From: Candidatus Thiodiazotropha sp. 'RUGA'
GTDB lineage: Bacteria; Pseudomonadota; Gammaproteobacteria; Chromatiales; Chromatiaceae
Reading direction: 5' to 3'
Assembly (NCBI GenBank): GCA_016842065.1
Contig: JAEPDS010000002.1
Coordinates: 62,001-126,000 of the forward strand
Length of the DNA stretch: 64,000 bases
Under the pieces are notes generated by a model. That model ran no database searches and was not told the DNA's origin. It was given only the letters and a program-made list of their open reading frames with translations. Below are positions 1-64,000 of this stretch, piece by piece; within the stretch, counting starts at the first letter, position 1, and the number at the start of each line of letters is the position of its first letter. Position numbers and translations under genes: made by a program.

Positions 1-2
1 AA

Positions 3-416
3 CAGCGACAAAACTTTCATGTTCTGGTTGTCGATGATAACGAAATCAATCGCATGTTGCTTTGTGCATTTCTTGCCAAGCTGGGTAATCCCTATGCGGT
101 CGCCAGCAATGGCTATGAAGCCTTGGCACAAATACGCAACAACCGCTTTGATGTTGTGTTGATGGATATTCAAATGCCCGATATCAGTGGCATGGATGTG
201 GCCAGCCGGCTACGCGCGGAAAGTCGAGCAATACCAATTCTGATTGCAACCACAGCACACGCTTTTCCTGAACAGCATCAAACAATTCTCGATGCCGGTT
301 TTTCTGACCTGTTGACAAAACCGGTTGGCATGGAGGAGTTGGAAAGGACACTGACCCAGGCTTTCAGTGGCGGTTACACAGAAAACAACAGAGTCGCCAA
401 TACCATGTTGATGTAA
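3..416 (+). CDS. C-terminal receiver (REC) domain, partial gene
   Basis: The reading frame is open from the left edge of the window, so the gene starts upstream; the ATG at 54 lies inside the domain and is not a start. The visible part is a complete response-regulator receiver domain. It shows the acidic pair in LVVDDNEIN, the phospho-acceptor Asp in VVLMDIQMPDISG, a switch Thr (ATTAHA, about residue 82 of the visible part) and the conserved Lys in LLTKPVG. The protein ends about 30 residues after that Lys with no output domain. This arrangement is typical of the last REC domain of a hybrid sensor histidine kinase, which is my inference; a stand-alone regulator cannot be excluded. The following gene is a hemerythrin about 350 bases away. 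Confidence 0.85.
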   Translation, partial: QRQNFHVLVVDDNEINRMLLCAFLAKLGNPYAVASNGYEALAQIRNNRFDVVLMDIQMPDISGMDVASRLRAESRAIPILIATTAHAFPEQHQTILDAGFSDLLTKPVGMEELERTLTQAFSGGYTENNRVANTMLM

Positions 417-453
417 TTAACATGGGTAAGCCCCCAGCTGTGCCAGGTAGACC

Positions 454-486
454 AGGGCCAATTGGATTCGTGTTAAAAGGCCCTAG
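454..486. repeat. Short copy of the TAGGGCC...CAATTGG dispersed repeat
   Basis: This intergenic stretch reads, on the minus strand, CTAGGGCCTTTTAACACGAATCCAATTGG. It matches the terminal arm of the full element at 1362-1630 with only a few substitutions. It lies about 40 bases after the stop of the receiver-domain gene. No second arm is visible nearby, so it is a solo or decayed copy. Confidence 0.7.
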
Positions 487-538
487 CACAGGTTTTTCAG
501 TGACTGCGCGCTGAGCAGTTCTCTGGCTATTCTTTATG

Positions 539-617
539 ACCACGAAGGACACGAAGCGCACGAAGATTGGCCTTTCTAAGGCGTAGAGTTGGATGCTCCC
601 TTCGTGTTCTTCGTGGT
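539..617. repeat. Inverted repeat of ACCACGAAGG type
   Basis: The left arm 539-556 (ACCACGAAGGACACGAAG) and the right arm 600-617 are inverted copies matching at 17 of 18 positions, with about 43 bases between them. Repeats of this wording are seen between genes in many proteobacteria. The transcript would form a long hairpin. No T-run follows, so it is not an obvious terminator. Confidence 0.75.
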
Positions 618-764
618 AATAAACGACAAAGTTTGTGATTCTGTACAGTATGATTTGACTAAAATATTTGAATTCGCATTATTATTTGCTTGATTCATAT
701 CAAGTTTGTCATTTCCACCATCCTCTATGATGCGCAGTTTACTGCTACAGATCTTTGGTGCGTC

Positions 765-1202
765 ATGAGCAAATATCAGCTACCCATCGTAGCCAGTGAC
801 CAGATACCGCTTGTTGAACTGGAAGTGATGAATCAGGTGCATCGGGAAGAGGTTGAAATGATCAATCAGTTGGGCGCGCTGTTGATCGACGGATTACAGG
901 GAAAGCCCGAAATAGAGAAGATCAGTCACACGGTTAAGGCCTGGATCGATCACACCCGGGAACATTTTGAGGGTGAGAACAAAATGATGATGGAGTATGG
1001 TTTCCCACCCTATCCGGTGCATAAGGGCGAGCATGATCAGGTGTTGCTGCGCCTTGAATCGCTTCAGGCTGAATGGCTAAAGGAGTTCAATCTGGAGCTG
1101 CTGGCCGACTTCATCTTCATCGAATGGCGCGACTGGTTTGATACTCATGTCAATAGCATGGACATGGTTACGGCCCAGTTCTTAGATCGGTTTATTCGTT
1201 AG
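765..1202 (+). CDS. Hemerythrin-family oxygen/iron-binding protein
   Basis: Small helical protein predicted to hold a non-haem di-iron centre that binds O2, or to act as an oxygen/iron sensor. The hemerythrin ligand pattern is complete: His in MNQVHREEVE, HTREHFEGEN (His, His, Glu), HKGEHDQ (two His), and WFDTHVNSMD (His and Asp). I chose the ATG at 765 (145 residues) because the family homology begins just after it (LPIVA...); an in-frame ATG at 690 would add 25 residues that look unrelated. Neither start has a strong ribosome site. The protein is a single-domain soluble form with no signal peptide. It follows a receiver-domain gene, so a role in oxygen-linked signalling is possible but unproven. 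Confidence 0.85.
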   Translation: MSKYQLPIVASDQIPLVELEVMNQVHREEVEMINQLGALLIDGLQGKPEIEKISHTVKAWIDHTREHFEGENKMMMEYGFPPYPVHKGEHDQVLLRLESLQAEWLKEFNLELLADFIFIEWRDWFDTHVNSMDMVTAQFLDRFIR

Positions 1203-2175
1203 AGGGAAACTGGAAAAGACGCGCTGAGCAGACTATTGGTATTTTGCTGGGCGGGGCCAATCACTGGCCACCGCCCTATTCTGCAGTTAGCCAATCATTA
1301 CTGAGATGATGATGCCCAGCACCAGGATTGCTAATGCGCCGACTATTGCTTTATCACTACCTAGGGCCTGTTAACACTAATCCAATTGCCCCTGCTGGGT
1401 CTATTTTTTCGTCCAGCAAGGCAGAATGAGCGACGTGTAGTTGTTCTACATGAGCGAATGATAACGCCGCTGGGCGGAAAAATAGACCCAGCCCTCCGGG
1501 TTGCGCCTGAAAAAGCGCCACTCGGCGTTGCTCGTCGTTCATTTGGAATCACCAAACCTCACTCCTCGCGCCTTGATTGGCGCTTTTTCAGGCACAACAG
1601 GGCCAATTGGATTAGTGTTAACAGGCCCTAACATGGTTTGTCCTCCAAAGTTGACTTGACCAAAAGCTCCACAAAAGATTAGACATCAGCAATTGTGTCT
1701 TTTCACGGGAGACAAGCAATAACATTGCGGAGACTAGGGTAATTGCAGGCTGCTCCATTTCAACTGATTTAAGTCAATGAACTGCAAGGTTTTAATCCGT
1801 TTTGCACGGAATGTGACCAGATATTGACTGAATCTGATGGCGATCCTGATCACTCCTGTGCCGCAAAGTGTGTTGGGCTGGTGCAGATCGTTTCGCGGGG
1901 GTGATACGCCCCGAAGCTCCCTATCGGGCCGGGTTTCATGGTACAAATAGCTCAAATACTCTTTATCCTGATGCAGCGGCAAAAACAATAACAGATCAGG
2001 TAAGAGCCGTGGATACCCCGATTCGATGCAGAACAGTGGTGTGTGGCTGATTTCCACACCATCGCTCTGCGGCCACTTTTGCCGGTTGGCTGGGGTATGA
2101 TTCGTCCTGACACCGTGCCGGAGAGCGTTTTGCACCCAGCAGGGTTGACTGGTGTAGCGAGAAGGTGGGCCCGAT
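1203..2175. other. Long non-coding stretch holding a MITE-like element
   Basis: No convincing gene is present in these 970 bases. The short frames inside 1357-1631 come from the mirrored repeat described separately. A 133-residue minus-strand frame (1734-2135) has no recognisable domain, no good ribosome site and an unusual composition. After the repeat, from about 1632, the sequence is unremarkable and could include decayed coding sequence. Confidence 0.5.
1362..1630. mobile_element. MITE-like element, 269 bp, nested inverted repeats
   Basis: The ends are a perfect 27-bp inverted repeat (1362-1388 and 1604-1630, starting TAGGGCCTGTTAACAC). Inside are two further inverted pairs: 1396-1409 with 1477-1490 (TGGGTCTATTTTTT type, 13 of 14 matching) and 1505-1520 with 1578-1593 (GCCTGAAAAAGCGCCA, perfect). 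The whole would fold as a cloverleaf-like structure with two side hairpins. There is no transposase frame. Related short copies occur at 454, 21599, 28730 and 43478, and the 43478 copy continues into the inner GAAAAAG-GCCAATCAAGGC part. I call it a non-autonomous mobile or REP-type element; which machinery moves it is unknown. Confidence 0.75.
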
Positions 2176-2865
2176 ATGAATCTGCTGTTTAGTGAACTTC
2201 CCGGACGTTTTGAACGTCATTTGATGCGCAAGCATGACAATCCCCTGTTTCAAGCGTCACAAAATCAGCTGACTCAAGAGCAATTGACGGAAGCCCAGCG
2301 TCTCGACCATGAGGAGCTGGTGGCCTATATCGGGAGTCTGCGCAAGCTGGTAGGCGAGGCCGTGGCCCTCGGCCCTCATGAACAGAGCGACGTGATTCTC
2401 GAGCTGAAAGAACGACTCGACAAGGCCTACGAAACGGCCTGCCGTCTGGCCGATGATCAGACCCCGAACAAGCAGGCGATCATGAAACTGGTCGAGGTGA
2501 TCATGCGTGCGGTATGGAAAGGGGCGGGTAATGACACGCTGGCGCATCAGGAGCTGCAGCAGGAGGAGGCGGCCCGAAAAACCCACTATGAGTTACTTGA
2601 GCACCCCTTGGTGGCCGACCTGCTCGATCCCGAGTCACTGATACTTAAAAATGAGCTGCTGCCGGTGCTGTTGAGTGCAGAACAGGATGAGTTTGAAACC
2701 GCCATCACCCTGTTCGATCCTGCTCAGCTGTCTGAGCTCTGTCGTCAGGGCGAGGCGTTCTTTAGTGCAGCGGCGGATAGTGAAGCCTGGCAGAAGGCGA
2801 AGCGGCGCTTTGATATTTTGCAGGGAGTGTTGGATTCCCTCGGCAGTGAAGGCCAGAACGCCTGA
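2176..2865 (+). CDS. Conserved-looking helical protein of unknown function
   Basis: I do not recognise this 229-residue protein. It is predicted to be almost entirely alpha-helical, rich in Glu, Gln, Leu and Ala, with no signal peptide, membrane segment or cysteine cluster (only two scattered Cys). A GAAGGTGGG-like ribosome site lies just upstream of the ATG at 2176. Codon use looks ordinary for the window, which supports a real gene. It stands alone: the upstream 970 bases are non-coding and the downstream gene is convergent. A cytoplasmic structural or adaptor role is possible, but nothing in the sequence fixes it. Confidence 0.7.
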   Translation: MNLLFSELPGRFERHLMRKHDNPLFQASQNQLTQEQLTEAQRLDHEELVAYIGSLRKLVGEAVALGPHEQSDVILELKERLDKAYETACRLADDQTPNKQAIMKLVEVIMRAVWKGAGNDTLAHQELQQEEAARKTHYELLEHPLVADLLDPESLILKNELLPVLLSAEQDEFETAITLFDPAQLSELCRQGEAFFSAAADSEAWQKAKRRFDILQGVLDSLGSEGQNA

Positions 2866-2943
2866 ACCGGCAGAGCACAAACCCTCTGTTGCCTGCCCTA
2901 AACCCCTGGCCGTCAGCTTCAGTCTGCCGAATGTTTGATGGCG

Positions 2944-4287
2944 TTACTGATCTGCGAAGTCCTGAGTCCAGTAGATTCGATAGCGTGCCGATGGGTTTTC
3001 CGCCATGCCGGCACCGATTTCCGTAACCGCCGTGTTCATGATGTTGGCACAATGGCCGGGACTCTCCAACCAGGCGGTCATCACCGCCTCCTCATCGTTG
3101 TATCCGGCCGCGATATTTTCTGCGTAGGCGCGCCAGTTGTAACCTGTGGCTGTGATTCTATCCCCCGGGCTTGAGCCATCCAGGCCGGTATGGTCGAAGA
3201 AATCGTTGTTCGCCATGGAGGTTGAGTGGTTCTGTGCGGCGGTTTCCAGTTGGCATTGCCAGGCGATCGCTTCGACGGCGCCATATTGGGTGCCGCCGCA
3301 ATCCCGGCTGACGGCACGGGCATTGTTCACCAGGGTCAGCATCAGTTTGTCACTCTCGTCCATACAGGCATCGATGGTTGCCTGGCTGGTACTGCCCAGG
3401 TTGTAGCTCGATCCGGTGGTAAAGTCCCAGCTCTCAACCGCAACAGGGTTGCCTGAGGGATCCTGCAGATTGGTACCCAGTGTTACCCGATAGAGGGTCT
3501 CTGCAAGCAGTGGACTAGCGAAACTCAGAATCAGGCTGTCGCTGTCCGAGTCGTAGCTGACACTGGCGGTTACCGATGAACCTGCCTGGGTAACCAGAAG
3601 GCTCTGGTTATCGATCAGGGTCGCATCCAGGGGTTCGTCGAAACTGACGCTGACCTGGGTGGTGGTTGAGACGCCGACCGCATCGGCCAGGGGTGATCGG
3701 CTGGTGACCGCCGGGGCGGTGCTGTCCGTTGCCGGTGAGAGTTGAAGGGTGATATTGGCGGCTGCACTGTACTGCCCGTCATTCACCGTCAAACGCAAGC
3801 TCAAGCTGCTGCTCTGTGTCACTTCCGGTGCGACGAAACTGAGACTGGGATTGCTATTGTTGGTCAGATTGAGCGCCTCTCCTGCGGTCTGTGTCCAGAG
3901 GTAGCTTAGGCTGTCCCCATCAGGATCACTGGATGCGGAGCCGTCCAGAGTGACGGTTTCTCCCGAAGTGACGTTCTGACTGCCGCTGATCGAGGCGGTC
4001 GGTGGTTGATTCACAGGCTGGGGTGTCACCACATCATCGGCTGGTGGAGGCTGTTCCGTTTCCACCGGGGTGTTGTCACCTTCATCCGGGTTGGTCGTGT
4101 CGTTGCCGGTCTCTTGCGGTGGGGTGCTGTTATCATCTCCGCCGCTGCTGTCATCCTGGGTATTGTCATCGACTGTGGTTTGGGAGCCCCCATCATCACC
4201 GCCGGATCCACCACCGCCACAGGCGACTAGAGTGAGGCTGAGCAAGAGTGACAGGAGAAGGGCTTTCGTATTGTTTTTACGCAACAT
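2944..4287 (-). CDS. CAP/SCP-domain lipoprotein with Ig-like domains
   Basis: Predicted surface or periplasmic lipoprotein: a hydrophobic signal ends in a lipobox LTLVAC followed by a Gly/Asp/Thr/Pro-rich acidic linker to about residue 100. Next comes a PKD/Ig-like module (SGSQNVTSGETVTLDGSAS...DPDGDSLSYLW), then a Big_5-type domain (TAPAVTSRSPLADAVGVS). The C-terminal 140 residues form a CAP (SCP/PR-1) domain with the usual His and Glu residues (AAQNHSTSM, FFDHTG, YAENIAAGY, SPGHCANIM). The biochemical activity of bacterial CAP proteins is not settled. I chose the ATG at 4287, which gives a standard lipoprotein signal; an ATG four codons earlier (4299) is also in frame. It lies after ppc on the same strand but 225 bases away, so it is probably separate. 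Confidence 0.85.
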   Translation of the reverse strand: MLRKNNTKALLLSLLLSLTLVACGGGGSGGDDGGSQTTVDDNTQDDSSGGDDNSTPPQETGNDTTNPDEGDNTPVETEQPPPADDVVTPQPVNQPPTASISGSQNVTSGETVTLDGSASSDPDGDSLSYLWTQTAGEALNLTNNSNPSLSFVAPEVTQSSSLSLRLTVNDGQYSAAANITLQLSPATDSTAPAVTSRSPLADAVGVSTTTQVSVSFDEPLDATLIDNQSLLVTQAGSSVTASVSYDSDSDSLILSFASPLLAETLYRVTLGTNLQDPSGNPVAVESWDFTTGSSYNLGSTSQATIDACMDESDKLMLTLVNNARAVSRDCGGTQYGAVEAIAWQCQLETAAQNHSTSMANNDFFDHTGLDGSSPGDRITATGYNWRAYAENIAAGYNDEEAVMTAWLESPGHCANIMNTAVTEIGAGMAENPSARYRIYWTQDFADQ

Positions 4288-4458
4288 AGGGTAAACCATC
4301 AGCTAAAGACCAAGGGCACTGCCAAGCTCCAATGCCAGTGTTGGAGTTGCTGGTGCCTACGACTATTTGTCGGCGAATCCGTTGGAATCTACAGGCTGTT
4401 TCAGGGCTAAAACCTGGGCTTGTTCACACTTGTGGGAGTTGAGGATGGTTGGATCCTA

Positions 4459-4503
4459 TTCAATCCGGCAAACAACTCGATTACTTTCAGCCGCCGGATT
4501 GAA
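4459..4503. terminator. Inverted repeat downstream of ppc, possible terminator
   Basis: TTCAATCCGGC at 4459-4469 is mirrored by GCCGGATTGAA at 4493-4503, giving an 11-bp stem with a 23-base loop just after the ppc stop. There is no T-run on either side, so intrinsic termination is uncertain; it may instead stabilise the 3' end. Confidence 0.4.
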
Positions 4504-4512
4504 ACTTCAGCT

Positions 4513-7329
4513 CTAGCCGGTATTGCGTAAGCCGGCGGAAATGGCGTTGATCGAGCGTAACAGAGGGGTCAGCCAAAGCGCTTGCTGCTCTTCACTCAGG
4601 CCGCTGTAGCGGTAGTGCTTGATCAGCTCCAGCTGAATGTGATTGAGCGGATCCAGGTAGGCGTCTCTGCGACGGATCGATTGCTGCAGCACAGGAGCGT
4701 CATCCAGCAGTTGATCCATCTGGGCGATGGTTAGAATTTCTGAGCAGGTGAGTTCGTACTCGCGCTTGATCAGTTCGAAGATTGTTCGGCTGGTAGGCTT
4801 ATCCAGACAGAGATCGGCATACTTTTGCGCGATGGTCATGTTGGTCTTGGTCAGGGCCATCTGAGCGTTATTCAGCAGGGCGTGAAAGAAGGGCCACTCC
4901 TGATACATGGTGCGCAGCTGCTTCAGTCGGCCAGGCTTGTTCTTGCGCCAGTTGGCCAAACCGCTGCCGATGCCATACCAACCGGGCAGATTCTGCCGCG
5001 ACTGTCCCCAGCCAAATACCCAGGCGATCGCTCTTACCGAGGATTTGGATCGGTTGCCCTTGGTCCGATGGGAGGGCCTGGAGCCGATGTTCATCAGGCC
5101 GATCTCATTGACCGGGGTCGCCTCGTAGAAGTAGTCGAGAAATCCGGGGGTCTGTTCAGTGAGTTGACGAAATTGTTGCTCACCAAGCGCGGCGATCTGC
5201 TGCATGATCTGGCTGTAGTCCTGTCGCTCCCGCTTGACTCTGGATACCAGGCCCTGACTGGCTTTCAGCAGGCCGGTGATGCCCATGGTCAGTTCGTAGA
5301 TAGCGGTCTCCTGATTGCTGTATTTGTAGGAGAGCACTTCACCCTGTTCAGTAAATTTGATTTCGCCATTGACGGTGTTTTTCGGCTGGGCGAGGATCGA
5401 TTGATGGGTTGGTCCGCCACCCCGCCCCACGGTGCCACCGCGGCCGTGAAACAGCCGGCAGCGCAGTTTTTCCCGGTCTGCGAGGTCGATGATGCGCTGC
5501 TGTGTCTGGTAGAGATTCCAGGCTGAGGCCATGATGCCCCCATCCTTGGCTGAGTCGGAATAACCGAGCATGATCTCCTGCCGCCGATGGTTGGCATTCA
5601 GCAGGTTCTGATAGCAGGGGTTGGCGAACAGGCTTTTCAGAATCTCTTCACAACGCTTCAGATCGTCGATGGTTTCAAACAGGGGAGAGATCTCCAGCCG
5701 GCAGAACCAGCTGCCCTGTTGAACGCCGAGCAGTCCGGAGAGGCTGCCGAGCAGGGCCACCTCCATGATGTCGCTGGCCTGGTGGGTCATGGAGATAACA
5801 TACTGACCGATGGCGTTTGGGCTGATGCTGGTCTGGGTTTCAGCAATCAGATCGAACACCGCCAGCATCTTGCGGCTCTCTTCCGATAAGCGTTTCCTCT
5901 GCAGCGGTTTGGTCAGACCGTTACTGATTTTATCGTCAAGCAGAGCCAGTCTCTGTTCGGTATCGAGTTGCAGGTAGTCATCCGCATCGCCGCTCTGCCT
6001 GAGGATCTCCGCCACCGCTTCACTGTGCAGTTTCGACTCCTGACGAATGTCCAGAGACATCAGATAAAAACCAAAGGTTTCCGCCAGGTGTATCAGCTCC
6101 TGCAAGGCCCCCTCAGCCGCATCCCCATCGCCATGGCTCAACAGAGAGTTGTAGATCAGTTTCAGATCCCGTTGGAAGGCCTGTTCATTGGTATAGGCCG
6201 CGGTGTGACTGGACTCCTCAAGCGACTCGCCCGGCAGAGCAGGCATGGTCAGGCGTAGTCGTTCACGCATGATGTAGAGCTTGCGCCGATAGGGCTCATC
6301 CTCGAAGCGACGGGGATTGTCACAGAACAGCTGTTTGCAGATTTCGTTGTCGGCCTTGAGGCTTTCGGTAAAGGCCCAATTGGGATTACAGAAGCGGTTG
6401 GAGAAAGTCAGTTCGGCGATCAGGCTGTCGACCCGGCGGATATACTCCTGCAGAATGGTCTGCTGCTGCAGGGTCAGGGCAAGACGGGTAACCTCCGGAG
6501 TGACGAAGGGGTTGCCGTCCCGGTCGCCCCCAATCCAGGAGCCGAAGCGGATGAAGGGTGAGAGCTGAACTCCGTGATAGTCGGGATGCTCTCCATAGAC
6601 ACGCTCGATACCAGCCCGAAGCCGTCGATAGACCTGAGGTACCGCATCAAACAGGCTGCTTTGAAAATAGTGCAGACCCAGACGTATCTCGTTGCGCACT
6701 TCGGGACGAACCGCCCGCACCTCTTCGGTTTTCCACAGTGTCTGGATCTGTGTCTTGAGTGAGCGTATGGTCTGCTCGCGTTGTTCAAGTCGCCGTTTGG
6801 GGGCATCCAGATCCTCGCTGGTGAGAAAGATCCGGCGCAACAGGTTCATGATCACCAGTCGTTTGGACTCGGTCGGATGGGCCGTGAATACCGGAATGTA
6901 GGCCGCATCATCGAGTATGCTCTGCAGCTGGTGCGGCTCGATATCCTGAGCATGAAACGCCCGCAGGGTATGGTCGAATGAGCCCTGCCATAACTCCTGG
7001 CCCTTGCCGGCAATGCGTCTGCGCTGGCGATGCAGAAAGGCCTCCTCTGCTATATTCACCAGCACGAAATAGATACTGAAAGCCCTGACGACAGCACTCA
7101 GCGTTTCCGGTTGCAGGGAGAGAATCAGCCGGGTGAGACGATCGTAGAGGGCAGGATCGTGCTTTCTATTCAGCTTGATGTAGCCTTTGCGCAGGCGCTC
7201 GACCACCGTATAGGTATCCTTGCCTACCTGTTCCTGCAGCACCTCACCCAGCAGTGTCCCCAGCAGACGCACACGGCTACGAAGATTCTTGTCATGTTTA
7301 ACACAGGCTTTGGTAAAACTGTCGGTCAT
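4513..7329 (-). CDS. ppc: Phosphoenolpyruvate carboxylase
   Basis: Adds bicarbonate to phosphoenolpyruvate to give oxaloacetate, the anaplerotic CO2-fixing feed into the TCA cycle; cytoplasmic homotetramer. Family signatures are present: VFTAHPTESKRLV with the catalytic His, the FHGRGGTVGRGGGP loop, the RAIAWVFGWGQSR region, and the C-terminal RNTG carboxylate end. From the ATG at 7329 the protein is 938 residues, within the usual range; the frame can extend to 7395, but the added 22 residues do not resemble the family, whose homology starts near DKNLRSRVRLLG. No strong ribosome site is visible. The gene is monocistronic, with repeat sequence upstream. The window also has citrate synthase and succinyl-CoA ligase, so it supplies the same pathway. 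Confidence 0.97.
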   Translation of the reverse strand: MTDSFTKACVKHDKNLRSRVRLLGTLLGEVLQEQVGKDTYTVVERLRKGYIKLNRKHDPALYDRLTRLILSLQPETLSAVVRAFSIYFVLVNIAEEAFLHRQRRRIAGKGQELWQGSFDHTLRAFHAQDIEPHQLQSILDDAAYIPVFTAHPTESKRLVIMNLLRRIFLTSEDLDAPKRRLEQREQTIRSLKTQIQTLWKTEEVRAVRPEVRNEIRLGLHYFQSSLFDAVPQVYRRLRAGIERVYGEHPDYHGVQLSPFIRFGSWIGGDRDGNPFVTPEVTRLALTLQQQTILQEYIRRVDSLIAELTFSNRFCNPNWAFTESLKADNEICKQLFCDNPRRFEDEPYRRKLYIMRERLRLTMPALPGESLEESSHTAAYTNEQAFQRDLKLIYNSLLSHGDGDAAEGALQELIHLAETFGFYLMSLDIRQESKLHSEAVAEILRQSGDADDYLQLDTEQRLALLDDKISNGLTKPLQRKRLSEESRKMLAVFDLIAETQTSISPNAIGQYVISMTHQASDIMEVALLGSLSGLLGVQQGSWFCRLEISPLFETIDDLKRCEEILKSLFANPCYQNLLNANHRRQEIMLGYSDSAKDGGIMASAWNLYQTQQRIIDLADREKLRCRLFHGRGGTVGRGGGPTHQSILAQPKNTVNGEIKFTEQGEVLSYKYSNQETAIYELTMGITGLLKASQGLVSRVKRERQDYSQIMQQIAALGEQQFRQLTEQTPGFLDYFYEATPVNEIGLMNIGSRPSHRTKGNRSKSSVRAIAWVFGWGQSRQNLPGWYGIGSGLANWRKNKPGRLKQLRTMYQEWPFFHALLNNAQMALTKTNMTIAQKYADLCLDKPTSRTIFELIKREYELTCSEILTIAQMDQLLDDAPVLQQSIRRRDAYLDPLNHIQLELIKHYRYSGLSEEQQALWLTPLLRSINAISAGLRNTG

Positions 7330-7423
7330 GGTCGGCTTGTCTTTGTTGTAGAACCCTTTAGTAAAAGTAGCAGGCTTGGGGTTTTGCCACACCACAAAAG
7401 GGTCGGGGTTGAATCGGTTTTTC

Positions 7424-7640
7424 AGTCCGCAAATAAACGCAAATACGGTTTTTAATTCGGTTTGGACTTGTTCAATCAGTGACCTGCTGAGGGTATGTTG
7501 GTCATTCAGGAATGTGTGCTGTGAAACACTCCAACCCCTGCATTCTTTATTAGATCAGTACGGTCCAATATTCTTGATCAAAGGCAATGCGACGGCCACA
7601 CGAAAACCTATTTGAGTTTATTCGCGTTCATTTGCGGACT
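7424..7640. repeat. Inverted repeat of CCGCAAATRAACGC type upstream of ppc
   Basis: AGTCCGCAAATAAACGCAAATA at about 7425 is mirrored by TTTATTCGCGTTCATTTGCGGACT at about 7617-7640. The 215-bp unit fills most of the 323-base gap between ppc and the FAD oxidoreductase. The same wording recurs at 29935-30047 and 38983-39080, so this is a dispersed intergenic repeat family rather than an operator. Confidence 0.65.
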
Positions 7641-7652
7641 ACTCTTAATGCT

Positions 7653-10600
7653 TCAGACCAACACCATCTCGATGCCGTCTTTCAACACTTGATCGATGAA
7701 CTGCTGTTGCCACTGTTCACCGAGCCGCTGCTCGATCACTTCGAGTACCAGATAGCGAGGTTTCAGTCCGGTTTCATCGGTATAGCGGCTGAGTCCCTGC
7801 TGACAGGCGGGGCAGCTGGTCAGAAGTTTGATCTGCGCTGGTTGTGCGCCTTTGGAGTGGATTGCCTGGATGCCTTTGTTCAGCTCTTCCGTCTTGCGGA
7901 AACGCAGTTGGTTGGCAATATCCGGGCGACTGGTGCCCAGGGTGCCCGCTTCGCCGCAGCATCGATCGCTAAGTTCCACCGGTTTGCCGGTTAAGCCGGA
8001 GACCACCTGCAACGGATTATACTGTTTGATCGGCGTATGGCAGGGATCGTGGTAGAGATACTCGGTCTCCTGCTTGCCGTCGAGGGCAACCCCCTTCTCC
8101 ATCATATACTCATGAATATCGAGCAACCGGCAGCCGGGAAAGATCTTTTCAAACTGATAGGCCTGCAGCTGATCCATGCAGGTGCCACATGAGACAAGCA
8201 CGGTCTTGATGTCCATGTAGTTGAGGGTGTTGGCGATGCGGTGGAACAGTACCCGGTTTTCGGTGGTGATCTGTCGGCCTCTGGCATGCAGGCCAGCGGC
8301 GGTCTGCGGGTAACCGCAGCAGAGATAACCGGGTGGCAGGATGGTCTGCGCACCCAACTCGTTGAGCATTGCCAGCGTGGCCAGGCCGATCTCACTGAAC
8401 AGCCGTTCGGATCCACAACCGGGAAAATAGAACACCGCATCGCTCTCCTCGCTGACCCGCCCGGGATTGCGCAGGATCGGTACGGAATGGGTATCCTCCA
8501 GTTTCAGTGCGTCCCGCAGAGTCTGTTTCGGCGGTTCGACACGGATCGGTCGCTGCAGCATCTCAACCGCCAGGTTTTGCGGTTTTGGGTTACCGGTCGT
8601 GGCATGGGGCGGTTGATCCTGCTGCTTCAGCAGCCCGCTTTTGGCAGCCAGGGTATGACCCAGGTTGAGACCTTTGAAACCCCACTCCGCCAGACCCCGG
8701 CGCATCCAGCGAATCGCCGTTGGATTGGTCATGTTGAGAAAGCTCATGGCTGCCTTGGCGCCCAGGCTGGAGCGCTTCTTGCCCCGGTCGATGAGGATCT
8801 TGCGCATCAGGGTGGTGACATCGCCGAAATCGATATTCACCGGACAGGGGCTCTCGCACTTGTGGCAGATGGTGCAGTGGTCGGCAACATCGTTCATTTC
8901 GGTGAAATGTTGCAGGGATATGCCGCGTCGGGTCTGCTCTTCATAGAGAAAGGCCTCGATGATCAGGCCGGTGGCAAGAATCTTATTGCGTGGCGAATAG
9001 AGCAGGTTGGCCCTGGGGATATGGGTCATACAGACCGGCTTGCACTTACCGCAGCGCAGACAGTGCTTGATCTCATCGTTGAGGGTGCCGAGTTCGCTCT
9101 CCTCAAGAATGATCGCCTCCTGTTCCAGCAATCGCAACGAGGGGGTATAGGCCATCTCAAGGTCGGCCCCGGCGATCAGTTTACCCCGGTTGAAGCGGCT
9201 CTCCGGATCGACCTGCTGTTTGTACTCGGCAAAGGCTTCAAGTTTCTCCTGCTCCATATACTGCAGCTTGGTCAGGCCGATGCCGTGTTCCCCGGAGATG
9301 GCGCCATCCAGGCTGAGGGCCAGATCCATGATCCGGTCGACGATCCGGTCCGCCTGCTGCAGCATCGCATAGTTGTCCGAGTGGACCGGGATATTGGTAT
9401 GCACATTGCCATCGCCGGCATGCATGTGCAGGGCGACGAAGAGACGCGAGTCGCGCAACCGGGTATGGATTTCACGCATCGCAAGGCGCAGGTTCCTCAC
9501 CTCCTGACCTGAGAAGATCTCATCCAGGCGGGTGGCGATCTCTGTCCGGTAGGAGACCACCAGATCCCGTCTCAGCAGCAGATCCAGCAGTCGGTCATCC
9601 TTTCGGATCAGGGATCTGTCGAGGCCGTTGACCAGTTCGATATGCTCCTCCGCCGAGGCTTCTATATCGCTCAACAGGGTATGCCAGCGGGTTCTCGCCT
9701 GTTCTACGGCCTGTTTGGCCAGGTCGAGTTTGGCTTGCAGAATGGAGCGGTTCTCATCGCTCGCTTCAAAGTCGTCATCCGCTGTACGAAGTGAGTGGTC
9801 ACCAACCAGGTAGGCCAATACTTCGTCTGCAATGGTTATCTTGTTACGGATCGACTCCTCGATATTGATCCGCTCGATGCCGCGACTGTAGTCAGCCAGT
9901 TTGTCCAGCGGAATGACCACATCCTCATTGATTTTGAAGGCGTTGGTATGGGCTGAGATGGCGGCGGTGCGCGAACGGTCGAGCCAGAAGTTGCGCCGTG
10001 CCTCCGGACTGCTGGCGATAAACGCCTCCCCTTCCCGTGCCTGGGTCATGCGCACCACCTCATCGGCAGCGCTCTCCAGCAGCGCCTGGTCATCGCTCAC
10101 CAGGTCGGCCAGCAGAACCATCTTTGGTCGCTCATGCCTGGCTGCCTTGGTGGAGTATTTGACCGCTTTCAAATAACGTTCATCCAGATGCTCCAGACCG
10201 GCAAGCAGCACTTCATCGTGTTTGTTCAGATAATCCGTCAGCTCGACAATTGCCGGCACCGCTTTACCGATATCGGCGCCAAAAAACTCAAGACAGAGCG
10301 TGCGAACCTGCTTGGGCATGCGATGCAGCACAAACCGGGCCGAGGTGATCAGGCCGTCACAGCCCTCTTTCTGCACGCCGGGCAGGCCGGAGAGAAACTT
10401 GTCGGTAACATCCTTGCCCAGACCAACTTTGCGGAACGCCTGACCGGGCATGTTGAGGGTCTCCGCTTCACCCAGTTGCCGCTTGCCGCTGCTGTCGTAG
10501 CGGGTGAGTCTGAAGCTGACTTCCGACTGATCGTGAATCTTGCCCAGGTTATGGTTGAGCCTTTCAATCTCCAGCCACTCCCCCTGGGGGGTGACCATCC

Positions 10601-11507
10601 GCCAACTCGCCAGGTTATCGAGGGTAGTGCCCCACAAGACCGCCTTTTTTCCGCCCGCGTTCATGGCGATATTGCCACCGATGGTGGAGGCATCCTGGGA
10701 GGTGGGATCGACGGCAAAGGCAAGACCCTTGGCATCCGCCTTTTCCGATACCCGGCGTGTCACCACGCCGGAGCCGACCTGGATGGTAGACACTTCCTGT
10801 TCAACGCCGGGAAGGGTGCTCGATTCGATCTCGGCGATTGCATCGAGCTTCTCGGTGTTGATCACCGCGCTGTGTGGATCCAGGGGGACGGCACTGCCGG
10901 TGTAGCCGGTACCGCCACCACGGGGAATCAGGGTCAGGCCGGAGTCGATGCAGGCCTTGACGATCGGCGCCACCTCCTCTTCCCGGTCCGGGGTGATCAC
11001 CACGAACGGGATCTCCACACGCCAGTCGGTGGCATCCGTCGCATGGGAAACCCGGGCCAGGCCGCTGAAGTCGATGTTGTCCGGCCGGGTCAGACCGATC
11101 AGGTTACGTTTGGTTCTTCGGCGCAGCTCCAGCAGTTCGTCGAAACGCCGGGAAAATTCATCGACGGCGCTACGGCTGGCGGCGTGCAGTTCCAGTGCCT
11201 GCTGGTTGTTGTTGGCCCTGGACTCGAACTGTACCAGACGATGGTTCAGGGCGTCGATGAGCGCCTGTCGTCGTTGCTCATTGTCCAGCAGGTCGTCCTG
11301 CAGGTAGGGGTTGCGGCTGACCACCCACATATCCCCCAGGATCTCAAACAGCATTCTTGCGGAGCGGCCAGTGCGACGGGTGCCCCTCAACTTCTCGATC
11401 AGAGTCCACATGGGTTTGCCGAGGAACCGGATAACGATCTCCCGGTCAGAGAAGGAGGTATAGTTATATGGGATTTCTCGAATCCGCGCAGTGGGCTGCT
11501 TGTTCAT
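7653..11507 (-). CDS. DUF3683 FAD-linked oxidase fused to Fe-S/CCG reductase
   Basis: A 1284-residue flavin and iron-sulfur dehydrogenase, related to the D-lactate/glycolate dehydrogenase family in which the flavin and Fe-S parts are often separate subunits. In order: an N-terminal DUF3683-like region (to about 140), an FAD-binding PCMH domain with [16 protein letters not shown] (about 200), the FAD-oxidase C-terminal domain including [14 protein letters not shown], two ferredoxin motifs ([11 protein letters not shown] near 815, [11 protein letters not shown] near 875), and two CCG-type cysteine domains ([10 protein letters not shown] near 1060, CCGEAGTLG near 1180). It probably passes electrons from a 2-hydroxyacid to a quinone or carrier; the substrate cannot be read from the sequence. 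It has no signal peptide. It is a single gene, divergent from cytochrome c'. Confidence 0.9.
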
Positions 11508-11631
11508 CGGATGCAGGATAGTTCCAGAAGCGAAACGGTCTATTGTAACCTAAAAAAACAATGGGTCTTTAGTTTATAACTATAGAATTTATCAATAATA
11601 TCGATCTTCAATCCATCTATGGGGTGAAATA

Positions 11632-12099
11632 ATGAAAAGTAGACACAGCCTGATTGCCAGAACATTAGGATTATCAGCAACTTTCCTGCTTCTACACAGC
11701 ACGGTTCCAGCGCTGGCCGGGGAGGTGGAGAAAGCGGTGGAGTATCGACAGGGTGTGATGAATGTCTACAGCTGGAACATGAAGGCCATGGGCGACATGA
11801 TGAAGGGTAAAACCGAATTTGATAAGGCACGCTTTGCCGCCCACGCGGAGGAGCTGTCCAACGCTTCAGAATTCAAGCTGATGAACGGTTTCCCCGAGGA
11901 TTCTGAGTCGGATGAAAGCGATGCGCTGGCCGAGATCTGGATGGACTTTGAAGACTTCGAAAGCAAATACCAGGATTTTGGCAATGCGGCACAAGCGCTT
12001 GAAAAGGCGGCTCAGGGTGGAGACAAAGGCACTATGGGGGCCGCACTGAAAGAGGCCGGCAAGAGTTGTAAGGCCTGCCACAAAAAATATAAGAACTGA
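11632..12099 (+). CDS. Cytochrome c' (class II c-type cytochrome)
   Basis: Periplasmic haem protein of 155 residues. A signal peptide ends near VPALAG. The mature part is a four-helix bundle with the single haem site CKACHKKYKN at the extreme C-terminus, the class II arrangement. Cytochromes c' bind NO or other small gases and are often linked to nitrosative-stress tolerance; which applies here is not known. A good ribosome site (GGGGTGAAATA) precedes the ATG. It is transcribed divergently from the FAD oxidoreductase with 124 bases between, and no partner gene lies downstream in the same direction. Confidence 0.92.
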   Translation: MKSRHSLIARTLGLSATFLLLHSTVPALAGEVEKAVEYRQGVMNVYSWNMKAMGDMMKGKTEFDKARFAAHAEELSNASEFKLMNGFPEDSESDESDALAEIWMDFEDFESKYQDFGNAAQALEKAAQGGDKGTMGAALKEAGKSCKACHKKYKN

Positions 12100-12237
12100 A
12101 CCGGTTCGGTCTGCTGGTGTTCATCTACAGCACCGGCTTGACCAGACTGTGTCGCGAGTCAGGTATTCCAGGCTGGGGGAAATGACCCGTTATTTTCAGC
12201 TTGGGAAGCGTCTGGCCAGGCTTCTTCCTGGCTGATG

Positions 12238-12561
12238 TCAGGAGAATCCGGGACCTGTCTCATCATCCCCCAGGAGTTTGATAATTCGACAGGCGATACG
12301 ATTTCCAACCGCGTCATCCGGCTCATTTCGTACCACCTCGACTTGTGCTGTCAGCGGCGGGGTGATTGCCTGGCTTGGGGTAATCTGAACCGTCATGCTG
12401 CTGTTCACCGGCACCTCCTGCTCAGAAGCGATCAGCAGGCCGCTGCTGCTCAGATTAAGGACACTGCCGGTGGAGACTGTGCTGCCACCGTTGACACGAA
12501 ATTTGACTGGTCCGTTCACAGCCATGCGGTAGAAGCTGCGCTTTTCTGAAAAGTCGTTCAT
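12238..12561 (-). CDS. PilZ-domain protein
   Basis: A 107-residue single-domain PilZ protein. The two cyclic-di-GMP contact motifs appear: an Arg-rich N-terminal stretch (EKRSFYRMAV, RxxxR type with one substitution) and NLSSSGLLI, matching the D/NxSxxG motif. The first Arg of RxxxR is Lys-Arg-Ser-Phe-Tyr-Arg here, so spacing is slightly unusual and c-di-GMP binding should be tested rather than assumed. The window also encodes a GGDEF-EAL enzyme (31507) and a type IV pilus alignment operon (53044), both potential partners in the same signalling. It is convergent with cytochrome c' and stands alone. Confidence 0.85.
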   Translation of the reverse strand: MNDFSEKRSFYRMAVNGPVKFRVNGGSTVSTGSVLNLSSSGLLIASEQEVPVNSSMTVQITPSQAITPPLTAQVEVVRNEPDDAVGNRIACRIIKLLGDDETGPGFS

Positions 12562-12987
12562 GCTATGGTCTCCCCATAAGTGACGGCAAGAGAATCTCTA
12601 TCACAACCGAACGGTGTCCGAATCAGCCGGCCATTGACGTCGGTTGATTATCCATGAGCCGGCGCAATTTTCGCTGGCAGGGCAACTGCCCGATTGCCTG
12701 CATAGTAATCTATCAGGCTTGGGCCGGATTGGTGGCAAAATTGCCCAAATTCAGGCTTTTTTTTCCTGGTTTTTAGACTTTGCAAAGGCTGCCTGTGGAG
12801 TCGCCGGAAATAGACCGGCCGCTACGCAGCTGTTGTCTTCTGGAGAAAACGCCATGTACTCGGTAAATCATAACTTCGATGCTGACTTAATAACAGGTGA
12901 AGCCGGGTTAATTGTTGTGCGAAAATAGTCTTATCCTGATGTCTAACCTGTCAGGGCCAAACAACGATCAGTCCCTAAGGAAGCTTT
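12562..12987. other. Intergenic stretch without a clear gene
   Basis: These 426 bases separate the PilZ gene from the DUF4124 gene. A 94-codon plus-strand frame at 12644-12928 has no domain, no ribosome site and odd composition, so I do not call it. A run of eight T lies near 12760 between CAGG and CCTG. The promoter for the downstream operon is probably here, but I cannot place it. Confidence 0.4.
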
Positions 12988-13455
12988 ATGGTTAAAAAAC
13001 TCTACCCGCTGGTTACCGTAGTGTTGTTGCTGCCGTTGACCTTGACAGCCGAGGTCTATCGGACGGTCGATGAAGATGGCAATGTCACCTATACGGACAC
13101 GCCTCCGGCAGATCCACAGAAGGTTGAAAGAGTCGAAATCCAGCCAGGTCCCTCTGCGGAGTCGATCAGCGATACCATGGAGCGCAACCGTGCGATCCGC
13201 AAGGCGATGGAGGAGGCTCAGGAGAAGCGGCTGGAGAAAAGCACCGCTCGCAAGGATCGTGTGAGCAAAGCGGAGCAGGAAGTCGAGGAGGCCGAAAAGC
13301 AGTTGGCTGCCATGGAACAGCTCGGTGATGACGACCGACAACAACTTCAGGGTGGCAAAAGTTTCATCCGGCCAGAATATTTCGAACGGGTCAAGAAGGC
13401 GCAACGGGAGCTGGACGAGGCCAAAAAACGCCTCAAGAAAATACGTGGTTATTGA
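12988..13455 (+). CDS. DUF4124-domain secreted protein
   Basis: A 155-residue protein with a signal peptide ending near LTLTAE, directly followed by a DUF4124 domain (VYRTVDEDGNVTYTDTPPAD, a short beta-rich module common in gammaproteobacterial envelope proteins). The rest (about 60-155) is strongly charged and predicted to be coiled coil, rich in Glu, Lys and Arg. The AAGGAAG ribosome site sits well before the ATG. It overlaps the next gene, cca, by one base (TGATG), so the two are translationally coupled. Function is unknown; periplasmic location is inferred from the signal. Confidence 0.85.
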   Translation: MVKKLYPLVTVVLLLPLTLTAEVYRTVDEDGNVTYTDTPPADPQKVERVEIQPGPSAESISDTMERNRAIRKAMEEAQEKRLEKSTARKDRVSKAEQEVEEAEKQLAAMEQLGDDDRQQLQGGKSFIRPEYFERVKKAQRELDEAKKRLKKIRGY

Positions 13456-14696
13456 TGCAGATCTATCTGGTTGGCGGGGCTGTCAGGGACCGATTACTCG
13501 GTAGGCTGGTCAGTGAAAAAGATTATGTGGTTGTCGGGGCAACCCCGACACAGATGCTTGATTTAGGCTATCGTCAGGTGGGTCGGGATTTTCCAGTTTT
13601 TCTTCACCCGCAAACCAATGCAGAGTACGCCTTGGCGCGAACACGGCGTAATAACAACCATCAGCCTGGGGTGGTGGTTGCTGAACCGGGTGTGACCCTG
13701 GAGGAGGACCTTGAGCGCCGTGATCTGACCATCAATGCAATCGCTGAAGATGGCGACGGAAATCTGATCGATCCTTTCAATGGAGTTGAGGATCTGAATA
13801 ATCGGGTGTTGCGCCATGTCTCCGGCGCCTTCTCGGACGATCCGGTTCGTGTGCTGCGGCTGGCCAGATTCATGGCCCGCTACAGTGATCCCCCGTTCAC
13901 CATTGCCCCGCAAACGGCTGAGTTGATTCGCGCCATGGTGGAAGCCGGTGAGTTGGATAATCTGGTCGCAGAACGGGTCTGGCAGGAGATCAGTCGGGCC
14001 TTGCTTGAGGCTAACCCGGTGCGTTTCTTTGAGTGCCTCCGGGAACTGGGTGTACTCGGCCGGATACTTCCCGAAATCGATAACCTGTGGGGTGTGCCGC
14101 AACCCACCCGATGGCACCCGGAAGTGGATTGTGGTGTCCACACCATGATGGCATTGAGGAGGGCCTGTGAATTGAGCTCTGTTGCGGAGGTTCGCTATGC
14201 CAGCCTGACCCACGATCTGGGCAAGGCGACTACAGCGAAAAACATACTACCCAGCCACCATGGTCATGAAGCCAGGGGGGCAAAATTGATCAAAACCCTG
14301 GGCCAGCGTTTGAAGGTCCCCTCCAGCTTTACGGATCTGGCTCACCGGGCGGCGACTTACCATACCCATCTGCACCATTTCTATGAGCTCAAACCGACAA
14401 CCGTTCTGAAACTGCTTGAGGGTCTGGATGCCTTCAGAAAGCCTCGCAACCTGGAGTGGTTTGTATTGGTCTGTCAGGCTGACTTTCAGGGGCGCGAAGG
14501 GTTTGAGGAACAGGATTATCCACAAGCCAGGGACCTGATGAGTGCCTATCGAGCTGCCTGCAGCGTGGCGTCGAAACAGTTGCCCAAAGGTCTCGTGGGA
14601 CCGATGGTGGGTTTAGCCATGAGACGAGCCAGAAGCGCGAGAATTGCGGCTGTAATGGATATCGTTAAACAACAACAGGCGTGCCAGCAACAGTGA
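13455..14696 (+). CDS. cca: CCA-adding tRNA nucleotidyltransferase with HD domain
   Basis: Adds or repairs the 3'-CCA end of tRNAs using CTP and ATP without a template. The N-terminus has the class II nucleotidyltransferase signature YLVGGAVRDRLLG, metal-binding acidic residues in SEKDYVVVG (Glu21, Asp23), and the RRDLTINAIA and RVLRLARFMARY motifs. The C-terminal half has an HD phosphohydrolase motif (THDLGKATT), as in the multifunctional gammaproteobacterial enzymes with phosphatase and 2',3'-phosphodiesterase activity. The ATG at 13455 overlaps the preceding stop by one base and matches the family N-terminus (413 residues); a TTG one codon earlier is unlikely. The next gene overlaps its end. 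Confidence 0.96.
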   Translation: MQIYLVGGAVRDRLLGRLVSEKDYVVVGATPTQMLDLGYRQVGRDFPVFLHPQTNAEYALARTRRNNNHQPGVVVAEPGVTLEEDLERRDLTINAIAEDGDGNLIDPFNGVEDLNNRVLRHVSGAFSDDPVRVLRLARFMARYSDPPFTIAPQTAELIRAMVEAGELDNLVAERVWQEISRALLEANPVRFFECLRELGVLGRILPEIDNLWGVPQPTRWHPEVDCGVHTMMALRRACELSSVAEVRYASLTHDLGKATTAKNILPSHHGHEARGAKLIKTLGQRLKVPSSFTDLAHRAATYHTHLHHFYELKPTTVLKLLEGLDAFRKPRNLEWFVLVCQADFQGREGFEEQDYPQARDLMSAYRAACSVASKQLPKGLVGPMVGLAMRRARSARIAAVMDIVKQQQACQQQ

Positions 14697-15124
14697 CTAT
14701 CAGGCTTGCGGAGACCGATCAGGATATTCAGCTCTGTTATCCGGTGATGGCGGAATTGCGTCCTCACATCGGGGAGTCTGAATTTGTCAGTCGGGTGCGC
14801 GATCAGCAGCAGACGGGTTACCGGCTTGTCATGCTGCTTGAGGATGCCGCGCCGGTCTGTCTGGCGGGCTATCGGGTTTCAGAGAATCTTGCCTGGGGGC
14901 GATTTCTCTATATCGACGACTTCATTACCCGGGCAGAGAGGCGCTCCCGGGGAAATGGCGCTGCGATACTGGATTGGCTGAAAAGAGAGGCTGAACGAGA
15001 GGGTTGCTCGCAAGTACATTGCGACTCCGGACTGCAAAGAGAGCTGGCCCACCGATTCTACGAGCGGGAGAGCATGCCAAAGACCGGTTTTCACTTTGCC
15101 GCATCCCTCAACGGGAACGACTGA
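14693..15124 (+). CDS. GNAT-family N-acetyltransferase
   Basis: A protein of about 143 residues with a GNAT fold, expected to move an acetyl group from acetyl-CoA to an unknown amine. The acetyl-CoA loop is recognisable as RRSRGNGAAILDWL (Q/RxxGxG/A type), preceded by the beta strand LYIDDFIT and followed by a Tyr-containing FYERESM region. Two GTG starts are possible: 14693, which overlaps the cca stop as GTGA, or 14681, four codons earlier. The overlap says it is the third gene of the DUF4124-cca operon. The substrate is not predictable; the neighbour suggests nothing beyond co-transcription. Confidence 0.85.
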   Translation: MTIRLAETDQDIQLCYPVMAELRPHIGESEFVSRVRDQQQTGYRLVMLLEDAAPVCLAGYRVSENLAWGRFLYIDDFITRAERRSRGNGAAILDWLKREAEREGCSQVHCDSGLQRELAHRFYERESMPKTGFHFAASLNGND

Positions 15125-15143
15125 GTGAGCAGTGGAAAATTCC

Positions 15144-16343
15144 TTAACCGACCAGACGGTCGAAAATCCTGAAACCGGCGATATAGGTGCCCGCTGCCGA
15201 GCCGATGGTGCTGAACAGGAACACCAGCAGGGTGCGCGAGACCCGGTTACGCCACCAACCTTTGGCTGTGGTGGTGTCGTCGCGAAGCTCACTGAAGTCC
15301 GCCACCGTGGGTTTGCGCAGAAACACCTCGGCCAGCGAGGTCACCATGCCGGCACCCACCGCCGGGTTGAGTGAGGTCAGGGGGGCAGCGAGAAAGGCGG
15401 TCAGGATGGTCAGTGGATGGGCGGCTGCGAGCAGCGCCCCCAGGGCGGAGAGGCCGCCGTTGATCAAGACCCAATCCATGATCAGTTCCATGCCCAGCTC
15501 AGGACTGCGGCTGAAACCGACGACAAAGCCGCTAACCACCAACAGGGCAATCGCCCAGGGAATGATCTTTGGCCAGCGACTGGGCCTGGGTTCCTCTTCA
15601 AGCTGTTCAATGGTGGTGGTTGGCGTCTGCTGTTCTGAGGCTTCCAGATAGCGGGCGATGCCATTCATATGCCCGGCCCCGATCACCACCAGTAGATTCT
15701 CATGACCCGCGTTTTCAATCTCCTGCTTGAGTTTTGCCGCCATGTACCGATCCCTCTCATCGATCAGTGGCAGATAGAGATCCTGACGGTCTTCGGCAAA
15801 CTCTGCAAAAGTGGTCTCCAGGATATCGCCCTCTTTCAGGTGCTCGATCTCCTCTTCAGTGACCTGCTCTTTGGAGAGGATGCTAGCCAGCAGACCGGTA
15901 AACAGGGTCAGCCGTTTCCACCAGGAGAGATTCCCGGCAACCCGTTTCAGGGTGGTGCTGATCTCCCGGTCGATGAGCAACAGAGGCTTTTCTGACTCCT
16001 GGGCGATGCGGATCGCCTCTCTCTGTTCAGCGCCTGGTGCAATGCCGAACTGGTTGGCCAGACGCTGTTGGTAGGCGCCCAATGCCAGGTTTGCCATGAC
16101 CATCATCACCCGGCCCTGCCTGACCACTTTGAACAGATCCATCTTCGCCAGGTCATCCGGGTTGATCAGTGCATTGAAGCGGCTGGGGCAGAGCTCCACG
16201 GCAACCGCATCATAGTCGCCGGTTTGCAGCAGCTCCTCTACCTTTTCAGCGCTGTTCCGGGAGACGTGGGCAGTTCCCAGCAGGGTGATTTTACTCTCTC
16301 CCAGAAGGAGTTCCTTCTGAGGTTCCCGGTTGTTTTCTGTCAT
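15144..16343 (-). CDS. TraB/PrgY-family membrane protein
   Basis: A 399-residue protein. The N-terminal 230 residues form a TraB (PrgY/GumN-like, TIKI-type) domain with the signature LLGTAHVSRNS, the acidic strand AVAVELCPSRF, LLIDREI and the late VVIGAGHMNGI histidine motif. A linker rich in Thr and Glu leads to a C-terminal membrane part with about four to five hydrophobic segments (from about 258 to the end). Distant relatives include enterococcal PrgY, which blocks pheromone activity, and metalloprotease-like TIKI; a metal-dependent peptidase role is therefore possible but unshown. It is convergent with the cca operon and divergent from cysC. Confidence 0.85.
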   Translation of the reverse strand: MTENNREPQKELLLGESKITLLGTAHVSRNSAEKVEELLQTGDYDAVAVELCPSRFNALINPDDLAKMDLFKVVRQGRVMMVMANLALGAYQQRLANQFGIAPGAEQREAIRIAQESEKPLLLIDREISTTLKRVAGNLSWWKRLTLFTGLLASILSKEQVTEEEIEHLKEGDILETTFAEFAEDRQDLYLPLIDERDRYMAAKLKQEIENAGHENLLVVIGAGHMNGIARYLEASEQQTPTTTIEQLEEEPRPSRWPKIIPWAIALLVVSGFVVGFSRSPELGMELIMDWVLINGGLSALGALLAAAHPLTILTAFLAAPLTSLNPAVGAGMVTSLAEVFLRKPTVADFSELRDDTTTAKGWWRNRVSRTLLVFLFSTIGSAAGTYIAGFRIFDRLVG

Positions 16344-16624
16344 CTTTTATGGCTTGGGTCGTTTCAAAAGCCCGACATTGTAACAGCCTTGCCGGATGAA
16401 CGGACGAATGATTGCAGAGGTTATGGCCGTTTCCTGACCACTGAAAGCAGTGGGCCTCGAAGGCCGGTTTACTCACTGCCGCTGCCAAAATGGTCAGATC
16501 TCTGATAACTTACTGACTCTGTAGGTAAGCTGGTAGTGTTTGCTACGATTAACACGACTTACTCAGTCGCCGGGTTAATAGCTTACGGACAGCTTTTTTA
16601 TCCAATCTGAAATCATGGATTCCG

Positions 16625-17233
16625 ATGCAAAATAATATTGTTTGGCATCAAGCCACTGTCACCCGCGAACGGCGGGAGCAGATGAACAAGCACCGTGCGA
16701 AACTGCTCTGGTTCACCGGCCTCTCCGGCTCCGGTAAATCCACATTGGCCCATGCGCTGGAAGAGGAGCTCTACCAGCGCGGTTGCCGTACCTATGTCTT
16801 CGATGGTGACAATGTACGCCATGGATTGTGCGGAGACCTGGGATTCAGCGATGCAGACCGTACTGAGAATATCCGGCGGATTGCGGAAATGGCGAAGCTA
16901 TTTGTGGATGCCGGTGTGATTTCGTTGACCGCCTTCATCTCCCCGTTCCGGGAAGACCGGGACAGGGCGCGAGGACTCTTCCCCCATGGGGATTTCATCG
17001 AGGTCTATGTGGATTGCCCGCTCGAGGTCTGTGAATCCCGCGATGTGAAAGGCCTCTACAAGAAGGCGCGGGCAGGTGAGATCAAGGATTTCACTGGCAT
17101 CTCATCACCTTATGAACCCCCTTCCAAACCGGAGATCAGCATCAAGACGGCGGATCGGGAGGTGGCCGATTGTGTCAATGAGATCGTCAGGTCATTGGAG
17201 TTGCGGGGCGTCATACCGAACCGAGTGGTTTAG
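16625..17233 (+). CDS. cysC: Adenylylsulfate (APS) kinase
   Basis: Phosphorylates adenosine 5'-phosphosulfate at the 3'-OH with ATP to give PAPS. The P-loop GLSGSGKST (residues 32-40) is intact, followed by the APS-binding stretch [10 protein letters not shown], the [11 protein letters not shown] segment, ISPFREDRD and the flexible [18 protein letters not shown] lid; the protein has the family's normal length (202). No ATP sulfurylase or PAPS reductase gene is in the window. The next gene begins 15 bases later, so they may be co-transcribed. Start at 16625 chosen because the family N-terminus ([11 protein letters not shown]) begins right there. Confidence 0.96.
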
Positions 17234-17248
17234 ACCAGGAGCAGTATT

Positions 17249-17647
17249 GTGAGCAGAGTGCACTTTTTTCTCATTCCGTTTCTGATCCAGCTGGTTGCCT
17301 GTCAGACCCTGGGAGAGCATACCCGGGCCGAAACCCTGGAGAACATTTTACGCAGTTATGAAGCTTCGATTCGCTGGACCTCAGGGCAACAGGCCTATAA
17401 TTTCCTGCCTCCAGACCACAAGGACAAAGAGTATAAGCCAGTCTCGAAAAACATCCGGGTAACCCACTACGAGGTGGTACAGGGGCCAACCATGCTGGGC
17501 GAGGATAAGGCGATCCAGACCGCGGTGATTCAATATGTGCTCCAGGACTCGCAGGTACTCAAAGAGATGATCGACAAGCAGGAGTGGCGCTACGACGAAG
17601 AGGCAGAGGTCTGGCATCTCTACAGCCCGGTGCCGATTTTCAAATAG
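17249..17647 (+). CDS. Small lipoprotein of unknown function
   Basis: A 132-residue protein starting at GTG with an AGGAGC ribosome site. The N-terminus is a lipoprotein signal: a short hydrophobic stretch (FFLIPFLIQ) and the lipobox LVAC at Cys18. The mature part is polar, with Tyr and Trp residues (SIRWTSGQQAYNFL, EEAEVWHLYSPVPIF), reminiscent of small outer-membrane-anchored proteins, but I do not recognise the family. It lies 15 bases after cysC and 14 bases before the AI-2E-type transporter gene, so the three probably form one transcript. Confidence 0.75.
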   Translation: MSRVHFFLIPFLIQLVACQTLGEHTRAETLENILRSYEASIRWTSGQQAYNFLPPDHKDKEYKPVSKNIRVTHYEVVQGPTMLGEDKAIQTAVIQYVLQDSQVLKEMIDKQEWRYDEEAEVWHLYSPVPIFK

Positions 17648-17661
17648 GGAGACCGGCCGCC

Positions 17662-18684
17662 ATGATCGAAGACTACCGTCCGCTTTCGCCGACCGCCAGA
17701 TTTCTGCTCTCTGCTGCTGCGTTTGTGGTCATTGTGGCGGGCATGAAAGCGGCAGTGACCCTGCTGATCCCGTTTCTACTCTCACTGTTTATTGCCGTAA
17801 TTGCTGCACCACCGCTCTTCTTTCTCAAAGAGAAAGGGGTACCGAGTGGTTTAGCGATGGTCTCGGTTATCGGCATGATCATCATCGTCGGCTTGATGCT
17901 GGCCTGGTTGGTGGGGGGATCGCTGAACGATTTCACCAGCAATCTGCCAAGTTACCAGGAGATACTCAAACAGCAGAGCCAGCGACTGGTCAGCTGGCTG
18001 GGTGAGCAGGGTTTGGCGCTGGAATTGAAGGCTTTGACCACCTATTTTGATCCGGCCAAGGCGATGGCTCTGGCTGGCAGTCTGATGAGCAGCCTGGGTA
18101 ATGTCCTGACTCAGGCCTTTCTGATTCTGATCACTGTGATCTTCATGCTTTTTGAAGCCAACTCCTTTCAGGCAAAACTGAAGGATCATGCGGAGAGTCC
18201 GGAGCGCTCGCTGGCCAGAGTGGATGCGATCACCTCGAGCATCAAACGCTATATGGTGATCAAAACCTCGACCAGTCTGTTGACCGGTTTTCTGGTTGCC
18301 ACACTGCTGGCCCTGTTGGGTGTGGATTATCCGCTGCTGTGGGGAACCCTGGCTTTTCTGTTCAATTATGTTCCCAATATCGGTTCCATCATTGCTGCGG
18401 TTCCTGCTGTGCTGCTGGCGCTGATTCAGCTCGGGCCGCAGATGGCCCTCTGGACAGCGGTGGGTTACCTGGTCATCAATAGCGTGGTTGGCAATGGTAT
18501 TGAGCCTCGCTTCATGGGCAAGGGGCTCGGTCTGTCGCCCCTGATCGTGTTCATCTCTTTGGTCTTCTGGGGCTGGGTACTGGGGCCAGTGGGAATGTTC
18601 CTCTCTGTTCCCCTCACCATGAGCATGAAGATTGTTCTCGACAGTAATCCCGATACCCGCAATTACGCTGCGATGCTGGGTTGA
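17662..18684 (+). CDS. AI-2E family transporter (PerM-like)
   Basis: A 340-residue inner-membrane protein with about seven to eight hydrophobic segments arranged as in the AI-2E exporter/PerM family: two or three at the N-terminus (LLSAAAFVVIVAGMKAAVTLLIPFL), a cytoplasmic or periplasmic helical domain in the middle, and the conserved C-terminal block with FNYVPNIGSIIAAVP, GNGIEPRFMGKGLGLSPL and FWGWVLGPVGMFLSVPLT. Members export varied small molecules or act as Na+/H+ antiporters, so the name should not be taken literally. I use the ATG at 17662 (AGGGAGA upstream) rather than 17584, which lies inside the preceding lipoprotein gene. Confidence 0.92.
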   Translation: MIEDYRPLSPTARFLLSAAAFVVIVAGMKAAVTLLIPFLLSLFIAVIAAPPLFFLKEKGVPSGLAMVSVIGMIIIVGLMLAWLVGGSLNDFTSNLPSYQEILKQQSQRLVSWLGEQGLALELKALTTYFDPAKAMALAGSLMSSLGNVLTQAFLILITVIFMLFEANSFQAKLKDHAESPERSLARVDAITSSIKRYMVIKTSTSLLTGFLVATLLALLGVDYPLLWGTLAFLFNYVPNIGSIIAAVPAVLLALIQLGPQMALWTAVGYLVINSVVGNGIEPRFMGKGLGLSPLIVFISLVFWGWVLGPVGMFLSVPLTMSMKIVLDSNPDTRNYAAMLG

Positions 18685-18870
18685 CCACCGTTCCCAACGT
18701 AAAATCCAAAGCTGAACAGGCAAATTGGGTTAACACTGTGTGTCGGTTTTCTTAACAGTTACTACCGTCAGCATTAGCAAAAAAAGGAATATCTCCGCCG
18801 CTTCAATTGGTTAGATGCTTTGGCATGGGACATGCATTTCCATGTATCAAAATAGCGTTAGCCAAAGGCC

Positions 18871-19140
18871 ATGAAAAGAGTCATCACAACCAGCGTACTG
18901 ATCGGCGCTCTCTGCAGTAGCATGCTGAGCCAGGCATTGCCGATCTATCGTGGCGAGGCTGGGGCTGATATCGATAGCCGAACCAGCTGGGAAGGCGTAA
19001 ACCCGGCCGCATCCTATGTCGTGAAGAATCCGACCAGTGAATTGCATGTCACTGTGCCTGAGCCGAGCACGCTGGCACTGCTTGGGTTGGGCATGATCTG
19101 GATTGGAACAAGAAGATTTATAAGCCGAAGAAAAAAATAG
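18871..19140 (+). CDS. Tiny PEP-CTERM sorting-signal protein
   Basis: An 89-residue precursor with an N-terminal signal peptide (to about SQALP, residue 24) and a C-terminal PEP-CTERM signal: VPEPSTLALLGLG at residues 62-74, then a hydrophobic helix and a basic tail RRFISRRKK. Such signals are processed by exosortase in the inner membrane, and proteins are released to the surface, usually in exopolysaccharide-producing bacteria. The segment between the two signals is only about 37 residues, unusually short. No exosortase gene is in the window. A strong terminator follows at 19192. The weak AAAGG upstream could serve as the ribosome site. Confidence 0.85.
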   Translation: MKRVITTSVLIGALCSSMLSQALPIYRGEAGADIDSRTSWEGVNPAASYVVKNPTSELHVTVPEPSTLALLGLGMIWIGTRRFISRRKK

Positions 19141-19191
19141 TCTGAAACAGTTTCATGTTGAAAGTTCTCCTCCTTTAGAACTCCATCATTG

Positions 19192-19217
19192 GCCGCCTCC
19201 CCAGGCGGCTTTTTTTT
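19192..19217 (+). terminator. Rho-independent terminator after the PEP-CTERM gene
   Basis: GCCGCCT (19192-19198) pairs with AGGCGGC (19203-19209) around a four-base loop and runs straight into eight T residues. It is a textbook intrinsic terminator on the plus strand, 52 bases after the PEP-CTERM stop. Confidence 0.92.
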
Positions 19218-19296
19218 ACACATGGCGGTTTGGCAGTGCCCGAAGGTTTCGAGCGATGGGTTGGCGGACAGCCCTGAGGCTGTCTGCCAGTTTTAT

Positions 19297-20130
19297 TCAA
19301 TCGCGTATGACGATTTCAACCCGGCGGTTTTTCAAGCGACCGGCCGCAGTGGTGTTATCGGTAATCGGGGTGGATTCACCCAGTCCGAGGGTGTCGATTC
19401 TGGAGGCGTCCACACCAACCTGAACCAGTGCTTCCTTGACAGAAAGTGCCCTTCGTTCAGAGAGATCGAGATTGTACTCATCGGTGCCCACATTGTCGGT
19501 ATGGCCCTCGATCAGCACGGTCTTTTCCGGATACTCGCCGAGAAACGAGGCCAGTTTGTCGATGGTGCTCATGGCGCCGGGAAGCAGATCGGTTTTTCCT
19601 GACGAGAAGAGTACGTCACCCAGGGTCATGACCATGCCACGTTCCGTCTTCAGGGCCTGCAACTCCTCAAGCTCACGACGCAGTGCTTCGGCCTTGGCCA
19701 GTGCCTGCTCCCGTTCCATCAGTGCCGCCTCTTTGTCACGAAGCGCTTCGGCCTTGGCTTGCTGTTCGAGCTGGATTTCAATCTCCCTCGCTTTCAGGCG
19801 CTCCTTGTTTTTCACTTCACCCAACTCCTGGAGTCTGTCGTTGGCCGACTTACGGGCAGAGATCGCCCGGGCGGCCTCGACTCGGGTGGAACCGACGTAG
19901 GCGAGAGAGTTCATATCCTCTTCGTTTTCGGCAACCGCGGCACGAGACAAAGCCTGTTCAGCTCTCTCCAGCTCAGCGGGAGCATGGCGCAGAATATCTT
20001 CATTCTGTTTTGCTTCGGCGTAGGCTTGCTCTGCGTCTAACAGGGCTTGGCTTTTCTGAGTGGAACTGCAGGCGATGAGTAACAGGGCGAGTGCAGCGAA
20101 GATCGTCAAACGGTTAGCTATGCGGGACAT
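19297..20130 (-). CDS. OmpA-domain lipoprotein with N-terminal DUF4398 region
   Basis: A 277-residue lipoprotein with lipobox LLIAC. Residues about 25-110 match the DUF4398 style of alpha-helical Ala/Glu-rich sequence (ALLDAEQAYAEAKQNE), followed by a long coiled coil (KAREIEIQLEQQAKAEALRD). The C-terminal 120 residues are an OmpA-like peptidoglycan-binding domain: GDVLFSSGKTDLLP, IEGHTDNVGTDEYN, LSERRALSV, GLGESTPITDN and NRRVEIVI, with the Asp and Arg that hold diaminopimelate. It likely ties the outer membrane to peptidoglycan through a helical stalk. The upstream gene, 40 bases away, is another DUF4398 lipoprotein with the same N-terminal design, so the pair is an operon. Confidence 0.92.
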   Translation of the reverse strand: MSRIANRLTIFAALALLLIACSSTQKSQALLDAEQAYAEAKQNEDILRHAPAELERAEQALSRAAVAENEEDMNSLAYVGSTRVEAARAISARKSANDRLQELGEVKNKERLKAREIEIQLEQQAKAEALRDKEAALMEREQALAKAEALRRELEELQALKTERGMVMTLGDVLFSSGKTDLLPGAMSTIDKLASFLGEYPEKTVLIEGHTDNVGTDEYNLDLSERRALSVKEALVQVGVDASRIDTLGLGESTPITDNTTAAGRLKNRRVEIVIRD

Positions 20131-20169
20131 GGTGTGTTCTCCATCTGAATCTGATTATTTGTGGGGCTG

Positions 20170-20565
20170 TCACTGCCTTTTTCTGGCACGCATGATCTCT
20201 TCTCGCAGCACCTTGATGCTGTTTTCGAGTTCGCTTACGGCTCTGTCCGCTTCCGCCTTGGCGCTAATCGCCTTGGCCAGTTCCGCGTCTGCCTGGGCCT
20301 CTTCTGCAAGCCTTTTTGCTGATTCGTAGTTCTCTTTGGCCAACTCGAGTTTGGCCTGCTTTATCTTCTGCCTGGCCCGATCCATGCGTACAGGTGCATG
20401 TTTTGTGGCATCTTCATTCTCCGCCGCATTCAGAGCGGTCTCCGCTGCAGACATCTCCGCGACAGGCTTTGGCGCTGAGCTGCATCCAGGCAATGCGATG
20501 AACATCATAGTAAGGATTGCGGGTAGAGTGAGTGCCCGCCAATGTGGTTTTACAGAGTTCAGCAT
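20170..20565 (-). CDS. DUF4398 lipoprotein
   Basis: A 131-residue lipoprotein: signal with lipobox ALPGC followed by SSAPKP, then a DUF4398 helical domain (EMSAAETALNAAENEDATKHAPVRM...) continuing as a charged coiled coil to the end. The ATG at 20565 has the ribosome site AAGGAATAAG and gives a normal signal; a longer frame to 20640 adds a non-family N-terminus. The first ~80 mature residues resemble the DUF4398 part of the neighbouring OmpA-domain lipoprotein, suggesting an old duplication in which only one copy carries, or kept, the peptidoglycan-binding domain. A joint role in the envelope is inferred. Confidence 0.85.
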   Translation of the reverse strand: MLNSVKPHWRALTLPAILTMMFIALPGCSSAPKPVAEMSAAETALNAAENEDATKHAPVRMDRARQKIKQAKLELAKENYESAKRLAEEAQADAELAKAISAKAEADRAVSELENSIKVLREEIMRARKRQ

Positions 20566-20834
20566 GATCTTATTCCTTCTGTTTGAACCGGCAATTGTGG
20601 ATTTTATAGTGCGCTTGGTGCCGTCTCCCGAAAAAATCATCCGGTCTCAGTGAGACGAAACGCTCAGCGTCGATTATTCGAGGCTTTGTCTGATCCGTCA
20701 ACCAAGCATTGGCTTTACGACAGCAGACTCAGCTTCGATGATGAGTGAGGATAACTCAGATCTGTTTGATCGTAGAGGCTTAAAGGTCGTAATTTGACGA
20801 TTTATAACGATTCTGCACTCTAGTTTTCAGGAGA

Positions 20835-20858
20835 GGCCCATCGGTTCCCTGATGGGCC
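20835..20858. terminator. Hairpin after the DUF3501 gene
   Basis: GGCCCATC and GATGGGCC form a perfect 8-bp stem with an 8-base loop about 40 bases past the DUF3501 stop. It lacks a T-run on the minus strand, so it is a possible 3'-end structure rather than a certain terminator. Confidence 0.4.
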
Positions 20859-20896
20859 ACTATTAACACGACACGCTTGGTCGCAGGGTCTTTAAA

Positions 20897-21481
20897 TCAG
20901 TTCAGATCGCTGATCAGTGAGCTTTTAACGGCTGAATCCAGCCCGTCAATGGTGTAGTTGTACTCTGCATGATCGATCCCGGCGGATAGCTTGGCGCCGT
21001 TTTTCAGGCTCTCGATCATCCCGTCGGTCAATTCGAACCGGATGAAGTGGACCGCTGAAGTTTTATCTTCCGTTGTGCGCTCGAGATCCTCATTGGCAAT
21101 CGGGCGAATCTTTTCATGGCCTTCAACCGCAAACCAGATGGCGTTTTCAATACCAATCAATTTGGCCAGCGCCTGTTTGCGCTCCTCCACATCGTCATAC
21201 TCCATCATGAATGTGGCCTTCCAGTTGGTGCCGTCAGGGATCAGAGGATTATAGACATCCAGTTCATCCTGGATCCCATCGTGCTCAAATATGCGTTCGA
21301 TGCGCAGCATCTCCTGGATCTGATACTGCATCGTCAGCTCATCCTCGAAATAGAGCGCGGCATGAGGTCCAATCGGTAATCGACGGCTTTTTTTGTGGTC
21401 TATGACGCGGGTTCTGAACTCCTGGCGTATACGCGAATACTCTTCGAGGCTGTAGAGGTCTTCATGGGATAGCTGGGTCAT
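20897..21481 (-). CDS. DUF3501 family protein
   Basis: A 194-residue soluble protein of the DUF3501 family: LSHEDLYSLEEYSRIRQEFR, IGPHAALYFEDELTMQYQIQEMLRIER and HFIRFELTDGMIESLKNG are typical stretches. Its biochemical function is unknown. In many proteobacteria it sits with rubrerythrin and an HdrD-like Fe-S protein, exactly the order seen here, so it is probably part of the same peroxide-related electron-transfer unit. A strong ribosome site (AAGGAGCG) fixes the ATG at 21481. It is 137 bases downstream of the Fe-S gene, with the dispersed palindrome at 21599 lying in between. Confidence 0.92.
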   Translation of the reverse strand: MTQLSHEDLYSLEEYSRIRQEFRTRVIDHKKSRRLPIGPHAALYFEDELTMQYQIQEMLRIERIFEHDGIQDELDVYNPLIPDGTNWKATFMMEYDDVEERKQALAKLIGIENAIWFAVEGHEKIRPIANEDLERTTEDKTSAVHFIRFELTDGMIESLKNGAKLSAGIDHAEYNYTIDGLDSAVKSSLISDLN

Positions 21482-21598
21482 GAGGCGCTCCTTAAATTAT
21501 CTGTTTGCAATGGTTTTTCCATAAACAGGCACTCTTTACGCTGTTCCAATGGCTGGCAATAGCCTTCATTTGCCATTTGTTGTTCTCCGTTAGTGTTA

Positions 21599-21622
21599 CT
21601 AGGGCCTGTTAACAGGCCCTAG
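21599..21622. repeat. Compact palindromic copy of the TAGGGCC repeat, supplies a stop codon
   Basis: A perfect 24-bp palindrome (CTAGGGCCTGTT joined to its mirror image). The outer 12 bases match the end of the MITE-like element at 1362, but here two ends are joined directly with no interior. It overlaps the TAG stop codon (21619-21621) of the Fe-S protein gene. It could also act as a short hairpin in the transcript between the Fe-S and DUF3501 genes. Confidence 0.75.
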
Positions 21623-22962
21623 ATACCATAGGCCTGACGCATCAGACTGATCGGGTGTTGTGGTTGTCTGCCATCGTTGAGGCCATTTTCGATGTGGTGC
21701 CCCGCCATTGGGCAGTCACTGCCGTAACAGTCGGCTTCCGCCTGTTTTACCCGGTTGACCACTGGCTTGCCGATCTTCATCGCATGTTTGTGAAATTCGC
21801 TCTTCACCGCATAGGTTCCATCATGGCCGGAACAGCGTTCGATGGCTGTCACCTGGGTATCCGGGATCAGACTTAAAACCTCCTTTGTTTTTGCCCCGAC
21901 ATTCTGCACCCGCTGATGACAGGCGGCATGGTAGGCCACCTTGCCCAGGCCCTGCTTGAAGTCGGTTTTCAACAGCTCCGCTTTGTGTCTGAGCATCAGG
22001 TACTCGAAGATGTCGAAAATTGCATCGGCGACTTTTTTAACCTGGGGGTCATCGGGAAACAGCAGCGGCAGCTCCTGTTTGAACATCAGCGCACAGGAAG
22101 GTACCGGTGCGACGATATCCCAACCCTGATCCACCAGTTTGGCCAGTACCGGGATATTGGCGTCCTTGGCAGCCTCTACCGCGTCCAGATTGCCCAATTC
22201 AAGTTTGGGCATGCCGCAACACTGCTCTTTTTCCGCCAGGGTTACCGGTATGTCGTTGTGTTCGAATACCGCTACCAGGTCCTCACCCACATGGGGTTCG
22301 TTGTAGTTGCCGTAACAGGTTCCGAACAGGGCGACTTTGCCTTTGGTGGTTCCCGCAGGAGTGCCCTGTGCATCGATGGCAACTTTTGCGGCCAGTCGCT
22401 TGCGCAGGGGTTTGCTGTGAAATTCGGGTAGCTTTGCTTCGGGATGAACTCCCAGTGCATGATCCAGTATTTCACGGAAATTTTTCGCTTTGTTGAATCG
22501 GTTGACCACGCCCGAGACGACTGGAATGCCGGCCAGTTTGCCCAGGTTGTCGGTGCTGGTGAGCAGTCGGTCGCGCAGTTTGACGTCGCCTTTTTTGTAC
22601 TTCACCGCTTTCGCCCGCAGCATCAGGTGTGGAAAGTCGATATTCCACTCGTGCGGTGGTACATAGGGGCATTTGGTCATGTAACAGAGGTCACACAGGT
22701 AGCAGTGATCCACCACCTGCCAGTAATCCTCTTTGGCAACACCGTCCACCTCCATGGTCTCCGATTCATCCACCAGATCGAACAGACTTGGAAAGCTTTG
22801 ACAGAGGCTGACGCAGCGTCGACATCCATGGCACAGATCGAAGACCCGTTCCAGCTCCTCCATTAGGCTCTGCTCGTTGTAGTATTCGGGGTTTTTCCAG
22901 TCGATGGAATGCCGTGTCGGGGCTTCCAGATTACCTTCTCTTTGACCGGTAGGTGCTGCCAT
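21619..22962 (-). CDS. HdrD/GlpC-like iron-sulfur protein of the rubrerythrin cluster
   Basis: A 447-residue soluble Fe-S protein. Two cysteine clusters near the N-terminus (CHGCRRCVSLC, about 44-54, and CYLCDLCYMTKCP, about 87-99) should hold [4Fe-4S] centres. Two CCG-type domains follow: the first is canonical (EKEQCCGMPKLELG), the second reads ERCSGHDGTY with Ser in place of the second Cys. In heterodisulfide reductase, CCG domains bind a special Fe-S centre that reduces disulfides. It probably delivers electrons to rubrerythrin. It starts at 22962 after AGGAG, 81 bases beyond rubrerythrin, and is followed by DUF3501. Its TAG stop falls in a repeat copy, so the last residues may have been changed by insertion. 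Confidence 0.9.
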   Translation of the reverse strand: MAAPTGQREGNLEAPTRHSIDWKNPEYYNEQSLMEELERVFDLCHGCRRCVSLCQSFPSLFDLVDESETMEVDGVAKEDYWQVVDHCYLCDLCYMTKCPYVPPHEWNIDFPHLMLRAKAVKYKKGDVKLRDRLLTSTDNLGKLAGIPVVSGVVNRFNKAKNFREILDHALGVHPEAKLPEFHSKPLRKRLAAKVAIDAQGTPAGTTKGKVALFGTCYGNYNEPHVGEDLVAVFEHNDIPVTLAEKEQCCGMPKLELGNLDAVEAAKDANIPVLAKLVDQGWDIVAPVPSCALMFKQELPLLFPDDPQVKKVADAIFDIFEYLMLRHKAELLKTDFKQGLGKVAYHAACHQRVQNVGAKTKEVLSLIPDTQVTAIERCSGHDGTYAVKSEFHKHAMKIGKPVVNRVKQAEADCYGSDCPMAGHHIENGLNDGRQPQHPISLMRQAYGI

Positions 22963-23043
22963 GGGTATCTACTCCTGAATTGAGGCTTGGCGGCCTCTCG
23001 CCGAGACCGCCGTATCGGGTTTTACCCGAGCCTGATCTGCTGC

Positions 23044-23460
23044 TCAGTCCAGCTCGTCCAGAGCTTTCTGGTAACGGTTGGCGTGAGAACGTTCCGCTTT
23101 GGCCAGAGTTTCGAACCAGTCGGCGACTTCATCGAAGCCCTCGTCACGGGCGGTTTTGGCCATGCCTGGATACATGTCAGTGTATTCGTGGGTTTCGCCT
23201 GCGACTGCGGCTTTCAGGTTATCGCCTGTTGGGCCGATCGGCAGACCGGTTGCAGGATCGCCGCACTGCTCCAGATACTCAAGATGGCCATGGGCGTGGC
23301 CGGTTTCACCTTCAGCGGTGGAACGAAACAGGGCTGCCACATCGTTGTAACCCTCTACGTCGGCTTTGGCGGCGAAGTAGAGGTAGCGACGATTGGCTTG
23401 GGATTCTCCGGCAAAAGCGTCTTTCAGGTTTTGCTCTGTATTACTACCTTTGAGTTCCAT
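23044..23460 (-). CDS. rbr: Rubrerythrin (erythrin type, no rubredoxin domain)
   Basis: A 138-residue di-iron ferritin-like protein that likely reduces hydrogen peroxide. The four-helix iron ligands are visible: [43 protein letters not shown] and [18 protein letters not shown] (E...ExxH pattern twice). It ends right after the ferritin-like domain, so the C-terminal rubredoxin FeS4 domain of classic rubrerythrins is missing; electrons must come from another protein, and the adjacent Fe-S gene is the best candidate. The ATG at 23460 has GGAGAA upstream; a longer frame to 23499 covers the 5' leader. Its promoter region has a Fur/Irr-like palindrome. Confidence 0.95.
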
Positions 23461-23502
23461 ATCTGGTTCTCCGAAATGATGGTTATTGTGGAATTGCACG
23501 TT

Positions 23503-23517
23503 GAGCCCTGCGGGCTC
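23503..23517 (-). promoter_or_regulatory. Small hairpin in the rubrerythrin 5' leader
   Basis: GAGCCC (23503-23508) and GGGCTC (23512-23517) form a 6-bp stem with a 3-base loop about 43 bases upstream of the rubrerythrin ATG. It lies in the predicted untranslated leader. It may influence mRNA stability; no specific role is shown. Confidence 0.35.
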
Positions 23518-23528
23518 TTCGCTGTTGC

Positions 23529-23572
23529 TTAGAATAGTTCTAAAAATAATTGGGAGCGAATGGTCTTTTCAA
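23529..23572 (-). promoter_or_regulatory. Rubrerythrin promoter overlapped by a TTAGAA-TAG-TTCTAA operator
   Basis: On the minus strand a -35 TTGAAA (23572-23567) and a -10 TTATTT (23549-23544) are 17 bases apart. Directly after the -10 lies a perfect 15-bp inverted repeat, TTAGAATAGTTCTAA (23529-23543), covering the expected transcription start. The wording resembles the Irr iron-control element (TTTAGAA-N3-TTCTAAA) and the PerR box (TTATAATNATTATAA). The nearby Fur-family gene is the obvious regulator. A nearly identical box lies in front of cytochrome c peroxidase. Confidence 0.7.
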
Positions 23573-23730
23573 TGGCAATGATAGTTTTTGCCTAATATTG
23601 ATGAGTTTCTGCGATGGTTTGTATTGAGGGAATTCCGGGGCATGGCTTCAGCTGGAATATAACCCTATGTAAAATATGTTAATTATATGGGGTTGTAGAA
23701 TTATCAGCCGATTGAATTTATACTCAGCAG

Positions 23731-24165
23731 ATGAATTTGAACGAACATCATCAGTCTCCGCAAAAGCGGAACATCACTCAAATGATGGTCGCGCATGGGG
23801 TCAACCTGACCAAGCAGCGGCGTATCATTGCGGATGTCTTGTTCGAACGTAACCAGCATGTTACGGCGGATCAGCTCTTCGATCTGGTGAAACAGACTGG
23901 CAGCCGGGTATCCAAAGCGACGGTCTACAATACGCTGGGGCTGTTCGCCAGGAAGGGATTGGTGAGGGAGATTTTCATCGACGCCTCGCGTACCTTCTAC
24001 GATTCAAACAACAGCCACCATCACCACTTCTATAATGTGGATACTGGTGATCTGATCGATATCAAAGACCGTTTGGCCGCCCACTTCATCGAACAGGATC
24101 TGCCCGAAGGCACCTCCATGGATGTTGTCGATCTGGTGGTGAGGGTTAAAAATATCAAATCCTGA
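23731..24165 (+). CDS. Fur-family regulator, cysteine-free, Irr/PerR-like
   Basis: A 144-residue Fur-superfamily repressor. The winged-helix part is clear (GVNLTKQRRIIADVLFE, HVTADQLFDLV, SRVSKATVYNTLGLFARKGLV), followed by the metal-sensing region DSNNSHHHHFYNVDTGDLIDI. The protein contains no cysteine at all, so it lacks the structural Zn(Cys)4 site of Fur, Zur and PerR; the four-His run recalls the haem/metal-sensing segment of Irr. It is divergent from the rubrerythrin operon and precedes cytochrome c peroxidase, each with a matching palindrome in its promoter. I infer it controls both in response to peroxide, iron or haem. The ligand cannot be read from the sequence. Confidence 0.92.
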   Translation: MNLNEHHQSPQKRNITQMMVAHGVNLTKQRRIIADVLFERNQHVTADQLFDLVKQTGSRVSKATVYNTLGLFARKGLVREIFIDASRTFYDSNNSHHHHFYNVDTGDLIDIKDRLAAHFIEQDLPEGTSMDVVDLVVRVKNIKS

Positions 24166-24245
24166 TCGCCTTCCCGTCTCTCCACTCTCTCTTCAGCCTC
24201 TTCTGACAGATCATTGAATCCCTCTATTACACAGCGGTGGAAACG

Positions 24246-24284
24246 TTGACATATATCAATGTTTTAAATTTAGACTAATTCTAA
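24246..24284 (+). promoter_or_regulatory. Cytochrome c peroxidase promoter with TTAGAC-TAA-TTCTAA box
   Basis: A perfect -35 TTGACA (24246-24251) is 17 bases from a -10-like TTTAGA (24269-24274). The 15-bp palindrome TTAGACTAATTCTAA (24270-24284) overlaps that -10 and the start. It agrees with the rubrerythrin box at 13 of 15 positions and has the same placement relative to the promoter. Transcription would give a leader of about 200 bases before the peroxidase ATG. The remainder of the 314-base gap shows no gene. Confidence 0.65.
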
Positions 24285-24479
24285 TATTTACCCGCACTTT
24301 GTATGGTTTTTGTCTCTGGCGAATAATGGCCGACCCAAAAAAGCCCATACGAGTAGAAAACAATTAGAGCAAATTTATTCCACCACGGGACTGCAGTTTT
24401 CCACGTTGAACTGCAGGTATTAAGTCAGTAATTCCATGAGGATGGTTCCACTCTTCAAGAACCTTACAGGTAAAAGGAA

Positions 24480-25469
24480 ATGAACTTTAAAACAACTCTG
24501 ATCGCAACAGTGCTGCTAGGTATTTCAGGCCAGGCTATGGCAGCGGAAGAGCCCATCAAACCGATTAAACCTGTTCAGAGCATCAATCTGGGACAGGTTG
24601 AGTTAGGCAAAAAACTCTATTTTGATCCGCGTCTTTCCAAGTCCGGCTTCATTTCATGTAACTCATGCCACAACCTGAGCATGGGGGGTACCGATAACCT
24701 AAAAACCTCGATCGGCCATAATTGGCAGCAGGGCCCGATCAATGCGCCCACCGTTCTGAACTCCAGCCTGAATGTGGCTCAATTCTGGGACGGCCGGGCT
24801 GCAGACCTGAAAGCACAAGCCGGTGGTCCGATCGCCAATCCGGGGGAGATGGCAGCGACTCATACACTGGCGATTGAGGTGCTGGAATCGATCCCCCAGT
24901 ACGTGATGGAGTTCAAGAAGGTTTTTGGTGTGGATAAAATCACCATCGATGAGGTAACCCAGGCGATTGCGGAATTTGAGAAGACGCTGGTGACCCCCAA
25001 CTCGGATTTTGACAAGTGGTTGCTGGGCGACAAGGCTGCCCTGAATGGCCAGGAGCTGGAAGGTTACAAACTGTTCAAGGAGAGCGGGTGCACCGCCTGC
25101 CATAACGGCGAAGCGGTCGGTGGCAACTCTTTTCAGAAGATGGGTCTGGTCGAGGCCTATCAGACCGATAGCAAGGCAGAGGGTCTGAGTGCGGTGACCG
25201 GTAAGGATGCGGACCGCTTTAAATTCAAAGTACCCACCTTGAGAAATGTGGAGATGACCTACCCCTACTTCCATGATGGCGAAGCGCAAACCCTGAGCGA
25301 AGCCGTCGATGTCATGGGCAGGTTGCAGTTGGGACGTAAATTCACGGATGCGGAGAACGGCCAGATCGTGGCCTTTCTCAAAACTCTGACCGGGGATCAG
25401 CCATCCTTCATGATGCCGATCCTGCCACCTTCAACCGACAATACTCCAGCACCTAAGCCTTTTGACTAA
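24480..25469 (+). CDS. ccpA: Di-haem cytochrome c peroxidase
   Basis: Periplasmic enzyme that reduces hydrogen peroxide to water using electrons from small c-type cytochromes. A cleavable signal ends at GQAMA-AEE. Two haem-binding motifs are seen: CNSCH (about residue 61) and CTACH (about residue 205), with the surrounding family blocks LSKSGFISCNSCH, FWDGRAADLKAQAGGPI, FEKTLVTPNSDFDKWL and KVPTLRNVEMTYPYFHDG. Length 329 is normal. A GTAAAAGGAA ribosome site precedes the ATG. It follows the Fur-like gene in the same direction but has its own promoter. A periplasmic peroxidase next to a cytoplasmic rubrerythrin gives peroxide defence in both compartments. Confidence 0.95.
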   Translation: MNFKTTLIATVLLGISGQAMAAEEPIKPIKPVQSINLGQVELGKKLYFDPRLSKSGFISCNSCHNLSMGGTDNLKTSIGHNWQQGPINAPTVLNSSLNVAQFWDGRAADLKAQAGGPIANPGEMAATHTLAIEVLESIPQYVMEFKKVFGVDKITIDEVTQAIAEFEKTLVTPNSDFDKWLLGDKAALNGQELEGYKLFKESGCTACHNGEAVGGNSFQKMGLVEAYQTDSKAEGLSAVTGKDADRFKFKVPTLRNVEMTYPYFHDGEAQTLSEAVDVMGRLQLGRKFTDAENGQIVAFLKTLTGDQPSFMMPILPPSTDNTPAPKPFD

Positions 25470-25500
25470 GTGACGGAGCAGGTTCTAACTGAACCGCCAC

Positions 25501-25526
25501 GCCACGCACCCTTGCGGGTGCGTGGC
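25501..25526. terminator. Hairpin between convergent ccpA and glk
   Basis: GCCACGCACCC and GGGTGCGTGGC form a perfect 11-bp stem with a TTGC loop in the 71-base gap between two convergent genes. It is well placed to end transcripts from both sides, although only short T-stretches follow. Confidence 0.65.
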
Positions 25527-25540
25527 TGATTTCGGCCTGA

Positions 25541-26527
25541 TCAATCCTGCAACTCTGCAAAGTGGGCCGCACCCATCAGTGCCGTCTTATCATTCAGAAT
25601 CACCCTCACCGGCATTGCCGTGACGATGTGTTGCATGCGGCCTTTGGCCAGAAAAGCCTGCATGAACTGACCCTCTTTCAGCAGCGGTAGTATTTGCGGT
25701 GCGATACCGCCGCCCAGATAGACGCCCCCGGTGGCCATGATCTTCAAGGCATGATTGCTGGCCTCACGACCATAGAATTCGATGAACAGCGCCATGGTTT
25801 CCGTTGCGATCGGATCCGCTTTGTCGATGGCGGCACGGGATACCGCAGGCGCCACACCGATCTGGTTGATCTGCTGTTGCAGCCATTGCGGGGTTGGGGC
25901 CGATCGATATTGAAGCAGAAAGGCGTAGATATTCTCTATTCCAGGGCCTGAGACAAGGCGCTCCCAGCTGACATGACCATACTGCTGCGCAAGACTTTCA
26001 TAGAGTGCGTACTCCAGTGCGGAGTTGGCGCTGAAATCCGTATGTCCACCTTCGGAAGGGAAGGGGTTGTATCGACTGCCATCCCAATAGAGCCCAGCCT
26101 CGCCAAGGCCGGTGCCGGCCGAGATGATCGAGCGGTTGCCAGAGGCGTTCACGGCCCCGGCATTGAGGCTGTGAATATCGGACTCGTGCAGGGTATCAAT
26201 GCCCCAGGCATTGGCCTCAAGATCATTCAACAACCAAACCTGATCAAAGCCGAACTGTTGTTTCACCGACTGGGCGGAGACCAGCCAGGGCAGGTTGGTC
26301 GTTTCGCAGACCTGATCGATGACCGGTCCGGCCAGTCCGAAGCAGGCACGCTGAATATCTTTCAGCCTGTGCTGTTCAAGAAACTGCTCGAGAATCGATT
26401 CAATGGTTGGATGGGCCGGGCTCGGATAGCTGGCTTCGATGATCGCTTGCTCAGGCTTGTCGCCTGTGGAGTCGAACAGTGCCAGTCGGGTATTGGTTCC
26501 ACCGATATCGCCTGCCAATATCTGCAT
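25541..26527 (-). CDS. glk: Glucokinase
   Basis: Phosphorylates glucose to glucose-6-phosphate with ATP. It belongs to the proteobacterial Glk family (ASKHA fold): phosphate loop GDIGGTNTRLALF at the N-terminus, NLPWLVSAQSVKQQFG, LLNDLEANAWGI with the catalytic Asp, ISAGTGLGEAGLYW, PSEGGHTDFS, and GGVYLGGGIAPQIL near the C-terminus. Length 328 is typical. Start at 26527 with AGGTTATAG upstream. It is divergent from uvrD; only 48 bases separate the two start codons, so their promoters must overlap. It is convergent with ccpA. Confidence 0.95.
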   Translation of the reverse strand: MQILAGDIGGTNTRLALFDSTGDKPEQAIIEASYPSPAHPTIESILEQFLEQHRLKDIQRACFGLAGPVIDQVCETTNLPWLVSAQSVKQQFGFDQVWLLNDLEANAWGIDTLHESDIHSLNAGAVNASGNRSIISAGTGLGEAGLYWDGSRYNPFPSEGGHTDFSANSALEYALYESLAQQYGHVSWERLVSGPGIENIYAFLLQYRSAPTPQWLQQQINQIGVAPAVSRAAIDKADPIATETMALFIEFYGREASNHALKIMATGGVYLGGGIAPQILPLLKEGQFMQAFLAKGRMQHIVTAMPVRVILNDKTALMGAAHFAELQD

Positions 26528-26575
26528 CTATAACCTCACTGGTAAATAAACGGGTTTGATGCGTATCATACCCGG

Positions 26576-28732
26576 ATGGATGTCTCACCCATACTCGATC
26601 CTCTCAATGATGCACAACGGGAAGCGGTAACCGCACCGGTCGGCAGCCTGTTGGTGCTGGCTGGCGCCGGCAGTGGCAAAACCCGGGTACTGGTCCATCG
26701 AATTGCCTGGTTGCTGAGCGTAGAACAGATCACCCCCTGGTCGATCATGGCCGTCACCTTTACCAACAAGGCGGCCAAGGAGATGCGGAATCGTATCGAA
26801 GAGCTGCTCGGTCAGCCGATCGGAGGTATGTGGGTCGGCACATTTCACGGCCTTGCCCATCGACTGCTGCGTGGTCACTGGAAGGAGGCCGGGTTGCCAC
26901 AGAATTTTCAGATTCTCGATTCGGATGATCAGTTTCGCTTGATCAAACGCCTGCTGAAGAGCCTCGATCTGGATGAGGCGCGCTGGCCGCCGCGACAGGT
27001 GCAGTGGTTTATCAACGGGCGCAAGGATGAAGGTCTGCGTGCCCAGCATCTGGATGATGGGGGGGATCCCTATCAGCGACAGATGATTCGCATCTACAGT
27101 GAGTATCAGGCCGCCTGCGAGCGGGGAGGCCAGGTGGATTTTGCTGAACTGCTGCTGCGCGCCCATGAGCTGATGCGGGATCGGGCCGATCTGTTGCAAC
27201 ACTACCAGAACCGATTCCAGCATCTGCTGGTGGATGAATTTCAGGACACCAACACGATCCAGTATGCCTGGTTGAGATTGCTTGCGGGCAAGCAGAGTCA
27301 TCTGTTCATCGTCGGTGATGACGATCAGTCGATCTATGGCTGGCGCGGTGCCCGGGTGGAGAATATCCAGAGTTTCCAGAGCCATTATAAATCGGCGAAA
27401 CTGGTGCGCCTGGAGCAGAACTACCGCTCCACCGGCAATATCCTGAATGCAGCCAATGCACTGATCAACAACAACCCTTCGCGGCTCGGCAAGCAGCTCT
27501 GGACAGAGGATTGCGAAGGCGAGCCGATCAATCTCTACGGCGCCTTCAATGAGATCGATGAGGCCCGGTTTGTGGTGGAGCGAATCCGGCAGTACACCGA
27601 AGAGGGCCACGCCCGTACCGAGGTGGCGATTCTCTATCGGACCACGGCCCAGTCGCGGCTGTTTGAAGAGGCGCTGATCCAGTCCGGGGTTCCCTATCGG
27701 GTGTATGGTGGATTGCGATTTTTTGAACGGGCGGAGATCAAAGACGCCCTGGCCTATCTGCGTCTGCTGAGTAACTTCCATGACGACAGCGGTTTCGAGC
27801 GGGCGGTGAATATGCCGCCGCGAGGCATTGGTGCCAAAACCATGGAGGCGTTGCGCAGTCACGCCAGGATGTTCGACTGTTCTCTCTGGCAGGCGGCCAG
27901 TGAGCTGGTAGAGGGCGGTGCTATGGCGAAGCGAGCCGCCACGGCCCTGCAGAAGTTTATCGACCTGCTGGAAGAGTTGAAGGTCGAAACCAGAGACCTG
28001 ACACTCGCCGAGAAGGTGGATCAGGTGTTGACCGCCAGCGGTCTGCCGGAGCACTTTGCCAAGAGCCGCGATGGCAAAGGGATTGATCGTAAGGAGAACC
28101 TGGAAGAGCTGGTCAATGCCACCCGTCAGTTTGAATGGGGTGAGGATGATGAGCTGGAGGAGCTGGATGCCTTTCTCTCCCACGCTGCGCTGGAAGCGGG
28201 TGAGGCCCAGGGGGACCCCTATGAGGATTGTGTCCAGCTGATGACGCTCCATTCCGCCAAGGGACTTGAGTTTCCACTGGTTTTTCTTGTTGGCATGGAA
28301 GAGGGGCTGTTTCCTCACAGCATGTCGGCGGATGATCCCACCCGCCTCGAAGAGGAGCGCAGACTCTGTTATGTGGGCATCACCCGGGCGATGAAGGTAC
28401 TCTATCTGAGTCATGCGGAGAGTCGACGGCTGCATGGCAGTGACAGTTATCCCCTGCCCTCCAGATTCATTCGCGAGATCCCCGCTGAGCTGATGCGGGA
28501 GGTACGGGCCGGACCGGCAAGCAGTCAACCGATCTATGGCGACTCGCCCTACCTTGAAACCACCCAGCAGTGCGGGTTTAATCTGGGACAACGGGTATGC
28601 CATGCTAAATTTGGTGAAGGTGTGGTGCTGAACGCAGAGGGTCAAGGGCAGAGTGCCCGGGTGCAGGTTAACTTTGAAGAGGTTGGTACCAAGTGGCTGG
28701 TGGTTGCTTACGCCAACCTGTCACCTTGCTAG
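26576..28732 (+). CDS. uvrD: DNA helicase II (UvrD)
   Basis: Superfamily 1A 3'-5' helicase acting in nucleotide-excision and mismatch repair. All SF1 motifs are seen: LNDAQREAV (Q motif), AGAGSGKTRVL (Walker A, motif I), FTNKAAKEM (Ia), LLVDEFQDTN (II), VGDDDQSIYGWRGA (III), EQNYRS (IV), TLHSAKGLEF (V) and VGITRA (VI). The C-terminal segment (LGQRVCHAKFGEGVVLN) is the UvrD-type Tudor-like tail that distinguishes it from Rep. The ATG at 26576 matches the family N-terminus (MDVSxxLDxLN). Its TAG stop is also the first TAG of a dispersed TAGGGCC repeat, so the last codon context may derive from insertion. Confidence 0.95.
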   Translation: MDVSPILDPLNDAQREAVTAPVGSLLVLAGAGSGKTRVLVHRIAWLLSVEQITPWSIMAVTFTNKAAKEMRNRIEELLGQPIGGMWVGTFHGLAHRLLRGHWKEAGLPQNFQILDSDDQFRLIKRLLKSLDLDEARWPPRQVQWFINGRKDEGLRAQHLDDGGDPYQRQMIRIYSEYQAACERGGQVDFAELLLRAHELMRDRADLLQHYQNRFQHLLVDEFQDTNTIQYAWLRLLAGKQSHLFIVGDDDQSIYGWRGARVENIQSFQSHYKSAKLVRLEQNYRSTGNILNAANALINNNPSRLGKQLWTEDCEGEPINLYGAFNEIDEARFVVERIRQYTEEGHARTEVAILYRTTAQSRLFEEALIQSGVPYRVYGGLRFFERAEIKDALAYLRLLSNFHDDSGFERAVNMPPRGIGAKTMEALRSHARMFDCSLWQAASELVEGGAMAKRAATALQKFIDLLEELKVETRDLTLAEKVDQVLTASGLPEHFAKSRDGKGIDRKENLEELVNATRQFEWGEDDELEELDAFLSHAALEAGEAQGDPYEDCVQLMTLHSAKGLEFPLVFLVGMEEGLFPHSMSADDPTRLEEERRLCYVGITRAMKVLYLSHAESRRLHGSDSYPLPSRFIREIPAELMREVRAGPASSQPIYGDSPYLETTQQCGFNLGQRVCHAKFGEGVVLNAEGQGQSARVQVNFEEVGTKWLVVAYANLSPC

Positions 28733-28761
28733 GGCCGATTGGATCAGTGGTAACAGGTCCT
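28730..28761. repeat. TAGGGCC repeat copy on the uvrD stop codon
   Basis: TAGGGCCGATTGGATCAG, then TGGTAACAGGTCCT, corresponds to the right-hand arm of the MITE-like element with about five changes. It begins at the TAG stop of uvrD. This is the same relationship to a stop codon as at 21599. Confidence 0.6.
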
Positions 28762-28825
28762 GGTTATTTCAATAGGCAAAAAATAAGCAGATCTAATAGC
28801 AATAACAGACAGACCGGAGGGTTAC

Positions 28826-29911
28826 ATGAAACGTCGTGAATTTATTACAAAGGTTGGTGCCGGCGCACTGGCGACCGGTGTTGGCCTCTCCACAGCCAGC
28901 GTTGCCGAGGCGAAAGCCAAGATCAAATGGAAGATGGTGACCACCTGGCCGAAGAACTTTCCCGGTCTGGGAACCGGTGCCAACAAGCTGGCCGAGGTGA
29001 TCAATGAGATGAGTGGCGGGCGGATGCATGTCAAAGTCTATGGCGCCAAAGAGCTGGTGCCCGCCTTCGAGGTGTTTGATGCGGTTGCCAGTGGTACCGC
29101 TGAGATGGGTCACGGTGCGGCTTACTACTGGAAAGGCAAGAGTGAAACGGCACAGTTCTTCTCTACCGTGCCTTTCGGTCTGACCGCCCAGGAGATGAAC
29201 GGCTGGCTCTATTTCGGCGGTGGACTGGAGATGTGGCAGGAGCTCTACAAGCCGTTTGGCCTGATCCCGGCGCCGGGTGGCAATACCGGTATGCAGATGG
29301 GGGGCTGGTTCAATAAGGAGATCAACAGCGTTGCTGATCTGAAAGGCCTGAAGATGCGAATTCCGGGATTGGGCGGAGAGGTGCTGAAACGGGCCGGAGG
29401 GACACCGGTCAACCTGCCGGGTGGTGAACTCTTCACCTCGTTGCAGTCCGGTGCAATCGATGCCACCGAGTGGGTGAATCCCTACAACGACCTGGCGTTC
29501 GGTCTCTTCAAGGCGGCCAAGTACTACTACTTTCCGGGATTCCATGAGCCCGGCACCACCCTTGAGGCAATCATCAACGAGAAGGCGTTCAATGCGTTGC
29601 CCAAGGATCTGCAGGCGATCGTACTGAATGCCTGTAAGGTAGCCAACCAGGAGATGCTGGCCGAATACACCGCACGTAATCCTGCGGCGCTGAAGACCCT
29701 GGTTGAGAAACACAAGGTCGATATCCGTATCTACCCGGACGACGTATTGGCCACCTTGCGCAAGTTCTCCAGCGAAGTGGTTGAGGAACTGGCCGCCAAG
29801 GATGCCTTCGCCAAGAAGGTCTACAACTCCTATATGAACTTTCTCAAGGGCTCAAGGGAGTGGGGATCGATATCCGACTTCGCCTATTTGAAGGCCAGAG
29901 ACAAAGGCTGA
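28826..29911 (+). CDS. TRAP transporter substrate-binding protein, orphan
   Basis: A 361-residue periplasmic solute receptor of the DctP/TakP group. The N-terminus carries a twin-arginine signal (MKRREFITKVGAGALATG), so it is probably exported folded. Family blocks: KWKMVTTWPKNFPGLGTGANKL, FEVFDAVASGTAEMGHGAAYYW, LKGLKMRIPGLGGEVLKRAGG with the carboxylate-binding Arg, and DATEWVNPYNDLAFG. The closest style is the TakP-like receptors for 2-oxo acids or lactate-type carboxylates; the substrate is not certain. No membrane subunits (DctQ/DctM) flank it, so it must work with a permease encoded elsewhere. Start at 28826, with a GGAGGG-type ribosome site (ACCGGAGGGTTAC). Confidence 0.93.
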   Translation: MKRREFITKVGAGALATGVGLSTASVAEAKAKIKWKMVTTWPKNFPGLGTGANKLAEVINEMSGGRMHVKVYGAKELVPAFEVFDAVASGTAEMGHGAAYYWKGKSETAQFFSTVPFGLTAQEMNGWLYFGGGLEMWQELYKPFGLIPAPGGNTGMQMGGWFNKEINSVADLKGLKMRIPGLGGEVLKRAGGTPVNLPGGELFTSLQSGAIDATEWVNPYNDLAFGLFKAAKYYYFPGFHEPGTTLEAIINEKAFNALPKDLQAIVLNACKVANQEMLAEYTARNPAALKTLVEKHKVDIRIYPDDVLATLRKFSSEVVEELAAKDAFAKKVYNSYMNFLKGSREWGSISDFAYLKARDKG

Positions 29912-29934
29912 TGTGATTGATTGCTAGCCGCGAA

Positions 29935-30047
29935 TAGACGCAAAACACCGCGAATTGCCGCAAATGGAATGAGGCTTATCTGGCCTCGATGAACATTCAA
30001 TCATTTGCGTCAGTTGGCGGTGATTCGCCTCCATTTGCGGTAATCAC
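29935..30047. repeat. Intergenic inverted repeat of the CCGCAAAT family
   Basis: CCGCGAATAGACGCAAAACACCG with ATTGCCGCAAATGG on the left is mirrored by CATTTGCGTCAGTTGGCGGTGA with CTCCATTTGCGGTAA on the right. It fills the gap between the TRAP receptor gene and hemW. It shares its CCGC(A/G)AAT and (A/G)ACGC words with the elements at 7424 and 38983. Confidence 0.6.
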
Positions 30048-30090
30048 AAAAACCATATAACGACCTGTCAGTAGAGTCGGTAAGCCGAAA

Positions 30091-31233
30091 GTGATCTCCC
30101 CTCCCCTGTCACTCTATATCCACATCCCCTGGTGTGTGCGCAAATGTCCCTATTGCGACTTCAACTCCCACGCGGTTAAACAGGATTTGCCTGAGCAGGC
30201 CTATGTGGATGCACTGCTGAATGATCTGAGTCTGGACAGCGAGCTGATCGACAGCCGGCAGCTCTCATCGATCTTCATCGGCGGCGGGACTCCAAGTCTG
30301 TTCTCGTCCGCAGCCATTGCCAGATTGCTGGAAGGGATTGAGCGGCGGTTTGCCTTTACCGAGTCGATGGAGATCACCCTGGAAGCCAATCCGGGCGCCG
30401 TGGAAGCCGGCTCCTTTGCCGGTTACCGGCAGGCCGGGGTGAATCGTCTCTCGTTGGGTTTTCAGAGTCTGCAAACATCGATGTTGCAGGCATTGGGCAG
30501 AATTCACTCCCCTCAGGAGGCACAAAACGCTTTTGCGCAGGCGAGAAAGGCGGGTTTTGACAACATCAATATCGACCTGATGTTTGGCCTGCCTGAGCAG
30601 ACCCTGGGGATGGCGGAAGTGGATCTGGCGGCGGCGATCGAACTCGACAGTGAGCACCTCTCCTACTATCAACTGACCCTGGAACCCAATACCCCATTTC
30701 ACCATGCACCACCGGCCGTACCGGATGATGAGCAACTCTGGCTGATGCAACAACAGGGGATGGAACGGCTCGCCAATGCCGGCTACCGCCACTACGAAGT
30801 TTCCGCCTATGCACGACAGGGTCGTGAGTGCAGGCACAATATGAACTACTGGCGGTTTGGCGACTATCTGGGAATCGGCGCTGGAGCTCATGCCAAGATG
30901 AGCCTGGCCGATGGCCGTGTAAAACGCTTCTGGAAGCGCCGCCATCCAGACGCCTATCTTGCCGCGGACCAAACCTCCGACTTCATCCAGGGCGAGCGCT
31001 TGCTTGCTGAGGAGGACCTGGTGGTGGAGTTCATGATGAATGCGCTGCGTCTGCTTGAAGGGGTGGAGCTGAATCTGTTCGAGAGCCACACAGGAGTCGC
31101 TCTAGAAAAGATCGAAACAGCGTTGCAGCAGGCTGTGGCGCGGGAATTGATGCTGCCCGTTGAGCAGCGGCTCTGTCCCTCCTCGTTGGGGCAGAGATTC
31201 CTGAATGACCTGATCTCGCTGTTCTCAAGTTAA
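30091..31233 (+). CDS. hemW: HemW, haem-chaperone radical SAM protein
   Basis: Radical SAM protein formerly annotated as oxygen-independent coproporphyrinogen III oxidase-like; HemW is now known to bind and transfer haem. The Fe-S site is WCVRKCPYCDFNSH (Cys15, Cys19, Cys22), followed by FIGGGTPSLF, EITLEANPGAVE, RLSLGFQS, NINIDLMFGLPEQT and YEVSAYARQGRECRHNMNYW. The CDFNSH wording and absence of the extra HemN N-terminal region identify HemW rather than HemN. It starts at GTG 30091 because the family homology (SLYIHIPWC) begins within seven residues; a clear ribosome site is lacking. It is monocistronic. Confidence 0.94.
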   Translation: MISPPLSLYIHIPWCVRKCPYCDFNSHAVKQDLPEQAYVDALLNDLSLDSELIDSRQLSSIFIGGGTPSLFSSAAIARLLEGIERRFAFTESMEITLEANPGAVEAGSFAGYRQAGVNRLSLGFQSLQTSMLQALGRIHSPQEAQNAFAQARKAGFDNINIDLMFGLPEQTLGMAEVDLAAAIELDSEHLSYYQLTLEPNTPFHHAPPAVPDDEQLWLMQQQGMERLANAGYRHYEVSAYARQGRECRHNMNYWRFGDYLGIGAGAHAKMSLADGRVKRFWKRRHPDAYLAADQTSDFIQGERLLAEEDLVVEFMMNALRLLEGVELNLFESHTGVALEKIETALQQAVARELMLPVEQRLCPSSLGQRFLNDLISLFSS

Positions 31234-31506
31234 CATGACTTCTTAACAAGAATTTGACCAAAGTGCCCTAACATATTAAATTTATAGGTCTATCCCATAA
31301 AATGGGGTAGGTGGCAACACCAGGAGTCAGTAGATACCTCTCGTCTAATCTGGATACGCGAGCTGTTTTGCAGGGAGCAGTGTGGAACCCTTGCATTGAT
31401 AGGTTCCAGTGAATGGTGGATTGCTGTCTGTGCCGTCAGTGCAATCGCCTGATTCCAGCCAATGGTTTTGGGAGGAGCTTGAGCGCTTGTGCGCTGCGGC
31501 TGAATA

Positions 31507-34197
31507 ATGCAACTGATTCTCAAAGTTGTTGTTTCGATTTCAGCCATTCTGGCTGTCGCGCTGCTGATGCCTGATGCCCACCAGGTTCAAGCCGAACTGT
31601 CGTTGCATGGCAACGACGCCGCACGCCACATCACGACAGAGATCCTCTCCGGCAAGACAACTCCCAAAGTAAACTACCTTCCTGAGTCAGTCAGTGGGGT
31701 GCAATCCGGTACAGTGCTGACCTGTGGGGCAGTGGTGATCGGCTTGCTGCTGATGTTCCGCTTGATCAAAGGTCGTTGGGAATCATCCTTCAAGCGATAC
31801 GAAGAGATCGCCCAGTCTCTGTCGGAAGGTAACTATCTGGCCGTCACCCGTCTACCCGTGGAGGGTAAGCTGGCCCCGATCAGCCGGGTATTGCGACAGT
31901 TGGTGAGTGAGAACTTTCTCTATCAGCAGACCATCAATCAGCAGAAACGGGTCTACGCCGCGCTCTCTGAGACCAGTAAGATGGTGCTGAGGACGCCGCC
32001 TCCATTGGTCATGTACCAGCATGCCTGTGAGATTGCGGTGAACTTCGGCGGGTTTACGGCCGCCTGGGTCGGTGAGGTGGATATCGAGTCTAAGCTGCTG
32101 CATCCGGTTGCCTGCGCCGGTATCCCCAAAGAGCGGCTGAAGGTCTGTAAATTCGATCTCGACCTGACCGATCCAGAGGGTGACAGCCCGCTGGCAACGG
32201 CAGTCTATGGCAAATGCGCTTCTGTGATTGACCGAATCGATCCGGATGGGGGGAAGACCACCTGGCATCGTCTGGCTCAGACCAGTGGCGGTCAGTCGGT
32301 TGCGGTGTTTCCGATTGTGGTGAATCAGGATGTGATCGCTGCCTTCACCCTCTACGCAGACGGTCCGGACTACTTTACTCAGACCATCCACGATCTGCTC
32401 GACGAGATGGTCAGCAACTTTGCCTTCGCCATAGAGAACCATGAGCGGAGCCAGGCCCATCAGCTGGCGCATAGCTCCCTGGAAGAGTCTTCGAAACAGC
32501 TCGCTGAAGCGAACAAACAACTTTCGATGCTGTTGGAATCGACCGGTGAAGGCATCTTTGGGGTGGATGAAAAGGACAACTGTACCTTCATCAACAAGGC
32601 CGGTGCAGAGATGCTCGGCTATACCCAACAGGAGCTGATCAGTAAACCGATCCATAAACAGGTGCGCATGTTCGATGAGTCGGGTCTCTCTTTCAACAGC
32701 CGGGTGGTGGAACAGGGCGACCCGGTGAGGGTCAGGGATGAGTCTTTCCAGCGGCAGAACGAGACCCTGTTCCCGGTTGAATATTCAACCTACCCAATCA
32801 TGGAGGATCGGCAGTTCATGGGTTCGGTAACCGTATTTCGCGATGTCACATCGAGCCGTTCGATGATGCGCGAGATGCGCTTTCTGGCCACCCACGATTC
32901 GCTTACCCATCTGCTCAACCGGCACGCCTTTGATCAGCGCCTGAGGCAGGCTTTTTCCGACTCCAAGGAGCACAATGCGCAACATGTGCTGCTGTATATG
33001 GATCTTGATCAGTTCAAGCTGGTGAATGATACCTGTGGCCATGTGGCGGGCGATATGATGTTGCGCCAACTCTCCCATCGTCTGCAGCGGACCATTGGTG
33101 AGAATGATGTTATCGCCCGTCTGGGCGGTGATGAGTTTGGTCTGCTGATGGAGAACAGCAACCTGCCGCAGGCGACACAGATGGCAAATCTGATCAGCAG
33201 TACGGTAAAGGCGTTCCGATTCGCATGGGAGGGCCGTAGTTTCACCACCGGTGTGAGTATCGGTATCGTTGCCATCGGACCGAAAACGGAGAGTACGCAC
33301 AATGCGCTCAGTGCGGCTGATGCAGCCTGCTATGTGGCCAAGGACATGGGGCGCAATCGAATCCATGTTTATCAGCCCTATGATGAAGAGATCAATCGCC
33401 AGCAAGGTGAGATGCGCCTGGTCAACAAGATTGAAAGTGCCATCGATCAACGACGCTTCTCCCTGCTGCAACAACCGATCATGTCACTCAACAGCAGTGC
33501 CATCGGCGATGAGCATATTGAGCTGCTGGTGCGCATGCAGGATGAAGAGGGAACCATGATTATGCCCGGCGCTTTCATACCAGCGGCCGAGCGCTACAAC
33601 ATCATGCACAGTGTCGACCGTTGGGTGATCGGAGAGGCTTTCAGGTGGTTGTCTGAGAATCGAGAGCGTCTTGAAGAGTTGAGCCTTTGTGCGATCAATC
33701 TGTCAGGACAGTCCCTGGGTGAAGCCACACTGCATGAATATATCCTGGAGCAGTTGCGTCACTACGGTCTGCCGGCGGAAAAGATCTCATTTGAAATCAC
33801 CGAGACAGCGGTGGTCAGTCGTCTCGATCAGGCGACCCGCTTCATCAGTCTGTTAAAACGTCGTGGATTCCGTTTTGCGCTGGACGATTTCGGTACCGGG
33901 ATGTCCTCCTTCGCCTATTTGAAGCATCTGCCTGTCGATTATCTGAAGATCGACGGCAGTTTTGTGCGCAACATGATGAATGATCCAGTGGACCGGGCGA
34001 TGGTTGAATCGATCAACCAAATCGGTCATCTGATGGGCCTCAAGACCATCGCCGAGTATGTGGAAGATGACCAGACTCTCGAGCAGCTGATCGATATCGG
34101 TGTGGACTATGCACAAGGCTTTGGTGTGGTTCAACCGATGCCGCTGAACGATAGCGGTAGTGACAGACAAAACCTGTCACCGGGAATCATCCACTGA
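31507..34197 (+). CDS. GAF-PAS-GGDEF-EAL cyclic-di-GMP enzyme
   Basis: An 896-residue membrane-bound signalling protein. Two hydrophobic segments near the N-terminus (about 4-21 and 72-87) enclose a short periplasmic part. Next come a GAF domain (about 165-310), a PAS domain (about 340-460), a GGDEF diguanylate cyclase domain with RLGGDEF (about 540) and an EAL phosphodiesterase domain (about 640-890). The GGDEF core is intact; the product-inhibition site RxxD five residues before it reads GEND, so it is absent. The EAL signature itself reads ELL (HIELLVRM), a common variant, and the catalytic DDFGTG and FEITET blocks are retained, so both activities are possible. Monocistronic with a 270-base leader region. 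Confidence 0.93.
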   Translation: MQLILKVVVSISAILAVALLMPDAHQVQAELSLHGNDAARHITTEILSGKTTPKVNYLPESVSGVQSGTVLTCGAVVIGLLLMFRLIKGRWESSFKRYEEIAQSLSEGNYLAVTRLPVEGKLAPISRVLRQLVSENFLYQQTINQQKRVYAALSETSKMVLRTPPPLVMYQHACEIAVNFGGFTAAWVGEVDIESKLLHPVACAGIPKERLKVCKFDLDLTDPEGDSPLATAVYGKCASVIDRIDPDGGKTTWHRLAQTSGGQSVAVFPIVVNQDVIAAFTLYADGPDYFTQTIHDLLDEMVSNFAFAIENHERSQAHQLAHSSLEESSKQLAEANKQLSMLLESTGEGIFGVDEKDNCTFINKAGAEMLGYTQQELISKPIHKQVRMFDESGLSFNSRVVEQGDPVRVRDESFQRQNETLFPVEYSTYPIMEDRQFMGSVTVFRDVTSSRSMMREMRFLATHDSLTHLLNRHAFDQRLRQAFSDSKEHNAQHVLLYMDLDQFKLVNDTCGHVAGDMMLRQLSHRLQRTIGENDVIARLGGDEFGLLMENSNLPQATQMANLISSTVKAFRFAWEGRSFTTGVSIGIVAIGPKTESTHNALSAADAACYVAKDMGRNRIHVYQPYDEEINRQQGEMRLVNKIESAIDQRRFSLLQQPIMSLNSSAIGDEHIELLVRMQDEEGTMIMPGAFIPAAERYNIMHSVDRWVIGEAFRWLSENRERLEELSLCAINLSGQSLGEATLHEYILEQLRHYGLPAEKISFEITETAVVSRLDQATRFISLLKRRGFRFALDDFGTGMSSFAYLKHLPVDYLKIDGSFVRNMMNDPVDRAMVESINQIGHLMGLKTIAEYVEDDQTLEQLIDIGVDYAQGFGVVQPMPLNDSGSDRQNLSPGIIH

Positions 34198-34219
34198 CGC
34201 CAGGTTGGCCGTCGGCCGC

Positions 34220-34675
34220 TCAATTCATGCGGCACTGATGCAGAAAAGTTTCCAGTCCCACCTCTTCCGCATAGGCCTTCAGGATTTTGGGGCGAGGACC
34301 CTTCTCCTTTACTTCGAAGATCGTTTCCGGCTGGTTTGGCAGTTTGCCGTATCGGCCTGCGGGTATTTTTACCGTGATGTTCGGTTTACTGGTTTTGCGG
34401 GGTTTTTGGGCGCTGCGGGTTTTACGGGTTTTCCCCGCCTGAGAGGCTGATCTGGTGCTGTTTCTGGCCGCCACTTTTTCGACGATGCGGCTGACCCTTT
34501 TAATGTGGTGAGTGATGTAGGAGTCGAAACTGACGCCGCTCTCTTTGAGCAGGGTAGAGATTTTAGCGCTGACCTCTATGAGTGCCTTCTGTTGTTGCTC
34601 AGCTCTCTGTTGTTCCTTTTCCAGGCGGGTGATTTCAGCCTTCAGGCTGTCGATCCGTTTTTGTATATTGGGCAT
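34220..34675 (-). CDS. H-NS-like DNA-binding protein (tentative)
   Basis: A 151-residue protein from the ATG at 34675 (AGGA just upstream; a longer frame to 34705 is unlikely). The N-terminal half is coiled coil (IDSLKAEITRLEKEQQRAEQQ), the middle is a basic Lys/Arg/Thr/Ser linker, and the C-terminus has PAGRYGKLPNQPETIFEVKE and GPRPKILKAYAEE, whose Gly-Arg-Pro core loosely recalls the H-NS minor-groove hook. The three-part layout matches nucleoid-associated proteins of the H-NS family, but the match of the final domain is weak, so this is a working label. It is divergent from the rof-like gene. Confidence 0.5.
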   Translation of the reverse strand: MPNIQKRIDSLKAEITRLEKEQQRAEQQQKALIEVSAKISTLLKESGVSFDSYITHHIKRVSRIVEKVAARNSTRSASQAGKTRKTRSAQKPRKTSKPNITVKIPAGRYGKLPNQPETIFEVKEKGPRPKILKAYAEEVGLETFLHQCRMN

Positions 34676-34757
34676 GTTCCTGTGCTCTAATCCAGATAAA
34701 ACCATTAAATTCTAAATAGCATCTCGGTATTTAGCCACCTTTGAGTGAGTAGCGTCT

Positions 34758-35021
34758 ATGAGTGACAACCCCTATCGGCCGATCGCCTGTGGTCTGCACG
34801 AATCCTATCAATATGCCGTGATGACCCGCACCCGGCTCGATCTCAACTGGCGGGATGAATCAGGTCAACACCATCAGGCCCAGGTTCTGCCAATCGATGT
34901 GGTGACCCGCGACAAGGCGGAGTATCTGGTAGTTCGTGATTCATCAGGAGAGGAGTTGGCGGTACGACTGGATCAGATCGTCGGGGCAATCGATCTGGTT
35001 TCGGGTAAAAACCTGGAATGA
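34758..35021 (+). CDS. rof: Rho-binding antiterminator (Rof/YaeO family)
   Basis: An 87-residue protein matching the Rof (YaeO) family: YRPIACGLHESYQYAVMTRT, a beta-rich Sm-like core with DVVTRDKAEYLVVRD and ELAVRLDQIVGAIDL. Rof binds Rho near its RNA-binding site and lowers transcription termination. Length is family-typical. The ATG at 34758 follows GTGAGTAGCGTCT with no strong ribosome site. It is divergent from the H-NS-like gene with 82 bases between. If both labels hold, two global modulators of gene silencing share a promoter region. Confidence 0.88.
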   Translation: MSDNPYRPIACGLHESYQYAVMTRTRLDLNWRDESGQHHQAQVLPIDVVTRDKAEYLVVRDSSGEELAVRLDQIVGAIDLVSGKNLE

Positions 35022-35191
35022 TCAGTGGTCAAAATGTTGGCGTTTCATGGGCAGGCGTCATAACAACTTGATAACTAAGGTAATAGCCATATAAATCTGG
35101 CTGCAACAGAGGGCATTTTAGGAATTATCATCTGAGACAGTGATCAGAGAGTATGTTAGCTTTAATAATGAAGACGCCAGAGTAGAGCCTT

Positions 35192-35533
35192 ATGTGCCAC
35201 ACTGATCTAGATTTCGACCATTTGCTCAAATTGGCCGAGAGGGACCCGGTGAAATTCGAAGCACTGCGTCAGAAAACCATTGATACCTACATAGCAACCC
35301 TGCCTAATGAGCGCCAGACGCAGATGCGTCGATTGCAGTGGCGTATCGATCAGGAGCGGAGAAACCGCTCTCCCCTCAGTGCCTGTATGCGAATATCCGG
35401 ACTGATGTGGGAAAACATGCTTGGACCCAAGGGTATGCTGGGCTATCTGCGCAGCATCAGCTCAGAGCCCGGAATCGGGCGTAACAGGGCCAGCCGCTGT
35501 GAAATCGTGGAATTTCCGATAGGCTCCAGCTGA
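35192..35533 (+). CDS. DUF3135 family protein
   Basis: A 113-residue soluble protein of the DUF3135 family: DFDHLLKLAERDPVKFEALRQKTIDTYI followed by a helical Arg-rich part (RQTQMRRLQWRIDQERRNR) and SACMRISGLMWENMLG. Function unknown. The ATG at 35192 is preceded by AGTAGAGCCTT. It lies between rof and rpmE as a single gene. No membrane segment or signal peptide. Confidence 0.82.
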   Translation: MCHTDLDFDHLLKLAERDPVKFEALRQKTIDTYIATLPNERQTQMRRLQWRIDQERRNRSPLSACMRISGLMWENMLGPKGMLGYLRSISSEPGIGRNRASRCEIVEFPIGSS

Positions 35534-35661
35534 ATTTAAACGGATTTATGCACGATTAGTGGTGCGGGTACTTGCCTTATGGCCCATCTTGTCCTATTAT
35601 TCCGCGCCTTGTCTGCCAGTTTGGGCAGAATCATTGCTAATTTCTCACGAGTGAGTCAGTC

Positions 35662-35865
35662 ATGAAACCGGACATTCATCCTCAATACGAGGAAATCAAA
35701 GTCGTATGCAGTTGCGGCAACGAAATTGTCACCCGATCCACATTGGGCCAGGATGAGATGCACGTCGAGGTATGCTCCTCTTGTCATCCTTTCTATACCG
35801 GCAAGCAGAAGATGGTGGATACCGCTGGCCGAGTGGACAAGTTCCGCAAAAAATACAGCCGCTAA
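35662..35865 (+). CDS. rpmE: Ribosomal protein bL31 (zinc form)
   Basis: Ribosomal large-subunit protein L31, 67 residues. The zinc-binding cysteines are present (VCSCGNEI and VCSSCHPF), so this is the C+ type used when zinc is plentiful. Family motifs: [33 protein letters not shown] long terminator follows at 35925, inside the next frame. The start at 35662 is the normal family start (MKPDIHPQY). Confidence 0.96.
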
Positions 35866-35905
35866 GCCATTGGGCAACTGCTGCGTCGTTGCGGCGCAAC
35901 AGTCG

Positions 35906-36694
35906 ATGGCCGTGCAAACTAATGAAAAGGCTCCGCAATGCGGGGCCTTTTTGTTTGCCCTGCTGTTCTGTTTGTTGATGCTGCCGCTCACTCTGCAGGC
36001 GTCCGGCTGTCAGCCGTGTAACGCCGACCCGCGGCCGGTTGAGCGGGTGATCGATGGCGATACCTTGTTGATGCGATCGGGTGACAAGCTGCGCCTGATT
36101 GGTATCAATACCCCGGAGCTGGGCCACTGGGGAAGACCGGGAGAGCCCGGCGGTCAGGCAGCGAAGGCCCTGTTGCAGCGACTTGTCAGGGAGAGCGATG
36201 GGCGCCTGGCACTCTGTCCCGGGGTTGAGAGGCAGGATCGATACGGTCGGCAGCTGGTACATCTCTCCAATATCAATCGACAAAGCATCGCTGCCCAGTT
36301 ATTGCGCCAGGGTGCGGGCTGGGCGATCGCCGTACCGCCCAATCTGCTCAACAACCGATGCTATTTTGCAGCAGAATCCGAAGCCAGGCGTGAACAGCTC
36401 GGGATTTGGAAAAGATCTCCAGCCTCAGCCATCGACCTGGATGGAGATGAAACGGGATTTCACCATCTTCGCGGACGAATAGCCCGGGTTGGGGAGAGTC
36501 GAAGTGCCGTCTGGATGAACCTCGAAGGAGGTTTGGCACTGCGCATCACCTGGGACGATTGGCAGGCCTTCCGGATCGATGATCCACAAGCATTGGTTGG
36601 CCGAAATGTGGAAGCCAGAGGCTGGCTCTACAAGCGCAAGGACGAACAGCGTCTGAGGGTTCGTCACCCCAGCGCGTTACGCCTGCTGGATTGA
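35906..36694 (+). CDS. Secreted thermonuclease (SNase)-family nuclease
   Basis: A 262-residue protein with an N-terminal hydrophobic signal (FLFALLFCLLMLPLTLQASG) and a staphylococcal-nuclease fold: VERVIDGDTLLM, LRLIGINTPELG, a conserved Glu/Arg pair in the VRESDGRL-RQDRYGRQL region, and a C-terminal OB-like region. It should cleave DNA or RNA in the periplasm or outside with Ca2+. The start is uncertain: the ATG at 35906 gives a sensible signal peptide, but a 12-bp-stem terminator for rpmE lies inside codons 7-16. Alternatives in frame are GTG 35912, TTG 35951 and ATG 35978. It follows rpmE by only 40 bases. Confidence 0.87.
   Translation: MAVQTNEKAPQCGAFLFALLFCLLMLPLTLQASGCQPCNADPRPVERVIDGDTLLMRSGDKLRLIGINTPELGHWGRPGEPGGQAAKALLQRLVRESDGRLALCPGVERQDRYGRQLVHLSNINRQSIAAQLLRQGAGWAIAVPPNLLNNRCYFAAESEARREQLGIWKRSPASAIDLDGDETGFHHLRGRIARVGESRSAVWMNLEGGLALRITWDDWQAFRIDDPQALVGRNVEARGWLYKRKDEQRLRVRHPSALRLLD
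35925..35952 (+). terminator. Strong intrinsic terminator of rpmE inside the nuclease reading frame
   Basis: AAAAGGCTCCGC pairs fully with GCGGGGCCTTTT (one T-G wobble) around the loop AAT, giving a 12-bp stem with a five-T tail. Position 60 bases after the rpmE stop is right for its terminator. It overlaps the first codons of the SNase frame, so nuclease expression needs read-through, a downstream start, or a promoter inside. Confidence 0.85.
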
Positions 36695-36798
36695 TGGAAT
36701 CAGACACAACACCCGCTCTCCCTCCCCTTCATTTGCCTCTTTCATGATCCTGCCCATTCTGTACACTACGCTAAATCCATCGTATAGCAGGAGCTTTC

Positions 36799-37923
36799 AT
36801 GACCAAGCATATCGGTATTCTCACCTCTGGCGGTGACAGTCCGGGTTTGAACGCGGCGATCCGTGGCGTGGGTAAGGCGGCGCAGGGCGCCTACGATATG
36901 GAGGTGATTGGGATTCGGGACGGTTTCCGTGGTCTGGTCGAGAATCGAACCATGCAGCTGGATCGAGGTGGCTTGTCAGGGATTCTGACCCGGGGGGGCA
37001 CCATCCTGGGGACCAGCCGGGAAAAGCCTCACCGGATGCATTTCAACGGCAAACGTCAGGACATGACCGATGTGATCGTTGAAAACTATCACGCCCATCA
37101 TCTGGATGCGCTGGTCTGCATCGGTGGTGGCGGCACCCAGAAGAACGCCCTGCAGTTGCTGGAAAAGGGTTTGAATGTCATCACGCTGCCAAAGACCATC
37201 GACAACGATGTGGCCCACACCGATACCACCTTTGGATTTGATACGGCGCTTGGTATCGCCACCGATGCCATCGATCGGCTGCACAGCACTGCACATAGCC
37301 ACCACCGAATCATCGTGGTGGAGATCATGGGGCACCGGGCCGGCTGGCTGGCGCTTGGATCGGGGGTGGCCGGTGGCGCAGACGTGATTCTGTTGCCGGA
37401 GATTCCCTATGAGATCGAAAATGTTGCCGAGGCGATCAGAGGTCGTGCCGCCGGCGGCAAGCCGTTCAGTATCGTCGCCGTGGCAGAGGGCGCGCTTCCA
37501 AGGGGCGTGGCTGAAGAGGTTCAGGATCTGAGGGATAGAAAGCAGAAGGCCACAGATAAGAAGCTGCGCAAACAGCTGAAAATGGAGTTGAGTGAGATAG
37601 AGTCGCAATACTCCAACCATACCGTAACCCTCTCCCGCCAGTTGGAGGAGCTGACCGGTCTGGAGTCCCGAGTGACCATCCTCGGCTATCTGCAACGGGG
37701 AGGAACCCCCTCCGCCGCCGACCGGTTGCTGGCGACCCGCCTGGGTACTGCCTGTGTCGATCTGATCGCGGAGGAGCGCTATGGGGTGATGGTTGCATCC
37801 CGAGGTGACCAGGCTGTTCCGGTGCCGCTGGTTGATGTGGCGGGATATAAAAAACTGGTGCCCCCGGATCATCCCTGGGTGATCAGTGCCAAACGTGTGG
37901 GTACCACATTCGGCGATGAGTAG
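36799..37923 (+). CDS. 6-phosphofructokinase, group III-like
   Basis: Phosphorylates fructose-6-phosphate in glycolysis, 374 residues. Family blocks: [53 protein letters not shown] and [15 protein letters not shown]. The nucleotide/Mg loop reads IGGGGTQKN (about residues 108-116), where E. coli PfkA has GGDGS. The Gly after the third Gly is the residue favouring ATP; PPi-dependent enzymes have Asp there. So ATP use is predicted, though the missing Asp that helps bind Mg makes this uncertain. PKTIDND is the group II/III wording. Monocistronic; no pyrophosphatase-pump gene nearby. Confidence 0.92.
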
Positions 37924-38063
37924 GCCCAACAGACCCTAATATCGACCTTTACCGCTGCAGGTAAGCCTGGCTGAGGATGGCCAGCCAGTTGTGCCCCGAT
38001 TACCCATCTGAGTCAGCGCCTGTCGGATCGCTGTGAGTGCGTCGCGGCTTGGCTACCAGTCCC

Positions 38064-38813
38064 TTAAAATGGCATGAAGTTGCGCATGCCATTCATCACC
38101 GGGCTGACCGTATGAGACATGTTGCCCACGTCGTGGGTCATCACGCCCACATTGCGGTTCAGATGTCCCATGTTGTTGTTCATGCCTTTCACCTGGCTGG
38201 TCATGGATGACATGTTGCCGTTCAGTTCAGTGATGTTCTTGTTCATGTTGTTGACGCCACTGGACATGCTGGCGGTGTCCTGGCCGATGGAGGCGATATG
38301 ACCCTGAATCCGATTCATATCCGCTGACATGCTGGTCATCGAGCTCTCCATCACATGCACCACATAGAAGAGATAGATCAGGGCGGCGACCGCAATCACC
38401 GTACCGGGCAGCGAAAACAGTTTGATTCGCTGGATCTTGTAGGTCTGCTCCTTTTCGATCGCTTCAAGACGCTCCTGCAACAGCTTTTCACGCTCTTCGG
38501 CTTCTTCGTGGGTCTGCTGGAAGGCGGTGGTCAGGCGATCGCTGAACTCCTCGATGATCTTCTCATGGTGATCTTCGCGAATCTGGTTGTCTTTGTGGAT
38601 CTTGTCGAAAACCGACTGCAGGCCCTGCATCAGGCCGGGCAGGACGCGGTTGTCGTTGGCTGGCTTGGTGATCTTGTCCGGGCCTGCGGTTTTAGTCGGC
38701 TGAGTCGAGGCACTCTTTTTTGCCGTACTCTTCTTTCTGCTGGTGGCGCTGCTCTTTGCTTTCGGAGCGGCCTTTTTCTTGGTTGTGCTGGTTGCCATGG
38801 GTCTACTGCTCAT
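38064..38813 (-). CDS. Membrane-anchored coiled-coil protein with 13 tandem heptads
   Basis: A 249-residue protein I do not recognise. The first 50 residues are a Lys/Ala/Ser/Thr-rich basic tail (STTKKKAAPKAKSSATSRKK), reminiscent of DNA-binding tails. Residues 60-130 form a charged coiled coil. One transmembrane helix follows (about 137-157, GTVIAVAALIYLFYVVHV). Residues 159-249 are 13 consecutive 7-residue units with Met, Val, Ile or Thr at the first position and Met, Ile, Leu, Val or Phe at the fourth, rich in Asn and Met. This predicts a periplasmic coiled-coil stalk. Orientation with the basic tail in the cytoplasm is inferred. Start at 38813; a second ATG five codons in is possible. Confidence 0.8.
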   Translation of the reverse strand: MSSRPMATSTTKKKAAPKAKSSATSRKKSTAKKSASTQPTKTAGPDKITKPANDNRVLPGLMQGLQSVFDKIHKDNQIREDHHEKIIEEFSDRLTTAFQQTHEEAEEREKLLQERLEAIEKEQTYKIQRIKLFSLPGTVIAVAALIYLFYVVHVMESSMTSMSADMNRIQGHIASIGQDTASMSSGVNNMNKNITELNGNMSSMTSQVKGMNNNMGHLNRNVGVMTHDVGNMSHTVSPVMNGMRNFMPF

Positions 38814-38982
38814 CTGGGTATCAAGGAGGGGGAGGGTAGTTAAGTTTATAATAAAAAGCTTATTCGCTTATATGATTTTGATCACGATTCTGAACATTGT
38901 AGAGTTCAGTCGTCCCAGACTGTTGTGGCGCATACTGAAGTGATCGAGGTCGGAAGAAGTTGGTTCAGCTCAAGAAGATTAG

Positions 38983-39080
38983 CCGCCAATGGACGCTGAT
39001 CACCGCGAAGATTCGCTCATAAAATCATCTAATGTGAGAATCTTATGCGGCATTTTGCGGTGATCAGCGTTCATTGGCGG
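38983..39080. repeat. 98-bp inverted repeat of the CCGCAAAT family
   Basis: CCGCCAATGGACGCTGATCA at 38983 continues to 39009 and is mirrored at 39054-39080 with 25 of 27 matches. It lies in the 381-base gap between the coiled-coil protein and the TlpA fusion. Similar words occur at 7424-7640 and 29935-30047. No other feature is visible in the gap. Confidence 0.7.
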
Positions 39081-39194
39081 TTTAGTCTCTAGAATAAGTG
39101 CCATTTCCGGCGTGTCGCGCCTTGCACCCCAAGGGCATTTTCTGCGGGAAATCTTGAAAAAGGCCCTAGATGGGATTGATCGCGCCTGCTTCCG

Positions 39195-40442
39195 TCAGGG
39201 TTCTTCAGCGAGCAGTTGGTTCAGTGTATCGACCACCTCCTGGCTGTCCCAGTTGATGGCCCGGTTGGCTGAATAGCGTATCTTGCCTTCCCGGTCGATG
39301 ATGAAAGAGCTGGGGAAACTGAAGACCTGCCAGTTGAGAGAGGTCTCACCGTCCTGATCCATCAGTACTGGAAAATCGACCGGAATGCGCTGCAGAAAAT
39401 CGGCCATCTCCTCCGGCGTCTCACGAAAATCGATGGAGATGATCTCGATATCCCGATTCTTGAAGATTGCTTGCAGACGATTCAGGGAGGGTATCTCCTC
39501 AACGCAGGGCGGACACCAGGTTGCCCAGAAATTGATCAATCCCACCCGCCCCTGCAGCACCCTGCTGTCGAGTCGCTTTCCCTGAATGTCTGCCAGGTCA
39601 AAGTTGGGAGCGCTGGTCGGATTATCGAGTTGTACCAGCGAACGGATCACTTGGGGCTCTGTTTCGGCGGCGTTCAATGGCAGTGGTTCAAGCGGTTTGG
39701 GGTGGTGATCCATCACTGCTGCAAACTGCTTGATCTGTTGCGGGATACGTTGTGTCGCCTTGATATCGATCTGACTCGGTTTGTGTTCCTCATCATCCAT
39801 GATGAACCAGTCCCGAACCTCCGGTACCAGATAGAGATAACTTGGAGACCCGGATTGCCAGAGTGCGGAGAGCACCTCATTCATGCGTAAGCGATGGCTG
39901 CCCAAGGATGGTTGATAGATCATCAGGGGGGTATTGGTGGCATACAGAATCGGATCAAGGCTCGGCGGCTCACCGGCAATCGGCGCTGGGCCGAACAGGT
40001 TTGGGTAGAAGAGAACCGCCCCGGTGAAACGGGAATCTTCAGCTTCTGATTGCCACTGACGCACGCCCCGCAACAGAGGCAGGGGCATTCGATCATAGGC
40101 GGCCAGTAAGATCCGCTTGCTGCTCTGTTGGTGGGCGGCGCTGAGTATCGCCGCAACACCGGTGCCATTCAACGTGCGGATCTCTTCACTGGAACGGGGT
40201 AGAAAATAGGCTTCCAGCAGGTCGACGCGCCATATCTCGATACCGGCCTTGGCAATATTGTTCAGCAAACTCTCAAACAGGGGGCGATGTTCATCGTGAT
40301 CGACCAGCCAGATCATCAGCAGTTCCCCGTCTGCCGGTGTAACCTGGATCGTAATGTCGTTGCCCTCAGAGTCCGTCAGGTTGATTTCATTCCCGTAGGC
40401 GTTATAACTGAATAGCGTAAATAGAAGTAAAAGCAGTCTCAT
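39195..40442 (-). CDS. TlpA-like thioredoxin fused to a degenerate alpha/beta-hydrolase-like domain
   Basis: A 415-residue exported protein with signal peptide MRLLLLLFTLFSYNAYG. Residues about 20-250 resemble an alpha/beta-hydrolase-type fold (ELLMIWLVDHDEH, KAGIEIWRVDLLEAY, SSKRILLAAYDRMPLPLL, FTGAVLFYPNLFG), but where a nucleophilic Ser would sit (GxSxG) the sequence is AAYDRMP, so it is probably inactive. From about 280 a TlpA/ResA-type thioredoxin fold follows: FDLADIQGKRLDSRVLQGRVGLINFWATWCPPCVEEIP with the WCPPC redox site. It would reduce or oxidise periplasmic disulfides, perhaps for cytochrome c maturation. The fusion is unusual; the hydrolase part could be a partner-binding module. 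Confidence 0.85.
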   Translation of the reverse strand: MRLLLLLFTLFSYNAYGNEINLTDSEGNDITIQVTPADGELLMIWLVDHDEHRPLFESLLNNIAKAGIEIWRVDLLEAYFLPRSSEEIRTLNGTGVAAILSAAHQQSSKRILLAAYDRMPLPLLRGVRQWQSEAEDSRFTGAVLFYPNLFGPAPIAGEPPSLDPILYATNTPLMIYQPSLGSHRLRMNEVLSALWQSGSPSYLYLVPEVRDWFIMDDEEHKPSQIDIKATQRIPQQIKQFAAVMDHHPKPLEPLPLNAAETEPQVIRSLVQLDNPTSAPNFDLADIQGKRLDSRVLQGRVGLINFWATWCPPCVEEIPSLNRLQAIFKNRDIEIISIDFRETPEEMADFLQRIPVDFPVLMDQDGETSLNWQVFSFPSSFIIDREGKIRYSANRAINWDSQEVVDTLNQLLAEEP

Positions 40443-40619
40443 GTCGCGGATGGTACCGGTTTTGTAGTAGGCAGTGCCACCCCGGCTCTGGTCTATCAGA
40501 GGCCTTGAACTTTAAAACATTCTGTATAGGCTTGGATCGACCGGATCTACGCGACGACCGGTTGCTCCCGGCTTATTCAATTTTTATCTGTAAAGAGAAT
40601 CAATAACGAGGATGGAGTG

Positions 40620-41408
40620 ATGAAACCAAGCATAATCGGAATCTTTCTGTACGCTATTTCACTGGCTGCCGGCGCTGCCGTGGTGGGTGAGCCGGTTGAG
40701 TATCGCTATGCTGGCACCATGATGAAAGGCTATCTGGCCTATGACGATGCGGTGATGGAGAAACGTCCGGGTATTCTGGTGGTGCATGAGTGGTGGGGGC
40801 ACAATGAGTATGCCCGCAACCGGGCGAAACAGTTGGCCGGCATGGGTTATACCGCACTGGCGGTGGACATGTATGGTGACGGTAAACTGGCCAACCACCC
40901 AAAGGATGCGGGAAAATTCGCAGGTGAAGTGAAGAAGAACATGGCTGTGGCGACCGAAAGATTCAAGGCGGCCATGACCCTGTTGCAGAACCACAAAAGT
41001 GTCGCCGCAGAGGATATCTCAGCGATCGGTTACTGTTTTGGTGGCGGAATCGTCCTGGAGATGGCCCGCCGCGGCCTGGATCTCGACCTGGTGGGAAGTT
41101 TTCATGGTAGCTTGCCAGCGGTAGAACCGGCCGAGAAGGGTGTGGTCAAAGCCGAGGTGCTGGTATTCAATGGAGCGGATGACCCGTTTGTAAAGCAGGA
41201 GCATATCGATGCCTTCATGGCGGAAATGGCCCATGCCAATGTGAAACACAGCTTCATCAACTATGCAGGGGCCAAACACTCGTTTACCAACCCGGATGCG
41301 GATAAGTTTGGTAAGCAGTTTGAATTGCCGCTGGCTTATGACCAGCAGGCGGATCAGCAATCCTGGGCGGCTCTGAGTGAGGCGTTGAACAGCATCTACA
41401 AACGATAG
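40620..41408 (+). CDS. Dienelactone hydrolase family protein, exported
   Basis: A 262-residue alpha/beta hydrolase with a signal peptide (IGIFLYAISLAAGAAVV). The dienelactone-hydrolase catalytic triad is clear: Cys in IGYCFGGG, Asp in FNGADDPF and His in GAKHSFTNP; VVHEWWGHNEYARNRA carries the family Glu. Its usual substrates are lactones or esters, but the true substrate is unknown and the exported form suggests a periplasmic role. GAGGATGGAG is the ribosome site for the ATG at 40620; a GTG one codon earlier is less likely. A hairpin follows at 41427. Confidence 0.92.
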   Translation: MKPSIIGIFLYAISLAAGAAVVGEPVEYRYAGTMMKGYLAYDDAVMEKRPGILVVHEWWGHNEYARNRAKQLAGMGYTALAVDMYGDGKLANHPKDAGKFAGEVKKNMAVATERFKAAMTLLQNHKSVAAEDISAIGYCFGGGIVLEMARRGLDLDLVGSFHGSLPAVEPAEKGVVKAEVLVFNGADDPFVKQEHIDAFMAEMAHANVKHSFINYAGAKHSFTNPDADKFGKQFELPLAYDQQADQQSWAALSEALNSIYKR

Positions 41409-41426
41409 TTGGTTGCTTTTGAATCA

Positions 41427-41444
41427 GCCCTCTTTCGAGGGCTG
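41427..41444. terminator. Hairpin between convergent genes
   Basis: AGCCCTC and GAGGGCT form a 7-bp stem with a TTTC loop 19 bases after the dienelactone-hydrolase stop. There is no T-run on either strand; a 3'-end structure for the convergent pair is likely. Confidence 0.45.
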
Positions 41445-41480
41445 CGCTAGAGTGAGCAGTACGCGATGAGCTGGTGCTGG

Positions 41481-41666
41481 CTACTCGTCATCGCGTATCG
41501 CAATCAATTGGATCTGCGGGTTGCAGGAGATCTGTAGCGTAATGGGCCGGCAACAGACAGTGCAGTCCTCGATGTAGCTCTGTTGCGGGATGCTGCGATC
41601 GATCAGAGCCTCATTCTCCTCGCCGCAGTAGGGGCAGTGGTAGCTTCTGCTTTCAAGCAGGTTCAA
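41481..41666 (-). CDS. CPXCG-motif cysteine-rich small protein
   Basis: A 61-residue protein of the CPXCG family: HCPYCGEENEALIDRS and DCTVCCRPITLQIS give two CxxC knuckles expected to bind zinc, followed by a short beta region. Function unknown; such proteins are widespread in gammaproteobacteria. It lies 11 bases after the secreted unknown gene at 41678 in the same direction, so the two are probably co-transcribed. Confidence 0.9.
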   Translation of the reverse strand: MNLLESRSYHCPYCGEENEALIDRSIPQQSYIEDCTVCCRPITLQISCNPQIQLIAIRDDE

Positions 41667-41677
41667 TGCGCTCGCCC

Positions 41678-42448
41678 CTAGTCGCTGCAGAGCATCCGCC
41701 GGCAGACGCTTTTCGCCCGGTTTCTGGCATGCGCCTCGATGTACTTTGCGTAGCGTATTTTGGTCGCATCATAGCGGCTCTCCTGCTTTAGTTCATCGAG
41801 CAGCGATGCGGGCAGATCGCGAAGCCAGTTGGTGATATATCGCTCCCGACCCCCCTGGATCTCGCAGCGTTCGGCATGAGCCACCTGAATCAGCAGTTTG
41901 GTCGAGATCCGTTTGGCATCCGCCTCGACCCAGCTTTTAATCGGTTCATCGGCAGAACAGTAGATTTTCTGGCAGTCGTTGAAACAGCCTTTGCTGATCG
42001 CCTGGCTGCGATGAATGGTGATCTTTTCCAGGCTGATCTGAGAGAAAAAGGTGGAGAGTTTGTTGAGGGTGGATTCCGGTATGTAGACGGTTTCCCCAAG
42101 CTGAGTCTCGACAGCACGCTCAACCAATTGATCAAACTGCTGTAACAGGCGTTGCCGCTTGTCATTGACTGTGCTCTTCTGTTGCAGGGTGGCCGGGCGC
42201 TCGTGGCGTAGGTCGCGACAGGCCATATATTCAGCGCCAGGAGCCTGGTTGAAACGCTCCAGGACCTCAAACCCCAACGGGCATCTGTTGCGTGAGACAA
42301 AACAGGGTAAGCGGTTTTTTACCCGGTAGTCGTTGCATACCGTTACGGCCTTCTGTCGGTTACTTCTTGACTCTTTGTGGCGATCCGCAGCGGCTGGCAA
42401 CGAGATGGCCAGGCCGATGATGATCAAAATGAGTATCCGTCGGTACAT
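41678..42448 (-). CDS. Secreted protein of unknown function, Cys-containing
   Basis: A 256-residue protein with an N-terminal signal (ILILIIIGLAISLPAAADR) and eight or so cysteines spread as possible disulfide pairs (VCNDYRVKNRLPCFVSRNRC, KGCFNDCQKIYC, SVCRRMLC), indicating a periplasmic location. The rest is helical and charged. I do not recognise a domain. I prefer the ATG at 42448; a longer frame begins at 42466. It is followed 11 bases later by the CPXCG protein gene and preceded by ppk2 with 124 bases between. Confidence 0.72.
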   Translation of the reverse strand: MYRRILILIIIGLAISLPAAADRHKESRSNRQKAVTVCNDYRVKNRLPCFVSRNRCPLGFEVLERFNQAPGAEYMACRDLRHERPATLQQKSTVNDKRQRLLQQFDQLVERAVETQLGETVYIPESTLNKLSTFFSQISLEKITIHRSQAISKGCFNDCQKIYCSADEPIKSWVEADAKRISTKLLIQVAHAERCEIQGGRERYITNWLRDLPASLLDELKQESRYDATKIRYAKYIEAHARNRAKSVCRRMLCSD

Positions 42449-42572
42449 GGTTTGTGCCGGTGCCATTGGTCAGCAGCTCTGTTGTTATGTGGCGAGAAAT
42501 TATGATTGTTAAAACCTATTATGACTCTACTAATCGATATCCGCCATAGCCGATATGCCAGATGCCGCCTGT

Positions 42573-43457
42573 TCAGTCCGACGAGGTCTCATGCTCAAGC
42601 AGATGACGCATCTGGTTGAACTGCTGTAATTCGTCCTTATCGACCTGAGGATATTGAGGTGCCATGGATTGCAATGTTTTGCGGATGATTTTTGCAACCT
42701 GCCAACGCATATAGGGTTTGTTGTCTGCCGGTATGGCATACCAGGGTGCCCAGGGCTTGGAGGTGGCGGCCAGGGTCTCATGATAGGCCTTCATGTAGTC
42801 GTCCCAATGGGCTCTCTCTTCAACATCCTTAATGGAAAACTTCCAATGTTTGTGCGCCTCGTTGAGGCGGGAGAGAAAGCGCATCCGTTGCTCTTCCTTG
42901 CTGACATTGAGCCAGAATTTGAGGATTACCGTACCGTTAAGTGCCAGGTGTTGCTCGAATTGGCGGATCGAGGCAAAGCGCTGCTGCCACAGATCGTTCA
43001 GCTCCGATGGAATATTGATGCGCTGGGACTCCAGGTATTGGGGGTGGACCCGAACCACCAGGGTCTCTTCGTAATAGCTTCGATTGAATATACCGATGCG
43101 CCCCCGTTCGGGCAGTGCGCGGGTGGTACGCCAGAGAAAATCGTGGTCCAGCTCGAGTTTCGACGGTTGTTTGAATGAGAACACCTGACAGCCGCTGGGA
43201 TCGATACCGGTCATCACAGCGCGGATGGTGCTGTCTTTGCCGGCCGCATCCATGGCCTGAAAAATGATCAGAAGTGCCCGCCGGTCCTCTGCATAGAGAC
43301 GGCGTTGCAGATCATCCAGGTAGTCGATCTCTTCGGCGAGATTTTTTTTTAAACGCTTTTTACCTGGTACATCATCCGCTGGCTGGGTGGTCAGCTCTTT
43401 GATTTTCAAACCGCCATCCAGTGGCACCAGATAAGGACTGTCGATTGGGCTGCTCAA
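42573..43457 (-). CDS. ppk2: PPK2-family polyphosphate kinase
   Basis: Transfers phosphate between polyphosphate and nucleotides. Walker A is AMDAAGKDSTI; the neighbouring blocks VFSFKQPSKLELDHDFLWR and GRIGIFNRSYYEETLVVRVHP (Walker B region) are family hallmarks, and the lid and C-terminal WAPWYAIPADNKPYMRW follow. The KELDHDFLWR wording resembles the class that phosphorylates AMP and ADP, but class assignment is uncertain. I choose the TTG start at 43457 (294 residues), which has AGGAG five bases upstream and lies at the family N-terminus (SSPIDSPYLVPLDG). A longer ATG frame to 43535 would run through a repeat. It is downstream of sucCD on the same strand. Confidence 0.9.
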   Translation of the reverse strand: MSSPIDSPYLVPLDGGLKIKELTTQPADDVPGKKRLKKNLAEEIDYLDDLQRRLYAEDRRALLIIFQAMDAAGKDSTIRAVMTGIDPSGCQVFSFKQPSKLELDHDFLWRTTRALPERGRIGIFNRSYYEETLVVRVHPQYLESQRINIPSELNDLWQQRFASIRQFEQHLALNGTVILKFWLNVSKEEQRMRFLSRLNEAHKHWKFSIKDVEERAHWDDYMKAYHETLAATSKPWAPWYAIPADNKPYMRWQVAKIIRKTLQSMAPQYPQVDKDELQQFNQMRHLLEHETSSD

Positions 43458-43477
43458 TGGGCTCTCCTGGGGATTGT

Positions 43478-43540
43478 TAGGGCCTGTCGACACGAATCCA
43501 ATACATCCTGTTGTAGTTGAAAAAGTGCCAATCAAGGCCC
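43478..43540. repeat. Partial copy of the MITE-like repeat between sucD and ppk2
   Basis: TAGGGCCTGTCGACACGAATCCAA continues to TTGAAAAAGTGCCAATCAAGGC. It corresponds to one end of the full element at 1362-1630 plus part of its interior, read from the right-hand side. It begins ten bases after the sucD stop (43550) and ends just before the ppk2 start. It is the longest of the short copies. Confidence 0.65.
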
Positions 43541-43549
43541 GACTGCTGA

Positions 43550-44419
43550 TCAGCCAAGAAGTTGTGCCATCCGTTGTCCCATCTCTGCCGGGGAGCGCAC
43601 AACCTGGGCGCCGGCTGATTCCAGCGCCTCGAATTTAGCGTCCGCGGTGCCTTTGCCGCCACTGATGATGGCGCCCGCGTGTCCCATGCGTTTACCGGGA
43701 GGTGCTGTCACACCGGCAATATAGGCAACAACTGGTTTGCTGACATTTTGTTTAATATAGTCTGCCGCTTCCTCTTCCGCAGAACCGCCGATTTCACCAA
43801 CCATGATGATGCCTTCCGTCTGCTCATCCTCTTCGAACAGCTTCAGGCAGTCGATGAAACTGGTGCCATTGATCGGATCGCCGCCGAGCCCCACACAGGT
43901 ACTCTGGCCAAGCCCTGCCTGAGTGGTCTGATGGACCGCCTCGTAGGTCAGGGTGCCGGAGCGGGACATGACACCGACTCTGCCGGGTTTGTGGATCATC
44001 CCCGGCATGATGCCGATTTTACAGGCACCAGGCGTTATGATGCCTGGGCAGTTAGGGCCGATCAAGCGGGCAGGATAGCTTTTGAGTGCCTCTTTGACCT
44101 TCAGCATATCGAGAATCGGAATGCCTTCAGTGATACAGGCGATGACCTGGATGCCTGCATCGGCCGCTTCAATGATCGCATCCGCGGCAAAGGGTGGTGG
44201 TACATAGATCATGCTGGCGTCTGCACCGGTTTCGGCAACTGCGTCGTGGACGGTGTCGAATACCGGGCGATCCAGATGGCTCTGCCCTCCTTTGCCCGGG
44301 GTTACGCCGCCCACCAGGTTGGTGCCGTAGGTGATCGCTTGTTCCGAATGAAAAGTACCCTGCTTGCCGGTAAAACCCTGGCAGATGACTTTGGTGTTGT
44401 TGTCTACAAGAATGCTCAT
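43550..44419 (-). CDS. sucD: Succinyl-CoA ligase, alpha subunit
   Basis: Forms succinate and ATP (or GTP) from succinyl-CoA with SucC. The CoA/nucleotide-binding N-terminus shows [19 protein letters not shown]; the catalytic phosphohistidine is in [36 protein letters not shown] is another family block. Length 289 is standard. It starts 27 bases after the sucC stop, so the two form one operon (sucC first). No dehydrogenase subunit genes (sucA, sucB) or sdh are in the window. A repeat copy follows its stop. Confidence 0.97.
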
Positions 44420-44446
44420 CTTAATCTGATCCTGTCTGGCGTGGTT

Positions 44447-45607
44447 TCAGGCGGCCGCCGCGACGGCCTTTTTGGCAGCCTCGGTGAAGTCATTGGCGGT
44501 GATGAAGTCGAGTCCGCTCGAGGCGAGCATCTCCAGGCCCTGGCTGGCGTTGGTGCCTTCCAGCCTGACCACCACGGGAACCTTCACACCGATACTGCGT
44601 GCTGCGGTGATGATCCCTTCCGCGATCAGGTCGCAACGCACGATGCCGCCGAAGATATTCACCAGCACGGTCTTCACCTTCTCATCGGAGAGGATAAGCT
44701 TGAAGGCCTCGGTGACCCGCTCCGCTGTGGTGCCACCGCCCACATCCAGGAAATTGGCGGGTTCGCCGCCATGCAGTTTGACCATATCCATGGTTGCCAT
44801 CGCCAGTCCGGCGCCATTTACCATACAGCCGATCGTGCCATCCAGGGTGATGTAGTTGAGATCGTGCTGAGCGGCGGCGGCCTCTTTTTCATCCTCCTGC
44901 GAGAGGTCCCGCAGGGCCACCAGCTCCTGGTGTCGGTAGAGCGCGTTGCTGTCGAGGTTGATCTTGGCGTCCAGTGCCATCAGATTACCGTCGCTGGTGA
45001 TGATCAGGGGATTGATCTCGATCAGACTGATATCCTTTTCGATGTAGAGACGGTAGAGCGACATCATGATCTTCGAGAATTGTTTGATCTGGTCTCCGCT
45101 AAGCCCCAGTCCGAAGGCGAGTTTGCGGCACTGGTAGGGCAGCATGCCTGTGGAGGGGTTGATCACGGTGGTCAGAATCTTCTCCGGGGTAGAGGCGGCA
45201 ACCTCTTCGATATTCATACCGCCGGCCTCGGATGCCATGAAGGCGATGCGTGAGCGTGAGCGATCGAGCAGAGCGCCGAGATAGAGCTCTTTGTCGATAT
45301 CGCTGCCCTGCTCCACGAGAACCGAGTTGACTGGCAGGCCTTGAGGGCCGGTCTGGTTGGTAACCAGTGTCATGCCGAGGATCTCTCCTGCCATCTGTTC
45401 CACTTCGTCCAGGTTACGGGCCAGTTTTACGCCACCGGCTTTGCCGCGCCCACCGGTATGGGCCTGGGCTTTGATGACCCAGAGTTTGCCGCCGAGTTCC
45501 TGGGCGGCGGTGCGGGCTTCGCTCGGGCTGGATACAGCCTGTCCCTGGGGAACGGGAATGCCATAGTTGGCAAACAGTGATTTGGCTTGGTATTCGTGTA
45601 GATTCAT
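44447..45607 (-). CDS. sucC: Succinyl-CoA ligase, beta subunit
   Basis: ATP-grasp subunit that binds the nucleotide and, with SucD, makes succinate. Signatures: [78 protein letters not shown] with the substrate loop, and [16 protein letters not shown]. Length 386 is standard. It begins the sucCD pair; the upstream 795-base gap is AT-rich and probably holds the promoter. The metabolic context includes ppc and gltA in the same window, but no other TCA genes. Confidence 0.97.
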
Positions 45608-46402
45608 AGATTCGCCTTGGTGGATGGTCTAGTCGCTCGCTTTTTTATTCCAGCAGTTGAAATTGGCCTGATTCAGGGGCCGTTTTAATACTTATGGGCT
45701 CATAAGTTTAATTATGGCTTGTGGTGATAAAAATTTATAGTGCTTTGCACAATAAGTGTGGGCTTAGCGTGCTGAAGTGACCTGCTGTAAACAGAGTAAC
45801 TATTGCTCAATTAAGGTGCTTGAGCCTTTATATATAGTTTTAAATGCTTCATTAATCAAATATTAGATATATCTATCTGTGCTTATATTGATGGTATATG
45901 CATTAAAAACAGCAAAAAATCGATTAAAACTTATGAAAATGGTCACTTTGTCGAAATTTGTCCCATCCCTGGTTTTGCTCCGTTGCAGATTGTTTGTTAG
46001 GGTATGCGCCCCTTGAGGTTCACTCGCGTGGATCGAAGAGGAGTGCTCAACCTGGTTATCTGCGACGGGCGGTGATGATTGAAATCACGCTTTGACTGCG
46101 ATAGGAGCGCGCGGGTTGGGTGGATGATTTGAGGCCATGAAGTAGATGCTGCCGTAATAATGATGGATTACTGTTCGTTGCCGTTGAACTGTCCACTGTG
46201 GAGTGGCAGCAATGCGCATTTGGAATGAATCTCTCTGCGTATCTTCGGCTTTGAAGTATAAATTTAGTCAAAAAAACAAAAATATTTCCGCCCCCGATAG
46301 AGCAAGCTGAAAGGCGTTTGCCACTTCGGCATGGGGCTTGATCCGACCAAGACAATCTCTCGTGAGACTCAGGTTAAACAAGCGACAGATCTGGAGCTGA
46401 AT
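45608..46402. other. Long AT-rich intergenic region between sucC and kamA-like gene
   Basis: I see no gene here. From about 45690 to 45990 the sequence is clearly richer in A and T than its neighbours (runs such as TTTATATATAGTTTTAAATG and TTAGATATATCTATCTG). This could reflect promoters for the two divergent genes, bent DNA or nucleoid-protein binding. A 99-codon minus-strand frame near 46056 and the ATG at 46331 in frame with the next gene are not supported. Confidence 0.4.
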
Positions 46403-47761
46403 ATGCCGCAACAGTCACCATTGACTCGAACACCTTTGCACACCGTCGATTTTGACGATGTCCCGAAACAAAAATTCAGGGTCTATACCGCCAGAGATTT
46501 AGACAAGATCAAAGAGCTGCAACAGCTGCCTGAGTCGTTACGTTTCGAAATGAAGGTGGTCTCGGCGGTATTGCCGTTTCGCGTCAATGCTTATGTAATC
46601 GAAGAGCTCATCGATTGGCAGCAGGTGCCGAACGATCCAATCTTTCAGCTGACCTTTCCACAAAAGGGTATGCTCTCGGACGTTCACTACAACCGCATGG
46701 CAATGGCGATTCGTTCTGACCTGGACAAACAGGCCCTGAGGCTGGTTGCGGATGAGATCCGTCAGGAGTTGAACCCTCATCCCGCCGGCCAGCTTGAGCA
46801 TAATGTACCCTGTGACTCGGCCGGTGAGCCAATCCCGGGACTGCAGCACAAGTATCGTGAAACGGTGCTGTTCTTCCCCAGCCAGGGGCAAACCTGCCAC
46901 AGTTACTGCAGTTTCTGCTTTCGCTGGGCCCAGTTCGTCGGCGACAAGAATCTGCGCATGGCGACCACCGAAGCCGACAAGCTCTACGGCTATCTTGAAG
47001 AGCACCCTGAAGTCACCGATCTGCTGGTCACCGGCGGTGATCCGATGGTGATGAAAAGCCGTCAATTGAAGAGCTATCTGGAGCCCCTGCTGCATCCCCG
47101 TTTCAGCCATATACAAACCGTAAGAATCGGCACCAAGGCATTGACCTTCTGGCCACAGCGATTCATCACCGATGAGGATGCGGATGAGCTGGTCGAGCTA
47201 CTGCACCATCTGGTACTGGCGGGTAAGCACGTGGCGATCATGGCGCACTACAATCATTGGCGTGAGCTGGATACGGACATTGCCCGCGCTGCGATTCGAC
47301 GCTTGCGCGCAACCGGTGCTGAGATTCGAAGCCAGGGTCCTCTGCTGGCCCACATCAATGATTGCGAAGATGACTGGGTAAAACTCTGGAACGAACAGAT
47401 CAAGCTCGGGATCATCCCTTACTATCAATTTGTTGAGCGGGATACTGGAGCCAGGCGCTATTTTGAGGTGCCTCTGTATAAAGCCTGGCAGATCTACCGT
47501 CAGGCAATGCAAAAGGTTTCCGGGCTGGGTCGAACCGCACGGGGTCCGAGTATGAGTGCCGACCCGGGCAAGGTGGAGATTCAGGGAATTGCCGAGATGA
47601 ACGGGCAGAAGGTGTTTGTGCTCAGGTTCATCCAGGCCAGGGATCCCTCCTGGGTGCAACAGCCGTTTTTTGCCAAGTTCGATGAGAAAGCGACCTGGTT
47701 CGACCAGTTGCAACCAGCAGACGAACACTCAGAGCGCTTTTTCCGTAAGCCTGCTGTTTAA
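46403..47761 (+). CDS. KamA-family radical SAM protein (lysine 2,3-aminomutase-like)
   Basis: A 452-residue radical SAM enzyme related to lysine 2,3-aminomutase and EpmB. The [4Fe-4S] motif is CHSYCSFCFRW (CxxxCxxC); the VTGGDPMVMKS, VRIGTKALTFWP and GIIPYYQF blocks are family-typical. PLP-binding Lys may be in SADPGKVEI, replacing the longer PGGGGK loop of the classic enzyme. The molecule is longer than EpmB (about 340 residues) and its active-site wording differs, so the true amino acid substrate is unknown. I use the ATG at 46403 with GGAGCTGAAT upstream; an ATG at 46331 is in frame. Divergent from sucC. Confidence 0.85.
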   Translation: MPQQSPLTRTPLHTVDFDDVPKQKFRVYTARDLDKIKELQQLPESLRFEMKVVSAVLPFRVNAYVIEELIDWQQVPNDPIFQLTFPQKGMLSDVHYNRMAMAIRSDLDKQALRLVADEIRQELNPHPAGQLEHNVPCDSAGEPIPGLQHKYRETVLFFPSQGQTCHSYCSFCFRWAQFVGDKNLRMATTEADKLYGYLEEHPEVTDLLVTGGDPMVMKSRQLKSYLEPLLHPRFSHIQTVRIGTKALTFWPQRFITDEDADELVELLHHLVLAGKHVAIMAHYNHWRELDTDIARAAIRRLRATGAEIRSQGPLLAHINDCEDDWVKLWNEQIKLGIIPYYQFVERDTGARRYFEVPLYKAWQIYRQAMQKVSGLGRTARGPSMSADPGKVEIQGIAEMNGQKVFVLRFIQARDPSWVQQPFFAKFDEKATWFDQLQPADEHSERFFRKPAV

Positions 47762-48133
47762 AAGCGGGCAGGTGCACTTGGGTGTAAACTCAATAGTTAT
47801 CATTTACATAATCTGATGCTGCACGGCCGGCCTTCAAGCTATAATTTCTGGGCTTATAAAATTATTATATGAGGCGTGTGGAGATTTTATAGCAATCTCA
47901 ATTCTGCATGCGTAGGCGATAGTGGGTCCTGGAGGGCGTGTGATAACTCCCGATATAGACTTGAATCTCCTGCCATCATCAGTCAGGATTACTGCTCCCG
48001 CCCTACCATGGGTAGAAAAATTTATAATTAATTCACAGAGTTATACCTGTTTTAACTGTAACTGGCCTTTTTACTCAAAACGGCATATCGTGGCGTGTAT
48101 CAGGTTGGTTTGCAGTACTTTACGGAGTTCACC
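47762..48133. other. Intergenic region upstream of gltA
   Basis: These 372 bases hold no gene that I can support. Two AT-rich patches are seen (about 47860-47890 and 48015-48040). A promoter for gltA is expected here but I could not identify a clear -35/-10 pair. The GGAGTTCACC at 48124 is the gltA ribosome site. Confidence 0.4.
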
Positions 48134-49435
48134 ATGGCGGTTAATGAGAAAACTTATACCTTGACGAATGATGAGACCGGCGTATCGATCAAATTACCGG
48201 TTCGGGAGTCGGTTCAAGGCCCACCTGCAATCGATGTTTCATCACTCTATAAGGATGCGGGTGTTTTCACCTATGATCCGGGCTTTATGTCGACAGCCAG
48301 CTGTAACAGTAAGATCACCTTCATTCAGGGTGAGGTCGGCATACTCGAGTATCGAGGTTATCCCATCGAGCAGCTTGCCGATGGCGGGGATTTTCTGGAA
48401 ACCGCTTATCTGCTGCTCAACGGTGAACTGCCGAGTCAGCAGGAGCTGGGCGATTTCAACAAGCTGATCAGCCGTCACACCATGCTGAATGAGACCCTGA
48501 AGCACTTCTTCGGCGGTTTTCACTATGACGCCCATCCGATGGCGATCATGGTTGGGGTGGTCGGCTCCCTGTCCGCGTTCTATCACGACTCCCTCGATAT
48601 CAACGACCCGGTTCAGCGACAAGTTGCCGCGCATCGACTGATTGCCAAGATGCCGACCATTGCGGCCGCCAGTTACAAGCACAATATCGGTGAGCCGATC
48701 ATGTACCCGCGCAATGATCTCTCCTATTGCGCGAATCTGCTGCACATGATGTACGCGACACCCTGTGAAGATTACGAGTTGGATCCGATTGCCGAGAAGG
48801 CGCTCAATCTGTTGTTCATCCTGCATGCGGATCATGAGCAGAATGCGAGTACCTCAACTGTACGTCTGGCGGGCAGCTCGCTGGCCAACCCTTTTGCCTG
48901 TATCGCCGCAGGTATTGCCTCTCTTTGGGGGCCGGCGCATGGTGGCGCCAACGAGGCGGTGCTGGATATGCTGGCGGAGATTGGTGATGTATCGCAAATC
49001 GACAAATACATTGACAAGGCAAAAGATAAGGATGACGGCTTCCGGCTGATGGGATTCGGTCATCGTGTCTACAAGAAATATGATCCTCGTGCGGGCATCA
49101 TCAGGGATGTCTGCCATCAGGTACTGGAGAGGCTGGCGGACGACGACAACCCAATGTTCGAGTTGGCTCAAAGGCTGGAAGAGATTGCGCTCAATGATGA
49201 GTATTTCATCGAACGCAAACTCTATCCGAATGTGGACTTCTATTCAGGCATCATCTACCGGGCATTGGGTATTCCGAACAATATGTTTACCGTGATGTTT
49301 GCGATTGCCCGTACCGTCGGCTGGGTTGCTCACTGGTTGGAGATGATGGATGATCCGAGGCAGAAGATCGGTCGCCCCCGGCAGATCTACAAAGGCTATC
49401 CTCGCCGGGATTATGTGCCGATCGACAAGCGCTGA
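48134..49435 (+). CDS. gltA: Citrate synthase, type II
   Basis: Condenses oxaloacetate and acetyl-CoA to citrate at the entry of the TCA cycle. Blocks: [50 protein letters not shown] with a catalytic His, [19 protein letters not shown] with another catalytic His, and [14 protein letters not shown]. The N-terminal beta-rich domain before residue 60 is typical of the large, NADH-sensitive hexameric Gram-negative type. ATG at 48134 (433 residues) has GGAG spaced correctly; a longer frame from 48095 is not needed. It is one gene, followed by a convergent unknown. Confidence 0.97.
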
Positions 49436-49513
49436 TCGCTGCTTGTTGGATCGAATAGCGGGATAACACCAGACTTGTTTTGCTGCCCGATTTCAGCGGC
49501 AGTAAAGCAGGCG

Positions 49514-50176
49514 CTATCCGCGGCTGGTTTCCCTGCTCAGTGGAAACGCATCTTCATAATAATCCGATTCCGCAGAGTGTTCTTCGTCGAGCAGCGCTTG
49601 AAGCTGCTTGATGTTGGCACTCTGAAAAGGCTTGTGGTCGAAAGGATCCAGTGGGCGTTTACGGTTTTTCCCGTTTGGGAATACCATCAGCAGGTATTGA
49701 ATCTCATCTGCGGAAAAGCGAAAGCAGGGGATGGTTTCGTGGCTACCGTCACTGAAGTTCAGTTGGCGCTGCTTCTCCTGCCAGGGAATGTGTAGGTCAC
49801 TCAGAGCGAACAATACCTCTTCAGGTGTATCCGCCTGCAGGTGGAGCTCAATGTGGCTGTTGTCATCGGCTGTTCCCTGCAATACAGGACCAACCAGCAG
49901 CGGCTGAAACTGCTTCAGCGCCTGCATCGCGTCGAGTGCGCTCTCCCGCAGCTGATTGAGTGCGGTGTGTTGTCTGTCACCCAGCACCAGACGTTGCTGC
50001 TCCTTCAGTGCCTGTTCGATTTCGTCCCGGCTTGGCATCAGTTGCTGTTTGGTGATGCCGTGTTTGGCAGCGGCCTTGCGACAGGCGTAGGCCAGGTTAT
50101 CGGTACGCAGCTCGGTTAGAATTTTTGCCGCTTCGTAAGCGATGCGTTTTTGTAATGATCTTTTTCCGCTGCTCAT
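49514..50176 (-). CDS. Conserved-looking protein of unknown function
   Basis: A 220-residue soluble protein I do not recognise. The N-terminal 60 residues are helical and basic (KRSLQKRIAYEAAKILTEL), with an Ala/His-rich segment (YACRKAAAKHGITKQQLMP) that could be a small DNA- or RNA-binding helix pair. The central part may be an alpha/beta domain (ELHLQADTPEEVLFALSDL), and the end is acidic and Ser/Glu-rich. No signal peptide or membrane segment. It lies between convergent gltA and mrcA on the same strand as mrcA, with about 190 bases of leader and inverted-repeat sequences between. Confidence 0.7.
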   Translation of the reverse strand: MSSGKRSLQKRIAYEAAKILTELRTDNLAYACRKAAAKHGITKQQLMPSRDEIEQALKEQQRLVLGDRQHTALNQLRESALDAMQALKQFQPLLVGPVLQGTADDNSHIELHLQADTPEEVLFALSDLHIPWQEKQRQLNFSDGSHETIPCFRFSADEIQYLLMVFPNGKNRKRPLDPFDHKPFQSANIKQLQALLDEEHSAESDYYEDAFPLSRETSRG

Positions 50177-50256
50177 AGAGGTCTGCTAGTCGGTGCCATT
50201 CGCTTTGCTGCTGCTGGCGAGATTTTCTTTACCAGGATTGTGGCATTATTTCAGAA

Positions 50257-50284
50257 GCCTGTTAATGCTTTCGTGATAACAGGC
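50257..50284. repeat. Hairpin GCCTGTTA...TAACAGGC upstream of the unknown gene
   Basis: GCCTGTTA at 50257-50264 and TAACAGGC at 50277-50284 form an 8-bp stem with a 12-base loop in the gap between mrcA and the unknown gene at 49514. The words resemble the core of the TAGGGCCTGTTAACAC dispersed repeat, so it may be a decayed copy. Confidence 0.4.
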
Positions 50285-50344
50285 TGCAACACGACTAGCT
50301 TAGGCCATGGTTTTGCCGATAAATTCAATTTCTGAACAGTTTCC

Positions 50345-50362
50345 GGCCCGTTGTAGCGGGCC
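50345..50362 (-). terminator. Hairpin just past the mrcA stop
   Basis: GGCCCG and CGGGCC form a 6-bp stem with a 6-base loop within ten bases of the mrcA stop. It lacks a T-run, so it is only a possible terminator for the mrcA transcript. Confidence 0.4.
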
Positions 50363-50368
50363 TCAGGG

Positions 50369-52834
50369 TCAAAATGGGTCTTCTATCGGATTGACACTGC
50401 TTTCGTTTTGTCCGCGACGCGTTGTGCTGTTGAGGTCGTGTTTCGGCGGCTTCGGCGCCTTGTCCACTTCAAACACTTCAAAGATTGCATTGGGGTGGCC
50501 TACATTGACCGGTTCACCGCTCTCTGAATCGATGCGCATGGTAAGCATTCCCGCAGGCATGTCAGGTGACTTCTCCTCGATGCCATTGAGTGCCACCTGC
50601 ATGAAGTCGATCCAAGCCGGCAGTGCCGCCCGCCCGCCAACCTCACCTCGGCCGAGCGGGGAGACATCATCAAAGCCGATCCAGGTTGTAGTGGCCAGAT
50701 AGTGGTTGAAGCCGTTGAACCAGGCATCTTTCTGGTCGTTGGTGGTGCCGGTTTTGCCTGCGATATCTTTGCGGCCGATTACTCTGGCCTTACGCGCCGT
50801 GCCCAATTGAATCACATCCCGCAGCATTGAGTACATGAGGTACTGGTTCTGTTCGGTGATTGCCTGCTTGGCGCAGCGTGGCACGACAGGAAGCGCCTCT
50901 TCGCTCTGCTCCGGCAGTGATGCCAGTGCCTGGAGCTTTTCGTTGGCCTCATCCACAGCCAGCTGCATGGTCTCATCGCAAACCTGCAGCGGATTGGCCC
51001 GATAGAGTTCTTCACCCTTGTCATCACGGATGGTGTCGATGATGTGCGAAGAGACATAATAGCCGCCATTGGCCAGCACACTGTAGCCTTCGACCATCGC
51101 CAGCGGGGTGACCGCGCCACTGCCCAGCGCCAGTGACAGGTCGTAGGGCAGCTGGTTTTTATCGAAGCCGAAGCGGCTGGCGTAGTTGATCGCATGTTTG
51201 ATTCCCATCTTGCGCAACAGACGGATCGAGACCAGGTTGCGCGAGTGGGTCAGGGCATATCTCAGGCGGGTGGGCCCGAAAAACTTTCCGCTGTAGTTTT
51301 CCGGGCGCCAGGTGGCCTCCAGGCCTTCGTCATCGAAAACGACGGGCGCGTCATTGATGATACTGGCCGGATTGAATCCCGCTTCCAGCGCAGCAGAGTA
51401 GATAAAGGCCTTGAAGCCGGAGCCTGGTTGGCGTTTGGCCTGAGTGACCCGGTTGAATTTGCTCAGATAGAAATCGTAACCACCCACCAGGGCCTTGATT
51501 GAGCCATCGGCCGGTGATTGTGAGACCAATGCGCCGGAAACCGTCGGGATCTGTCCAAGTCGCCAGTAGGCCTCCCCCTTTTCATCCCTGTCGCTGAAGA
51601 GATAGATCAGGTCACCCGGCTTGACAATTTCACTGGCCTGTTTGGGTTCAGGCTGCTTGCGTTCGCTGTCTATGTAAGCGCTGGCCCAGGAGAGGCCTGG
51701 CCAATCGATGGTGAGTTCTTCGCCTTGCCCGGTTAGAACTGTGATCGACTTCTCATCTAAAGCAATTACCATCCCTTTTTTTAGGTCGGCTGCGCTGGGT
51801 ATGGCGGTTATGATCTCTATCAGTTCCGCCTGGTCAGGCGCTTCAGTGAGTTCATGATAGCCGGCGGGACCCCGGTATCCATGCCGTTTGTCGTAGGCCT
51901 GGACCGCATTCCGTAAAGCGACATTTGCTGCTTCCTGAAGGTGGCTTTCGATTGTGGTTGTGATGGTGTAGCCACTGGTATAGGCTTCCTGTCCAAAGCG
52001 CGAAACTGCTTCAGCCCTTGCCATTTCAGCAACATAGGGAGCTTCGATCTCGCTTGGCGCGGTGTGAAGTTCGGCAGTGATCGGGCTTGCTTTGGCTGCA
52101 TCAAACTCAGCCCGGCTGATCTGGTTCAGATCCAGCATTCGGCCGAGAACATAGTTTCTGCGAATCAGTGCCCGTTGCGGATTTGAGATCGGATTTAAGC
52201 GTGATGGGGCCTTAGGCAGACCGGCAATCATGGCGATTTCGGAAAGCTCAAGTTTTTCCACTGGTCGGCCGTAATAGACTAAAGCAGCGGCACCGACACC
52301 GTAGGATCGGTGACCGAGATAGATTTTGTTAAGGTAGAGTTCGAGTATCTCCTCTTTGGACAACAAGCGCTCTATCTTGAATGAGAGAAAGATCTCATTG
52401 AGTTTGCGAGTGTAGGTCTTCTCGCTACTGAGGAAAAAGTTCCTCGCGACCTGCATTGTGATGGTACTGCCGCCCTGCCGTCTTTCGCCGGTCAGGAGCA
52501 GTTGTACGGCTGCACGTATGATGCCGTGATAATCCACCCCAGGGTGTTGAAAGAATCGGTCATCTTCGGCGGCCAGAAAAGCTTGTATCATGCGAGGTGG
52601 AATGTCGTCATAGCCAAGGGGCTCACGGCGTTTTTCACCGAACTCAGCGATCAACAGGTGGTCGCTGCTGTAGATACGAAGGGGAACCTGCAGACGCACA
52701 TCCTTGAGTGTTTCAATGGATGGCAGCTTGGGTTCAAGATAGAGATAGGCGCCATAAAGGCTGCAGGCACCTATCACGGATAGGCCGAATAAGAAGTAAA
52801 CGAGGTATCTTAAGAGTCTGTAGAACGACTTCAT
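50369..52834 (-). CDS. mrcA: Penicillin-binding protein 1A
   Basis: Bifunctional class A PBP that polymerises and cross-links peptidoglycan, inner membrane with the bulk periplasmic. A single N-terminal helix (LLRYLVYFLFGLSVIG) anchors it. The glycosyltransferase signature EDDRFFQHPGVD holds the catalytic Glu, followed by RQGGSTITMQVARN and the GAAALVYYG region. An OB-like PcpA insert lies before the transpeptidase domain, which shows PGSGFKAF (SxxK), THSRNLVS (SxN) and GKTGTTND (KTG). The ATG at 52834 (821 residues) gives the normal N-terminus; a longer frame from 52951 is not family-like. Divergent from pilM. Confidence 0.96.
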   Translation of the reverse strand: MKSFYRLLRYLVYFLFGLSVIGACSLYGAYLYLEPKLPSIETLKDVRLQVPLRIYSSDHLLIAEFGEKRREPLGYDDIPPRMIQAFLAAEDDRFFQHPGVDYHGIIRAAVQLLLTGERRQGGSTITMQVARNFFLSSEKTYTRKLNEIFLSFKIERLLSKEEILELYLNKIYLGHRSYGVGAAALVYYGRPVEKLELSEIAMIAGLPKAPSRLNPISNPQRALIRRNYVLGRMLDLNQISRAEFDAAKASPITAELHTAPSEIEAPYVAEMARAEAVSRFGQEAYTSGYTITTTIESHLQEAANVALRNAVQAYDKRHGYRGPAGYHELTEAPDQAELIEIITAIPSAADLKKGMVIALDEKSITVLTGQGEELTIDWPGLSWASAYIDSERKQPEPKQASEIVKPGDLIYLFSDRDEKGEAYWRLGQIPTVSGALVSQSPADGSIKALVGGYDFYLSKFNRVTQAKRQPGSGFKAFIYSAALEAGFNPASIINDAPVVFDDEGLEATWRPENYSGKFFGPTRLRYALTHSRNLVSIRLLRKMGIKHAINYASRFGFDKNQLPYDLSLALGSGAVTPLAMVEGYSVLANGGYYVSSHIIDTIRDDKGEELYRANPLQVCDETMQLAVDEANEKLQALASLPEQSEEALPVVPRCAKQAITEQNQYLMYSMLRDVIQLGTARKARVIGRKDIAGKTGTTNDQKDAWFNGFNHYLATTTWIGFDDVSPLGRGEVGGRAALPAWIDFMQVALNGIEEKSPDMPAGMLTMRIDSESGEPVNVGHPNAIFEVFEVDKAPKPPKHDLNSTTRRGQNESSVNPIEDPF

Positions 52835-52929
52835 GCGCTGGTTCACAGAATTGGTTGATCCGGGGAGACCAGAATGGTCCCATGCGAAGTCCGATAGTCT
52901 AGCAAATAAAATGCGAGCTTTTTGAGCTC

Positions 52930-52955
52930 TTTTGTGAAAAAATGTCTTCACAAAA
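52930..52955. promoter_or_regulatory. Inverted repeat in the mrcA-pilM divergent promoter region
   Basis: TTTTGTGAA (52930-52938) is mirrored perfectly by TTCACAAAA (52947-52955) with an 8-base spacer. The position, 96 bases upstream of mrcA and 89 upstream of pilM, is suited to an operator for one or both. The spacing between TGTGA and TCACA is 10, so it does not fit the CRP consensus of 6. The regulator is unknown. Confidence 0.45.
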
Positions 52956-52989
52956 AAATCATTTGCTGCTATATAGTTACTTACTCTAG

Positions 52990-54116
<1,127 letters not shown>

Positions 54117-54117
<1 letters not shown>

Positions 54118-54677
54118 TGGCGCGCATTAACTTACTCCCCTGGCGGGAAGCAGAACGCAAAGAGCGCCAAAAAGAGTTTGGGATGATGGTGCTCGCTGGG
54201 GCCCTCTTCTCTGCCCTGGCTGTATACGGTGTTCACAGTATCATTCAGTCCCAGATCGAGGCGCAGAATCAGCGCAACAACTTTCTTAAGCAAGAGATCA
54301 AGACGGTAGAGAAGCAGATCAGCGAGATTCGTGACCTGGATAAGACCAAGCAGAATCTGCTGGCCAGAATGAACATCATCCAGGAGCTGCAGAGTAGCCG
54401 TCCCCAGATCGTGCATCTGTTCGATGAGGTCGTGACCACGCTGCCGATGGGCGTCTATCTGGATGAGATTGATCAGACGGGCAATCAGGTGACATTCGAA
54501 GGGCAGGCCCAGTCCAACGCCCGGGTATCTTCCATGATGCGGAATATCGACAATTCAGAGTGGCTGAAGAATCCGACACTCGACTTCATCGAGAGTAAAG
54601 AGAAAACCGGTACCGGTTACAGCCATTTCAAGCTCACAGTGAAGCAGACCTCCCAGACCGAGGAGGTTGAAGAATGA
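54117..54677 (+). CDS. pilN: PilN, type IV pilus inner-membrane protein
   Basis: A bitopic membrane protein of 186 residues. The cytoplasmic tail ARINLLPWREAERKERQ carries the conserved INLLPWR motif that PilM binds. One transmembrane helix (about 22-40) and a periplasmic coiled-coil plus ferredoxin-like domain (including DQTGNQVTFEGQAQSNARVS) follow; it pairs with PilO. Starts as TGATG with pilM and overlaps pilO by four bases, so the operon is translationally coupled. Confidence 0.96.
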
Positions 54678-55273
54678 ACTTAGAAGACCTCAATGAATTA
54701 GATTTCAGCAATGTCGGAATCTGGCCAACACCGGTCAAAATGGTTGCCGTTGTGCTGGTCGCCATTGCCGTAATGGTCGCAGGTTACTATCTGGTGATCG
54801 AAGCTCAGCTGACACAACTGGATAGCGTCGAGAGAAAAGAGCTGGATCTGCGCAAAGAGTTCGAGACCAAACAGGCCAAGGCTTCCAATCTGGATGCCTA
54901 TCGCCAGCAGCTGGAAGAGATGAAGCAGTCATTCGGAACCATGCTTCGTCAGCTGCCGGACAAGACGGAAGTGGCTGAACTACTGGTCGATGTATCGCAG
55001 ACTGGGCTGGCCTCAGGCTTGGAGTTTGAGCTCTTCAAGCCACAGGAAGAGTTACCGAAAGACTTTTATGCTGAGCTGCCGATCCAGGTTATAGTGAAAG
55101 GTGAGTACCATGAGTTTGGTAACTTCATCAGCGGGCTGGCAGCATTGCCCCGGATTGTAACCATTCATGATATTAAGATTAAGCGGGGAGATCCCAAATC
55201 TGCAGATCCCAAGCTGACACTGGAGGCTACTGCCAAAACCTACCGCTATCTCGATGAAGAGGAAGGAGAGTGA
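54674..55273 (+). CDS. pilO: PilO, type IV pilus inner-membrane protein
   Basis: Partner of PilN in the alignment complex: 199 residues with one transmembrane helix (about 20-40, KMVAVVLVAIAVMVAGYYLV), a coiled coil (LDLRKEFETKQAKASNLDAY), and the periplasmic dimerisation domain (PIQVIVKGEYHEFGNFISGLAALPRIVTIHDI). Overlaps pilN (ATGA) and pilP (GTGAGTGA, four bases). No irregularity in the frame. Confidence 0.95.
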   Translation: MNLEDLNELDFSNVGIWPTPVKMVAVVLVAIAVMVAGYYLVIEAQLTQLDSVERKELDLRKEFETKQAKASNLDAYRQQLEEMKQSFGTMLRQLPDKTEVAELLVDVSQTGLASGLEFELFKPQEELPKDFYAELPIQVIVKGEYHEFGNFISGLAALPRIVTIHDIKIKRGDPKSADPKLTLEATAKTYRYLDEEEGE

Positions 55274-55809
55274 GTGTGAGTATTGTGCAGCTTAAATACC
55301 GGTACTTAGTCGCGCTACTGCCTCTGCTGATCCTTGCTGGGTGTGCCAACCCGAATCTGGCAGAGCTGAGGGGCTATGTGGCTGAACGAAAAGCCGCTCC
55401 TCCTGCCCGTATCGAACCGCTACCAGAGATCAAGCAGATCGAGACTTTTCTCTACTCTGCAACTGGGCGACGTAATCCATTCATCGATATGTCTGGAGAG
55501 GAGGCTGAGACCTCCAGTATCTCCGGAAATGGATTAACGCCTGATTTCAATCGTCGTAAAGAAGAGCTGGAGAGCTTTCCGCTCGATTCAATTCGAATGG
55601 TGGGAACTTTGGAGCAGACTGGCGTTGCTTGGGGGTTGGTGAAAACCAAAGAGGGGACGGTTCACAAGGTGAAGTCTGGCAACTATATGGGCCAGAATCA
55701 TGGCCGCATCATGCTGATTACAGAAGACAGAATCGAATTGAACGAGATTGTCCAGGATGGTTCTGGTGGTTACATTGAGCGTCAGGCTTCGCTAGCGTTG
55801 GCGGAATAG
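55270..55809 (+). CDS. pilP: PilP, type IV pilus lipoprotein
   Basis: Inner-membrane-anchored lipoprotein that links the PilNO complex to the PilQ secretin. A signal ends with the lipobox LILAGC; the C-terminal beta domain shows SIRMVGTLEQTGVAWGLVKT and the pilP family Gly-rich strand KSGNYMGQNHGRIMLI. Length 179. The GTG start at 55270 overlaps pilO by four bases and has GAAGGAGA upstream. Confidence 0.95.
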   Translation: MSVSIVQLKYRYLVALLPLLILAGCANPNLAELRGYVAERKAAPPARIEPLPEIKQIETFLYSATGRRNPFIDMSGEEAETSSISGNGLTPDFNRRKEELESFPLDSIRMVGTLEQTGVAWGLVKTKEGTVHKVKSGNYMGQNHGRIMLITEDRIELNEIVQDGSGGYIERQASLALAE

Positions 55810-55825
55810 TCAAGAGGATTTCGAG

Positions 55826-58015
55826 ATGAGGGGTTTGCCAATGGCACTCAGACACTGTGGGATGGATCAATCTGGGCTGGTTCGCGCACTCGCGCACAGG
55901 TTTTTAGGATTGGCGTTGCTGATGATATTTACTGGAACGCCATTGGCTGTCATGGCTGGGCCTGCTCTGCAATCCATAGATTTTTCCGCACTGCCCGGAG
56001 ACAGGGTTCAAATTGCTTTGGAGATGTCTGGTCCGGCCAGTGAGCCAACCAGCTTTGTAACTGATAATCCTGCCCGTATCTCCTTCGACTTTTCCGGTGT
56101 GAGCAGCACACTTGGATATAAAACAAAACTGATCGGTGTGGGACCGGCACATAGCATTACTGCTCTGGAGGCCGGTAACAGAACCCGTTTGGTGATCAAC
56201 CTGTCATCGATGGTGGGTTATAAGACTGAAGTTACTGATTCCACCGTATTGATCACCCTAGATGTGAGTAATCAGGGAATTGGTTCCAGTGCCAGTGTTG
56301 CCGAGCAGCCCACTACTTCCAGTATGACCAATGAAGCGCCGGAAGTTGTCTCTACCAGTGGCGGCAGTTACGATGTTGCGAACATCGATTTTCGCCGTGG
56401 TGAAGCGGGTGAAGGGCGCATTTTGGTTACACTGGGAAATCCGTCCGTACCTGTGGATGTGCGGGAGCAGGGTGGCAAGATCGTTATGGAGATCTTCAAG
56501 GCCACCATTGACAGCGCCCTGGTACAATCCCTTGATGTAATGGATTTCGCCACGCCAGTCAGCAAGATCGAAACCAAACCTGTGGGTGAGAATGTTGTTA
56601 TTGAGATCAGCCCTACCGGTGAGTATGACTATCTTGCCTATCAGGCAAACGAGGTGTTTGCCGTCGAAGTCCGCTCACTCTCCAAGCAGGAAAAAGACGC
56701 CTTGCTGAAGGAGCGGCTGGTCTTCACCGGTGACAGGCTGTCACTCAACTTTCAAGATATCGAAGTCCGCGCTGTTCTGCAGCTGCTGGCTGATTTCACC
56801 GGCCTGAATCTTGTCACCAGTGATACCGTAGATGGACGGATTACCCTGAGATTGAAGAATGTCCCCTGGGATCAGGCCCTCGACATCATTCTCAAATCGA
56901 AAGGCCTGACCAAGCGCCAGATCGATAACGTAATCATGGTGGCGCCGACAGAAGAGGTGGCCGCGAGAGAGCAGCTGGAGCTTGAGTCTCAGCAGAAGAT
57001 TGAAGAGCTTGCGCCTTTGAGATCCGATTTCATTCAGGTTAACTATGCCAAGGCCCAGGATCTGGCGGATCTGTTGAAATCTGAAGAGAATCGTCTGCTT
57101 TCGGAGCGTGGCAATGTCACTGTGGATGTCAGGACCAACACTCTGTTGATCCAGGATACGGCCGCCAAGCTGGAGGATATCCGGCGCCTGCTGCAGAGAC
57201 TGGATATCCCGGTCAGACAGGTATTGATCGAATCCAGAATCGTCATTGCCAACAACGACTTCGCCAAGGACCTTGGTGTACGCTTTGGCGCCAATTTCGA
57301 TGGCTCGTTTGATGACAACTTCACCCTGACAGCTGGCGCCATGCCTGGCCATATCGATAACTCATTTGGTATTGCCCCTGGCATCGAGAACAATGGTGAT
57401 GACACTCTCGATGCAAACCGTGAATCTTTAATGGTCAATCTGCCAGTGAATTCTCCATCCGGTGGTCTTAACTTCCTGGTCGGCAAGGTCGGCAGCTATC
57501 TGCTGCAGCTTGAGCTAACCGCGATGCAGACGGAAGGCCGGGGTGAGCTGATCTCCAGTCCACGAGTAATTACCTCTGACCAGACCCAGGCTTCGATCAA
57601 GCAGGGTGTTGAAATCCCCTATCAGGAAGCAACCGCGAGTGGCGCAACCAAGATCTCTTTCAAAGAGGCACTGCTGAAGCTGGATGTAACGCCGCACATT
57701 ACCCCGGATGACAGGGTCAGAATGGATCTGATCATCAACAAGGATAATCCGGACTACACCCGCTCCATCCTCGGTGTGCCGCCCATCGATACCCGTAAGA
57801 TTGAAACCACGGTCCTGGTGGACAATGGTGAAACCGTGGTGCTTGGTGGTGTCTTCGAGAGAAACAAGACCAAGGCGGAAGAGAAGGTTCCGTTCTTTGG
57901 CGACATCCCCTACGCGGGAGTACTGTTCAGACGTAACGAACAGGTTGACGACAACAATGAGCTGCTGATTTTCGTCACCCCGAAAATCCTCAAGGAGACA
58001 CTCACCGTTCGTTAA
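55826..58015 (+). CDS. pilQ: PilQ, type IV pilus secretin
   Basis: Outer-membrane secretin through which the pilus leaves the cell. After a signal peptide (near FTGTPLAVMA) come two AMIN domains (about 50-230), an STN/N0 domain (LSLNFQDIEVRAVLQLLADFTG), an N1 domain (VQVNYAKAQDLADLL type), and the C-terminal secretin domain with GELISSPRVITSD, PYQEATASGATKI and GVFERNKTKAEEKVPFFGDIPYAGVLFR. Length 729 is typical. ATG at 55826 follows AGAGGATTTC; a second ATG five codons in is possible. A strong terminator follows at 58039. Confidence 0.97.
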   Translation: MRGLPMALRHCGMDQSGLVRALAHRFLGLALLMIFTGTPLAVMAGPALQSIDFSALPGDRVQIALEMSGPASEPTSFVTDNPARISFDFSGVSSTLGYKTKLIGVGPAHSITALEAGNRTRLVINLSSMVGYKTEVTDSTVLITLDVSNQGIGSSASVAEQPTTSSMTNEAPEVVSTSGGSYDVANIDFRRGEAGEGRILVTLGNPSVPVDVREQGGKIVMEIFKATIDSALVQSLDVMDFATPVSKIETKPVGENVVIEISPTGEYDYLAYQANEVFAVEVRSLSKQEKDALLKERLVFTGDRLSLNFQDIEVRAVLQLLADFTGLNLVTSDTVDGRITLRLKNVPWDQALDIILKSKGLTKRQIDNVIMVAPTEEVAAREQLELESQQKIEELAPLRSDFIQVNYAKAQDLADLLKSEENRLLSERGNVTVDVRTNTLLIQDTAAKLEDIRRLLQRLDIPVRQVLIESRIVIANNDFAKDLGVRFGANFDGSFDDNFTLTAGAMPGHIDNSFGIAPGIENNGDDTLDANRESLMVNLPVNSPSGGLNFLVGKVGSYLLQLELTAMQTEGRGELISSPRVITSDQTQASIKQGVEIPYQEATASGATKISFKEALLKLDVTPHITPDDRVRMDLIINKDNPDYTRSILGVPPIDTRKIETTVLVDNGETVVLGGVFERNKTKAEEKVPFFGDIPYAGVLFRRNEQVDDNNELLIFVTPKILKETLTVR

Positions 58016-58035
58016 CAAGCGACTTTACCCGGATC

Positions 58036-58067
58036 AAAAGGCGTGCCTTAGTTGCACGCCTTTTTTT
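58036..58067 (+). terminator. Rho-independent terminator after pilQ
   Basis: AAGGCGTGC pairs with GCACGCCTT around a seven-base loop and is followed by seven T residues. It ends the pilMNOPQ transcript 20 bases after the pilQ stop. A second, shorter hairpin (AAGCGGC...GCCGCTT) lies at 58098-58118. Confidence 0.92.
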
Positions 58068-58214
58068 GTATGAAAACACTGGTTTAGCATAAATTCCAAG
58101 CGGCTTCTGAGGCCGCTTTGCAGTTCACCTATAGAATAAAGCTTTTCTGTAGCGACAAATCTGCTGTATAAACTCAGCTTAACTGTACCGCCACTTCGTC
58201 TTACCGATGATAGT

Positions 58215-58736
58215 ATGCATGTTCAAAATCTTTTTTTAATTGGCCCGATGGGTGCTGGAAAGACCACGGTCGGCCGCCAGCTGGCTGAGCATTTCCGCAA
58301 GGAGTTCATCGACTCCGATCTGGAGATCCAGCGGCGTACCGGTGTGGATATTCCAACCATTTTTGAGTTTGAGGGTGAGCAGGGATTCCGCCAGCGCGAG
58401 CAGGAGGTGATCGACGAGCTGACTCAAAGAGAAGAGGTGGTGCTTGCGACCGGTGGTGGCGCGGTGATCAGAGAGCAGAATCGCAAAGTGCTCTCCTCCA
58501 GAGGGCTGGTGATCTATCTCCATTGCACGGTTGAGCAGCAGTTTGAGCGAACTCACAGAGATAAGAACCGGCCGCTGCTGCAGACCGATGACCCAATGGC
58601 CAAGCTCAAGTCGCTGATGGCTGAGCGTGACCCTCTCTACCGCCAGACCGCTGACCTGTTGATCAGTACCGAGGGCAGAAACACCCAGGCCGTGGTGCAG
58701 GATATTCGCAAGCAGATCATTTCACTAAATTCGTAG
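58215..58736 (+). CDS. aroK: Shikimate kinase
   Basis: Phosphorylates shikimate with ATP in aromatic amino acid synthesis. Walker A is [14 protein letters not shown] (residues 9-22), substrate motifs are [21 protein letters not shown] and [10 protein letters not shown], and the lid [12 protein letters not shown] closes the site. Length 173 is standard. It is followed ten bases later by aroB, the classic pair, and lies after a strong pilQ terminator, so it has its own promoter in the 147-base gap. Confidence 0.97.
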
Positions 58737-58746
58737 GGTAGAAGTC

Positions 58747-59838
58747 TTGAGTAATTATGAACAACGATTGGATGTGGATTTAGGCGATCGCAGCTATCCG
58801 ATCTACATTGGTGAAGGGGTGTATGCCGAGGCCAATCACTATAAAGAGGCGATACCAGGGCGCCAGGTGATGGTGGTCAGTAATGAGACGGTCGCCCCGC
58901 TCTATCTGGAACAGACGCTGAACGCATTGAGTGATTTCGATGTGGCCACGTGTATCCTGCCGGATGGTGAACAGTACAAGACGCTGGAGATGGTAAACCG
59001 GATCTACAGCGCCATGCTCGAACAACGTTTTACCCGTCAATCCACCCTGGTTGCGCTGGGTGGCGGTGTGATTGGCGACATGACCGGTTTCGCAGCGGCG
59101 ACCTATCAACGGGGTGTCCACTTCATTCAGGTGCCCACCACGCTGTTGGCCCAGGTGGATTCCTCCGTGGGGGGCAAAACCGGTGTCAATCATCCGCTGG
59201 GTAAAAACATGATTGGGGCCTTCTACCAGCCCCGTCTGGTGCTGGCGGATACCGCAACGCTGAGAACCCTGGATGACCGGCAGTTTGCCTCCGGACTGGC
59301 GGAGGTCATCAAATACGGTTTGATTGTGGACGAGCCTTTCTACAGCTGGCTTGAAGCGCATATGGATGGTCTGCTTGAACGGGATCCGGAGTTGCTGGCG
59401 TACGCCATCCAGGTCTCCTGTCGTTGCAAGGCGGACGTGGTTGAAGCGGATGAAAAAGAGGCTGGACAGCGGGCGTTGCTCAACCTTGGACATACTTTCG
59501 GTCATGCGATTGAAACCGGTATGGGTTATGGCGAATGGCTGCACGGCGAGGCAGTGGCGACCGGTATGTGTATGGCCGCAGATCTCTCCTGTCGATTGGG
59601 CTGGATGCCGCAACAGGATTTTGATCGTACGGTTAAACTGATCGAGCGGGCCAAACTACCGATTACACCGCCCAAGGAGTTGACCCCTGAGCGCTTTCTT
59701 GAGCTTATGGCCGTTGATAAAAAGGTCATGGATGGCAAGTTAAGACTTGTTCTGATGAAAAAAATCGGCCAGTCTTTGGTTACAGACGATTTTGATCTGA
59801 AAAAATTAGAGCAAACATTACAACACTACGCTGACTGA
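58747..59838 (+). CDS. aroB: 3-Dehydroquinate synthase
   Basis: Second enzyme of the shikimate pathway, NAD+- and metal-dependent. Blocks: [55 protein letters not shown], and the metal-binding [11 protein letters not shown]. Length 363 is normal. The TTG start at 58747 is set by the aroK spacing and the family N-terminus ([10 protein letters not shown]...); an AGGGTAG is upstream. It is followed by the DamX-like gene after 23 bases. Confidence 0.96.
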
Positions 59839-59861
59839 TCTCATTTATAACGGAAACAATA

Positions 59862-61583
59862 GTGTCTGATAACAATGAGTTCTTTTCGACCCCGGAAGTC
59901 ACCGCCCATCTCGATCTGATCCGTCATCTGATCGAGAATAGCGAGCTGGTGCCATTGGTCAGGGGTGCCGAGGGGAGTGGTAAATCACTGCTGGCATCCC
60001 GCTTACAGGAGATGGCGCCTGAGAACTGGATGGTCTGCCATTTTTCTGCTGAGCCAACCTTGCAACCTGAACGGCTGTTGGCCTTCATTGCCCGTTGCAG
60101 CGGTCTGCCGGATATTGCCGGTGATCTTATGCAGCGCCTGGCGGATCGCTTTGAGGTGTTGAGAAAGCGCGGCAGAACTCCGGTGCTGTTGGTCGATGAC
60201 GCACAGATGCTGCCACCCACCAGTCTGATGACCCTGTTGCGGCTTTTTGAGCGACAGGTTGAAGGTGATCGACTGGTCAGTATCGTGCTGTTTGCCGATG
60301 AACAGATCGATCTGTTGCTCTCCACCCCCCAGTTGCAGGTGATGACTCCGCAATCGATTCAGGCGATCGATATGCCTGTACTGACCCGGCAGGAAGCGAC
60401 AGGTTACATGGCGCACCTGCTGAAGAATGAGGGGTTATCCGACAACTTTGTCCTCGATGAGTCCAAGCTGAACCGTCTGCACAAAGAGACCGGCGGGGTG
60501 CCCGGGCCTCTGGCAAGCGCGATTCTGAGTGAGGTTGGTATACAGGGAGAGGCAAAACCGGAGCCTTTGAGTGGCTACCGAAAACAGCTGCTGATGATCG
60601 GTGTGCCGGTGGTGTCGTTGATTCTTTTACTGTTGCTCCTTCAGGGGCCGATCAACTCCCTGTTCGAACCGGCAGTCGAACCACAGGCTGAAGCCACGGC
60701 AAGTCAGCCGGAAAAAGAGCAGATCGTGCTCCCACCACCGGATGCGGTTGCGCAAAATCTCGTACCCAATAAAAACACGCCAGAAGATTCAAGCGAATCC
60801 GCTGACCTGGCCACGATGACCCCGGCGATGGATGATCAACCGGTGGTTGATATGTCTGAGCCGAGCCTGGCGGACGTGAACCAAAGCGAGTTGGCAGGGC
60901 AGAGTCAGGAGCAGGTGACCACAGTCGATCCAGTCTCGATGGACTACTCGGCAGATGCGGCTGCCCCGACAGCTGTTGAGCAACCGGCCGTGGCGGACGT
61001 TGCCGAAGCGGTAAAGCCGGCGGAAATGGTTGTCGAGGCAGTTGAGCCCACTGCATCTCCTGAAACGGCGTTGAGCGAGCCTGCTCCTGTGCCGGATCAG
61101 ACGCCAGTTGTGGAGCAAGCGGAGGCTGGCCTCACGTCAGACACTCCACCAGCCGTGACAGCAGCAGTAGACACAACTGTCGAGGCAGAGCCGGCTGAAC
61201 CGGTTCAGTCACCTGCTGCGGTTGAAAAGGTCGCCGCAGCGCCGGCTGAGGATGCTGCGCCAGCCGTGGAAACCAAGGCCGAGACGGATCCATTTGCCGA
61301 ATCGGCCGCCTGGGTCAAGTCTCAGCCGGGGGAGAACTACACGCTGCAGCTGATCGCGGTCGAGAATCTCGCCTCCTTAAATCGTTATATTTCACGAAAT
61401 TCTCTTGATAATCAGGTTGTTACGGTAAAAACCCTGCGCAAGGGCGCGCCCTGGTATGCGCTGATCTGGGGATCCTTCGCCAATCGTGACCTGGCACTTG
61501 CCGCACAGGGCAATCTGCCGGCGGCGGTACGCAAGGGGGGTGTCTGGGCGCGAAGTTTTGCTTCCCTGCAGAATCTTCCTTAA
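59862..61583 (+). CDS. damX: DamX-like AAA+/SPOR protein
   Basis: A 573-residue inner-membrane protein. An N-terminal ExeA-like AAA+ domain carries Walker A (AEGSGKSLLA) and Walker B (LLVDDAQML). A transmembrane helix lies near 243-262 (VPVVSLILLLLLLQGP), followed by a long Pro/Ala/Glu-rich linker and a C-terminal SPOR domain (NYTLQLIAVENLASLNRYI, WYALIWGSFANRDLAL) that binds denuded septal peptidoglycan. In E. coli DamX is a septal division protein; the AAA+ part is present in its relatives here. GTG start at 59862. It completes the aroK-aroB-damX run known from gammaproteobacteria. Confidence 0.93.
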   Translation: MSDNNEFFSTPEVTAHLDLIRHLIENSELVPLVRGAEGSGKSLLASRLQEMAPENWMVCHFSAEPTLQPERLLAFIARCSGLPDIAGDLMQRLADRFEVLRKRGRTPVLLVDDAQMLPPTSLMTLLRLFERQVEGDRLVSIVLFADEQIDLLLSTPQLQVMTPQSIQAIDMPVLTRQEATGYMAHLLKNEGLSDNFVLDESKLNRLHKETGGVPGPLASAILSEVGIQGEAKPEPLSGYRKQLLMIGVPVVSLILLLLLLQGPINSLFEPAVEPQAEATASQPEKEQIVLPPPDAVAQNLVPNKNTPEDSSESADLATMTPAMDDQPVVDMSEPSLADVNQSELAGQSQEQVTTVDPVSMDYSADAAAPTAVEQPAVADVAEAVKPAEMVVEAVEPTASPETALSEPAPVPDQTPVVEQAEAGLTSDTPPAVTAAVDTTVEAEPAEPVQSPAAVEKVAAAPAEDAAPAVETKAETDPFAESAAWVKSQPGENYTLQLIAVENLASLNRYISRNSLDNQVVTVKTLRKGAPWYALIWGSFANRDLALAAQGNLPAAVRKGGVWARSFASLQNLP

Positions 61584-61922
61584 CTCAGCAGTTGCTCTGC
61601 TGATAAGGCAACTGTTTGATTTTTAGACGATAACCCAGGAAGAATCTGGGTGCCCGGTAAAACCACGTTTGAATAATGGTCTCATTTTGCCTGGACTGTA
61701 TAATCTAGGGGCCAGTACACGGCGGTTTAGAATTGAAAATCCGGTAGGCAAACTAAAAAAGCCTTAAGCTCTGGTCTGAGACGTAATTCTCAAGTATCCT
61801 ATCGAGTTCTGCGACACCGGGCGGCTTGATTCGCCGCCGTGAATTCCTTATTTCAGGTTATTTGCAAAACCTTCGGCGCGATCTAACAGTCTGCCGGGGG
61901 CGGGCAAAATGAGGTTTGTGAA
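61584..61922. other. Leader region between damX and gltB
   Basis: No gene is seen in these 339 bases. A perfect -10-like TATAAT lies at 61699-61704, but the -35 at the right distance is weak, so a promoter there is only a suggestion. The ribosome site of gltB (ATGAGGTTTGTGA) is close to its start. Confidence 0.45.
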
Positions 61923-64000
61923 ATGAGCCATGGTGCTTTACCACCAAAACAGGGACTCTATGATCCCGCAAATGAACATGACGCCTGTGGTGTTGGTTTT
62001 GTTGCCAACATCAAAGGGGTTAAAAGCCATCAGACCGTCCTTCAGGGACTGGAGATACTGGAGCGGCTTACCCACCGTGGCGCTGTAGGCGCTGACCCCA
62101 AGGCCGGGGACGGTGCAGGTATTCTGTTACAGATTCCTGATGCTTTTTTCCAGGCCGAGACCGGCTTCGACCTGCCGGAGAGTGGCGACTACGCCATCGG
62201 TATGGTGTTCCTGCCACAAAACAGCGACAGTCGGGCGGTAGCCGAAGATACCATCGAGGCGATGATCGCCGCCGAGGGTCAGACACTGCTTGGCTGGCGT
62301 GAAGTGCCGGTCGACAACAAAGACCTTGGCCACAGCGTGATTCCAACTGAGCCTGTGGTAAAACAGGTGTTTGTCGGACGTGGTGAGAACTGCGCTGATC
62401 AGGATGCCTTCGAACGCAAACTGTTTGTCATCCGTAAGCAGATCGAAAACAAGATCGAGCAATCGGAGATGGAAGGAAGCAGTGATTTCTACTTCACCTC
62501 TTTCTCCTCCCGAACCGTCGTCTACAAAGGGATGCTGCTGGCAGATCAGGTGGGCGACTACTTTACCGATCTGACCGATGAGCGGATGGTCTCAGCGCTT
62601 GCCCTGGTGCACCAGCGCTTCTCCACCAATACCTTCCCGACCTGGGATCTGGCCCATCCGTTCCGTATGATCGCCCACAATGGTGAGATCAACACCCTGC
62701 GTGGTAACGTCAACTGGATGCGGGCGCGTAAGAACTCCATGGCTTCGGCGGTGCTGGGTGACGATCTGGACAAGATCTGGCCGCTGATCCCGGAAGGGCA
62801 GTCGGACTCTGCCTGTTTCGATAACGCTCTGGAACTGCTGGTAGCCGGCGGCTACAGCCTCTCCCACGCCATGATGATGCTGATCCCGGAAGCCTGGGGC
62901 GGCAACAAACTGATGGACGCGCAGCGTCGCGCCTTCTATGAATACCATGCGGCGATGATGGAGCCCTGGGACGGTCCAGCGGCAGTTGCCTTCACCGACG
63001 GTCGCCAGATCGGCGCTACCCTCGACCGCAACGGCCTGCGTCCCGCCCGCTACCTGATCACCGAAGACGATATGGTGGTGATGGCCTCCGAGATGGGCGT
63101 ACTGGATATCCCGGAAGAGAAGATCGTCAAGAAGTGGCGTCTGCAGCCAGGCAAGATGTTCCTCATCGACCTGGAGCAGGGGCGCATCATCGACGATGCC
63201 GAGATCAAAGCGGAGCTGGCGAAAGCCAAACCCTATCAGGACTGGCTCGATCAGACCCAGATCCACCTGGATTCTCTGCCGGCGGATGTGGCGCCGATGG
63301 CGCCGAGTGACGAAGATCTGTTGGATGCCCAGCAGGCCTTCGGCTACAGTCAGGAAGATATCAAGTTCCTGCTCACCCCAATGGTGGTGACCGGACAGGA
63401 AGCGACCGGCTCGATGGGTGCGGACAACCCGCCTTCGGTGCTGTCGCTGAGAGCCAAGCATCTCTCCACCTACTTCAAACAGAACTTTGCCCAGGTAACC
63501 AATCCGCCGATCGATCCGATTCGTGAGGAGCTGGTGATGTCTCTGGTCAGCCTGATCGGGCCACGCCCGAATCTGCTGAATCTGGGCGACGCCTGCGATC
63601 ATATGCGGCTCGAAGTCAGCCAGCCTGTGCTGACCAACGAAGACCTGGAACGGGTTCGTCATATCGAAGACAACACCGGCGGCGTGTTCCGTACCAAGAC
63701 ACTGGATATCATCTATCCGGTGATGAACGGCGCCAAAGGTATGAAGCCCGCGGTGAAAGCGCTGTGCGAACTGGCCGAGCAGAAAGTCAGAGAGGGTTAC
63801 AACATTCTGATCCTCTCCGACCGGAAAGTGGATGCGGACAACATCGCCATCCCGGCCCTGCTGGCCACCTCGGCGGTGCATCACCACCTGATCCGTAAAG
63901 GTCTGCGGACCGAATCGGGTCTGGTGCTGGAGACCGGTGGCGCCCTGGAAGTACACCACTTCGCCACCCTGGCCGGTTATGGCGCGGAAGCGGTCAACCC
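61923..64000 (+). CDS. gltB: Glutamate synthase large subunit, partial
   Basis: NADPH-dependent glutamate synthase (GOGAT) large subunit, cut by the window edge after about 692 of roughly 1500 residues. The precursor starts MSHGALPPKQGLYDPANEHDA, and Cys22 begins the mature glutaminase (class II amidotransferase) domain: CGVGFVANIKG, with THRGAVGADPKAGDGAGIL, NTFPTWDLAHPFRMIAHNGEIN and FTDGRQIGATLDRNGLRPAR. The start of the central synthase domain is reached near the end. It follows damX in the order damX-gltB seen in Pseudomonas; gltD would be expected next outside the window. Confidence 0.96.
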   Translation, partial: MSHGALPPKQGLYDPANEHDACGVGFVANIKGVKSHQTVLQGLEILERLTHRGAVGADPKAGDGAGILLQIPDAFFQAETGFDLPESGDYAIGMVFLPQNSDSRAVAEDTIEAMIAAEGQTLLGWREVPVDNKDLGHSVIPTEPVVKQVFVGRGENCADQDAFERKLFVIRKQIENKIEQSEMEGSSDFYFTSFSSRTVVYKGMLLADQVGDYFTDLTDERMVSALALVHQRFSTNTFPTWDLAHPFRMIAHNGEINTLRGNVNWMRARKNSMASAVLGDDLDKIWPLIPEGQSDSACFDNALELLVAGGYSLSHAMMMLIPEAWGGNKLMDAQRRAFYEYHAAMMEPWDGPAAVAFTDGRQIGATLDRNGLRPARYLITEDDMVVMASEMGVLDIPEEKIVKKWRLQPGKMFLIDLEQGRIIDDAEIKAELAKAKPYQDWLDQTQIHLDSLPADVAPMAPSDEDLLDAQQAFGYSQEDIKFLLTPMVVTGQEATGSMGADNPPSVLSLRAKHLSTYFKQNFAQVTNPPIDPIREELVMSLVSLIGPRPNLLNLGDACDHMRLEVSQPVLTNEDLERVRHIEDNTGGVFRTKTLDIIYPVMNGAKGMKPAVKALCELAEQKVREGYNILILSDRKVDADNIAIPALLATSAVHHHLIRKGLRTESGLVLETGGALEVHHFATLAGYGAEAVN

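Follow-up and report, generated by a model that had tools for sequence, protein, structure and literature searches.

What governs the rubrerythrin and cytochrome c peroxidase genes that flank a small Fur-family gene in Candidatus Thiodiazotropha sp. 'RUGA', and which signal would that control obey? The locus lies in a stretch of 64,000 nucleotides analysed as a whole and hereafter called the window. In our main reading, to which we give a probability of about 0.85, a regulator of the Irr/PerRA branch would repress the rubrerythrin operon and the peroxidase gene (ccp) through palindromes over the -10/+1 region and would release both upon a signal. The identity of the regulator, its predicted operator and the rubrerythrin and ccp targets appear well supported by the sequence comparisons below, and from the palindrome and its position we infer that the regulator is dimeric and repressing. 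The features concerned are the following.

20897..21481, minus strand: DUF3501 protein (PF12007)
21619..22962, minus strand: Fe-S oxidoreductase (GlpC-like, CCG domain), the next gene after rubrerythrin
23044..23460, minus strand: rubrerythrin, 138 aa (Pfam PF02915, E 4.8e-29), with its ATG at 23460
23529..23543: predicted rubrerythrin operator TTAGAATAGTTCTAA, a perfect 6+6 palindrome
23543..23572, minus strand: promoter-like pair TTGAAA / TATTTT of rubrerythrin, the -10 abutting the operator
23731..24165, plus strand: Fur-family regulator of the Irr branch, 144 aa without Cys, residues 96-99 being HHHH
24246..24259, plus strand: FNR/ANR-type box TTGACATATATCAA, upstream of the ccp operator by 24.5 bp between centres
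24270..24284: predicted ccp operator TTAGACTAATTCTAA
24480..25469, plus strand: di-haem cytochrome c peroxidase (CCP_MauG; PF03150, E 6.3e-61)

The original prediction described a cysteine-free Fur-family gene with four consecutive histidines, lying between two 15-bp inverted repeats and flanked by rubrerythrin and cytochrome c peroxidase, and all of these elements are present as claimed, the repeats at 23529-23543 and 24270-24284. Their agreement at 13 of 15 positions holds with both read on the plus strand; with each oriented along the gene that it precedes, the count is 12 of 15. The start of rubrerythrin was set at the ATG common to its homologues, which makes the gene shorter than the mechanical ORF 23044-23499. 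The DUF3501 gene is probably a further member of the rubrerythrin operon; in those genus loci that extend far enough (L040-L050), it comes after the Fe-S gene in the same orientation, with gaps of about 50 to more than 600 bp.

The promoter layout departs from what had been proposed. The two sites were said to occupy the same place relative to the -10 and the expected start; they lie 68 bp (rubrerythrin, where the site adjoins a weak -10, TATTTT) and 195 bp (ccp) before the ATG. The TTGACA taken for the ccp -35 is half of the FNR-type box TTGACATATATCAA at 24246-24259, which is one mismatch away from TTGATNNNNATCAA, the sequence that we take to be the FNR-type consensus. Situated just upstream of the ccp operator, this putative activator site would add an input of oxygen limitation, so that ccp may have a two-input promoter, responsive to low oxygen and to release of the repressor. 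The 24.5-bp spacing between box and operator recurs in G113 and G132, and a spacing of 41.5 bp is found in G046, G084 and G126; at the other ccp promoters of the set, an FNR-type box at a fixed distance was looked for and none was found. The rubrerythrin promoter scan is weak alone (1 found versus 2.2 expected in shuffles), and TTGAAA is kept in 20 of 20 distinct aligned genus rubrerythrin promoters. The rubrerythrin leader contains a hairpin (GAGCCCGCAGGGCTC; window 23505-23520, minus strand) whose letters vary in the genus, a similar inverted repeat often being kept (by eye). The ccp leader (window 24285-24479), which spans about 195 bp from operator to ATG, is poorly conserved apart from a GAGGATGG-like block.

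How specific are the palindromes to these two promoters? A search of the whole window for TTAGANTANTTCTAA with up to two mismatches returned matches at these two places alone (four strand-matches), against a mean of 0.36 and a largest count of 3 in 100 shuffles. A genome-wide search had been suggested as a check, and the reversed pattern served as the control for motif counts: exact TTAGANNNNTTCTAA occurs in the 4.77-Mb genome (177 contigs) solely at the rubrerythrin and ccp sites, and up to one mismatch yields 24 strand-matches versus 108 for the reversed control. Conservation was followed in the 21 genomes of the genus that have the regulator locus (L010-L030, the window genome included). 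All 21 carry the ccp site with at most two mismatches of 12, 132-208 bp before the ATG. The rubrerythrin site, with at most one mismatch, is present in 17 of 20, 66-70 bp before the ATG, and absent in three members of the genus (L022-L024), one more locus being without the gene. G048, of the same genus, gave no match for any of the three genes (regulator, rubrerythrin, ccp) under the thresholds applied, a joint absence.

A third strong site, TTAGATTTAGTCTAA (20.8 bits), lies elsewhere in the genome at G000:C34:20846-20860 (L132:2347), 194 bp before a response-regulator/EAL gene. The DNA around it was matched in 5 of 22 genus genomes; four of the five keep the TTAGA-N5-TCTAA form, and the fifth is one letter off. 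This site is a possible third target, which would tie the regulator to c-di-GMP turnover.

The family of the regulator can be read from several comparisons. Among NCBIfam models it ranks IrrA (111.8 bits) and Irr (110.6 bits) highest, followed by PerRA (88.7 bits), and it misses the Irr cut-offs (111.8 of 150 for NF045678, 110.6 of 170 for NF045677). NF045678 is passed by 57 of 299 genomes of the phylum, the window genome not among them. The protein's top match in the PDB is 5nl9, a regulator from the Fur family which we take to be leptospiral PerRA. In our tree of 157 rows and 140 columns, weak on detail, the window's branch contributes 107 rows, two of which belong to a different class of the phylum, and Irr-type proteins contribute 32; PerRA and outgroups make up the rest. 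Thirty-one of the Irr rows exceed the NF045678 cut-off, L341 being the exception; labelled merely as belonging to the same phylum, the 32 are presumably alphaproteobacterial, true Irr being described from there. The window's branch, Irr and PerRA form a 140-row clade (support 100/92) apart from Fur, Zur and the PerR of Bacillus and Streptococcus. Leptospiral PerRA sits on a long branch inside the clade, and AU tests of its placement gave p values of 0.535 and 0.315. Seven Cys-bearing PerR-like proteins fall outside the Irr clade; these (L327, L328, L330, L331, L333, L336 and L337) are a separate PerR-like Fur group from other classes of the phylum.

The comparison extends to single residues. 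H43, D91, H99, D110 and N67 occur in 107/107 rows of the window's branch and 32/32 Irr rows, and H97 in 106/107 (one gap) and 32/32. By PerR numbering, H43, D91, H97, H99 and D110 are presumably the aligned metal-ligand positions. The protein has the five regulatory ligands of PerR, with Asp instead of Glu, together with the recognition Asn; the genome's own Fur has Glu at both Asp ligand positions and Arg at the recognition Asn position. The HXH motif of Irr is present in the sequence as H97-x-H99, and the HHHF motif is common with the Irr rows (H98 in 97 and F100 in 98 of the 107). The CxxC structural zinc site of classical PerR is found in 0 of 107 rows, and the window protein has no Cys at all. 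Such absence is ordinary in this branch: 60 of the 107 rows are Cys-free, and no Cys column exceeds 4/107. In the excerpted text of PMC8638967, Irr and leptospiral PerRA are likewise reported without a CxxC motif, and the Asp and Asn are what set PerR/Irr apart from Fur. Residue 62 of the recognition helix is Lys in 98 and Arg in 9 of the 107 rows versus Leu in 32/32 Irr rows, and is a candidate for the shift of the half-site from TTAGAA to TTAGAC.

Does the palindrome follow the regulator outside the genus? Promoters were scored with a 15-position weight matrix built from genus sites alone (nine sites plus their reverse complements), at a 12-bit threshold that was picked after the scores were seen. 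The order sample comprises 147 genomes, those listed all carrying the window's family label; ccp orthologues were taken at 66% identity or more from its other genera, and 29 of 32 listed places were examined, those left out (G129, G086 and G142, a fragment without a start) all being regulator-negative. Orthologue promoters reached at least 12 bits in 10 of 12 cases with the regulator versus 0 of 17 without it (16 genomes; best 8.2; Fisher p 3.3e-6), or 5/7 versus 0/11 when collapsed by genus (p 0.0025). The exceptions with the regulator present are G069, at 6.5 bits (no good site), and G033, at 9.2 (weak). This count takes in ccp genes that do not adjoin the regulator gene, lying hundreds of kb away in G032, G046 and G132 and on another contig in G084 and G126. 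The ccp site tracks the Irr-like gene, and Fur, presumably widely shared, would not explain that pattern. CCP paralogues of the order sample (41-54% identity) reached 12 bits in 1/20 cases where the regulator is present and in 1/20 where it is absent, and 9.5 bits in 4 and 1. In the distant genomes described next, 12 have a CCP_MauG match, 11 of them paralogues (45-49%), and 7 of the 12 promoters score at least 12 bits; at L368, where the sole distant ccp orthologue lies (75% identity), the promoter is without a site.

The rubrerythrin promoters tell a two-part story. From the order sample, 40 short and 20 longer-paralogue promoters were chosen from a longer list to span genera. Short rubrerythrin outside the genus has no site at 9.5 bits or more in 12 promoters accompanied by the regulator (best 6.9); without it, 0/28 reach 12 and 1/28 reaches 9.5 (best 9.7). 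The longer paralogue reaches 12 bits in none of 14 cases with the regulator (G070 belongs to the genus, and one case has no upstream DNA) and in none of 6 without. Nine added loci, eight with enough upstream DNA (the ninth being one with the regulator), gave none at 12 or more: 0/4 at 9.5 or more with the regulator, and 0/4 without (best 9.3 overall and in the latter four). Because the order sample outside the genus had shown no rubrerythrin site, an origin of rubrerythrin control within the genus was considered; it was rejected when all 28 distant rubrerythrin promoters proved to carry the site. The distant set consists of 40 gammaproteobacterial genomes with the regulator (from 40 of the 68 loci L052-L119), 28 of which have rubrerythrin, with the Fe-S gene following it in 28/28 loci. 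Every one of these promoters scores at least 9.5 bits and 26/28 at least 12, with the site 24-75 bp before the ATG; the 28 positives come from outside the window's close kin, and every regulator-negative control belongs to the order sample around the window. There are 21 different site sequences among the 28, with positions 6/10 reading C-G in 18, A-T in 3, C-T in 4 and A-G in 3. TTGAC lies at most 42 bp upstream of the site in 27/28, with a -10-like hexamer about 17 bp after it in many (by eye), and these positions suggest that the distant site covers roughly +1 to +20, as a repressor would. Exact TTAGACNNNGTCTAA occurs at 32 sites in 25/40 distant genomes versus 12 for the reversed pattern, and by coordinates 16 of the 32 directly precede rubrerythrin. 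On these scores the predicted rubrerythrin site is widespread, and those near relatives of the window genome that lie outside the genus do not have it.

In six distant genomes (L420, L421 and L438-L441), exact TTAGACNNNGTCTAA lies 35-65 bp before gpmI (phosphoglycerate mutase, by eye), and in four of the six an ArsR-like gene (by eye) stands on the other side of the site. These gpmI sites may be the operator of a different regulator.

The regulator itself is found in 47/147 genomes of the order sample and at loci from several other gammaproteobacterial families. The protein matches one from a Stewartia floridana clam symbiont at 99% identity and one from Candidatus Thiodiazotropha endoloripes at 94%. 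At the 68 loci L052-L119, no rubrerythrin or ccp match was seen within the examined flank of at most 5 kb. The notion of a compact, self-contained version hence has to be given up: the side-by-side trio of regulator, rubrerythrin and ccp is seen in the genus, and the regulator is widespread. What stands of the Irr idea is the family resemblance and the regulon, through co-occurrence, the tree and the true-Irr genomes; the compact local unit falls away, and repression is deduced from position. The regulator's own promoter reaches 12 bits or more in 13 of 94 out-of-genus loci, versus 0/94 inside the ORF (some loci come from the same genomes). At 43 of these 94 loci, a FAD oxidase gene (ThiO-like, by eye) lies just upstream on the same strand, as at L058:3827-4930, and farther out from it pilin-like genes (by eye) are frequent. 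Glycine oxidases produce H2O2. Among the listed matches in the open-licence literature there was no gammaproteobacterial Irr, which is not proof of absence.

In the mechanism that we propose, the product of 23731-24165, presumably a dimeric Fur-superfamily repressor of the Irr/PerRA branch, would bind TTAGA(A/C)-N3-(T/G)TCTAA at two promoters, that of the rubrerythrin/Fe-S/DUF3501 operon and that of ccp, covering -10/+1 and blocking transcription; a signal at the His/Asp site (H43, D91, H97, H99, D110) would make it let go, and both peroxide-removing systems would come on. As a rival reading, the palindromes could have arisen by chance in AT-rich promoters, for which the shortness of the motif and the low significance of the promoter scan speak. 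We rejected this reading, and regard it as next to impossible, on the window shuffles, on the two exact genomic copies, both here and with no others, on their conserved position across the genus and on the site at 28/28 distant rubrerythrin promoters. The palindromes might instead be bound by another protein, the genome's own Fur/Zur or one of ArsR type, with the Irr-like gene a bystander. The genome does have three Fur-family genes (PF01475), two besides this regulator, and the six TTAGACNNNGTCTAA sites before gpmI, four beside an ArsR-like gene (by eye), lend this some color; however, the ccp site goes with the Irr-like gene from genome to genome, and at the positions where Irr/PerR proteins have Asn and Asp the genome's own Fur carries Arg and Glu, which makes the bystander improbable.

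If the Irr-like protein is the repressor, the question becomes what it senses. Peroxide acting through metal at the conserved site has, by our estimate from the sequences, nearly an even chance; haem or iron status, as in alphaproteobacterial Irr, is a more tentative candidate, and both together or something else would be unlikely. As a functional PerR, the protein would hold DNA with Fe(II)/Mn(II) at its His/Asp site, and metal-catalysed oxidation by H2O2 would release it and induce both peroxide-removing systems, a possibility that we put somewhat below even. The protein's branch keeps the ligands of PerR at all five positions, together with the Asn of the recognition helix, and the targets found are peroxide-removing systems, but the same five residues in 32/32 Irr rows make this pattern non-discriminating, and the protein has no CxxC structural site and falls outside the Bacillus/Streptococcus PerR clade. 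PerRA, the best PDB match, is described in the excerpt of PMC8638967 as acting in peroxide defence, without CxxC and with an Irr-box-like autoregulatory site. The genome also encodes OxyR-like LysR proteins (266 and 239 bits, under the 329 cut-off), so peroxide may be sensed otherwise as well. According to the part of PMC3413700 available, H2O2 raises mbfA about 9-fold and lowers ccpA about 5-fold in Rhodobacter sphaeroides; joint induction by peroxide is thus not a given, and for this reason the weight on peroxide alone was lowered. As a true Irr in function, the protein would repress iron-costly enzymes (di-iron rubrerythrin and di-haem CCP) under iron or haem scarcity, with haem at the HXH motif releasing or degrading it; this we judge possible though doubtful. 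Its branch is sister to the Irr rows in the tree, with the common HHHF motif; the same operator and target classes occur in true-Irr genomes; and an HXH haem site is described for Irr in the excerpt of PMC7762939. Against this, the window protein is without the cysteine haem motif and misses the NCBIfam Irr cut-offs. A weaker argument on the same side is that no haem-synthesis or iron-uptake target was identified, since the genes by the weaker genome sites are mostly unannotated, two of them having been scanned.

Whichever signal applies, a widespread gammaproteobacterial Irr branch very probably controls the rubrerythrin operon and ccp, on the evidence of these genomes, through a kind of regulator hardly known in such bacteria. 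We offer tentatively that this sister lineage of Irr, joined with leptospiral PerRA, keeps an older job as a metal- or haem-sensing repressor of rubrerythrin and ccp, and that the global iron role of alphaproteobacterial Irr is a later expansion of a peroxide-defence switch. A conserved branch whose few targets can be predicted provides a Fur-family gene of sulphur-oxidising symbionts and many environmental bacteria with a name, an operator and partners. Having few targets, the system is suited to settling whether peroxide, haem or iron is sensed in this branch, and it bears on whether a single family extends from Irr at one end to leptospiral PerRA at the other.

Among known systems, the genome's own Fur and Zur share the superfamily domain PF01475, and the own Fur differs by Arg at the recognition position and Glu for both Asp ligands. 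Bacillus subtilis PerR (2fe3) is alike in its five regulatory ligands and recognition Asn, and differs in its CxxC structural zinc site, absent here, and in belonging to a separate clade. Leptospira interrogans PerRA (5nl9), the best PDB match, is alike in its lack of CxxC, its HHHH and its PerR-type Asp and Asn, and differs in its long branch, in Ala instead of Phe after the His run and in its spirochaete host. In the excerpt of PMC8638967, leptospiral PerRA has a peroxide-defence role with CCP among its reported targets, and the site through which it regulates itself is likened to Irr boxes.

Alphaproteobacterial Irr shares the clade, the His/Asp site, the recognition Asn, HHHF, the palindrome TTAGAA-N3-TTCTAA and the target classes, a rubrerythrin-domain gene and cytochrome c peroxidase. 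Differences are that the window protein scores under the curated cut-offs and has no Cys haem motif, that residue 62 is Lys/Arg here and Leu in Irr, that distant gammaproteobacterial rubrerythrin sites mostly read TTAGAC-N3-GTCTAA and that a short rubrerythrin accompanied by an Fe-S gene is the target here in place of MbfA. The Irr-box-like wording ascribed to the palindrome was borne out: among 20 genomes taken from the 57 that pass the Irr cut-off, 16 carry exact TTAGAANNNTTCTAA, at 27 sites in all versus 3 for the reversed control, and one of them is letter-identical to the window's rubrerythrin operator. Of nine proteins scanned beside such sites (16 loci), four are rubrerythrin+VIT1 (MbfA-type), and the rest, one each, are ferritin-like, CCP_MauG, BFD, class-V aminotransferase and cytochrome b561. 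In true-Irr genomes, then, the palindrome precedes genes for MbfA-type proteins, bacterioferritin and cytochrome c peroxidase. Irr can also activate, as stated in the excerpt of PMC7762939. In the available part of PMC3413700, the sole two predicted boxes of R. sphaeroides lie at the rubrerythrin-like mbfA and at ccpA, Irr binds both promoters in vitro, an irr mutant is more H2O2-resistant, and loss of Irr changed ccpA little. The gammaproteobacterial target pair matches this mbfA/ccpA pair, and the pair is therefore a known one that does not by itself tell the signal.
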